From an uncultured Pelagibacteraceae bacterium (GTDB taxonomy: Bacteria > Pseudomonadota > Alphaproteobacteria > Pelagibacterales > AG-422-B15), in the NCBI GenBank assembly GCA_902564295.1, contig CACFAO010000010.1:1-42737 (forward strand): 42,737 nt of DNA. The letters are read 5' to 3'. Shown piece by piece: positions 1 to 42,737 of the stretch. The translations under genes and the position numbers were made by a program. The number at the start of each line of letters is the position of its first letter. Position 1 is the stretch's first letter. The notes below the pieces were generated by a model. That model made no database searches and was not told the origin of the DNA. It worked only from the letters and a program-made list of their open reading frames with translations.

Positions 1-1037
1 GACCCTTAGGTTATAATGGATCAAAAGCAGCAATGGAATTAATTTCAAAGGCTGATGTTGTTCTTGCTTTAGGTACTAGGTTAAATCCTTTTTCTACTTT
101 GCCATGCTATGGCATAGATTATTGGCCAACAGAAGCATCAGTAATTCAAGTCGATATAAATTCAGACCGTATAGGGCTTACTAAAAAGGTAACTGTAGGC
201 ATTTGTGGAGATTCAAAGCTTGTAACACAACAATTAATAAATAACTTATCTCAAAGTGCCGGTGATAATGGCAGAGATGATCGAAAAGCATTAGTGCATC
301 AAACTAAATCTTCTTGGCTACAAACGCTAAGCAGCATGGATCACGAAGATGATGATCCTGGAACCACATGGAACGCGGACTCTAGAAAGAGAGATTCTGA
401 TAGAATGTCTCCACGAATGGCTTGGAGAGCAATCCAAGCGGCTCTGCCCAGAGAAGCAATTATTTCATCGGATATTGGCAATAATTGTGCAATAGGAAAT
501 GCTTATCCTACTTTTGATGAAGGAAGAAAGTATCTTGCTCCAGGTCTATTTGGTCCATGCGGATATGGTTTCCCCTCAGTTCTAGGCGCTAAAATTGGAT
601 GCCCCAACATTCCAGTTGTTGGATTTGCTGGAGATGGAGCATTTGGCATTAGTATGAACGAGATGACCTCTTGTGCAAGAGAAGAATGGCCTGCCATTAC
701 CATGGTAATATTCAGAAATTATCAATGGGGCGCCGAGAAAAGAAACTCAATTCTTTGGTATGACAATAATTTTGTTGGCACTGAATTAGATCCAAAACTA
801 AGCTACGCAAAAGTAGCAGAAGGATGTGGCTTAAAAGGTGTCATAGTTAGAACGATGGAAGAATTGACTCAAAATCTAAGGAAGGCCTGCGAAGATCAGG
901 ATAGAGGTATCACAACATTTATTGAAGTTATTTTGAATCAAGAATTAGGCGAGCCTTTCAGAAGAGATGCAATGAAAAAGCCTGTTGAAATTGCAGGCAT
1001 TGACTCCAGTGACATGAGTCAAGAACAAGTAGGCTAG
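1..1037 (+). CDS. xsc: Sulfoacetaldehyde acetyltransferase, 3' part (5' end outside window)
   Basis: This is a thiamine-diphosphate enzyme that converts sulfoacetaldehyde and phosphate to acetyl phosphate and sulfite, the desulfonating step of taurine and other C2-sulfonate breakdown in the cytoplasm. The reading frame is open from base 3, upstream of the first ATG at 33, and the codons before that ATG read as typical Xsc sequence (PLGYNGSKAAMELISKADVV), so the gene is cut by the window edge rather than starting at 33. About 344 residues remain of a usual ~590. They cover the central domain and the C-terminal TPP-binding domain, with the GDGAFGISMNE motif and the following FRNYQWGAEKRN segment. 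The match to Xsc rather than generic acetolactate synthase rests on the LNPFSTLPCYGIDYWP segment. The stop codon overlaps that of the convergent methyltransferase gene. The nearby ald supports a taurine pathway. Confidence 0.93.
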   Translation, partial: PLGYNGSKAAMELISKADVVLALGTRLNPFSTLPCYGIDYWPTEASVIQVDINSDRIGLTKKVTVGICGDSKLVTQQLINNLSQSAGDNGRDDRKALVHQTKSSWLQTLSSMDHEDDDPGTTWNADSRKRDSDRMSPRMAWRAIQAALPREAIISSDIGNNCAIGNAYPTFDEGRKYLAPGLFGPCGYGFPSVLGAKIGCPNIPVVGFAGDGAFGISMNEMTSCAREEWPAITMVIFRNYQWGAEKRNSILWYDNNFVGTELDPKLSYAKVAEGCGLKGVIVRTMEELTQNLRKACEDQDRGITTFIEVILNQELGEPFRRDAMKKPVEIAGIDSSDMSQEQVG

Positions 1038-1657
1038 GATTTTCTTAAAATATAAATTTTATTTTTTGCACTGGAGTTGTGACGAGGAAGTGCTAGGAAT
1101 GGCCTTGAGATATACAAAAGAGTGTATTCATTGGATCTGTTGGCTAGTTCTGTATCAAACCCTAATTTTTTAAAAATAGTCTCAGAAATTGAAAGTATTA
1201 AGTAACCATTTTTTTTTGTAACTCTTAATAATTCTTTGATTGCACCTGGCCCTACATGACCAGCAGTAAGGACTCCTGTGCAGATTATTAAATCGAACTG
1301 ATTGCTTTTCAATGTAGTTTTTTTATTTAATGATTGGCAAACAAGCTTTTTAAAAATTTTTTTTGATTTTGCAAGTTCTAGCATTTCTTTTGAATTATCT
1401 AAACCCGTTAGATTTTTATAATCTAATTTACTCAACTCTTCAGCTACTAATCCAGTTCCACATCCAGCGTCTAAAATATTTGCTTTTTTTGAAATTTTTA
1501 TTTTTTTACTAAGAATGATATCTTTTAATCGTTTTGGATAAGCGTATCCCCAATCAGTTAAATCTTTATCGTATTCCTTTGCCCAACTTTTATAATGCAG
1601 TTTAAGTTTTGCTGGATTTTTTTCTGTATAAACAATTTTAAGCCATTTTTTTGCCAT
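1034..1657 (-). CDS. Class I SAM-dependent methyltransferase, substrate unknown
   Basis: This is a 207-residue protein with the Rossmann-fold SAM-binding motif I LDAGCGTGLVAEEL around residues 60-75, followed by the acidic TGLDNS motif that normally holds the SAM ribose. An ICTGVLTAGHVGPGA segment matches motif IV/post-motif regions. The N-terminus (KLHYKSWAKEYDKDL) resembles the METTL27/ubiquinone-type small-molecule methyltransferases, but the substrate cannot be read from the sequence. It is rich in lysine. An AAGGA stretch lies about 10 bases upstream of the ATG. Its stop codon overlaps that of xsc in a shared CTAG. It lies between xsc and ald on the opposite strand, so a role in sulfonate metabolism is possible but unsupported. 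Confidence 0.8.
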   Translation of the reverse strand: MAKKWLKIVYTEKNPAKLKLHYKSWAKEYDKDLTDWGYAYPKRLKDIILSKKIKISKKANILDAGCGTGLVAEELSKLDYKNLTGLDNSKEMLELAKSKKIFKKLVCQSLNKKTTLKSNQFDLIICTGVLTAGHVGPGAIKELLRVTKKNGYLILSISETIFKKLGFDTELANRSNEYTLLYISRPFLALPRHNSSAKNKIYILRKS

Positions 1658-1711
1658 TAGAGTTCTTAGTCCTTTTTAAATTTATGCAAATAGTATAAAA
1701 ATTAGTTATAT

Positions 1712-2827
1712 ATGTTAATAGGCGTTCCAAAAGAAATCAAACCTCAAGAAAATAGAGTAGGACTATCTGCTGATAGTGTAAAGATACTTGTTTCAGAGGG
1801 CAATAAGGTTATTGTTGAAACAGGGGCAGGAATAGGCTCAGGCTTTACTGACGCTGACTATTCTTCTGCAGGTGCAAGCATTTGCAAAACTGCCGGAGAG
1901 GTTTTTGATATAAGCGAATTAATAATTAAAGTTAAAGAGCCACAAAAACAAGAAGTTGAGCTTCTTAAAAAAAATCAACTATTATTTACCTATCTTCATT
2001 TAGCCGCCAATAAGGAACTTACCTTAGGGTTAATGAAATCTAGATCAACGTGCATCGCCTACGAGACTGTTACAGATGAGAATAATCGTCTACCATTACT
2101 CGCTCCGATGAGTGAAGTTGCAGGTAGAATTTCTATTCAAGCAGGAGCAAGATCATTAGAGATGACAAACAGTGGCAGAGGAGTGCTTTTATCAGGCGCA
2201 ACTGGAGCCCCACCAGCAAATGTAGTTATTATTGGGTGTGGAGTAGTTGGATTTAATGCCGCATTAATAGCGCATGGAATGAAAGCAAATGTTATTTTAA
2301 TTGATCAATCTCAACAGAGGCTTGATGAGTTAAAATCATTCTTCAACAATGAAGTTACAACTGTGATCTCAACAACTGATAGTATTAATGAAAATGTAAA
2401 AGATTGTGATTTATTGATAGGGAGTGTTCTTGTGCCAGGCGCATCTGCGCCAAAACTAGTTTCAGAAAACTTAGTTTCAAAGATGAAACCAGGCTCTGCT
2501 CTTGTTGACGTAGCCATTGATCAGGGGGGATGCATTGAAACCAGCAAGCCAACAACTCATGCTGATCCGGTGTATGTTCTGCATAATGTTGTTCATTATT
2601 GTGTTACAAATATGCCTGGATGTGTACCTAGAACGTCAACAATCAGTCTTAATCAAGCAACATTGCCATTCGTATCTGATTTAGCCAAAAATGGTCTCAA
2701 TAAAGCTTTGAGTTCAAATAAAAATTTCTTAAATGGTCTAAATGTAATGGATGGAAACTGTACACAGCAAGATGTAGCTAAAGATCTTGATTTAGGTTTT
2801 TGTATGCCTGAAAAGTTAATTGCTTAA
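1712..2827 (+). CDS. ald: Alanine dehydrogenase
   Basis: This enzyme catalyses NAD-dependent oxidative deamination of L-alanine to pyruvate and ammonium in the cytoplasm. At 371 residues it is the normal family length. Visible residues are the N-terminal signature IGVPKEIKPQENRVGL, Lys75 (IKVKEP) and His96 (YLHLA) of the active site, the NAD-binding IGCGVVGFNAA motif near residues 174-184, and the VDVAIDQGG segment carrying the catalytic aspartate. In taurine degraders this enzyme regenerates pyruvate for taurine:pyruvate aminotransferase, the step before Xsc, so the nearby xsc gives it a likely role. No clear Shine-Dalgarno is seen; a TATAAA at 1694-1699 could be a -10 element giving a very short leader. 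The TAA stop shares TTAA with the stop of the convergent MetE-like gene. Confidence 0.95.
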   Translation: MLIGVPKEIKPQENRVGLSADSVKILVSEGNKVIVETGAGIGSGFTDADYSSAGASICKTAGEVFDISELIIKVKEPQKQEVELLKKNQLLFTYLHLAANKELTLGLMKSRSTCIAYETVTDENNRLPLLAPMSEVAGRISIQAGARSLEMTNSGRGVLLSGATGAPPANVVIIGCGVVGFNAALIAHGMKANVILIDQSQQRLDELKSFFNNEVTTVISTTDSINENVKDCDLLIGSVLVPGASAPKLVSENLVSKMKPGSALVDVAIDQGGCIETSKPTTHADPVYVLHNVVHYCVTNMPGCVPRTSTISLNQATLPFVSDLAKNGLNKALSSNKNFLNGLNVMDGNCTQQDVAKDLDLGFCMPEKLIA

Positions 2828-3870
2828 ATATCTTCAACAGCTTTACAGAGATTTGTTAATTTTTTTATTGCTAACTCTCGCGATAGATAGCCAAGACCGC
2901 AATCAGGAGCAGCTATAAGTCTTTCTTTATCAATATGGTTAAGGCAATCTAAAGCTCTAGATCTAATCATATCAATATCTTCAATTTGACTTGAGGCTAT
3001 TTTTAAAAGACCAAATACAATTTTTTTTGTTTTGTATTTTTCTAATAACTTTAAATCATTATATCGATGTGCATCTTCAATTGAAATTGTATCAATACAA
3101 CTTGCTTCTAATGCGTCAGCCAAATCAAAATAGCTAGATAGAGGAGCCTTTGGATAATCAACTGAGTCTATTTTATCAGGATAGCCACAACATATGTGTA
3201 CAATTTTATCGCAATTGTTAATGCCGTGAAAGCAACGTTCAATATTATCAATCCCAAACTCGAGCGCTTCTTTTGATTTTCTTGCAAATAGTGGTTCATC
3301 AATTTGAATATATCTGCAGCCAGCATCAACAAGATTTTTAATTTCCTTATTGATTACTTCACCTAGGTCGAAGCACATCTTCTTTTCTTCATGATAAAAG
3401 TTATCAGAAATAGTATCAGCAATAGTAAGAGGGCCTGGTATTGTAGCTTTAATTGGCTTGTTTGAAACAGATTGATTAAGCTTAAATTCTCTATCTAAAA
3501 AATAACCATTGAATTCAATTTTTTTTGTTATGGTTGGAAGCCAGCAGTTATAATTTCCAGTTCTTGCAGTTTTTTCAGTGAGTATCTTAAAGTCTATCCC
3601 TTTCAAATGCCTGCAATGATAGTGAATATAATTTTCTCTTCTAACCTCTCCATCAGTGACAATATCGATTCCACAAGCAATCTGATCATTTATGACTTGT
3701 TTTGATGCTTCATTTACTAGACTTTCATATTGACTGCCCATCTTTTTTTTTTCTTCTTGATATACAGAAGTTGGCCTTTCGTTGTCGGTACCTTTTTCCC
3801 CTTTAAACCAATCTGATAAAGGTAAAAAGGACGGCTTAGGGAACGAACCAATTGTGGTTGTTAAAATCAT
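2824..3870 (-). CDS. MetE C-terminal-domain-like methyltransferase (cobalamin-independent methionine synthase family)
   Basis: This 348-residue protein has the TIM-barrel fold signature of the catalytic half of MetE (TTTIGSFPKP start, DGEVRRENYIHYH, IPGPLT, IQIDEPLF). The MetE zinc ligands appear conserved: His225 and Cys227 (VHICCGY), Glu265 (SIEDAHR) and Cys324 (APDCGLGYL). The folate-binding N-terminal half of classical ~750-residue MetE is absent. Such stand-alone forms include folate-independent methionine synthases and other zinc-thiol methyltransferases, so the methyl donor is unknown. No DUF1852 (MesX-type) partner is in the window. It is divergent from the ABC binding-protein gene, with a 268-base shared upstream region. 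A homocysteine or related thiol acceptor is inferred from the zinc site only. Confidence 0.82.
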   Translation of the reverse strand: MILTTTIGSFPKPSFLPLSDWFKGEKGTDNERPTSVYQEEKKKMGSQYESLVNEASKQVINDQIACGIDIVTDGEVRRENYIHYHCRHLKGIDFKILTEKTARTGNYNCWLPTITKKIEFNGYFLDREFKLNQSVSNKPIKATIPGPLTIADTISDNFYHEEKKMCFDLGEVINKEIKNLVDAGCRYIQIDEPLFARKSKEALEFGIDNIERCFHGINNCDKIVHICCGYPDKIDSVDYPKAPLSSYFDLADALEASCIDTISIEDAHRYNDLKLLEKYKTKKIVFGLLKIASSQIEDIDMIRSRALDCLNHIDKERLIAAPDCGLGYLSRELAIKKLTNLCKAVEDI

Positions 3871-3938
3871 GACAAAAGTCTATTTAAAACAGTGATTTAG
3901 CCAAGTATTAAGTATCAAATACATTGAAAAAATATATT

Positions 3939-3953
3939 TATATGAATCATATA
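3939..3953. promoter_or_regulatory. Candidate operator: 15-bp perfect palindrome
   Basis: TATATGA-A-TCATATA is a perfect 7+1+7 inverted repeat in the divergent region between the MetE-like gene and the ABC binding-protein gene. It lies just upstream of a possible promoter (TATAAT at 3982-3987) for the latter. The length and position suit a dimeric regulator, but the site is AT-rich and could occur by chance. No regulator gene is in the window. Confidence 0.35.
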
Positions 3954-3962
3954 TTTATCAAC

Positions 3963-4099
3963 CTCTCTTAATGTATGAAATTATAATTAATTTTTATTGA
4001 TATTTTTCAGATGCTTAGATTGGAATTAAATGATTTAAGACCAGAGATTTATGAAAATTTCTTAAACTTTATTCTTTACACCTTCTCTCTTATGTATGA
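3963..4099 (+). repeat. Imperfect direct repeat pair upstream of the polyamine-type ABC operon
   Basis: CTCTCTTAATGTATGA at 3963-3978 recurs as CTCTCTTATGTATGA at 4085-4099, differing by one A and separated by about 106 bases. Each copy is followed by an A/T-rich tail. They could be two binding sites or chance similarity in AT-rich DNA. The second copy lies about 40 bases upstream of the GTG start of the binding-protein gene. Confidence 0.35.
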
Positions 4100-4138
4100 G
4101 AATTTTTTATTAATTAATTAACAATATGAGGAGTAGCC

Positions 4139-5284
4139 GTGAAGAAAATAAATAAAACTCTTAAGGCTGCAAAAGTTTCAAGAAGATCAGTCCTAAAAGG
4201 TGCAGCTGCAACTGGAGCAGCAGCAGCTATTGGCCCCTGGTATATTCCAAATGCTTTTGCCGCACCTGTTGTAAATGTTTTGATGTGGGGTGAGTACTTA
4301 CCTGATTCAGTTGTAGCTGATTTTAAAGCTAAAACTGGCATTACTGTTAATCACACCAAAATCGGAGACAACGGTGAAATAATATCAAAAATGAAAGCTG
4401 GTGGTGGCGCAGGTTATGACCTAGCAAGCCCGACGAATATGAGGGCGTTGCAATGGGAGAACCTAGGTGTCTTAGCTCCATTCGATATGAATAGAATCAA
4501 TACTAGTGCTGTAAACCCAGGGATGCTTGCAGTAGGTGAGCGCGATTGGAATTTTGGTGGGAATGGATCTCACTGGGTTCCACAATTGTGGGGAACAGAG
4601 TCAATTTCTTGGAGAACTGACAAATGGACTCCAGATGGTCTTCCAAGTTTTGGTGATTTATGGGAGCCTAATCCGGGCATTGATGGAGCCTTCATGATGG
4701 GTAGGACTTACTCAATGATGACAGGTTGTGGAATCTGGATGCATCACCAAGGTAAGATGGACTTCTGGTCTTCTTATAAAGACGAAGATACTATGAGAAA
4801 GAACTGGGAGACAATTACTGATTTCTGTATTTCTAAAAAAGGAAATCTTGTTAAATTCTGGTCAGGTGCTGATCCTCAGAAACAAGGATTTACATCTGAT
4901 GGTGTTGTCGTTGGACAAACTTGGGATGGCCCAATTGCAGCAATGATGAAAGCCGGTGAGCCAGTTGCTTATCAAACTACAGATGAAGGTGCGTTAGCAT
5001 GGATTGATGGTATCACATTATCTGCAAAAGCTGAGAACATTGATGAAGCTTATGAATTAATCAATTATAGCTTTACCCCTGAAGTTGGTGGTCAAACTAT
5101 TAATGAAATTGGATATAATTCAGCTGTTAATGGCGCTTCTGATTTTTACTCATCAGAAACAAAAGCTTTAGCTAAAGCAATTTATCCAGGGGATACTTCT
5201 ACTAAGTTGAATCCTTGGCCACCAGAGCCACCTTGGTTTGCTGATGCAAGAGCTGAGTACGCGAATAAATTTGAAACGGCGTAA
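4139..5284 (+). CDS. potD: Polyamine-type ABC transporter periplasmic binding protein with Tat signal
   Basis: This is the solute-binding protein of a spermidine/putrescine-class importer (PotD/PotF family), 381 residues. The start is GTG at 4139, supported by GAGGAG at 4128-4133 five bases upstream. The N-terminus has a twin-arginine motif (SRRSVLKG) followed by an alanine-rich hydrophobic stretch and a likely cleavage site near NAFA-A (residue ~42), so export by Tat is expected; tatABC is at 21690-22953. The mature part starts VVNVLMWGEYLP, the usual PotD beta strand, and has the DEGALAWIDGITLSAKAENI segment typical of the family. A strong terminator follows, then ATPase, two permeases and a ureohydrolase, suggesting a polyamine or guanidino ligand such as putrescine or agmatine. 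The ligand is inferred. Confidence 0.88.
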   Translation: MKKINKTLKAAKVSRRSVLKGAAATGAAAAIGPWYIPNAFAAPVVNVLMWGEYLPDSVVADFKAKTGITVNHTKIGDNGEIISKMKAGGGAGYDLASPTNMRALQWENLGVLAPFDMNRINTSAVNPGMLAVGERDWNFGGNGSHWVPQLWGTESISWRTDKWTPDGLPSFGDLWEPNPGIDGAFMMGRTYSMMTGCGIWMHHQGKMDFWSSYKDEDTMRKNWETITDFCISKKGNLVKFWSGADPQKQGFTSDGVVVGQTWDGPIAAMMKAGEPVAYQTTDEGALAWIDGITLSAKAENIDEAYELINYSFTPEVGGQTINEIGYNSAVNGASDFYSSETKALAKAIYPGDTSTKLNPWPPEPPWFADARAEYANKFETA

Positions 5285-5306
5285 TTAGTTTCTAATAACA
5301 TTTAAG

Positions 5307-5337
5307 GCGCTCAAGATCGTATCTTGGGCGCTTTTTT
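5307..5337 (+). terminator. Strong intrinsic terminator after the binding-protein gene
   Basis: An 11-bp stem (GCGCTCAAGAT at 5307-5317 with ATCTTGGGCGC at 5321-5331, one G-T wobble) closes a CGT loop and is followed by six T. It lies 23 bases after the binding-protein stop codon and 38 bases before the ATPase gene. It would let the periplasmic binding protein be made in excess over the membrane components. Confidence 0.9.
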
Positions 5338-5362
5338 GTATCGTGTTTATTAATTTAATAAC

Positions 5363-5374
5363 TATAATTTTCTT
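5363..5374 (+). promoter_or_regulatory. Candidate promoter for the ATPase-permease-ureohydrolase operon (possibly leaderless)
   Basis: A perfect TATAAT at 5363-5368 lies only six bases before the ATG at 5375, directly after the terminator, and there is no Shine-Dalgarno. A normal -10 to start distance would put transcription initiation at or next to the start codon. No convincing -35 is seen at the right spacing. Confidence 0.45.
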
Positions 5375-6472
5375 ATGAGTGCAGACGTAGAGTTAAATAA
5401 CGTTTCAGTTACTTTTGGGAGTTTTTATGCAGCTAAAAGTGTAAACGTAAAAATTAACGGCGGTGAATTCTTTTCTTTCTTGGGACCATCTGGCTGCGGA
5501 AAGACAACATTGTTGAGAGCTATTTCAGGATTTCAAGATCCCTCTGAAGGATCTGTGTTAATTGATAACAAAGATATGTCTGGCATAGGACCAAACAAAA
5601 GACCTACTTCTCTCATATTCCAGAATCTAGCCTTATTTCCTCTAATGTCAGTTTCTGAAAATATTGCTTTCTCTCTTGAGGTCAGAGGAGTCTCAAAGGG
5701 AGATAGACAAAAAAGAGCAAATGAGCTTTTAGAGCTTATTGCATTGGAAGGACAGGGCGAAAAAAAAGTACATCAATTATCAGGAGGACAAAAACAAAGA
5801 GTAGCAATCGCAAGAGCATTGGCTGTTGAACCAAAAGTTTTATTATTAGACGAACCTTTGTCTGCATTAGATTTAAAACTAAGACAAAGAATGAGAACCG
5901 AGTTAAGAGAAATTCAAAAAAGGGTTAACATAACATTTATTTATATTACTCATGACCAAGGTGAAGCATTAACAATGTCTGATAGGATTGCAGTAATGAA
6001 CGAAGGGGAAATTGAGCAGATAGGACCTTGTGATGAAGTTTATAACAACCCATTAACCCCTTTTGTTGCAACTTTTGTTGGAGAAAACAATCCTCTATTT
6101 GGAAAAGTAAAAGAGATCAATCAAAACAAGATTAAAATAGAAACTCCTGATGGTGATTTCGTATCGACAATGAACGAAAATAAGAAATTAAACATTGGAG
6201 ATGAAGCAATTGCTTTTGTAAGACCTGAGTCTTTATTCTTACCAAGAGATGGAGACAGTTTTGATAATTTAATTGATGTAAATATTGAAAGCTTTGAGTT
6301 TGAGGGAAATATAAAAAATTTCTACGCAACGTTAAAGTCTGGAACAAAGATCAAGTTTTCTATTCCAAATGCAATTGATACTTCATTAATCTCATCAGGT
6401 ACAAAATTACAACTTGGCTTTGAGTCAACAAAGTCTTCAATTTTACCTAAAGCGCAATTAGCCATAGATTAA
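5375..6472 (+). CDS. potA: Polyamine-type ABC transporter ATP-binding protein
   Basis: This 365-residue ATPase would power the importer from the cytoplasmic face of the membrane. It has Walker A GPSGCGKTT near residues 38-46, the ABC signature LSGGQKQRVAIARAL, Walker B VLLLDEPLSALD and the switch histidine in YITHDQGEALTMSD. The C-terminal ~120 residues (from about 240, with the FVRPESL segment) correspond to the TOBE/regulatory domain found in PotA-class importers. It is separated from the binding-protein gene by a terminator and probably has its own promoter. The first permease gene starts two bases after its stop codon. Confidence 0.92.
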   Translation: MSADVELNNVSVTFGSFYAAKSVNVKINGGEFFSFLGPSGCGKTTLLRAISGFQDPSEGSVLIDNKDMSGIGPNKRPTSLIFQNLALFPLMSVSENIAFSLEVRGVSKGDRQKRANELLELIALEGQGEKKVHQLSGGQKQRVAIARALAVEPKVLLLDEPLSALDLKLRQRMRTELREIQKRVNITFIYITHDQGEALTMSDRIAVMNEGEIEQIGPCDEVYNNPLTPFVATFVGENNPLFGKVKEINQNKIKIETPDGDFVSTMNENKKLNIGDEAIAFVRPESLFLPRDGDSFDNLIDVNIESFEFEGNIKNFYATLKSGTKIKFSIPNAIDTSLISSGTKLQLGFESTKSSILPKAQLAID

Positions 6473-6474
6473 AT

Positions 6475-7404
6475 ATGGGAAATTATTTATTCACGCAGCC
6501 ATTTTTTAAAAAGAACGGTAAGGCAGTTGCTATTTATTTCTTGGTGGCAATAGTCTTTTGGTTTGTTTTCCTTGTCATAATACCTCAACTATACATGCTG
6601 GACTTATCTTTTAGATCAAATGTCCCGCCGTTAGCGCGCGGAGGACCTCAAGATTATTATACAATGGAACATTATCAGCATTTTGTTTTTGGCTCAAAAA
6701 CATCACTTGATGCATTTAATTTTGTTGATCTTGGAGTTTTTGGAAGAACTATTCTTGTATCGATAGTGGTCACTATTGCGAATTTATTATTTTGTTATCC
6801 AATTGCTTTTTATATTGCTAAAATTGCCAATCCAAGCACTGCGAGACTATTGATTGTTTCTTTAATAATACCATTTTGGATCAATGAACTCTTAAGGTCT
6901 TTTGCTTTAAGAATACTTTTTGCAAATGAAGGAGTTATAAATAATTTTTTAACTGGAATAGGAGTAATTGATCAAAGTATTTTGTTCATTACATATGATA
7001 TTGGATTATATACGGGCCTGGTATACGCATACATTTTATTAATGATGTTTCCTCTATATAACGCCATTGAAAGCTTAGATATAAATCAGATTGAGGCCGC
7101 AAAAGATTTAGGTTCCTCCTCTTTGAGGACGCATTGGAGGATAGTAATTCCTCATGCAAAGCCAGGAATTGTGTCTGGATGCACAATGGTATTTATGTTG
7201 ACTGTGGGAGCTCTTGCAACACCAGTGGTCTTAAGCAGCCCAAATACTCTTTGGTTTCCACAGCTTATTTATCAGTGGTTCAACATGAATGATAACTGGT
7301 CACGTGGATCAGCGTACTCAATAATTTTATTAATTATTTCTGTTATTTTTGTCTTAGCAATGATGCGGATTTTTAAAGTTAAGATCGGTGAAATTATAAA
7401 ATGA
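6475..7404 (+). CDS. potB: Polyamine-type ABC transporter permease 1
   Basis: This is an inner-membrane permease of 309 residues with about six predicted membrane helices. The first is the AIYFLVAIVFWFVFLVII segment after a short positively charged start. The cytoplasmic EAA loop that contacts the ATPase is visible as QIEAAKDLGSSSLRTHWRIV. Its length and the order ATPase-permease-permease match PotB/PotH proteins. The start at 6475 lies two bases after the potA stop codon, and its last four bases (ATGA) overlap the start of the second permease gene, so the genes are translationally coupled. Confidence 0.9.
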   Translation: MGNYLFTQPFFKKNGKAVAIYFLVAIVFWFVFLVIIPQLYMLDLSFRSNVPPLARGGPQDYYTMEHYQHFVFGSKTSLDAFNFVDLGVFGRTILVSIVVTIANLLFCYPIAFYIAKIANPSTARLLIVSLIIPFWINELLRSFALRILFANEGVINNFLTGIGVIDQSILFITYDIGLYTGLVYAYILLMMFPLYNAIESLDINQIEAAKDLGSSSLRTHWRIVIPHAKPGIVSGCTMVFMLTVGALATPVVLSSPNTLWFPQLIYQWFNMNDNWSRGSAYSIILLIISVIFVLAMMRIFKVKIGEIIK

Positions 7405-8609
7405 AATCAACATACTTTATTAATTTCATGATGGGCATGTATATCTTTATATTTTTTGCCTATTTATTTGGTCCATTGATCATAATGAGTATTACAGCAT
7501 TTAACTCTGCTGAGTTTCCATCTATTTCTCCTTGGGAGTGTTTTAGTTTTAGATGGTTTAATGAAGGAAAAATTGCATACGACGGGCAACATTTAGCAGG
7601 CCTCCTTTCAGATTGGCGATTACATGATGGAATTATTAGTAGTTTAATTATAGGAGCAGGAGTCGTATCACTTTCTGTACCAATTGGCATGGCAGCCGCA
7701 ATTGTCTTAACACAAGTTCGATCTCAGTTAAGAGATATTTATTATTCAATCTCTATTATGCCTGTTTTATTTCCCGGTGTTATTATTGGAATATCCACCG
7801 TAGTATTATGGGATCGTATAGCGGGACTTGGAGGAGATGGATTCATTTCTGATGTTGGTAGAAACGGAATATTTCTCACAATTCTAGCACAAACATGCTT
7901 TATATCAACTTACTGCTTTTTAATTTTTGTTGCAAGACTTCAAAGATTTGATCAAACACAAGAGGAAGCTGCATTAGATTTAGGCGCAACTCAAACACAA
8001 GTGTTTTTTAAAATTTTAGTACCTTATTTAATGCCGGCGATTGCATCAGCAGCGGTTATTGCCTTTTTGTTTTCTTTTGAAAATTATAATACGACTGTAT
8101 TTAGTATCTTATCTGATCAAACATTAACCACAGTCATTGCTTCCAAAGTAAGACTTGGCATAAGTCCCGCATTAAGTGCATTAGCTTTAACCATCATAGC
8201 ATTAACTGTAATTGCAGCTGTTACATATGAAATATTAAGAAGAAGAAGTGAAAAAAAATATGCTCAATCTCAAGAAATATTTGTTAAAGAGAAAGCAGCA
8301 TCTGGCAGAATTAATAAGGAATACAAAGCAGGTTTTAAAGTTCCAAAAGGAATAGTTGCAATCTTGCTTATATTGGTCTTTGCTACTTATGCAGCAACAC
8401 AAATCGTCAAAAACGATCTTTATGGGCAGTCTTGCATCGATGCTGCGGATCAGGAAAAAAAATCAAAATTCCTTGAACAATTGCAAACCTTAGAGTCTAA
8501 TGAATTAACTGAGGAAGAACTCTCAGGAGGATCCTTGGGAGGAACAGAAGATTACGGTGACATTTTTGGAGATCCATCGCTATTCCAAGATTTTGGAGGA
8601 TTTGATTAA
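7401..8609 (+). CDS. potC: Polyamine-type ABC transporter permease 2 with unusual C-terminal extension
   Basis: Residues 1 to about 282 form a standard PotC/PotI permease, with an N-terminal membrane helix (MYIFIFFAYLFGPLIIMS) and the EAA loop EEAALDLGATQTQVFFKIL near residues 188-206. The usual protein ends shortly after the last helix at 250-270 residues or slightly more, but this one runs to 402. After a charged linker there is an extra hydrophobic helix at about 317-336 (GIVAILLILVFATYAATQIV). An acidic, glycine- and phenylalanine-rich tail follows (GGTEDYGDIFGDPSLFQDFG) with one cysteine at 345. The frame is continuous with no sign of a fusion to a known domain. The ureohydrolase gene starts five bases after its stop. 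Confidence 0.88.
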   Translation: MKSTYFINFMMGMYIFIFFAYLFGPLIIMSITAFNSAEFPSISPWECFSFRWFNEGKIAYDGQHLAGLLSDWRLHDGIISSLIIGAGVVSLSVPIGMAAAIVLTQVRSQLRDIYYSISIMPVLFPGVIIGISTVVLWDRIAGLGGDGFISDVGRNGIFLTILAQTCFISTYCFLIFVARLQRFDQTQEEAALDLGATQTQVFFKILVPYLMPAIASAAVIAFLFSFENYNTTVFSILSDQTLTTVIASKVRLGISPALSALALTIIALTVIAAVTYEILRRRSEKKYAQSQEIFVKEKAASGRINKEYKAGFKVPKGIVAILLILVFATYAATQIVKNDLYGQSCIDAADQEKKSKFLEQLQTLESNELTEEELSGGSLGGTEDYGDIFGDPSLFQDFGGFD

Positions 8610-8614
8610 ACTTT

Positions 8615-9574
8615 ATGACTGATAAAAAAGAACCTATTCAACCAATAAGTGGTACCGTTGTTCCAAGATACGCTGGACCTTCTACATTTGCACGTTTACC
8701 AGAACTAAGAGATGTTGATCATTGTGATGTAGCAATAATCGGCGTACCATTTGATGCAGGAACAAGCTACAGACCAGGAGCTAGGTTTGGTCCGCAGGCA
8801 GTTCGACAGGCTTCTCGCCAATTAAGAACAAATTATCATCCGGATTATGATGTTGAACCATTTAAGGTTCAGCAAGTTGCTGACGCAGGAGACATTGCCT
8901 GCAACCCATTTGATATTGATGAGGCCATCAAGCAAATTGAAAAAGGAGCTGATGATTTTCTTTCAAAAGCAGGAAGCATTGTCACAATTGGCGGTGATCA
9001 CACAATTGCATTACCACTTTTAAGATCTATTAACAAAAAAGTTGGGGGACCAGTTGCTTTGGTTCATTTTGATGCCCATTTAGATACGTGGGACACTTAT
9101 TTTGGTGCACCTTATACGCATGGAACTCCATTTAGACGAGCAAGAGAGGAAAGTTTATTTTTAGATGATGCTTCAATGCACATTGGTATTAGGGGGCCTT
9201 TATACAGCACTAATGATCTAAAAAATGATCGAGATCTAGGATTTAAAACAATACATTGCGATGAATTCCAGACCCACTCAATTGATCAAATTGTTCAGAG
9301 AATTAAAGATAGAATTGGAGATAACCCTCTTTATATATCTATTGATATTGATGTCTTAGATCCTGCTCATGCTCCAGGCACAGGAACTCCCGAAGTAGCT
9401 GGCATGACCACAAGAGAAATTTTAAATGTGTTACGTGGTCTTGCTGGATCTCAACTTGTTTCAGCTGATGTAGTTGAAGTTGCACCAGCCTATGATCATG
9501 CTGAACTGACATCTACTGCTGCAGCTACAATCGTTTACGAATTAATAAATATTATTGCGCGAAATCCAAAGTAA
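8615..9574 (+). CDS. speB: Agmatinase-family ureohydrolase
   Basis: This 319-residue binuclear-manganese hydrolase cleaves a guanidino group to urea. The metal ligands are visible: His129 in GGDHT, Asp153, His155 and Asp157 in FDAHLDTW, and Asp244 and Asp246 in SIDIDVLDPAHAPGTG. Agmatinase is the default call, giving putrescine and urea. However, guanidinobutyrase, guanidinopropionase and guanidine hydrolase share these motifs and the RPGARFGPQAVRQ segment, so the exact substrate is open. It is the last gene of the polyamine-type ABC operon, which suggests it acts on the imported compound or on its guanidino precursor. Its TAA stop directly abuts the stop of convergent xth. Confidence 0.88.
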   Translation: MTDKKEPIQPISGTVVPRYAGPSTFARLPELRDVDHCDVAIIGVPFDAGTSYRPGARFGPQAVRQASRQLRTNYHPDYDVEPFKVQQVADAGDIACNPFDIDEAIKQIEKGADDFLSKAGSIVTIGGDHTIALPLLRSINKKVGGPVALVHFDAHLDTWDTYFGAPYTHGTPFRRAREESLFLDDASMHIGIRGPLYSTNDLKNDRDLGFKTIHCDEFQTHSIDQIVQRIKDRIGDNPLYISIDIDVLDPAHAPGTGTPEVAGMTTREILNVLRGLAGSQLVSADVVEVAPAYDHAELTSTAAATIVYELINIIARNPK

Positions 9575-10354
9575 TTATTTTATTTCAAACCAAATAGGCA
9601 CATGGTCAGAAGGTCGCTCAAGACCTCTGAATTGTTTTTCTATTTGACAGTCTGTTATACGATCAACAGCACTTGGTGTGGCAAGAAAATGATCAATTCG
9701 AAGACCGTTATCTTTTTCCCATGATCCTCTTGAATAATCCCAGTATGTAAATTCATAAGCTTTTGAATTATAAATTCTAAGCACATCAGACAGGCCTAAA
9801 TTTATAATTTCTCTGTAAATTTTTATTGAGTCTGGATGATGCAAAGCGTCATTTTTCCACTTATTAATATCAATCGCGTCATCAGAACCAGGTATTATAT
9901 TGTAATCTCCTCCAAATATAACTGTTTCATGGTCTTCTATTTTATTTTGAGCATACTTTTTAAGTCTTTTCATCCAATCTAATTTGTAAGGAAATTTATC
10001 AGTATCAATTGGATTACCATTAGGAAGATATAAAGAGACAATATTAAAAGGATTTTCAACTTGTACCTGTGCATCAATAAATCTTGCTTGAACATCTTTT
10101 TTGTTTCCCGGCAAAGTATCTGTAATTTTTTTTATTGGGACTTTTGATAATATTGCCACTCCATTATATGATTTTTGACCCTTTTTAATTATTTGGTACC
10201 CAAGTGAAGAAATCTCTTCTTCAGGAAAGTTTTCATCAGTTGATTTCGTTTCCTGAAGCATGACTATATCTGGCTTAACTGTTTTATCTAATTCAATTAA
10301 ATGAGGTAAACGAACCCTTATTGAATTTACATTCCAACTTACTATTTTTACCAT
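9575..10354 (-). CDS. xth: Exodeoxyribonuclease III (AP endonuclease)
   Basis: This is a 259-residue member of the exonuclease III family, which incises abasic sites and trims 3' ends in base-excision repair. It begins VKIVSWNVNSIRVRLP, the usual start with the metal-binding asparagine. It carries the catalytic glutamate in MLQETKS (Glu35), the GGDYNI aspartate-asparagine pair, the DHFLATPS segment and the terminal SDHVPIWFE with the catalytic Asp-His. The length is normal. It is transcribed divergently from dgt, with 86 bases between the starts, and its stop abuts that of the ureohydrolase gene. Confidence 0.95.
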   Translation of the reverse strand: MVKIVSWNVNSIRVRLPHLIELDKTVKPDIVMLQETKSTDENFPEEEISSLGYQIIKKGQKSYNGVAILSKVPIKKITDTLPGNKKDVQARFIDAQVQVENPFNIVSLYLPNGNPIDTDKFPYKLDWMKRLKKYAQNKIEDHETVIFGGDYNIIPGSDDAIDINKWKNDALHHPDSIKIYREIINLGLSDVLRIYNSKAYEFTYWDYSRGSWEKDNGLRIDHFLATPSAVDRITDCQIEKQFRGLERPSDHVPIWFEIK

Positions 10355-10440
10355 CCGTATTCTTTTATTGTTATTTTAAGATTCTTAAAGTAATGAGTTT
10401 ATTGTACAATAAAAATTTATGTTACCAATTCTATTTAGTA

Positions 10441-11577
10441 ATGATTTCTGAGGATTTATCTTTTATTTCAACCAATCAAGAAACTTCAAAAGGTAGACTG
10501 TATAAAGAGAATTACAGTCAAACTAGATCAGAGTTCCAACGGGATCGTGACCGAATTCTTCACTCTGCTGCCTTTAGACGACTTAAACACAAGACACAGG
10601 TATTTGTTTCAAATGAAGGAGACCACTACAGGACAAGATTAACACATTCGCTAGAAGTGTCACAAATTGCTAGGTCAATAAGTAAAATATTCAATCTCAA
10701 TGAAGATTTAACTGAAACATTATCCTTAAGTCATGATATTGGTCATCCGCCATTTGGACATGCTGGAGAAGATGCTCTTTCAGAATGCATGGTTTCTCAT
10801 GAGGGTTTTGACCATAATGATCAAGCGATTAGAATTGTACATTTGTTAGAAAAAAAGTATTTTGATTTTGAAGGCTTAAACCTAACGTGGGAAACACTTG
10901 AAGGACTCGTAAAGCATAATGGGCCGATGATAAAAGATGTTCCAAAAACCATAGAAGCTCTCGATAAAGAGTTTGACTTAAAGTTGAATGAGTTTTCTTC
11001 AATTGAAGCGCAGATAGCTTCAATAGCGGATGACATTGCATACAATAATCATGATTTAGATGATGGACTTAGAGCAGGTTTTTTTTCATATGATGATTTG
11101 GTTGAATTGCCAATGATTGGTGAAATTATTAAAAATTTTCCGAAAAATTATAACTCTTACGATATGCAGCGTATAAATAATGAAATAACAAGAAAATCAA
11201 CCTCAATTATGATTACTGATGTAATTAATACAATTAGTGAGAAAGTTAAAAAATCAAAAGTAAGATGCAATGAAGATGTCAGGCTTAATAATGAAAAAAT
11301 TGCTGACTTTTCAGATAAAACAAAAGAAGAAGTAAAGTATATTAGATCTTTCCTATCAATGAAAATGTATAATCATGATAAAGTAAAAGCAATGACCAGT
11401 AACGCTCATCAAGTTATATCATCACTATTCAAACTATTTATAGAACAAGATGAAAAATTCATAAAAGAGCATATGAAGCAAATTATTTCTGATGAGGATA
11501 AACCAAGAGCAGTATGCGACTTCATTGCTGGAATGACTGATAACTATGCTCAGAATTTTTATAGTAAATTTAATTAG
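10441..11577 (+). CDS. dgt: dGTP triphosphohydrolase-like protein (HD domain)
   Basis: This is a deoxyguanosinetriphosphate triphosphohydrolase-like protein (type 2 family) that hydrolyses dNTPs to deoxynucleosides and triphosphate. The metal-binding HD motifs are visible in RLTHSLEVSQIARSI and LSHDIGHPPFGHAGEDAL, with a downstream IADDIAYNNHDLDDG segment. The open frame extends upstream to a TTG at 10321, but that extra part is hydrophobic and unlike the family. The ATG at 10441 gives MISEDLSF and the conserved ETSKGRLYKE-FQRDRDRIL-RRLKHKTQVF start after about 15 residues, hence 378 residues. argS follows after three bases, as in many Alphaproteobacteria. Confidence 0.92.
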   Translation: MISEDLSFISTNQETSKGRLYKENYSQTRSEFQRDRDRILHSAAFRRLKHKTQVFVSNEGDHYRTRLTHSLEVSQIARSISKIFNLNEDLTETLSLSHDIGHPPFGHAGEDALSECMVSHEGFDHNDQAIRIVHLLEKKYFDFEGLNLTWETLEGLVKHNGPMIKDVPKTIEALDKEFDLKLNEFSSIEAQIASIADDIAYNNHDLDDGLRAGFFSYDDLVELPMIGEIIKNFPKNYNSYDMQRINNEITRKSTSIMITDVINTISEKVKKSKVRCNEDVRLNNEKIADFSDKTKEEVKYIRSFLSMKMYNHDKVKAMTSNAHQVISSLFKLFIEQDEKFIKEHMKQIISDEDKPRAVCDFIAGMTDNYAQNFYSKFN

Positions 11578-11580
11578 CTT

Positions 11581-13320
11581 ATGAGAAACATAAATGATTA
11601 TTTAAAGAATATAATCGGAGCAGAATTTTCGAAAATATTTAATGTTTCGAATGAAACTATAGAGAAGAGCTCATTTGTAGTTGAATACCCAAAAAACAAA
11701 TCTGATGGTGAGCTAAGTACAAATATTTGTATGGTTCTTGCAAAAGAGATATCAGCAAATCCAGTAGAGGCAGCGAAAACTCTCATTAAATCATTAGAGA
11801 AAATTGAGGATTTTGAGATGTTGGAAGTTGCAGGTCCAGGTTTTTTAAATTTTAATATTTCTAAAGATACTTGGTTTAAATTTTTAAGTCAGTTGCTAGA
11901 AACGAACTTGCTCTTTAATGAAGAAATTGGTCTAAATAAAAATATAAATGTCGAATATGTATCAGCGAATCCTACAGGCCCCTTACATATCGGTCATTGT
12001 AGAGGAGCGGTTTTTGGTGATGTACTATCAAATCTACTTAAAGTCACCGGTCACAATGTAACAAAAGAATACTACATAAATGATGCAGGCACTCAAATTG
12101 ATACTCTTGCAAACTCTACAATTATTAGAATAAAAGAAATCATCAATAGCAAAAACGAAGAAAATTATCCAGATGATTTTTATCCTGGAGAATATCTAAT
12201 CGATATTGCTAAAAAAATAATAGACAAATACGGGACAACAATTATTAAAAGCGACAATCACTTTACATTAATAAAAGACGAGTGTGTAAATTTACTTTTA
12301 GAAAACATAAAAAAAGACTTAGACAAACTATCAATTAATCAGGATATTTTTGTTTCAGAAAAAGAATTAATAACTCAAGGTAAAATCGACAAAACCATAG
12401 ATGAACTCAAAAATATGAATTTAATCTATGAGGGCATTTTAGATAAGCCTAAAGGTAAACAAATTGAAGATTGGGAACCAAGAAAGCAATTATTATTTAA
12501 ATCATCTGAATATGGAGATGAAATCGATAGGCCATTACAAAAATCAGATGGTGAGTGGACTTACTTTGCAAACGATATTGCATATCATTATGATAAATAC
12601 TTAAGAGGATCGACACATTTAATCGACATATTAGGCGCTGATCATGGCGGATACATTAAGAGAATGAGTGCTTCGATACAGGCTCTAACTAATAACAAAG
12701 CAAGATTTACAGCAAAGTTATGTCAAATGGTAAAACTTATCATTGATGGTAAGGAATTAAAAATGTCAAAAAGATCTGGTGACTTCATTACCTTAAGTGA
12801 TTTAGTGAAAGAAGTTGGCAGTGATAGTATAAGATTTATGATGATGTACAGAAAAAATGAAGCACCCTTAGAGTTTGATTTTAAAAAAGTAACTGAACAG
12901 TCTAAAGAAAATCCAGTTTTTTATGTGCAGTATGCTCATGCAAGAATTTCATCTGTATTAAACAATCTTCATTCTCAAAATATTAAATTAAATTTAGAGA
13001 ATTTTAGTGAATGTAATTTTTCTGAACTTAATGATCTTTCTGAAATATCCCTTTTAAAAAAAATCCTGGATTATAGTAATATCATTAATACGTCAGTTTC
13101 TTTATTTGAGCCCCATCGAATTGCATATTACTTGTATGAATTAGCATCAGAATTTCACTCTTTATGGAGTCAGGGAAAAGTAGATAACAGTAAGAAATTT
13201 ATAGATGCCGATAATATACCAAGGACTTATGCTCGAATGGCACTACTGATTGCTACTCAGAGAACAATAAAATCTGGACTTGATATTCTTGGAGTTTCCT
13301 CGCCAGATGAAATGAAATAA
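11581..13320 (+). CDS. argS: Arginyl-tRNA synthetase
   Basis: This class I aminoacyl-tRNA synthetase of 579 residues charges tRNA-Arg in the cytoplasm. The ATP-binding HIGH motif is in NPTGPLHIGHCRGAV (His136 to His139), and the KMSKS-type loop reads KMSKRSGDF around residue 395, as is common in ArgS. The N-terminal Add1 domain occupies about the first 110 residues. The C-terminal DALR anticodon-binding domain (from about 460, YVQYAHARISSVLNN) ends normally at RTIKSGLDILGVSSPDEM. It sits in the dgt-argS-nagZ-scpAB order typical of Alphaproteobacteria, three bases after dgt. Confidence 0.96.
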   Translation: MRNINDYLKNIIGAEFSKIFNVSNETIEKSSFVVEYPKNKSDGELSTNICMVLAKEISANPVEAAKTLIKSLEKIEDFEMLEVAGPGFLNFNISKDTWFKFLSQLLETNLLFNEEIGLNKNINVEYVSANPTGPLHIGHCRGAVFGDVLSNLLKVTGHNVTKEYYINDAGTQIDTLANSTIIRIKEIINSKNEENYPDDFYPGEYLIDIAKKIIDKYGTTIIKSDNHFTLIKDECVNLLLENIKKDLDKLSINQDIFVSEKELITQGKIDKTIDELKNMNLIYEGILDKPKGKQIEDWEPRKQLLFKSSEYGDEIDRPLQKSDGEWTYFANDIAYHYDKYLRGSTHLIDILGADHGGYIKRMSASIQALTNNKARFTAKLCQMVKLIIDGKELKMSKRSGDFITLSDLVKEVGSDSIRFMMMYRKNEAPLEFDFKKVTEQSKENPVFYVQYAHARISSVLNNLHSQNIKLNLENFSECNFSELNDLSEISLLKKILDYSNIINTSVSLFEPHRIAYYLYELASEFHSLWSQGKVDNSKKFIDADNIPRTYARMALLIATQRTIKSGLDILGVSSPDEMK

Positions 13321-13323
13321 AAA

Positions 13324-13506
13324 ATGAGGTTCATAATTTTCTCTTTAATTTTAGCAACTTTTATTACTGCCATTTATTTTTATACTAAAAAAGAAGAAGA
13401 AGAGATTATCGAAATAAAAACCAATTTAAATGATTATAGAATAATACCAAAAGACAAGGGAGGCGTCGATACTCCTGACTTAAATATATACGATCTTGGA
13501 GATTAA
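13324..13506 (+). CDS. Small single-pass membrane protein, probable SPOR-protein remnant
   Basis: This 60-residue protein starts three bases after argS and ends nine bases before nagZ. That is exactly where many Alphaproteobacteria encode a SPOR-domain peptidoglycan-binding protein. It has an N-terminal membrane helix (residues 2-20, FIIFSLILATFITAIYF), a short KKEEEEI charged linker and a conserved-looking tail (YRIIPKDKGGVDTPDLNIYD). From memory, that tail resembles the KVRP-DPGG-EVPN-VYDRL strip found before the SPOR domain in those proteins. The SPOR domain itself is missing; the frame ends cleanly and nagZ follows at once, so no decayed SPOR sequence is left. Function unknown; a role in envelope or division biology is inference from position. 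Confidence 0.7.
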   Translation: MRFIIFSLILATFITAIYFYTKKEEEEIIEIKTNLNDYRIIPKDKGGVDTPDLNIYDLGD

Positions 13507-13515
13507 TTTAATAAA

Positions 13516-14526
13516 ATGAAAAAATACCTTCCTTTAATTTGTGGTATTTCGGGAGAAAAATTAACAACCGAAGAAATAAAATTTTTTAGAGATTACAAAC
13601 CTTGGGGAATAATTTTATTTGAAAGAAACTGTATTAATAAGGACAATTTAAAAAATTTAACTAAAGAACTCAAAGAAATTAATCATCAAAATATTCCAAT
13701 ATTGATAGATCAGGAAGGTGGAAGAGTTTCAAGACTAAATTTTAAGGGTGTCACTAAATTTAAATCAAATCTTTTTTTTGGGCAAATTATTGAGAAGGAT
13801 GCAGACTTAGGGTTTGAATTATTAAGACTAAATACTGAAATTTTAGCCCATACCTTAAAAGAATTGGGCATTAACACAAACACAGTGCCGGTTTTAGATT
13901 TACCAACTGCAAATGAAAGTGGTGTAATTGGAGATCGAGCTTTTTCGATAAATGAAAGGACTGTCTCTAAAGCAGGCAAGATAGTAATTGAAACAAATAA
14001 TAAATGCGGCATAGCTTCTGTGATTAAACATTTACCTGGGCATGGCCGAGCAAGAGTTGACAGTCATTTTGAAATGCCTAAAGTAGATGAAATTGAAGAT
14101 GAACTTTTAAGTACTGATTTTAAGCCTTTTCAGAACAATTCCGACGCATTATTAGGTATGACGGCACATATTTTGTTTAAGTCTTTAGACGATCAAAATA
14201 TAGTTACTTTCTCAAAAAAAATTATTGAAACAATAATCAGAAATAAAATTGGCTTTAAAGGATTATTGATGACTGATGATATTTCAATGAAAGCAATTTC
14301 AGATGATGTTGATATTGCTGCTTTAAAATCACTTAGTGCCGGTTGTGACCTTGTTCTGCACTGTAATGGAAAAATCAATGAAATTAATAAGATAGCTGAA
14401 AGAATTAAGAATGAAGCTGAGCCTATTTTAATACCTGACGATCTTATCGATATGTATCAGACAAAATCGGATTTCTCACATGAAGAAAACATAAAAGCCT
14501 ACGAATATCTAACCAAGCACCTTTAA
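13516..14526 (+). CDS. nagZ: Beta-N-acetylglucosaminidase, glycoside hydrolase family 3
   Basis: This 336-residue cytoplasmic enzyme removes N-acetylglucosamine from anhydromuropeptides in peptidoglycan recycling. Family 3 motifs are clear: the DQEGGRVSRL segment, the KHLPGHGRARVDSHFEMP loop with the NagZ acid/base histidine-aspartate dyad, and MTDDISMKAIS with the catalytic nucleophile aspartate. The length fits the single-domain NagZ class. It lies nine bases after the small membrane protein and 59 bases before scpA, which appears to have its own promoter. Confidence 0.94.
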   Translation: MKKYLPLICGISGEKLTTEEIKFFRDYKPWGIILFERNCINKDNLKNLTKELKEINHQNIPILIDQEGGRVSRLNFKGVTKFKSNLFFGQIIEKDADLGFELLRLNTEILAHTLKELGINTNTVPVLDLPTANESGVIGDRAFSINERTVSKAGKIVIETNNKCGIASVIKHLPGHGRARVDSHFEMPKVDEIEDELLSTDFKPFQNNSDALLGMTAHILFKSLDDQNIVTFSKKIIETIIRNKIGFKGLLMTDDISMKAISDDVDIAALKSLSAGCDLVLHCNGKINEINKIAERIKNEAEPILIPDDLIDMYQTKSDFSHEENIKAYEYLTKHL

Positions 14527-14556
14527 TGTATTTTATCGTATATAAACATCATCTGT

Positions 14557-14564
14557 TATATAAT
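14557..14564 (+). promoter_or_regulatory. Candidate -10 element for scpA
   Basis: TATATAAT lies 21 bases before the scpA ATG in the 59-base gap after nagZ, with no convincing -35. It would give a leader of about 15 bases. No Shine-Dalgarno is visible before the ATG. Confidence 0.35.
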
Positions 14565-14585
14565 AAAGAATCAAAAAATTGAAAA

Positions 14586-15383
14586 ATGGAAGATATTTCA
14601 AGTACTTATACTGAACAGGATGCATCTAATCAAACTAGCCCAGATGATTTGATTGTAAACTTGGGAGAATTCGAAGGTCCCCTAGATCTGCTGTTAACAT
14701 TAGCTAAATCTCAAAAAGTTGATTTAATGAAAATTTCCATTCTTCAGCTCACGGAGCAATACTTGGAGTTTATAGAAAAAGTTCGTAATCGCAATTTAGA
14801 GTTGGCAGCTGACTATCTTGTTATGGCAGCTTGGATGGCTTACTTAAAATCCAATTTGTTAATACCAAGAGAAGAGTCAGGTGAAGAATTGAGTGCTGAA
14901 GAAATGGCAGAAAGATTGAAATTTCAACTCAAGAAACTTGAAGCGATTCGACAAGTTTCTCAAAAATTAATGAATTTACCAAAACTTGGTACAGATTTTT
15001 TTAATAGAGGGATGCCTGAAGGCATAAGGTTGATACGAACGCCTGAATATTATCTGGATTTATACGATCTTTTAAAATCATATGCAGATCAAAGGTACAG
15101 AACTGCCTACTCATCGATGACTATTGAAAGACCGCCTGTTTTTGCAATGGAAGATGCGCTTGTTAGACTTCAAAGAATGATAGGTGATGTACCAGAATGG
15201 ACTCGGCTTGAGAAATTTTTACCACATGAATTTTCAAATGGTAAAAGCGCTAGATCAGGTGTTGCAGGGACCCTGGCTGCAGCAATGGAACTTGTAAGAG
15301 AAGGGGTACTTGAAGTGCAGCAGCTGGTTCCTTTTGGACCAGTATTTTTAAAAAATAAAAAGGACGATGAATTCATTAATTAA
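14586..15383 (+). CDS. scpA: Segregation and condensation protein A (kleisin)
   Basis: This is the kleisin subunit of the SMC-ScpAB condensin complex that organises the chromosome, 265 residues. The N-terminal LGEFEGPLDLLLTLAKSQKVDLMKI segment is the family signature for binding the SMC neck. It is followed by ADYLVMAAWMAYLKSNLLIP and a C-terminal winged-helix region (from about 170) that binds the SMC head. Its partner scpB follows after seven bases. The smc gene itself is not in the window. Confidence 0.93.
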   Translation: MEDISSTYTEQDASNQTSPDDLIVNLGEFEGPLDLLLTLAKSQKVDLMKISILQLTEQYLEFIEKVRNRNLELAADYLVMAAWMAYLKSNLLIPREESGEELSAEEMAERLKFQLKKLEAIRQVSQKLMNLPKLGTDFFNRGMPEGIRLIRTPEYYLDLYDLLKSYADQRYRTAYSSMTIERPPVFAMEDALVRLQRMIGDVPEWTRLEKFLPHEFSNGKSARSGVAGTLAAAMELVREGVLEVQQLVPFGPVFLKNKKDDEFIN

Positions 15384-15390
15384 ATAAATT

Positions 15391-16074
15391 ATGTCTGATG
15401 AAGTAGAAAAAAATAATGTCATGAATTTTCCATCTGAGGATATGGACAATCTTAGAATTCTCGAGGCTCTTCTATTTGCAGCAAATGAACCCCTTGATGC
15501 AGAGAGTTTAAAGGCAAGATTGCCGAAGGGTACAAATTTAAACAAATTAATAAATTTAATTGAAGCTCAATATAAAAATAGGGGAGTTAATCTGGTCAAA
15601 ACTGGCAATAAATGGAGCTTTAAAACTGCCACCGATCTAGCACCAATGATGAAAAAAGAAAAAATAGTTCAAAGAAAACTATCAAAGGCTGCTACTGAGA
15701 CTTTGGCAATAATCGCCTATCATCAACCTGTTACAAGAGCTGAAGTTGAAGACATAAGAGGAGTTCATTTTAGTCCTGGAACTCTTGATGTTCTTATGGA
15801 GTTAAACTGGGTGAGGCCAATCGGTAGAAAGAAGGTACCAGGAAGGCCCATTATTTATGGTACTACTGAGAGGTTCTTAGAGTACTTCCAGTTAGAACAA
15901 GTCACAGATTTACCTGGACTTGAAGAATTAAAAGCAGCTGGACTTTTAGAAAGCCGCCTGCCTCCAAATTTAGACATACGAGAACCAAAAGAAATTGATC
16001 ACAGCCAGATAGAACCATTCGGAGAAGATGAAAATATAGATGATCTGATTCAAAGTGGACATGAGGCAGAATAG
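15391..16074 (+). CDS. scpB: Segregation and condensation protein B
   Basis: This 227-residue dimeric winged-helix partner of ScpA begins with the family hallmark RILEALLFAANEPLDAESL. It continues with LSKAATETLAIIAYHQPVTRAEVEDIRG, the second winged-helix motif, and GRPIIYGTTERFLEYFQL. The acidic C-terminal tail is variable in the family. In many Alphaproteobacteria the next gene is tatA. Here a 5.5-kb block of iron-related genes comes in between, with the di-haem oxidoreductase starting 16 bases downstream. Confidence 0.94.
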   Translation: MSDEVEKNNVMNFPSEDMDNLRILEALLFAANEPLDAESLKARLPKGTNLNKLINLIEAQYKNRGVNLVKTGNKWSFKTATDLAPMMKKEKIVQRKLSKAATETLAIIAYHQPVTRAEVEDIRGVHFSPGTLDVLMELNWVRPIGRKKVPGRPIIYGTTERFLEYFQLEQVTDLPGLEELKAAGLLESRLPPNLDIREPKEIDHSQIEPFGEDENIDDLIQSGHEAE

Positions 16075-16090
16075 AAATTAGCCTTAAATT

Positions 16091-17491
16091 GTGAAACGTC
16101 TATTTAAAGCAATCCTGTTTGCAAACATTTTTTTTTATATTTGCACTTCAATATCTTCAGACCCGTTACTGCCAGGTGGCAAAACCTCGAATGAGGTTCA
16201 AAATAAAAATAGTTTTTCACTGGTTTCAAGAAATTTAGGAGATAATTTAAAAATCAATTTTCTTGTAGGAAATGCTTTATTTGAGAGAATTTGGGAAGAT
16301 GCAAAATTCTCAGAAAATATTGCAAGAGATGGTTTAGGGCCTTTTTTCAGTGCTCGTTCGTGCGAAGCATGTCATATTTCTGATGGACGAGGACATTTGC
16401 CTATAGATGAATCTGATGACGCTGTATCTGTTGTTATTCAAATTTCAAAAAATCAGGACTCAATTTCAGATGGTATTAAAAATCTACCAGATCCCGTTTA
16501 CGGAAATCAAATTAGTGAATTCTCGGTTGAAAGTATTCCAAGAGAAGCGGACATTGTTATTAATTATGAATATGTTCCAATATCTTACAATGATGGTCGT
16601 ATAGTCGAATTAAGAAAGCCTGTAATTAAAATTAGAAATTTTAATTACGGAGATATCAATCAAGATACAAACTTTTCAGCAAGAATCGCACAACCAATGA
16701 TTGGGCTAGGTTTAATTGAAAACATTAGTGAAACGGATATTTTAATAAATGCAGATGTGAATGACATAAACGGTGATGGAATATCTGGAAAAGCAAATAT
16801 TGTTTGGCATAATGAAAAAAATGATTATTCCCTTGGTCGGTTTGGCTGGAAAGCATCACAGCCTACGGTTTACCAACAAACTGCTGATGCCTTTTTTCAT
16901 GACATGGGTTTATCAAATAAACTTTTTGAAAACCCATTTAACTGTACTGATGTGCAATTAAGCTGTCAAAATGCAGTCAGTGGAAATAGCGAAAACTATG
17001 ATGGCTATGAAGTTTCTAATGATCAATTGGATCTAGTGGTTTTTTATTCATCGCAACTTGGTGTGCCAGTAAGAAGAAACGCGAAAGATATAAACGTGGT
17101 TAAAGGTAAAGAAATATTTTTTAAAATTGGTTGCAATTCTTGTCATACTGAGAGTTTTGTTACAAAAAATGATAGTACGCATCAAAATTTAGCCAATCAA
17201 ATCATATACCCTTATTCAGATTTTCTGTTGCATGATATGGGTGAACAGTTGTCTGATGGTGTTTATGAATTCAATGCCAGTGGCTCTGAGTGGAGAACAC
17301 CGCCTTTGTGGGGAATAGGGTTGACATCAGTGGTATCTGCAGAATATGGATTTTTACATGATGGCAGAGCTCGAACAATTGAGGAGGCTATATTATGGCA
17401 TGGTGGGGAAGCCTCTAGAGTGTTAGAAGAGTTCAAATCTTTAGATAAAAATCAAGTAAATCAATTAATTAGCTTTGTAAGTTCCTTATAA
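16091..17491 (+). CDS. Di-haem oxidoreductase family protein (COG3488 type), exported
   Basis: This 466-residue protein begins with a Sec-type signal peptide (KRLFKAILFANIFFYICTSISS). It has two haem c attachment motifs: CEACH at 91-95, within an ARDGLGPFFSARSCEACH stretch typical of the family, and CNSCH at 348-352. A WRTPPLWGIG segment near the C-terminus, with HDGRARTIEEAILWHGGEA, is characteristic of di-haem proteins of the MauG/cytochrome-c-peroxidase superfamily. The electron partner and substrate are unknown. The start is GTG at 16091, 16 bases after scpB, with no strong Shine-Dalgarno. It directly precedes the promoter of the ferric-iron transporter operon, suggesting a periplasmic redox role connected to iron (inference). 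Confidence 0.85.
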   Translation: MKRLFKAILFANIFFYICTSISSDPLLPGGKTSNEVQNKNSFSLVSRNLGDNLKINFLVGNALFERIWEDAKFSENIARDGLGPFFSARSCEACHISDGRGHLPIDESDDAVSVVIQISKNQDSISDGIKNLPDPVYGNQISEFSVESIPREADIVINYEYVPISYNDGRIVELRKPVIKIRNFNYGDINQDTNFSARIAQPMIGLGLIENISETDILINADVNDINGDGISGKANIVWHNEKNDYSLGRFGWKASQPTVYQQTADAFFHDMGLSNKLFENPFNCTDVQLSCQNAVSGNSENYDGYEVSNDQLDLVVFYSSQLGVPVRRNAKDINVVKGKEIFFKIGCNSCHTESFVTKNDSTHQNLANQIIYPYSDFLLHDMGEQLSDGVYEFNASGSEWRTPPLWGIGLTSVVSAEYGFLHDGRARTIEEAILWHGGEASRVLEEFKSLDKNQVNQLISFVSSL

Positions 17492-17523
17492 ACTCAAATC
17501 AGTAAAGTGCGTCATATTTGCTA

Positions 17524-17574
17524 TTGATAATCATTCTCATTAATATATATAGAATGAAACTTAGTATCATTCTA
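17524..17574 (+). promoter_or_regulatory. Iron-responsive promoter/operator with two TGA-N9-TCA boxes
   Basis: TTGATA (17524-17529) and TATAGA (17548-17553) form a likely -35/-10 pair with an 18-base spacer. Overlaid on them are two TGA-N9-TCA motifs at 17525-17539 and 17555-17569, centred 30 bases apart, about three helical turns. The second sits in a perfect palindrome TAGAATGA-N9-TCATTCTA (17550-17574). TGA-N9-TCA is the published consensus of the alphaproteobacterial iron-Rhodo/RirA box. Box 1 (17526-17544) also matches 14 of 19 bases of the classical Fur box. Placement over -35 and -10 predicts repression when iron is sufficient. Confidence 0.75.
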
Positions 17575-17590
17575 AAGAAGGGAAAAATTT

Positions 17591-18622
17591 ATGAATTCAG
17601 TATTAAGATTCCTAGCAATAGCTGTAATTAGTTTTGTAACAGTTGGCAGTTCATTCGCTAAAGAAGTCAATTTGTATACGTCAAGGCACTATGATTCAGA
17701 CGATGCATTATATCAAAAGTTTACGGATGCTACTGGCATTAAAGTAAACGTTATTTCAGGTAAAGGAAAAGCATTAATGGAAAGACTTGCTTCAGAAGGA
17801 GCAAATTCTCCTGCTGATGTCTTTATTACCGTTGATGCTGGTAATCTATGGAAAGTTCAAAAAGATGGAATGTTCCAAAGTATTAACTCAAGTACTATCG
17901 ATTCAATTGTACCTGAAAATCTAAGAGGCCCAAACAATGAGTGGGTGGGAATAGCTAAACGCTCTCGAGTGATTTATTATAATCCAGTAAATGTTTCTGC
18001 AGAGGATATGGAAGGGCTTACGTATGAAGATCTTTCAGCTCCGAAATGGAAAGGCAGAGTTGCAATAAGAAGTTCTGGTAATATGTACAATCAGTCTTTA
18101 GTTGCCTCATTGATTGCTAATAATGGTGTCGATGCTACTGAAAAGTGGGCGCACAGATTTGTAGGCAATTTTGCAAGAAAACCTGAAGGTAATGACAGAG
18201 CACAAATTATGGCAGTTGCAAATGGCGAAGCAGATGTTGCTGTAGCGAATAGTTACTACATTGGTTTGATGTTATCTGGTAAAAAAGGCGAAGAACAGCA
18301 AGCTGCTGCCAGAAAAGTTGAACTTCATTTCCCAGGCCAAGATGGACGAGGAGCTCATATTAATGTAAGTGGAGCTGGTCTTATGAAAAATGCTCCAAAT
18401 GCAGGTAATGCTGTTAAGTTCATAGAGTTCTTGCTTAGTGAAGAAGCTCAAAGTCACATAGTTAATAACACTTACGAGTTTCCTATGCTTGAAGGTGTTG
18501 CACCTAGTGATTTAATAGCTCAATTTGGTTCTGGTTTTAAAGAAGATCAGACTTCAGTTGCAAGCTATGGTGAATTCAATCCTGATGCTGTTAAGTTGAT
18601 GGATAGAGTTGGTTGGCAATAA
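17591..18622 (+). CDS. fbpA: Ferric-iron ABC transporter periplasmic binding protein
   Basis: This is the periplasmic ferric-ion-binding protein of the FbpA/FutA/AfuA family, 343 residues. It has a Sec signal peptide ending near GSSFA-KEVN (residue ~24). Iron-coordinating tyrosines are visible: the paired Tyr222-Tyr223 in ANSYYIGLM, which match the FbpA iron-binding pair, and Tyr34 in SRHYDSDDALY, a FutA-class feature. GAAGGG before the ATG is a reasonable ribosome binding site. The promoter just upstream carries two iron-box-like motifs. A stable hairpin follows 16 bases after the stop and precedes the peroxiredoxin; permease and ATPase come further down. Direct import of periplasmic Fe(III) is inferred. 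Confidence 0.92.
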   Translation: MNSVLRFLAIAVISFVTVGSSFAKEVNLYTSRHYDSDDALYQKFTDATGIKVNVISGKGKALMERLASEGANSPADVFITVDAGNLWKVQKDGMFQSINSSTIDSIVPENLRGPNNEWVGIAKRSRVIYYNPVNVSAEDMEGLTYEDLSAPKWKGRVAIRSSGNMYNQSLVASLIANNGVDATEKWAHRFVGNFARKPEGNDRAQIMAVANGEADVAVANSYYIGLMLSGKKGEEQQAAARKVELHFPGQDGRGAHINVSGAGLMKNAPNAGNAVKFIEFLLSEEAQSHIVNNTYEFPMLEGVAPSDLIAQFGSGFKEDQTSVASYGEFNPDAVKLMDRVGWQ

Positions 18623-18638
18623 TTTATCGCTAACCAGT

Positions 18639-18710
18639 TTGAGGTAATTTGGCCACCGTCTCTTCTTCTCATTAGTATCCAAGGTCAAATTACCTCAACT
18701 AAACTGAGGT
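18639..18710 (+). promoter_or_regulatory. Mutually exclusive RNA hairpins between fbpA and the peroxiredoxin gene
   Basis: Bases 18639-18654 can pair with 18683-18698 to form a 16-bp stem, interrupted only by one G-U pair and a short offset at 18697-18698, around a 28-base pyrimidine-rich loop. The core arms are GAGGTAATTTGGCC and GGTCAAATTACCTC. The distal arm's ACCTCA (18692-18697) can alternatively pair with TGAGGT (18705-18710), which holds GAGG, the likely ribosome binding site eight bases before the peroxiredoxin ATG. The upstream arm repeats the ribosome-binding-site region (GAGGTAATTT versus GAGGTTATATTT). No T-run follows, so it is not a standard terminator. It could be a translational switch or a 3'-end stabiliser of fbpA mRNA. 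Confidence 0.7.
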
Positions 18711-18717
18711 TATATTT

Positions 18718-19251
18718 ATGAATAGATTACCAAATGTAACATTTAAAATTAGGTCTCAAAATGAATTTGAGACAGGGGAAATGTGTTATCTTGAGGGAGA
18801 TAAGGCTTGGATGTCAATTTCCTCTAGCGATTTATTTTCAGAAAAAAGAGTTTTAATATTTTCATTACCGGGTGCCTTTACTCCAACTTGTTCATCACAG
18901 CAATTGCCTGCATTTGATGAGAAATTTGAATCTTTTAAAAACTTAGGAATTGATGAAGTATTTTGTGTCTCCGTTAATGACTCATATGTCATGAACGCTT
19001 GGAGTAACTATATGGGCGTTAAAAATGTGCAAATGATTCCAGATGGAACGGGTCAATTTACAAGGATGATGGGCATGCTTATTAATAAAGATCATAATGG
19101 ATTCGGTATGAGGTCTTGGAGATATGCAGTTGTTGCAAATAATATGGAAATTGAACAGATGTTTATCGAGCCAGGTCTTAATGATACAGGAAATGATGAT
19201 GATCCTTATATTGAAACAAATCCTGATAATATATTAGAGTTTCTTAAATAA
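18718..19251 (+). CDS. Peroxiredoxin, Prx5 type
   Basis: This 177-residue thioredoxin-fold peroxidase has the Prx5 active site PGAFTPTC with peroxidatic cysteine Cys58, followed by the VFCVSVNDSYVMNAW segment and the catalytic arginine region MRSWRYAVV. Other cysteines are Cys23 and Cys83; whether either resolves is unclear. No glutaredoxin domain is fused. It has no signal peptide, so it is cytoplasmic and would reduce hydrogen or alkyl peroxides with a thiol donor. It is placed between the iron-binding protein and permease genes, so it is expected to be co-expressed with iron import and to limit peroxide (Fenton) damage. GAGG at 18706-18709 is the likely ribosome binding site and may be masked by RNA structure. 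Confidence 0.92.
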   Translation: MNRLPNVTFKIRSQNEFETGEMCYLEGDKAWMSISSSDLFSEKRVLIFSLPGAFTPTCSSQQLPAFDEKFESFKNLGIDEVFCVSVNDSYVMNAWSNYMGVKNVQMIPDGTGQFTRMMGMLINKDHNGFGMRSWRYAVVANNMEIEQMFIEPGLNDTGNDDDPYIETNPDNILEFLK

Positions 19252-19276
19252 ATAGTATAGATAACAGCAACTATTT

Positions 19277-20890
19277 ATGAAGTTAGATTTTTGGCAAATA
19301 ACACCAGTTGCAACATTTGCAATTTTTATTGCTCCAGTATTTATTGTGCTATTCAGTCTTGCTGGTGATTACTCTGACAACTGGACACATTTGTATAACC
19401 ATGTACTTTTTGGTTATATAGAAAATTCTATTTATTTAGTTCTTGGGGTCTCAATTATGGTTGCCATAATTGGTGTCGGCACTGCCTGGTTGGTAACCAA
19501 CTATAATTTTACAGGAAAAAATATTTTTGAATGGGCGTTAATTTTACCACTTGCTGTACCTCCTTATATACTTGCCTACACTTTCACTGGTTTATTCGAT
19601 ACCTTTGGTACTGCGAATAATTTAATAAGGGATCTTTTTGGGCTTGGTGCAGATTTTATTTTTTTTCCTAAAGTAAGAAATGTTCCTGGAGCGATTGTAG
19701 TATTTTCCTTCACTCTATATCCATATGTATATCTTGTGAGCAGAATGGCCTTTATAAATCAATCTAGATCAATTCTTGAGGCGGGTAGAACTCTTGGACT
19801 TGGTAAACTAGAAGTATTCTATAAATTAGCTGTTCCAATGATTAGACCAGCAATTATTGGGGGCCTCATGCTCGTAATCATGGAAACTTTATCTGATTTC
19901 GGAGCAGTTGATCACTTTGCCATTTCAACTTTTACAACTGGAATATTTAGAACATGGTACGGTATGTATGATATTGAAACTGCAAAGCAGTTAGCTTCAT
20001 TGTTACTCATATTTGCAATTCTATTAATTATATCTGAACGTTACTCTCGAAAAAATGCTAGATATTCAAATGCCAGCTCAGTCTTTAAGCCGCTTTATTT
20101 AACTAGGCTGAAAGGTAGTTCAAATATTTTAGCAATATTAATTTGTTTCGTTCCAATCTTTGTTGGTTTTTTATTGCCTGTGATGGAACTTGGGTACTGG
20201 GCATTTAATTACAAGTTAGATTTTTTTAATGATAAGTTTCTTACGACTGCATGGAATACATTTTACTTAGCAATAATAGCAGCCTTCTTATGTAGTTTAT
20301 TAGCTGTTCTTATAAATTTCTCAATTAGATATAAAAAAAATAATTATTTGAAGTTTATGAGTTCCTTTTTGACTGTTGGTTATGCGGTGCCAGGTTTGAT
20401 ACTTGCAATTGGTGTTATGCAGCTACTCACATTTTTAGACAGAAACATGGGAGATTACTATTTTGATTTTGTGCTTACAGGTAGTCTAGTTGGATTAGTT
20501 TTAGCTTATATAATAAAATCTTATGCGCTCTCAAGTTCTACGATTGAAGCTGGATATCAGCGTATAAATATGAGAATTGACGATGTAGCAAAAACACTTA
20601 AAACATCAGGCTGGTCTCTTTTATCATCAGTTCATTTGCCATTATTAAAAACTAGTTTTCTAACAAGCATGTTATTGGTAGTTTCAGAAGTCATAAAAGA
20701 ACTTCCCGCAACACTTATTTTGAGACCATTTAATTTTGATACATTAGCTGTATATACTTATATATATGCAGCAGAAGAAAGAATGTACGATGCTGCTGCA
20801 CCTTCTATTGCAATAGTTATGGTAGGGCTTATCCCAATAATAATATTGACTAGAATGATCAGAAGTTCTAGACCTGCATCAAGAGACTAA
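19277..20890 (+). CDS. fbpB: Ferric-iron ABC transporter permease (two-domain)
   Basis: This 537-residue inner-membrane protein has two tandem permease domains of about six helices each, as in FbpB/AfuB/FutB. Domain 1 shows the family sequence ILPLAVPPYILAYTFTGLF and an EAA-type loop ILEAGRTLGLGKLEVFYKLAVP. Domain 2 begins near residue 320 and has the corresponding loop RIDDVAKTLKTSGWSLLSSVHLPLL. VSEVIKELPATLILRPFNFDTLAVYTY near the C-terminus is highly characteristic. No Shine-Dalgarno is visible; a weak 7-bp inverted repeat (AAATAGT/ACTATTT) abuts the start codon. The ATPase gene starts two bases after its stop. Confidence 0.93.
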   Translation: MKLDFWQITPVATFAIFIAPVFIVLFSLAGDYSDNWTHLYNHVLFGYIENSIYLVLGVSIMVAIIGVGTAWLVTNYNFTGKNIFEWALILPLAVPPYILAYTFTGLFDTFGTANNLIRDLFGLGADFIFFPKVRNVPGAIVVFSFTLYPYVYLVSRMAFINQSRSILEAGRTLGLGKLEVFYKLAVPMIRPAIIGGLMLVIMETLSDFGAVDHFAISTFTTGIFRTWYGMYDIETAKQLASLLLIFAILLIISERYSRKNARYSNASSVFKPLYLTRLKGSSNILAILICFVPIFVGFLLPVMELGYWAFNYKLDFFNDKFLTTAWNTFYLAIIAAFLCSLLAVLINFSIRYKKNNYLKFMSSFLTVGYAVPGLILAIGVMQLLTFLDRNMGDYYFDFVLTGSLVGLVLAYIIKSYALSSSTIEAGYQRINMRIDDVAKTLKTSGWSLLSSVHLPLLKTSFLTSMLLVVSEVIKELPATLILRPFNFDTLAVYTYIYAAEERMYDAAAPSIAIVMVGLIPIIILTRMIRSSRPASRD

Positions 20891-20892
20891 TA

Positions 20893-21606
20893 ATGGATAT
20901 AATTCTTGAACTAAAAAATATAAAACATAGCTTCACAAGAGATAATGAAGTTTTAAAAGATATTTCTCTACAAGTAAATCGAGGTGAGATAATTACAATC
21001 TTAGGACCATCTGGATGCGGCAAAACTACATTACTAAGAATCATTGCAGGTCTAGAAGAACAGTCAGCAGGAACAGTATCGATAGATAATGAACTTGTTT
21101 CTGGGCATTTAAATCATGTAAATACTGAGGAACGAAATATTGGATTGGTTGTTCAGGAAAGAGCATTATTCCCACACCTCTCGATTGTGAATAATGTAAA
21201 ATTTGGAATAAAAGGTACGAATAAAAATAAGACCGAGAGAGCTATGAGTTTATTAAAGTTATTTAGTGTTGAGAGATATGCAAAAAACTATCCACACGAA
21301 ATATCAAGTGGTGAACAACAAAGGGTTGCTTTGGCAAGAGCTATGGCGCCAAATCCAAAAATTTTGTTAATGGATGAACCTTTTGGAGCTTTGGATAAGG
21401 AATTAAAAGTAAGATTGAGATCTGAAACAAATAAAATTCTTCGTGATAACCTCACTACAACTATCATTGTTTCTCACGATACTGAAGACGCGCTAGCAAT
21501 GTCTGATAGAGTTTTAATCATGAAAGATGGTAATTTTATTCAAAACGGCAAACCTGAAGATGTCATCTCTATAAGTTCAACCGCATCTCAAAAAAACCTT
21601 ATTTAA
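20893..21606 (+). CDS. fbpC: Ferric-iron ABC transporter ATP-binding protein, short form
   Basis: This 237-residue ATPase should energise the FbpB permease. It has Walker A GPSGCGKTT at 38-46, Walker B ILLMDEPFGALD (Asp161-Glu162) and the switch histidine in VSHDTEDALAMSD (His195). The ABC signature is ISSGEQQRVALARAM (from 137) rather than LSGGQ, with the first glycine replaced by serine and glutamine by glutamate. It ends shortly after the nucleotide-binding domain, so it lacks the ~100-residue C-terminal regulatory region present in typical ~350-residue FbpC proteins. Its stop codon lies inside the left arm of a weak terminator-like hairpin before tatA. Confidence 0.9.
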   Translation: MDIILELKNIKHSFTRDNEVLKDISLQVNRGEIITILGPSGCGKTTLLRIIAGLEEQSAGTVSIDNELVSGHLNHVNTEERNIGLVVQERALFPHLSIVNNVKFGIKGTNKNKTERAMSLLKLFSVERYAKNYPHEISSGEQQRVALARAMAPNPKILLMDEPFGALDKELKVRLRSETNKILRDNLTTTIIVSHDTEDALAMSDRVLIMKDGNFIQNGKPEDVISISSTASQKNLI

Positions 21607-21632
21607 TTACCTTTTATTTGATGGTAATTTTT
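21605..21632 (+). terminator. Weak terminator-like hairpin at the end of the iron operon
   Basis: AATTACC (21605-21611) and GGTAATT (21623-21629) form a 7-bp stem with an 11-base loop, overlapping a run of five T (21628-21632). The stem is AT-rich, so termination would be partial. It separates the iron module from tatA, which has its own AT-rich promoter-like region (21650-21675) and a good GAGGA site. Confidence 0.4.
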
Positions 21633-21689
21633 AACTTTTACTAATAAGGTATTAATATATATATATTATTAGAAATAATTGAGGAACAA

Positions 21690-21872
21690 ATGGGTATTAG
21701 TTTTTGGCAAATATTAATCGTTGTAGCGCTTCTTGTTATACTTTTCGGTAGAGGAAAAATATCTGAATTAATGGGTGACGTAGCTAAAGGTGTAAAAAGT
21801 TTTAAAAAAGGCATCAACGACGATGATGAACCAAAGTCAATAAATAAATCAGACGAAGACTCCAAAGATTAA
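21690..21872 (+). CDS. tatA: Sec-independent (Tat) translocase subunit TatA
   Basis: This 60-residue pore-forming component of the twin-arginine translocase has an N-terminal membrane helix ([15 protein letters not shown]), the conserved Phe19-Gly20 hinge and an amphipathic helix ([19 protein letters not shown]). An acidic tail, typical of TatA, follows. GAGGA at 21681-21685 lies four bases before the ATG. It is the first gene of tatA-tatB-tatC. The Tat signal on the polyamine-type binding protein at 4139 is a likely substrate of this system. Confidence 0.95.
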
Positions 21873-21887
21873 CCTTAAGTAATTGTT

Positions 21888-22184
21888 ATGTTACCTGGTA
21901 TTGGAGGAGTAGAGTATCTTGTCATTGCAGCATTAATTATCATTTTTGTTGGACCGAAAGATTTGCCGGCAGTATTAAGAACTTTTGGCAGGTGGTGGGG
22001 TAAAATTAGAAACTTCTCAAGAGAATTTAGATCTAGTATCAATGAGATAGCAAAAGAAACAGGTGTAGATGATATTAAGTCTAAAGTTGAAAATACAAAT
22101 CCCAAAAACTTTACAGACGAGATGCGTGACTCGATAAATAAAAATATCATTCAGTCAGAAAATCAGAAAAAAGAAAATGAGTGA
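21888..22184 (+). CDS. tatB: Tat translocase subunit TatB
   Basis: This 98-residue protein has a short periplasmic start with the conserved glutamate (Glu9 in GIGGVEYLVI), a membrane helix, the Gly22-Pro23 hinge (FVGPKDLP) and the amphipathic LPAVLRTFGRWWGKI helix. Together these separate TatB from TatA. It pairs with TatC as the receptor for twin-arginine signal peptides. The last eight bases overlap the start of tatC, indicating translational coupling. Confidence 0.93.
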   Translation: MLPGIGGVEYLVIAALIIIFVGPKDLPAVLRTFGRWWGKIRNFSREFRSSINEIAKETGVDDIKSKVENTNPKNFTDEMRDSINKNIIQSENQKKENE

Positions 22185-22953
22185 TACAAATGAAACACTT
22201 GATGAAGGAAAGCAACCTTTAATTCAACATCTTGTAGAACTAAGAAGCAGACTTATTAAATCACTAATTTTGATTACTGTTATGTTTGTTGTTGCATATA
22301 TCTTTGCGGACACAATTTATAACTTTTTAGTTCAACCATATGCCGATGCTGTACAGGGTGAGTCTGGCAGAAGGCTTATATTTACTGCTTTACACGAAAC
22401 CTTTTTTACTTATTTAAAAGTAGCACTATTTGCCTCCATTTTTGTTTCTCTTCCATTTATACTGATACAAATTTGGATTTTTGTTGCACCTGGTCTTTAT
22501 CGCAATGAGAAAACTGTTGTCATTCCATATTTAATTGCAACGCCAATATTATTCTTGTTAGGAGCGGCATTGGTTTATTATTTTATTATGCCACTTGCCA
22601 TCAAATTCTTTCTATCTTTCGAGTCGATTGGTGGCCAAGGAACATTACCAATCCAATTAGAAGCTAAGGTAAATGAGTATTTAAGCTTAATTATGCGTCT
22701 AATATTTGCATTCGGAATCAGTTTTCAACTACCAGTTCTTTTGACATTATTAGCAAGAGTAGGTTTTGTCAGTTCTGAAGGATTAAGAAAAAATAGAAAG
22801 TATGTGATTGTAGGAGTTTTTGCAGTAGCAGCTATTTTAACACCACCTGACCCGATCTCCCAAATAGGGCTTGGAATACCAATATTATTGCTGTATGAAA
22901 TTTCAATATTTGCTGTAAAATTTATCGAAGGAAAAAAACCTAAATCTGAGTAA
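22177..22953 (+). CDS. tatC: Tat translocase subunit TatC
   Basis: This 258-residue inner-membrane protein has six predicted helices and is the main receptor for twin-arginine signal peptides. Family hallmarks are PLIQHLVELRSRLIKSL at the N-terminus, the first periplasmic-loop/second-helix block PFILIQIWIFVAPGLYRNEK with the conserved Pro-Gly-Leu and glutamate, and the late LTPPDPISQ motif. It overlaps tatB by eight bases, and serS follows after three bases. Confidence 0.96.
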   Translation: MSDTNETLDEGKQPLIQHLVELRSRLIKSLILITVMFVVAYIFADTIYNFLVQPYADAVQGESGRRLIFTALHETFFTYLKVALFASIFVSLPFILIQIWIFVAPGLYRNEKTVVIPYLIATPILFLLGAALVYYFIMPLAIKFFLSFESIGGQGTLPIQLEAKVNEYLSLIMRLIFAFGISFQLPVLLTLLARVGFVSSEGLRKNRKYVIVGVFAVAAILTPPDPISQIGLGIPILLLYEISIFAVKFIEGKKPKSE

Positions 22954-22956
22954 AGC

Positions 22957-24225
22957 ATGCATGACATTAAGAAAATAAGGGAGAAACCCTCAGATTTAGA
23001 TGAGTTATTAGCCAAAAGAAAACATCCGCCAGTTTCAAATCAGATAATTGAATTAGATGAAAAGAACAGGGAAATTATTGGTGAGCTTCAAATTATTCAA
23101 GAAGAGAGAAACGCCAAGTCAAAGCTCATAGGAGAATATGCAGCTAATGGAAAAAATGATGAAGCCTCCAAGTTAAAAGCGGAAGTTACAAGTTTAAAAG
23201 ATAAAATGCAGGAATTAGAGAATAGTCAAAGAGAAAAACAAAAAGAACTTAATACTTTTTTATCGTCTTTACCAAATAATCCAGCAGACGATGTGCCAGT
23301 TGGTGATGAAAGTTTAAATAAAGAAATTAAGTTGGAAGGTAATAAAAAAGAATTTTCTTTTAACCCAAAAGAACACGACGAATTAGGCGAAAACCTCAAT
23401 ATGATGAGTTTTGAACAAGCTGCAAAAATCTCTGGAGCAAGGTTTGTTGTACAAAGTGGCTTGATTGCAAGAATGGAAAGAGCAATATCTAATTTTATGT
23501 TGGATCTTCATACAAATGAATTTGGATACACAGAGATGAATGTTCCTATACTTGTGAAAGACCAATCAGTTTATGGCGTGGGACAGCTTCCTAAGTTTAA
23601 AGATGATTTATTTAAAACAACCGATGATTATTGGCTTATACCAACTGCCGAGGTTCCTCTTAGTAATATGACTAGAGAAACAATTATTGATATTTTAGAT
23701 TTACCTAAACGATATGTGTCTCATACGCCATGTTTCAGATCCGAAGCTGGTGCAGCAGGAAAAGATACAAGAGGCATTATGAGACAACATCAATTTTATA
23801 AAGTTGAGCTTGTAAGTTTAACATCAGAAGATCAATCTAAAGATGAACATGAAAGGATGTTAAGTTGTGCGGAGGAGGTCTTAAAAAGATTAAATCTTCA
23901 TTATAGAGTCGTAATATTATCTTCTGAGGATATGGGTTTTGCTGCTCAAAAAACATATGATATTGAGGTATGGTTGCCCGGTCAAAAAGCTTACAGAGAA
24001 ATATCTAGTTGCTCTAATTGTGGAGATTTTCAAGCAAGAAGAATGAACTCTCGTTATAAAGAAGGTAAAGAAAGTAAATTTTTGCATACATTAAATGGAT
24101 CTGGGCTGGCCGTAGGACGAACTTTAATATCAATTTTAGAGAACTATCAAAATGAAGATGGGACTATTCAGGTGCCAGATGCTCTTATTCCATACATGGG
24201 TGGAATAAATCAAATTTCAAATTAA
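22957..24225 (+). CDS. serS: Seryl-tRNA synthetase
   Basis: This class II synthetase of 422 residues charges tRNA-Ser and tRNA-Sec. The N-terminal coiled-coil arm that holds the tRNA long variable arm covers about residues 25-110 (EEKNREIIGELQ-like heptads, KDKMQELENSQREKQ). Motif 2 is CFRSEAGAAGKDTRGIMR, and motif 3 is NGSGLAVGRTLISILEN. The start MHDIKKIREKP is the standard alphaproteobacterial one. It sits between tatC and surE, which is conserved gene order. Confidence 0.96.
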   Translation: MHDIKKIREKPSDLDELLAKRKHPPVSNQIIELDEKNREIIGELQIIQEERNAKSKLIGEYAANGKNDEASKLKAEVTSLKDKMQELENSQREKQKELNTFLSSLPNNPADDVPVGDESLNKEIKLEGNKKEFSFNPKEHDELGENLNMMSFEQAAKISGARFVVQSGLIARMERAISNFMLDLHTNEFGYTEMNVPILVKDQSVYGVGQLPKFKDDLFKTTDDYWLIPTAEVPLSNMTRETIIDILDLPKRYVSHTPCFRSEAGAAGKDTRGIMRQHQFYKVELVSLTSEDQSKDEHERMLSCAEEVLKRLNLHYRVVILSSEDMGFAAQKTYDIEVWLPGQKAYREISSCSNCGDFQARRMNSRYKEGKESKFLHTLNGSGLAVGRTLISILENYQNEDGTIQVPDALIPYMGGINQISN

Positions 24226-24234
24226 TTCATTTAT

Positions 24235-25059
24235 ATGTCATTTATTAATCTTAATGAAGCGAGAATATTAATTACAAATGATGATGGAATATCTGCAGAG
24301 GGTATTAAAATACTAAGATCTATTGCCAATGAATTCTCAGACGATGTCTGGGTCGTTGCACCTGAATTTGAAAAAAGTGGCGCATCACACGCTTTGTCTT
24401 TTCAAAATGAATTAACACTTAAAAAGTATGAAGAGAAGACATTTTCAGTCAATGGCACTCCTAGCGACTGTGTTGCAATTGGTATTAGCAGTGTTTTAAA
24501 AGATAAAAGGCCAGATTTAATTTTGTCAGGTATCAATAGTGGCTGCAATGTTGGAGAGGATGTTACATATTCAGGTACAATTGCTGCAGCAATGGAAGGC
24601 TTAATTAGACGAATTCCATCAATTGCAATCAGTCAGAATTATGAAGCTGGCAAAAAAAATCAAATATCTTGGGATTCTTCAAAAACTTATTTGAAAGATT
24701 TACTTGTTGATTTAACAAAAAATGGATGGGGCAAGAATGTTTTTATGAATATAAATTTCCCCTATTGTTCTGCAGATCTGGTAGAAGGCATTCAAATCAC
24801 GACACAAGGCAACAGAGAAACCGATGATTTGATTATTAGAGAGGTTGAGAAGTCAAAGTTTAGGTTTGGCTTAAGAAGGAGGCTAGAAGACAATGCCAAA
24901 CTTACTATTGCTCCAATAAATGAAGTTATCGAAGGATACATGAGTGATGTTGAGGCTATAGCCAATAAACACATTTCAATCACACCCCTTCATCTTGATT
25001 TAACCCACCACAAGAGCCTTGAAGCCTTAAAAAAGGGTTTAAAATTAAACCTAAACTAA
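24235..25059 (+). CDS. surE: 5'/3'-nucleotidase SurE
   Basis: This 274-residue metal-dependent phosphatase acts on nucleoside monophosphates and short polyphosphate. It shows the N-terminal ILITNDDGISAEGI motif with metal ligands Asp16 and Asp17, the SGASHALSF serine and the LSGINSGCNVGEDVTYSGTIAAA block with the catalytic asparagine. It is slightly longer than the usual ~250 residues. Many Alphaproteobacteria have pcm and an nlpD-like peptidase gene between surE and yajC; here yajC follows directly after a 65-base gap. Confidence 0.95.
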   Translation: MSFINLNEARILITNDDGISAEGIKILRSIANEFSDDVWVVAPEFEKSGASHALSFQNELTLKKYEEKTFSVNGTPSDCVAIGISSVLKDKRPDLILSGINSGCNVGEDVTYSGTIAAAMEGLIRRIPSIAISQNYEAGKKNQISWDSSKTYLKDLLVDLTKNGWGKNVFMNINFPYCSADLVEGIQITTQGNRETDDLIIREVEKSKFRFGLRRRLEDNAKLTIAPINEVIEGYMSDVEAIANKHISITPLHLDLTHHKSLEALKKGLKLNLN

Positions 25060-25124
25060 TTATTTAGTTCAAAATCATTGGCTAAGTATGTATATTGCCG
25101 TTGAAATTTAAAAAGGAGCGAACC

Positions 25125-25400
25125 ATGGAACAAATGCTGATCCAATTAATGCCACTATTTTTAATTTTTGCAATCTTCTATTTTTTGCTAATAAGACCTC
25201 AGCAAAGAAGAGCAAAGGAGCATAAAGAAATGGTCGCAGCAGTTCAGCGCGGAGATAAAATTGTCACCTCTGGTGGTATCCGCGGAAAGATAAATAAAGT
25301 CATTGGTGATACTGATGTAGAGGTAGAAATATCCTCTGGAGTAAATGTTGTTATAATTAAATCAACTATTGCTGAAGTAGAGAAAGTTAGTACTTCATAG
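25125..25400 (+). CDS. yajC: Preprotein translocase accessory subunit YajC
   Basis: This 91-residue single-pass membrane protein associates with SecDF. It has one N-terminal helix (MPLFLIFAIFYFLLI) followed by the family motif RPQQRRAKEHKEMV and a small soluble domain with GDKIVTSGGIRGKI. The frame extends upstream to a TTG at 25095, but the ATG at 25125 is preceded at six bases by a perfect AAGGAG (25113-25118), one of the best ribosome binding sites in the window, so that start is chosen. secD follows after 11 bases. Confidence 0.95.
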   Translation: MEQMLIQLMPLFLIFAIFYFLLIRPQQRRAKEHKEMVAAVQRGDKIVTSGGIRGKINKVIGDTDVEVEISSGVNVVIIKSTIAEVEKVSTS

Positions 25401-25411
25401 TAAAATAACTA

Positions 25412-27022
25412 ATGCTCTATTTCTCAAATCTCAAAACTTTTTCTGTTCTTTCTGTAATAATAATTACGCTATTTTTTGCTGTACCAAATTTTTTCTCTAA
25501 AGAACAATTAAATAGCTTTCCAAATTTTATTCCAAAGCAACAAGTTAATCTTGGCTTGGATCTTCAAGGAGGTTCACATTTATTGTTAGAGGTTGATACC
25601 GAAGAAATTATAAAAGAGAGAGTAGAAAACCTTAATGCAGACGTTCGAAGAGTCTTAAAGAAAAACAACCTTAATTATAGTAATTTCAAGGTTTCAAATG
25701 AATCCCTAAAATTTGTTGTAGAAGGTTTGAATAGCGAAATTCAAAAAGAAATCTCCGAGCTATCCATTAGTAACTCTCAAAATATTCTTGCAATGGGAGA
25801 TCAAACTAATTTAATTATCACCCAAGAAGAAAATACAATTCAGATAAATTTTACTGAAGAATTTATAAAACAATCTGTTTCGAATGCGGTTGCCCAATCG
25901 TTAGAAATTGTTCGAAGGAGAATAGATGAGCTCGGCACAAGAGAGCCATCAATACAAAGACAAGGGTCATCAAGGATAATAATTCAATTACCAGGTATTG
26001 ATGACCCAGATCGTATAAAGTCCTTGCTGGGTCAAACAGCCAAACTTACTTTTCAATTAGTCGATACCTCAGTGAATTTTGACCCATTTAATCCCTCAAA
26101 GGCACCAATTGGTTCAGAAATTTTGGCATCTGATGCAGATGAAGAGTTTAAATATATTGTAAAAAAGCGAATTATGGTTGGCGGAGAAAATCTTGTTGAT
26201 GCGCAACCTGGCTTTGATCCTCAAACAAATGAACCAATAGTATCTTTTAGATTTGATCGTATAGGTGCAACAAAGTTTGGAAGGGTTACACAGCAAAATG
26301 TAGGCAAACCTTTTGCGATTGTGCTTGATAATAAAGTAATAAGTGCTCCGGTAATAAGAGAAGCTATTTTGGGTGGTTCTGGTCAGATTTCTGGCGGTTT
26401 TGACTCGGAAGAAGCAAATGATCTTGCTATTCTTTTGCGAGCTGGTGCTTTACCGGCCCCACTTATTATTTTAGAAGAAAGGTCGGTCGGACCTGATCTT
26501 GGCGCTGACTCAATTGAAGCGGGTCAATTTGCAGCAATAATTGGTTTTATATCTGTGATTATTTTTATGATATTTGTCTATAGATATTTTGGCCTGCTTG
26601 CAGATATAGCATTAATTATAAACTTATTTATGGTCCTTGGCGTTTTATCTTTGTTTCAAGCAACTCTAACACTACCTGGTATCGCTGGAATAATATTAAC
26701 AATTGGAATGGCTGTGGATGCAAATGTTTTGATTTTTGAAAGAGTTAGAGAAGAAATTAGAAATGGATCAAATATGATGAATGCTGTTGAAAACGGTTAT
26801 AAAAGAGCTTTATCAACTATATTAGATGCAAATATCACAACATTGATTGCTGCAATAATATTATTTTTTATGGCTTCAGGTCCAGTGAGAGGATTTTCTA
26901 TTACGTTAGCTATTGGAATTTTTACATCAGTTTTTACCGCATTTACTTTCACAAGGTTATTAATTTCATTAAACGCGAAAAGATTAAAGCCAAATTTTGT
27001 AGGTCTAAGTAAAAATGCTTAA
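25412..27022 (+). CDS. secD: Protein translocase subunit SecD
   Basis: This 536-residue inner-membrane protein uses the proton motive force to assist late steps of Sec export. It has an N-terminal helix, a large periplasmic region beginning with the D1 motif LGLDLQGGSHLLLEVD, and a second periplasmic block (FGRVTQQNVGKPFAIVLDNKV). Five C-terminal helices contain the conserved GMAVDANVLIFERVREE motif. The gene overlaps secF by eight bases, so SecD and SecF are separate but translationally coupled. Confidence 0.96.
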   Translation: MLYFSNLKTFSVLSVIIITLFFAVPNFFSKEQLNSFPNFIPKQQVNLGLDLQGGSHLLLEVDTEEIIKERVENLNADVRRVLKKNNLNYSNFKVSNESLKFVVEGLNSEIQKEISELSISNSQNILAMGDQTNLIITQEENTIQINFTEEFIKQSVSNAVAQSLEIVRRRIDELGTREPSIQRQGSSRIIIQLPGIDDPDRIKSLLGQTAKLTFQLVDTSVNFDPFNPSKAPIGSEILASDADEEFKYIVKKRIMVGGENLVDAQPGFDPQTNEPIVSFRFDRIGATKFGRVTQQNVGKPFAIVLDNKVISAPVIREAILGGSGQISGGFDSEEANDLAILLRAGALPAPLIILEERSVGPDLGADSIEAGQFAAIIGFISVIIFMIFVYRYFGLLADIALIINLFMVLGVLSLFQATLTLPGIAGIILTIGMAVDANVLIFERVREEIRNGSNMMNAVENGYKRALSTILDANITTLIAAIILFFMASGPVRGFSITLAIGIFTSVFTAFTFTRLLISLNAKRLKPNFVGLSKNA

Positions 27023-27941
27023 TATTTCTGGAACACAAATTAATTTTTTAAAAGTAAGGGTAATTACCTTTATTCTTTCTGCAATATTGATATGTCTTTC
27101 AATAGGTGCTTTTTTTGTAAATGGATTAAATTTTGGAATTGATTTTAAGGGCGGCACGCTTATTGAAATCGAAACATCTCAAGAAATAGAAATTTCTGGC
27201 TTGAGGGATAACTTAAATACTCTTGAACTAGGGGATGTTCAAGTTCAAGAATTTGGATCTAGTAAAAATTTACTAATAAGAGTGGAGCAACAATTAGGCG
27301 GAGATCAAGTTCAACAAGATGTTGTTCAAATTGTAAAAGATAGCCTAGGATCTTATCTTTCAACAGATATAAATTTTAGAAGAACTGAGGTTGTAGGACC
27401 TAAAGTTAGTGGAGAATTAATACAATCTGGTGCCATAGCAATTTTTGTCGCAGTATTTGCAATGCTTGTTTACATTTGGTTTAGGTTTGAATGGCAATTT
27501 TCGCTTGGAGCAGTTCTAGCGCTTGTTCATGACGTTATATTAACGATTGGAGTTTTTTGTATTACTCAATTAGAGTTCAATTTACCTATCATTGCTGCAA
27601 TACTTACTATTGTTGGATACTCAATGAATGATACAGTCGTTGTGTACGATAGGGTCAGAGAAAACTTACGCAAGTACCGTTCAAAGGAAATTACAGATTT
27701 ATTAAATTTGTCGATCAATGACACTTTATCAAGAACAATCGTAACATCTGTTACCACGCTTTTAGCTTTATTATCATTATTTATTTTTGGAGGTGAAGTG
27801 ATTAAAGGGTTTACGTTCGCAATGATTTGGGGAGTTGTAGTCGGAACATATTCATCTATCTTTGTAGCAGCACCATTACTTAGATACCTTGATGTTAAAC
27901 GTGAGTGGAATACAACTTCAGCAGTAGACTCTACAAGATAA
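27015..27941 (+). CDS. secF: Protein translocase subunit SecF
   Basis: This 308-residue partner of SecD has the conserved GIDFKGGTLIEIE start of its periplasmic domain, AIFVAVFAMLVYIWFRFEWQFSLGA, and the signature helix with VGYSMNDTVVVYDRVREN. About six membrane helices are visible. Its stop is one base from the stop of the convergent PuuD-like gene. It ends the tat-ser-sur-sec block. Confidence 0.96.
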   Translation: MLNISGTQINFLKVRVITFILSAILICLSIGAFFVNGLNFGIDFKGGTLIEIETSQEIEISGLRDNLNTLELGDVQVQEFGSSKNLLIRVEQQLGGDQVQQDVVQIVKDSLGSYLSTDINFRRTEVVGPKVSGELIQSGAIAIFVAVFAMLVYIWFRFEWQFSLGAVLALVHDVILTIGVFCITQLEFNLPIIAAILTIVGYSMNDTVVVYDRVRENLRKYRSKEITDLLNLSINDTLSRTIVTSVTTLLALLSLFIFGGEVIKGFTFAMIWGVVVGTYSSIFVAAPLLRYLDVKREWNTTSAVDSTR

Positions 27942-27942
27942 A

Positions 27943-28551
27943 TTAGTAAAGATTTTGTGCAACTACCATTGAAAGCAGCATAGGAATGGAAAGTACTGTG
28001 TTCGTTCTTGAGAACAGCATAGCTGTTCTAGCTGATTTTGCTTTTGTATCCGCATCAACTTCAACAATTCCCAATGCTTTCTTTTGATTTGGCCAAATAA
28101 CCATCCATACATTATAAGCCATTATAATAGCAAGCCACATACCAATACCTATAGTAAGTTCTTTACCATTAAATCCATAAGCCAATGTAAATGTAAGAGC
28201 GTTGACTGATCCTTCATGTCCATAATAAAGGGCAAGAGTTGTAAGTCCTGTAATTAATGTTGCCAAAGCAGCCCATCTGAACCAGAAAAGTGCCGCAGGG
28301 GCAATAACTTTTCCTATTGCTGGTTTCTGCTCATCAGGAATATTTGGCATATTAGGAATCTGCACAAAGTTAAAGTAATAGAGGAGCCCAATCCACATCA
28401 CTCCAGATATGACGTGAAGAAATCTCGAAAGTGAGGCCCAATATAGTTGGTCAAAACCACCATAGTGGCCTGTAACCATAATGAGCAATAGAATTGCTAA
28501 CAGAGTTCCAAGAATAACAGTTCTCTGTAATGATTGTAAAATTGATGCCAT
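27943..28551 (-). CDS. PuuD-like (urate-hydroxylase N-terminal family) membrane protein, no cytochrome domain
   Basis: This 202-residue protein has about five hydrophobic helices (near 12-28, 42-61, 84-105, 130-150 and 181-198). It carries motifs I associate with the membrane domain of PuuD: RFLHVISGVMWIGLLYYFNF with a possible haem-ligand His46, WFRWAALATLITG, and MAYNVWMVIWPNQKKALG. The C-terminal cytochrome c domain of PuuD is absent and no CxxCH motif is present, so calling it a urate hydroxylase would overreach. It lies 48 bases downstream of uvrA on the same strand. Function unknown; a haem-binding membrane redox role is speculative. Confidence 0.75.
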   Translation of the reverse strand: MASILQSLQRTVILGTLLAILLLIMVTGHYGGFDQLYWASLSRFLHVISGVMWIGLLYYFNFVQIPNMPNIPDEQKPAIGKVIAPAALFWFRWAALATLITGLTTLALYYGHEGSVNALTFTLAYGFNGKELTIGIGMWLAIIMAYNVWMVIWPNQKKALGIVEVDADTKAKSARTAMLFSRTNTVLSIPMLLSMVVAQNLY

Positions 28552-28599
28552 TAACTATTCATAGCATGTTTTATGCGTGCATGTAAAATATTTATGTAA

Positions 28600-31428
28600 C
28601 TATTTTAGGATTTTATTTAAATATTGTCCTGTATAACTTTTTTTGACTTTTGCAATTTCCTCTGGTGAACCGCTTCCTATTATTTCACCGCCACCGTCAC
28701 CCCCTTCCGGGCCCAAGTCGATGATCCAATCAGCTGTTTTTATTACATCTAAATTATGCTCTATCACAACGACAGTATTACCCTGATCAACTAAAATTTG
28801 AAGTACCTCGAGAAGTTTCTTAATGTCATGGACATGAAGCCCCGTAGTTGGCTCATCAAGTATGTACAAGGTTTTGCCTGTGGCTCTTTTTGAAAGTTCT
28901 TTTGAAAGTTTAATTCGTTGAGCTTCACCACCCGATAAAGTAGTAGCTTGTTGACCAATTTTTATATAACCAAGTCCTACATTTTGAAGTGTATCGAGTT
29001 TCTTTTTAATCATTGGAATTGCTTCAAAAAAAGAACATCCTTCTTCAACTGTCATATCTAAAATATCTGCAATACTTTTATCTTTGTATTTAATTTCAAG
29101 CGTTTCTCTATTGTATCTTTTGCCCTCACATTCATCACAAGTGACATATACATCAGGAAGAAAGTGCATCTCTATCTTAATTACGCCATCACCTTCACAA
29201 GCTTCACATCTACCGCCCTTAACATTAAATGAAAATCTTCCAGCTTTATAACCCCTGGCTTTTGACTCCGGCAAACCAGTAAACCAGTCTCTTATAAAAG
29301 TGAAGGCTCCGGTGTAAGTAGCAGGATTTGATCTTGGTGTTCTTCCAATTGGAGATTGGTCAATATCTATAACTTTATCAAGCTCTTGAAGCCCCTTTAT
29401 TTCCTTGTGTTTTGCAGGTGTATACCTTGACCCGTTCAATGTTTGGGCTACTGACTTAAAAAGTGTATTAATTGTTAAAGTTGATTTACCGCTACCAGAA
29501 ACTCCAGTAATACAAGTAAGTGTTCCAAGAGGAATTTCGCAATTGACATTTTTAAGATTATTGCCTTCAGCTTTTATAATTTCGATATATTTATTGTTTA
29601 GCGCTTTTCTTCTATTACTAGGTATTTCAATTTTTAGTTTACCAGATAAGTATTGACCAGTAATGCTGTTTTGATTTTTTTTAATTTTAGCAACATTACC
29701 TTCAGCAACTACTCTTCCACCATTGACACCAGCAGCCGGTCCTAAGTCAACTACATGATCAGCCGTCGTTATTGCCTCTTCATCATGCTCAACAACAATA
29801 ACTGTATTTCCAAGATCTCTTAATCTTTTAAGTGTTTTTAACAATCTCTCATTATCACGCTGATGCAAGCCAATCGAAGGTTCGTCAAGCACATAGAGAA
29901 CTCCTGTTAAACCTGATCCAATTTGTGATGCCAATCGAATACGTTGAGACTCACCGCCTGATAAACTACCTGAACCCCTTGAAAGAGTTAGATATTCAAG
30001 CCCTACATTATTTAAAAAAAGTATCCTCTCATTGAGTTCCTTAAGAATTCTAAATGCAATTTCTTTTTCTTTTTTAGTTAATTTTTTTTCAAGTTTCTGA
30101 AACCAAATAACAAGTTCTTTAATAGATTTGTCGCATACTTCACCTATGTGCAGCTTGTCTATCTTTACAGCCAATGCAGTCTCTTTTAATCTAAAACCAT
30201 TGCATGCATGACATCTTACTTCACTCTGATATCTCTCAATTCTTCCACGCATCCAATCACTTTCTGTCTCTAGATACCTGCGCTCAAGATTATTGATTAC
30301 TCCTTCGAAAGATCTTTCATATTCATAACCGTCATCATAAGTAAACTTTAATTCTGTTTCACCAGAGCCATAAAGAACTATATTTTGAATTTTTTTTCCT
30401 AGTGATTTCCAAGGTGTATCAAGTGAAAATTTATATTTTCTAGCTACAACCTTTAAAATATTTCTAAAATACCCGTATCTCGAGACTGGCCAAGGAGCAA
30501 GTGCATCCTCATTTATTGAAAGGTTTTTATTTGGAACAACTAAATTAGGATCAATAGATAAATCGGTTCCAATTCCATCACACTCTTCACATGCTCCATA
30601 AGGATTATTAAAAGAAAATAACCTTGGTTCAATTTCGTCAATTGTGAAACCAGATACTGGACAAGCAAATTTTGATGAAAATAGTTCATTATCTGCTTTA
30701 CCATTTTTCTTTTCAAAGTTTTCAACTATCACCAATCCATCACTTAAATTGAGGGCAGTTTCGACACTATCCGCCAACCTGTTACCTATTTCATCGTTTA
30801 GTACGATACGGTCTACTACAACTTCGATGTCATGTTTCTTTTTTTTATCAATCTCAGGTAAAGAGTCGAATTCGTATAATTCCCCATCAATCTTTACTCT
30901 TTGAAAACCTTTCTTGTGTAATTCTTGTAATTCTTTTTTGTACTCACCTTTTCTTCCTCTGATAATTGGAGACAATATTAGAAACTTTGAACCTATTTCT
31001 CTTTCTTTTATTCGATCAACTATTTGGGTTACTGTCTGACTTTTAATGGGTAATCCGGTTGCAGGAGAATAGGGTATTCCAACCCTAGCAAAAAGAAGAC
31101 GAAGATAATCATACACCTCAGTAACAGTACCAACTGTTGACCTAGGATTTTTTGATGTTGTTTTTTGCTCGATGGAAATTGCGGGGCTTAATCCTTCTAT
31201 TAAGTCAACATTTGGCTTTTGCATCATTTGCAAAAACTGTCTTGCATAAGCTGATAAGCTCTCAACGTATCTTCTTTGGCCTTCAGCATAAATAGTATCA
31301 AATGCAAGTGAAGATTTACCTGAGCCAGACAAACCAGTTATTATTGTCAGTTTCTCACGAGGTATTTTGACGTTAACATTTTTTAAATTATGCTCACGAG
31401 CTCCTTGTACAGAAATTGTCTTACTCAT
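28600..31428 (-). CDS. uvrA: Excinuclease ABC subunit A
   Basis: This is the damage-recognition ATPase of nucleotide-excision repair, 942 residues, full length. Two ABC modules are visible, with Walker [15 protein letters not shown] (from ~32) and [15 protein letters not shown]. The signature motifs are [14 protein letters not shown] and [14 protein letters not shown], and the Walker B segments are [11 protein letters not shown] and [11 protein letters not shown]. The C-terminal zinc module CEACEGDG...CDECEGKRY is complete. The N-terminal one reads CPVSG...GACEEC: Cys256 is present, Ser259 replaces the second cysteine, and Cys280 and Cys283 are present. I recall this as common in alphaproteobacterial UvrA. 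It is divergent from ssb across 109 bases. Confidence 0.97.
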
Positions 31429-31537
31429 AAGAATTAATTAATCTTAACACTCCTGATTTAAAGATAACCTGTGCATAAACAGCTAAATAGGGAAATTTAT
31501 ATGTACAGTGCATCAATATCTGGATAAATTACATTAT

Positions 31538-31996
31538 ATGGCTGCTAGTTTAAATAAAGTAATGCTAATAGGTAATCTTGGGGCAGACCCCGTAATTCGT
31601 CAGACTCAAGATGGAAAAAGGCTTGCCCAACTTAGCCTGGCCACATCCGAGTCATGGAAAGATAAGGCTACAGGAGAAAAAAAAGAAAAAACTAGTTGGC
31701 ACAGAATAGTCATATTTAACGATGGTTTAGCTGGTGTTGTTGAGAGTTACCTTAAGAAAGGTTCAAAAATTTACATTGAAGGCCAATTACAAACTAGGAA
31801 ATTTACAGATCAGAGCGGAGTTGAAAAATATACGACAGAAATAGTTCTTGGAAACTATAATGGCACACTTACCATGCTTGACTCAAGGAACTCTGGAGGC
31901 AGCGACTCAATTCCAGATATGGGTTCAGATATAAATCAGGACATGGGAGACAGTGCTCCACCTGACCTTGATATAGACGACGAAATACCCTTTTAA
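31538..31996 (+). CDS. ssb: Single-stranded DNA-binding protein
   Basis: This OB-fold protein coats single-stranded DNA in replication and repair. The open frame reaches back to a GTG at 31508, but alphaproteobacterial SSB starts with a short MAxSxNKVxLIGNLG, which matches the ATG at 31538 ([15 protein letters not shown]) and gives 152 residues. The OB-fold core includes TSWHRIVIF and [15 protein letters not shown]. The C-terminus is an acidic linker ending DIDDEIPF, the partner-binding tip. It is divergent from uvrA and upstream of gyrA, as in many Alphaproteobacteria. Confidence 0.95.
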
Positions 31997-32011
31997 GTTT
32001 ACTTTTTTCAA

Positions 32012-32040
32012 TCGAAAACTGAGCAATTTTCTGATATAAT
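32012..32040 (+). promoter_or_regulatory. Promoter of gyrA with extended -10
   Basis: TGATATAAT (32032-32040) is a perfect extended -10 element (TGnTATAAT). TCGAAA at 32012-32017, 17 bases upstream of the hexamer, matches four of six -35 positions. Transcription would start near 32047, giving a leader of about 70 AT-rich bases before the gyrA start. Confidence 0.65.
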
Positions 32041-32118
32041 ATTCTTAATTTTTATAACAAAATCGTGCTTATTTTTCCTATTTTTTAGGGATTTTTAGTG
32101 CTTCAATAGGTAATAGAA

Positions 32119-34824
32119 TTGACTGATTCCAAGGATCAAAATGAAGATCTTAAAACAGGTAAAGAGCAATCTGTAATCCCCATATTAATCGATACAGAAA
32201 TGCAAAATTCTTACCTAGATTACGCTATGAGCGTAATCGTTAGTAGGGCATTACCCGATGTAAGAGACGGATTAAAACCAGTTCATAGACGGATTTTATA
32301 TGCAATGCATGAGTCAGGTTATGAGTGGAATAAGCAACATAGAAAGAGTGCTCGAGTTGTCGGTGATGTTATTGGTAAATACCATCCACATGGAGATCAA
32401 GCTGTTTATGATGCTTTGGTTAGACTTGCCCAAGACTTCTCAATGAGCGTGCCTCTATTAGATGGTCAAGGTAATTTTGGATCAATGGACGGCGATAGGG
32501 CTGCTGCAATGAGATATACAGAAGTTAGAATGGCTAAAATTGCTAGTTTTCTTCTTGAAGATATAGAAAAAGAAACGGTCGACTTTAGACCTAATTATGA
32601 TGAAACTGAAAGTGAGCCATCCGTTCTTCCTGCAAAATATCCAAACTTACTTGTCAACGGAGCAGGTGGTATAGCCGTTGGTATGGCGACTAACATTTTA
32701 CCTCATAATTTAGGAGAGGTCATTGACGCTAGTATTGCTTACCTTAAAAATACCGACGTAACTTTCGAGGAAATAAATCAAATTATAAAAGGCCCAGACT
32801 TTCCTACGGGTGGAACAATTATTGGCATAAAAGGTATAAAAGACTCTCAGTCATCAGGAAGAGGCTCAATCATTGTTCAGGCAAAATCAAACATAGAGGA
32901 ATTTAAAACAGATCGAGAAGCAATCGTTTTTACCGAAGTACCTTACCAAGTTAACAAATCATCTTTGCTTGAAAAAATAGCTGAACTTGTCAGAGATAAA
33001 AAAATTGATGGCATAAGCGATTTAAGAGATGAGTCTGACCGCCAAGGAGTGAGGGTTGTTGTTGAATTAAAAAAAGGGGCAATATCACAAGTTGTATTAA
33101 ATAAATTATATAAATTTACTGCACTACAAAGTTCTTACGGGGTTAATTCATTGGCGTTGGTAAACGGAAAACCAAAATTAATGAATATAAAAGAATTCAT
33201 TCATCATTTTATAGAATTCAGAAAAGAAATAATCAGAAACAGGACTCGACATGATCTTGGCAAAGCAAGAGATAGGGCTCATGTATTGATTGGCCTAGCA
33301 GTTGCTGTAGCTAATGTTGATCAAATAATAGAAATAATTAAAAGCTCGAAAGATCCTAATGAGGCAAGAACCTTGCTTCTTAAAACTAAGTGGCTAAGCA
33401 AGGATATTGATGATTTGTTGAAGTTAGTTGACGACCCAAGGCAAATTAAAAATGAAAAAGAAATTTATTTAACAGACGAGCAGGCAAAAGCGATATTAGA
33501 GTTAAGATTGCAACGTTTGACAGCTCTAGGTAAAGATGAGATTAAATCAGAATTATCAGATCTTTCCAGTCAAATAAACAAATTCCTCACAATATTAAGG
33601 GATACGGAGGTATTGAATGATGTAATAAATGTTGAGCTAAATGAAATTAAAAAACAATTTGCAATACCAAGAAGAACAGAAATCAATGAGGGCGAGGCTA
33701 CAGATATTGATCAAGAAGACCTAGTTCAAAGAAGTGATATGGTCGTGAGTGTAACAAACTCAGGTTATATAAAAAGGGTTCCTTTAAATATGTACAGAGC
33801 ACAGAAAAGAGGAGGCAAAGGAAGAGCGGGAATGAAAACCAATGAAGAGGATTTTGTAACTCAAGTTTTTACATCAAGTACTCATGACAATATGTTGTTT
33901 TTCTCATCTGGAGGAATAGCCTACAAACTTAAGACATGGAAGATCCCTGAGTCATCACCCCAAGCTAAGGGCAAAGCAATAATCAATCTCTTAAATCTTA
34001 AAGACACTGAAAGTCTATCAAGTATTCTTGTGTTGCCAGAAAATAAACAATCAAATGGGAACGAGTATTTAATATTTGCTACATCGGATGGCAGCATCAG
34101 AAAAAATAGTTTAGAAGATTTCAAAAGGATTCAAGCAAATGGTAAAATTGCAATGAAATTAGATAATAATAATGCAATCGTAGGTGTAAAACTTTGTAGT
34201 GATGAAGACGATATTTTACTATCAACAAAACATGGAAAGTGTATTCGAACTCCTGTTTCAAAATTGAGAACAACTAAAAGTAGAAGTTCGGTAGGTGTAA
34301 GGGGCATCAGGCTAACAAAAGATGATAAAATTATTTCAATTTCTGTCATTTCTCATACTGATGTATCGTCAGCAGAAGCAAAAGCTTACTTAAAAATGAT
34401 TTCAAAGGAAAAAGGAATGCATGAGGAAACTGAGAGTGACGATAATGATATTGATAACTCTGTTTCTGACATTGAAATATCTAAGGATCGATATGATGAA
34501 TTAAAAGCGAGAGAACAATTCATTTTAACCGTTACTGAAAATGGCTTTGGTAAAAGATCTTCTTCTTACCAGTTTAGAGTCTCTAATCGCGGAGGATCAG
34601 GCATCATGTGTATTGCCACATCAGATAGAAATGGTGATGTTCTGGCTTCTTTTCCAGTCAATAATGATGATGATATAATGCTGATAACTAAAACAGGTCA
34701 ATTAATTCGCTGCCCAGTAAAAGATGTTCGCGTAGCTGGTAGAAATACGCAGGGAGTAAGTATATTTAAAACAACAAAAGAAGAAAAAGTTGTTTCTGCA
34801 AGCAGAGTTGAGCTAGATAGTTAA
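32119..34824 (+). CDS. gyrA: DNA gyrase subunit A
   Basis: This is the 901-residue DNA-cleaving subunit of gyrase. The catalytic tyrosine is Tyr133 in [10 protein letters not shown], and the [10 protein letters not shown] GyrA-box, which separates GyrA from ParC, is present as [11 protein letters not shown] near residue 563. The start is TTG at 32119. The next in-frame ATG (residue 28) would cut into the conserved [12 protein letters not shown] region, so the TTG is preferred; its ribosome site is weak (AGGT). The quinolone-determining region reads [12 protein letters not shown]: Gln94 replaces the E. coli Ser83 equivalent, while Asp98 is kept. An acidic insert (residues ~770-790, [10 protein letters not shown]) interrupts the C-terminal beta-pinwheel. 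Confidence 0.96.
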
Positions 34825-34867
34825 TAAATTACTAGAGGTCTTTAAATAATCATTATATATTCCAAAC

Positions 34868-35347
34868 ATGAGTAGAACTGGCATATATCCTGGAAGCTTT
34901 GATCCCATTCACAAAGGGCACATTGATATTATCAATAGGGCTACAAAACTTGTTGATAAATTATATATCGCAGTTGCTGACAGCCCGCATAAATCACCTT
35001 TATTTGATTTGGATGAAAGAAAAGAAATGATAGAAAATGAGTTTTCATCAAATGATAAAATTGAAGTAATTGCATTTGATAATTTATTGATTGATTTAGC
35101 TAATTCACTAGATGCAAAGATACTCATAAGAGGTCTTCGTGTTGTTTCTGATTTTGAATATGAGTTTCAGATGTTGGGCATGAATAGACAATTAGATAAT
35201 AATATTGAAACAGTATTCTTAATGGCAGACGCTCAACGGCAATCAATTTCCTCTAATTTTGTAAAAGAAATTGCACGTTTGGGAGGAAATATTAGTAATT
35301 TTACAAATAAGTTTGTTGAGCAAAAATTAAAAGATAAATTCAAATAA
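34868..35347 (+). CDS. coaD: Phosphopantetheine adenylyltransferase
   Basis: This 159-residue enzyme makes dephospho-CoA from phosphopantetheine and ATP, the penultimate step of coenzyme A synthesis. Nucleotidyltransferase motifs are YPGSFDPIHKGHIDIINRA at the N-terminus, IRGLRVVSDFEYEFQM and the C-terminal ISSNFVKEIARLGGNI. It has no visible Shine-Dalgarno. A TATATT at 34856-34861, six bases before the ATG, copies the arrangement at potA and could give a leaderless message. It is 43 bases after gyrA and six before the cyclophilin gene. Confidence 0.95.
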   Translation: MSRTGIYPGSFDPIHKGHIDIINRATKLVDKLYIAVADSPHKSPLFDLDERKEMIENEFSSNDKIEVIAFDNLLIDLANSLDAKILIRGLRVVSDFEYEFQMLGMNRQLDNNIETVFLMADAQRQSISSNFVKEIARLGGNISNFTNKFVEQKLKDKFK

Positions 35348-35352
35348 ATAAA

Positions 35353-35904
35353 ATGAAATTAATAAGAACTTTAATCTTTGTATTTTCATTTTTTATAGCG
35401 TTAATCGCAGAAGGAGTTGTCATGGCAAATGACCCAGAAAATTCAATCCAAATAGAGCTGAAAGATGGTAATGTAATAATAGAACTACTACCTGATATCG
35501 CTCCAAATCACGTAAATAGAATTAAAGAACTTGCAAGAGAGGGCTTTTATGACGGAGTACCCTTTCACCGTGTTATAGAGGGCTTTATGGCTCAAACTGG
35601 TGATGGTGAAAATAGAAATGGAACAGGCGGATCAACCAAACCTGATTTGAAAAATGAATTTGGTGATACACCCCATCTTCGTGGAACAGTATCAATGGCA
35701 AGAACAGCCGATCCGGATTCAGCTAATAGTCAATTTTTTATATGTTTTGCTGAGGCTCCACATCTAAACGGCCAGTATACTGTTTTTGGTCAAGTTGTAG
35801 AAGGGATGGAGTTTGTTGACAAGATTAAACGAGGAGAGCCAGGCTCTGGAAGTGTAGATAACCCAGATGAAATGATAACTGTAAGGGTCATTTCAGATCT
35901 ATAA
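35353..35904 (+). CDS. Peptidyl-prolyl cis-trans isomerase, cyclophilin type, exported
   Basis: This 183-residue cyclophilin has an N-terminal signal peptide (LIRTLIFVFSFFIALIAEGVVMA), so it folds proteins in the periplasm. Cyclophilin motifs are VPFHRVIEGFMAQTGDG with the catalytic arginine, SMARTADPDSANSQFFICF and HLNGQYTVFGQVVEGMEFVDKI. Its place between coaD and queA is conserved in many Alphaproteobacteria. queA starts five bases after its stop. Confidence 0.94.
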   Translation: MKLIRTLIFVFSFFIALIAEGVVMANDPENSIQIELKDGNVIIELLPDIAPNHVNRIKELAREGFYDGVPFHRVIEGFMAQTGDGENRNGTGGSTKPDLKNEFGDTPHLRGTVSMARTADPDSANSQFFICFAEAPHLNGQYTVFGQVVEGMEFVDKIKRGEPGSGSVDNPDEMITVRVISDL

Positions 35905-35909
35905 TTTTC

Positions 35910-38032
<2,123 letters not shown>

Positions 38033-38818
38033 TTACTTACCTTTGAATTCAGCTTTTTTCTTTTGAATGAACGACATTACTCCAATTTTGCTATCCTCAG
38101 TTTTGCCAGCAATTGTTTGTGCTGAGCTTTCCGCAGCAAGCTGACCTTCAAAGTTATTCGAAAAACTATCCCAATATAATTGTTTAATTAATTTTAAAGC
38201 TACAGTTGGTCCTGAAGCTAATGTTCTTGCTGTACTCATTACTTCTTCCATTAGTTTGTCATCTTCAACAACATGATTTACAAGACCCCATTCAAGAGCT
38301 TTATCAGCTAAAACTTTTTCACCAATTAATGAAAATTCCATTGCTCTTGCCATACCTATTTTTCGAGGAATTACATACGTAGAGCTAGCATCTGGTACAA
38401 GTCCTATAAATTTGAACGCTTGATAAAAGTATGCAGATTTAGAGGCATAAACTAAATCTCCAAATACACCCAATGAACAACCTGCGCCAGCAGCCACTCC
38501 ATTAACAGCCGTAATCAATGGAACATTTAGATTTTTTAAATCTATTAAAAAAGGATGGTAAACTTTTTCTAAGGTTTCTCCCGGATCTATATTATCGCCT
38601 AAGCTTGCTCCTTCAACAAGGTTTGCGCCCGCACAAAAACCTCTTCCAGCTCCTGTTAGGACGGCACATCGAACTTTTAATTCTCCACTATTTATAGATT
38701 TTACCTGCTTATGAAGCTCTGAAATCATGTTTATAGAAAGTGCGTTTAGCCTTTCAGGGTCATTCAGCGTTAAAATAGCTATATCATCAACGATTTCAGT
38801 TTTTAAAACATTGGTCAT
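38033..38818 (-). CDS. Enoyl-CoA hydratase/isomerase family protein, PaaG-like
   Basis: This 261-residue crotonase-fold protein shows the two oxyanion-hole segments GAGRGFCAGANLVEGA and VAAGAGCSLGVFGDLVYAS. The catalytic-glutamate position typical of hydratases is replaced by the GLVPDASSTYVIPR type, seen in PaaG-like epoxyphenylacetyl-CoA isomerases (usual GLVPDGGST). Isomerase or hydratase activity on an acyl-CoA is therefore expected, but the substrate is not determined. No other phenylacetate-pathway gene is in the window. It is divergent from the aldehyde dehydrogenase gene across 94 bases. Confidence 0.87.
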   Translation of the reverse strand: MTNVLKTEIVDDIAILTLNDPERLNALSINMISELHKQVKSINSGELKVRCAVLTGAGRGFCAGANLVEGASLGDNIDPGETLEKVYHPFLIDLKNLNVPLITAVNGVAAGAGCSLGVFGDLVYASKSAYFYQAFKFIGLVPDASSTYVIPRKIGMARAMEFSLIGEKVLADKALEWGLVNHVVEDDKLMEEVMSTARTLASGPTVALKLIKQLYWDSFSNNFEGQLAAESSAQTIAGKTEDSKIGVMSFIQKKKAEFKGK

Positions 38819-38912
38819 TTATTAAGTAATACATGCATATGAGAAAACAAAAAAGTATATTTTTTTGTTATTTTGGATTAGTTTATAAAACTTGTTTAAT
38901 AAAGGATAAAAT

Positions 38913-40370
38913 ATGGGATTAGGAAACGTATCTATAGGGAGCACTTATCCAGAGGTAAGTAGAGACGAAATGCTCTCAAAATTAAATAAATTAAAACAAC
39001 CATTTTTAAAAAACTTCAACCCAGATTTAAATGTACGTATTGATCGTATAAAAAGAATACAAACTTTAGTTGAGGAAAATATAGATGCTTTTCACGACGC
39101 GTTAAGATCTGATTTTGGCACACGACATGAACAGTTAAGCCTAATGGCTGACACAATGCCTGTAATTAATAATGCAAAAGACGCCTTAAAAAACATTAAA
39201 AGATGGGTTAAGCCTGATAAGCGAAAACCTAACTTCCCATTAGGATTACTTGGCGCAAAAGCTTATGTTCAATTCCAGCCTTATGGAGTAGTTGGTGTTA
39301 TTTCTCCTTGGAACTTCCCACTAACTCTAAGTATTGCGCCTTTAATAGAAATATTTGCAGCTGGAAATAATGCAATGATGAAGCTCTCAGAGTTCGTTCC
39401 AGCAACCTCTGAATTAACTGAAGAACTTATTAATAAATTTTTTAGTGATGAAGAAGTTGTTATAGTAAATGGAGGCCCTCAAACCTCTCAAGATTTTGCA
39501 GGATTACCATTTGATCATCTGCTTTTCACTGGATCAACAAATGTAGCTAAAAAAGTTGCATCTGAGGCAGCATCAAATTTAGTACCGCTTACTCTTGAAT
39601 TAGGTGGCAAGTCACCAGTAATAGTTGGTCCAAATGCCAAAATGAAAAAAAGTGTTGATAAGATAATGATGGGAAAGCTCTTAAATGGAGGGCAAATATG
39701 CATATCACCTGATTATGTAATGGTTCCTGAGGGGCAAACAGATGAATTTGTTGATCACGCAAAATCCCATGTTAGTGAAAATTATCCAACGATAAAAAAT
39801 AATCCCGATTATACATCCATAATTCATTTGAATCACTACGAGAGACTTCGTGAACTAGTAAAAGATGCTGAGTCAAAGGGAGCTACTATTGTAGAAATAA
39901 ACCCCGCAAATGAAGACCTTTCACAACAAGAGCATCATAAAATATTACCAACATTGGTTTTAAATCCAACTGATGATATGAAGATTATGCAAGAAGAAAT
40001 TTTTGGACCTTTATTGCCTGTAAAAACATACAAAAGCTTTAATGAAACAATAGAGTTCATAAATAAGAACCCTAAAGCACTTGCAATATATTATTTTGGC
40101 GATGACAAAAAAGAAATTGATACTGTGTTAAACAATACTTCATCTGGTCAGGCGGTTATAAACGATGTCTTATTCCAATTTTCTATGCATGATCTACCTT
40201 TTGGAGGAGTCGGTCCTAGTGGAATGGGCTCTTATCATGGTTACGATGGCTTTAAGAACTTTAGTCATAAGAGATCAGTTCTGAAGGGTCAAAATATCTT
40301 AGATGCGGGTAAGATGATTACAGCTCCATTTACTGAATCTACAGAAAAAAATATAAAAAGGCTGTCTTAG
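38913..40370 (+). CDS. Coniferyl-aldehyde-dehydrogenase-like NAD(P)-dependent aldehyde dehydrogenase
   Basis: This 485-residue aldehyde dehydrogenase superfamily protein has SPWNFPLTLSIAPLIEIFAAGN (catalytic asparagine), LELGGKSPVIV (general-base glutamate), GGQICISPDYV (nucleophile cysteine) and EEIFGPLLPV. The sequence around the cysteine and the LSEFVPATSELTEEL segment are of the coniferyl aldehyde dehydrogenase class, which also includes fatty and other bulky aldehyde dehydrogenases. The true substrate is open. AAGGA precedes the ATG by eight bases. Its stop overlaps the parE stop within TTAG. Confidence 0.9.
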   Translation: MGLGNVSIGSTYPEVSRDEMLSKLNKLKQPFLKNFNPDLNVRIDRIKRIQTLVEENIDAFHDALRSDFGTRHEQLSLMADTMPVINNAKDALKNIKRWVKPDKRKPNFPLGLLGAKAYVQFQPYGVVGVISPWNFPLTLSIAPLIEIFAAGNNAMMKLSEFVPATSELTEELINKFFSDEEVVIVNGGPQTSQDFAGLPFDHLLFTGSTNVAKKVASEAASNLVPLTLELGGKSPVIVGPNAKMKKSVDKIMMGKLLNGGQICISPDYVMVPEGQTDEFVDHAKSHVSENYPTIKNNPDYTSIIHLNHYERLRELVKDAESKGATIVEINPANEDLSQQEHHKILPTLVLNPTDDMKIMQEEIFGPLLPVKTYKSFNETIEFINKNPKALAIYYFGDDKKEIDTVLNNTSSGQAVINDVLFQFSMHDLPFGGVGPSGMGSYHGYDGFKNFSHKRSVLKGQNILDAGKMITAPFTESTEKNIKRLS

Positions 40371-42364
40371 AGAATACTCTCAGCTGCTATTTTTTTTGAG
40401 TTTTCGACAATAAACTTAAATCTCAACTCAGGTTTTTTGCCCATTAAAGAATCTACAGATTTATGGGTTTTCTTTTTGTCTTTTGATGCAATTTGAACTT
40501 TTAATAAGGTTCTATTTTCCTGTGACATAGTTGTCTCTTTCAGTTGAGCGGGCATCATTTCCCCCAATCCTTTAAATCTATTAATTGTTACGTCTGAATT
40601 TTTAAATTCTTTTTTTATTATCTCATCTTTATGCTTATCATTCACAGCGTAATACGTTTTAGCTCCTTTAGATATTTTGTATAAAGGAGGCACGGATAAG
40701 TAAAGATGCCCTTCATCAATTAGTTTAGGAAATTCTTTATAGAAGAATGCCATCAATAAGGTGGATATATGAGCCCCGTCAACATCAGCATCTGTCATAA
40801 TTATAATTTTTTCGTATCTTATGTCTTTGCTATTAAATTTGTCTCCTCGCTTGCATCCAATAGCTTGCATTAAATCAGTGATTTCCTGATTTGCATTTAT
40901 TTTATCTCTTCCAGCACTGATCACATTTAAAATCTTCCCCCTTAAAGGCAATATGGCCTGTGTTTGGCGATCTCTAGCTTGTTTTGCTGATCCACCAGCC
41001 GAGTCTCCCTCTACAAGAAAAATTTCAGTTCCTTTATTTCCATCAATTGAACAATCAGCAAGTTTACCCGGTAAAGTTGTCTTTTTTCTTTTTATATTTT
41101 TTTCTATGATTTGATTTGATTTGCTTTGCAGTCTTAACTGTGATCGATTGAATGCGTACTGAAATAATTCTTCTGCCGACCTAGTTTTTTTTGTAAGCCA
41201 TTGTTCAAATAGTTGTCGTGTTTTCATTTCAATTTTACGACCAGGTTCTATACTTGATAACTTTTCTTTTGTCTGACCCTGAAACTCAGGGTTTTCTATA
41301 AAAGCAGACAAGATTGATCCGGATGAACCAAAGAGATCTTCTTGATTAATTTGAGATGATTTCTTTTCGTATTTAATTTTTGAAAAATCTTTAAATGCCT
41401 TAAAAATTCCTGACTTGAAACCACTTTCATGAGTACCCCCCAATGGGGTTTTAATAGTATTACAATAAGATTCATTTATAGGTTCCATCACATCAAACCA
41501 ATTTATAATTCCCTCAATTTTACCACTATCAACATCTATCTCGGTGTTGAAATAAAATGGATCTTCAAAAATAGGGTCATTGGGCGTGCAAAGATTATTT
41601 AAATAATCTTTAATTCCATCGGAGTAATGTAGTTTATCTGATAATGGAATATTTTTTTTGGCGGTTGCCTTACTGCATGACCAATGAATTTCAACATCTG
41701 GTATAAGATAGGCTTTAGCTTTTGCCATATTATATATAATTGAAGCATCAAATTCTATTTCTTTGCCAAAAATTTCTGGGTCTGGTGAAAATACTATTTT
41801 TGTACCCTTTTTAAGAGGACCTTTTGCCGATGCTTTTAATTTATTTTTAGGAGTACCTTGACTATAAGTTTGTACAAAATATTTTTTATCTCTTGCAATT
41901 TCAAGAGTAAGTTTTTTAGATAGCGCGTTTACAACAGAAATTCCAACGCCATGCAAACCGCCAGAAGTTTTGTAATTATTTTTTGAAAACTTGCCCCCAG
42001 AATGTAGTGTTGTCATAATGACTTCAACTGCAGGTATTTTAAATTTTGGATGCTTATCAACAGGAATACCTCGCCCATTATCAGAGATTTCAATCGTGTC
42101 CTGGGAAACAAGCTTAATTTCTACCTTATTTGCAAAACCAGCAACAACTTCATCCATTGAATTATCAAGTACCTCGCTTACCAGGTGATGCATTGCCATT
42201 ATATCTGTTCCCCCAATGTACATTCCGGGTCGCTTTCTAACCGGTTCTAAACCTTCAAGGACTTCAATATCTTTTGCGGTGTAAGATGCGTTTGAATTTT
42301 TTATTGTCTTTTTGGATGAACTCTTCTTTTTAATTGATTTATTTTTCTTTGATTTCTTTCTCAT
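40367..42364 (-). CDS. parE: DNA topoisomerase IV subunit B
   Basis: This 665-residue GHKL ATPase subunit of topoisomerase IV decatenates chromosomes. It shows EVLDNSMDEVVAGFANKVEI with the Mg-binding asparagine, ISDNGRGIPVDKH, the SGGLHGVGISVVNALS lid, and the TOPRIM segment IFLVEGDSAGGSAKQARDR with IMTDADVDGAHI. ParE rather than GyrB is supported by the length (GyrB ~800) and the shortened TOPRIM region. The frame extends to a TTG at 42373, but the ATG at 42364 is chosen. A lysine-rich N-terminal tail of about 25 residues (KKSKKNKSIKKKSSSKK) precedes the conserved region. Confidence 0.94.
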   Translation of the reverse strand: MRKKSKKNKSIKKKSSSKKTIKNSNASYTAKDIEVLEGLEPVRKRPGMYIGGTDIMAMHHLVSEVLDNSMDEVVAGFANKVEIKLVSQDTIEISDNGRGIPVDKHPKFKIPAVEVIMTTLHSGGKFSKNNYKTSGGLHGVGISVVNALSKKLTLEIARDKKYFVQTYSQGTPKNKLKASAKGPLKKGTKIVFSPDPEIFGKEIEFDASIIYNMAKAKAYLIPDVEIHWSCSKATAKKNIPLSDKLHYSDGIKDYLNNLCTPNDPIFEDPFYFNTEIDVDSGKIEGIINWFDVMEPINESYCNTIKTPLGGTHESGFKSGIFKAFKDFSKIKYEKKSSQINQEDLFGSSGSILSAFIENPEFQGQTKEKLSSIEPGRKIEMKTRQLFEQWLTKKTRSAEELFQYAFNRSQLRLQSKSNQIIEKNIKRKKTTLPGKLADCSIDGNKGTEIFLVEGDSAGGSAKQARDRQTQAILPLRGKILNVISAGRDKINANQEITDLMQAIGCKRGDKFNSKDIRYEKIIIMTDADVDGAHISTLLMAFFYKEFPKLIDEGHLYLSVPPLYKISKGAKTYYAVNDKHKDEIIKKEFKNSDVTINRFKGLGEMMPAQLKETTMSQENRTLLKVQIASKDKKKTHKSVDSLMGKKPELRFKFIVENSKKIAAESIL

Positions 42365-42448
42365 AACAAACAATACAACTAATAATAGATTCTTTACATT
42401 GTGTAATATTTATTTACTCTAACAGCATGAATTTATTAGGATTTTAGC

Positions 42449-42737
42449 ATGCCGGTTATTGAATCAAAAATAATGATTAATTCAGAGTCCTTCAAAAAAA
42501 ATCAGGAGGACCATCAAAAGCTTATTGATGAAATTAGAACTTTAGAACAAAAAATAGCAGATAATTCCGCTAGGTCTAAGGCTAAGTTTGATAAAAGAGG
42601 ACAGTTGCTGCCTCGTGAAAGATTAAAAAGACTTTTAGATCCAGGTAGTTTTTGGCTTCCATTATCCACTCTTGCTGGTTACAAGATTGGCGATGATGAT
42701 GGCGATAAAAATATTGGATGGGGAAACTCTATTAGCG
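42449..42737 (+). CDS. Acyl-CoA carboxylase beta subunit (carboxyltransferase), 5' part
   Basis: The first 96 codons of a gene cut by the window edge. The sequence has the N-terminal pattern of biotin-dependent carboxyltransferases (FDKRGQLLPRERLKRLLDPGS, then LSTLAGYKIGDDDGDKNIGWGN). The DDDGDKN segment resembles the geranyl-CoA carboxylase (AtuC)-like group more than methylcrotonyl- or propionyl-CoA carboxylase, from memory. It is divergent from parE, 84 bases apart, with AGGA about eight bases before the ATG. The carboxylation substrate cannot be settled from this fragment. Confidence 0.85.
   Translation, partial: MPVIESKIMINSESFKKNQEDHQKLIDEIRTLEQKIADNSARSKAKFDKRGQLLPRERLKRLLDPGSFWLPLSTLAGYKIGDDDGDKNIGWGNSIS

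Follow-up and report, generated by a model that had tools for sequence, protein, structure and literature searches.

A predicted Fur operator upstream of the ferric-iron-binding protein gene of a SAR11-type ocean bacterium

Here we report that the ferric-iron-binding protein gene fbpA (futA) of an uncultured Pelagibacteraceae bacterium is very probably controlled by a Fur operator, predicted from the DNA to consist of one strong site (box 1) and a second, weaker one (box 2), which together would cover the core promoter. Over large parts of the ocean iron sets the limit to bacterial growth, and the regulators of SAR11-type cells are very few. An earlier note on this locus had proposed that iron-responsive operators overlie the promoter of a gene for a ferric-binding protein. 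As a prediction this proposal is supported, and the assignment of the gene product to the FbpA/FutA class is firm, with a best PDB match at E 2e-111 and a match list headed exclusively by iron-binding proteins.

The window, by which we mean the whole 42.7-kb stretch of DNA that was analysed, is AT-rich (34% G+C). Within it, fbpA (17591..18622, plus strand, 343 amino acids) opens a ferric-uptake cluster that continues on the same strand with fbpB, coding for a fused ABC permease of 537 amino acids (19277..20890), and fbpC, coding for an ABC ATPase of 237 amino acids (20893..21606). A gene for a peroxiredoxin-like protein of 177 amino acids (18718..19251, plus strand) is inserted between fbpA and fbpB, and the region 3' of fbpA differs in some relatives. 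Both boxes sit in the 99-bp intergenic gap that separates fbpA from a gene for a di-haem-type protein (16091-17491), and a candidate ribosome-binding site, AGAAGGG, follows at 17576..17582 on the plus strand. The upstream gene is retained in relatives; its product is a CxxCH-type haem protein with a weak match to a cytochrome c oxidase subunit.

Box 1 and its conservation

Attention had been drawn to this gap by two copies of the pattern TGA-N9-TCA, 30 bp apart, at 17525-17539 and 17555-17569, and both are indeed present. Two copies within a gap of this length have a probability of ~0.0014 under a first-order Markov null, and the pattern alone is unspecific, with 23 occurrences in the window. 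The informative signal is box 1, a 21-bp Fur box, rather than TGA-N9-TCA. Box 1, TGCTATTGATAATCATTCTCA, occupies 17519..17539 on the plus strand and comprises two overlapping 7-1-7 sites, its proper register starting 6 bases upstream of the first TGA-N9-TCA. It matches the extended 21-bp Fur consensus TGATAATGATAATCATTATCA at 18/21 positions, the top score in the window, for which the chance probability per 99-bp gap is ~8e-5. Against the 19-mer consensus it scores 16/19 (start 17520); the 14/19 given previously belongs to a neighbouring register and is corrected here. The first TGA-N9-TCA is the inner 7-1-7 site of box 1, TGATAATCATTCTCA (17525..17539, plus strand), which agrees with TGATAAT-N-ATTATCA at 13 of the 14 specified positions. 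When the consensus forms GATAATGATAATCATTATC / TGATAATNATTATCA were used to decide membership, box 1 qualified as a Fur box and box 2 agreed more weakly. The 19-bp core is given as a consensus in the work on the Fur structures of M. gryphiswaldense; there, a canonical Fur box may be understood as a pair of overlapping 7-1-7 repeats, with two dimers bound to them (PMC11353095).

In a comparison of 31 distinct upstream regions, the identity of box 1 to the window averages ~99%, against 70% just upstream of it and 71% in the leader. Conservation is as high in the interior, between TGA and TCA, as at the ends, and the interior bases spell a Fur box. Relatives with an FbpA of 78-80% identity retain the site, which becomes TTGATAATGATAATTATTATCATTCTCA where FbpA identity falls to 55-56% (L137, L138) and persists in deeper relatives in the form of near-perfect Fur boxes, two of which precede fbpA in a sister genus. 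As a separate observation, the sister-genus fbpC carries two tandem Fur boxes of its own, 22 bp apart (L182:6145-6187, L183:2465-2507); the window has none at fbpC, and fbpB and fbpC nearly touch there.

Genome-wide, sites with at most 3 mismatches to the 21-mer are rare and associated with iron genes. The window's own genome has only two, at fbpA and at a rubrerythrin gene, against none for a reversed control, and both precede iron genes; in 53 genomes of the family the count is 108 against 17 for the control. G037, the only member of the genus listed as 100% complete, likewise has two sites, one at fbpA and the other adjoining irr, which is the place of rubrerythrin in the window's genome. 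The exact 15-mer TGATAATNATTCTCA was found, among the matches listed, at 55 places in 43 genus genomes (control, 0). By coordinate, 32 of these places lie at fbpA; among the remaining ones, those that were inspected all precede rubrerythrin, except one in G023. Three of the 35 fbpA-bearing genus genomes lack the exact 15-mer at fbpA, one owing to a truncated contig (G007) and two owing to variant boxes (G022, G042).

Box 2, the palindrome and the core promoter

Box 2, TTAGAATGATACTAAGTTTCA, lies on the minus strand at 17555..17575, matches the Fur consensus at 15/21 positions and includes the second TGA-N9-TCA, TGAAACTTAGTATCA (17555..17569). As described before, this copy is enclosed in a perfect 8+9+8 palindrome, TAGAATGA-N9-TCATTCTA (17550..17574). 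A scan of the whole genome for the 25-bp palindrome, which had been suggested as a check, returned this copy only; the next matches have 3 mismatches and are about as frequent as those of a reversed-pattern control (15 vs 11), and the palindrome was rejected as a genome-wide motif on both counts. Nor does it hold up as the key element of the locus, being lineage-specific and degenerating in sister groups. Its right arm, TCATTCTA, is 97% conserved with respect to the window across relatives and its left arm 71%, the latter being lost in sister groups. In one sister group the position of box 2 reads TTGCTAATTATAATCATTCTAAA, nearly a copy of the TTTGCTATTGATAATCATTCTCA of box 1, and in G042, which belongs to the same genus, it reads TGAGAATGATTATTATTATCA, an 18/21 Fur box. 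Because Fur-like character is thus kept or even strengthened while the left arm disappears, box 2 is most readily understood as an additional Fur site, weaker than box 1 and presumably occupied, whose exact letters drift.

The strongest competing account, which we regard as possible though unlikely, takes box 2 to be promoter or start-site sequence that is symmetrical by chance, and box 1 to be the sole operator. A palindrome of this kind is expected in the gap with a probability of ~0.006 (first-order Markov null) and three further perfect 8+9+8 palindromes occur elsewhere in the window, which, along with the poorly conserved left arm and the mediocre consensus score of box 2, would suit such an account; the near-invariance of the right arm, the strong box at the same place in G042 and a distance between box 1 and box 2 that stays constant at 30-31 bp among relatives all speak against it.

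Considerably less probable is a division of control, with Fur acting on box 1 and another regulator (Irr, IscR or an unknown one) acting on the palindrome in this lineage. The palindrome is perfect here, its TAGAA/TTCTA ends resemble the halves of an Irr box, and the genome encodes Irr and has a near-perfect Irr box adjoining the Fur box at rubrerythrin. Yet the consensus Irr box (ICE) is TTTAGAA-N3-TTCTAAA, whereas the similar halves at fbpA stand 15 bp apart, and no Irr box was found at fbpA within one mismatch; an Irr box at this gene was accordingly rejected for its half-site spacing. The single-copy status of the palindrome, and the loss of its left arm in sister groups where the Fur-like character is kept or stronger, weigh in the same direction.

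The earlier note had also laid the boxes over a -35 and a -10 element. Its hexamers TTGATA (17524..17529, plus strand, inside box 1) and TATAGA (17548-17553) are present, the latter 18 bp from TTGATA and within a candidate -10 region, TATATAGA (17546..17553, plus strand), that is TATA-rich in nearly all relatives and also offers TATATA at 16 bp. A standard sigma-70 scan returned no plus-strand promoter in the region of box 1 and box 2, for which reason the promoter assignment, although plausible, is weak and the hexamers are kept as candidates only.

Regulators encoded by the genome

A search for homologues of rirA, irr and fur, another check put forward earlier, recovered Fur and Irr, along with Zur and IscR; RirA was not recognised. 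The window's own genome encodes three Fur-family proteins, namely Fur (L001), Irr (L002) and Zur (L003), the last two named by gene neighbourhood and motif rather than by a curated model: Irr adjoins fabA and rubrerythrin, and Zur lies beside znu-type genes. The best PDB matches of the Fur protein are Fur proteins, 5fd5/5fd6 and 4ray, the latter being Fur of M. gryphiswaldense (PMC11353095), and it keeps the DNA-contact and metal motifs TVYRT, HPDV and HHHDH. Members of the Fur family are present in 51 of the 53 family genomes. The sole Rrf2 protein of the genome is an IscR (L004), encoded in the operon cysE-iscR-sufB and containing three Cys in the arrangement C-x7-C-x6-C.

The choice left by the earlier note between a RirA-like and a Fur/Mur-like regulator therefore falls to the one it named second, since the full 21-mer is conserved. 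Control by RirA, or by a Rhodobacter-like IscR, binding TGA-N9-TCA through an Fe-S cluster, is very unlikely. The motif reported for RirA is TGA-N9-TCA (PMC8822346), present in two copies here, unspecific as it is; IscR binds iron-Rhodo boxes in Rhodobacter (PMC4618611), and an IscR is encoded in this genome. What the operator shares with the RirA IRO box and the iron-Rhodo box, however, is the terminal TGA and TCA, 9 bases apart, whereas its interior, conserved like the ends, is that of a Fur box. Across the 53 family genomes no RirA was recognised, with at most one Rrf2 match above the cut-off in each, a negative that rests on typing of the match (IscR) in the window's genome and on counts in the others; the window's genome is 79% complete, and genus members that are 100% and 99% complete likewise have one Rrf2 protein above the cut-off. 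A RirA-based reading is thus left without its regulator. The IscR is of the ordinary three-Cys type within a suf operon, not the single-Cys Rhodobacteraceae type, and a Rhodobacter-style reading is unlikely because the IscR of Rhodobacter (PMC4618611) belongs to the single-Cys type. We rejected the RirA and iron-Rhodo assignments on this regulator content combined with the conservation of the interior bases.

The predicted switch and its wider scope

Box 1 lies over the candidate -35 element and the spacer and box 2 over the expected start region, so that metal-loaded Fur would exclude RNA polymerase. We infer the following sequence of events from these positions. Under iron-replete conditions Fur-Fe2+ would sit on box 1, probably as two dimers over the overlapping 7-1-7 sites, and occupy box 2 more weakly, possibly repressing in a cooperative fashion; with the -35 region, the spacer and the start region thus covered, transcription of the ferric-uptake cluster, fbpA included, would be blocked. 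As iron drops, Fur would shed its metal and depart, allowing transcription of fbpA. In Rhizobiales some Fur orthologues have turned into manganese regulators, Mur (PMC8822346), and by this precedent the co-repressor could be Mn2+.

Published data on related bacteria bear on this Fur operator. In Ca. Pelagibacter ubique, whose genome encodes both Fur and Irr, the transcript of the homologue sfuC rises 16-fold under iron limitation (PMC2864753), and a comparative study has predicted 7-1-7 Fur boxes ahead of the Fe3+ ABC transporters of most SAR11 genomes (PMC4771312). Counting against the model, the same study found no apparent Fur box in four SAR11 genomes, among them that of the isolate HIMB59 (PMC4771312). 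The 15/21 score of box 2 in its own genome and the poor sigma-70 hexamers are weak points against it. The operator resembles the classical Fur box of E. coli and P. aeruginosa, and that of the M. gryphiswaldense structures, in 18/21 bases, in its overlap with the core promoter and in having an iron-uptake target, and as in M. gryphiswaldense an alphaproteobacterial-type Fur protein is encoded; it differs in the weakness of box 2, in the poor promoter hexamers and in being predicted from sequence. With the SAR11 boxes and P. ubique sfuC it shares the gene, a related lineage and the 7-1-7 motif, to which the present analysis adds the tracing of the boxes across the whole family, the second box and the additional target at rubrerythrin.

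The rubrerythrin promoter (L002:1380-1430; C1:60623-60661 in the window's own genome) presents an 18/21 Fur box, then an Irr box immediately ahead of a -35 element of the TTGAC type. The Irr box, TTTAGAACGATTCTAAT, is near-perfect, with 1 mismatch. Its distance from the Fur box is fixed, and the layout is shared by members of the genus and by a sister genus.

Directly 3' of the fbpA stop codon, a conserved hairpin was identified at 18639..18698 on the plus strand (z = -6.1). In its long stem, GAGGTAATTTGGCC/GGTCAAATTACCTC, 5 of the 16 pairs show compensatory changes on both sides across the genus, and its pyrimidine-rich loop of ~26 nt, ACCGTCTCTTCTTCTCATTAGTATC, is nearly invariant and occurs once in the own genome. 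An Rfam search gave no family match anywhere in the window, the hairpin included. The hairpin may stabilise the mRNA as an element at its end, or it may be a small RNA derived from the predicted Fur-controlled transcript.

A joint reading, which we put forward only tentatively, holds that the high-affinity Fur regulon of such streamlined cells has shrunk to two push-pull promoters, complemented by the fbpA-transcript hairpin acting post-transcriptionally. Fur-Fe would then repress fbpA and, from the site adjoining the Irr box, raise or de-repress rubrerythrin, while the hairpin could serve in either of the two capacities named above.

The result is largely confirmatory: the SAR11-type ocean bacterium, a streamlined one, would have an iron switch of a textbook kind. 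Mildly new are just two features, the reach of the Fur sites, which extends to two promoters, and the Fur and Irr composite at rubrerythrin. The main ferric-uptake gene of this organism would be under a predicted ordinary Fur operator, not under RirA or IscR, which gives the first regulator to test and the exact sites at which to do so.
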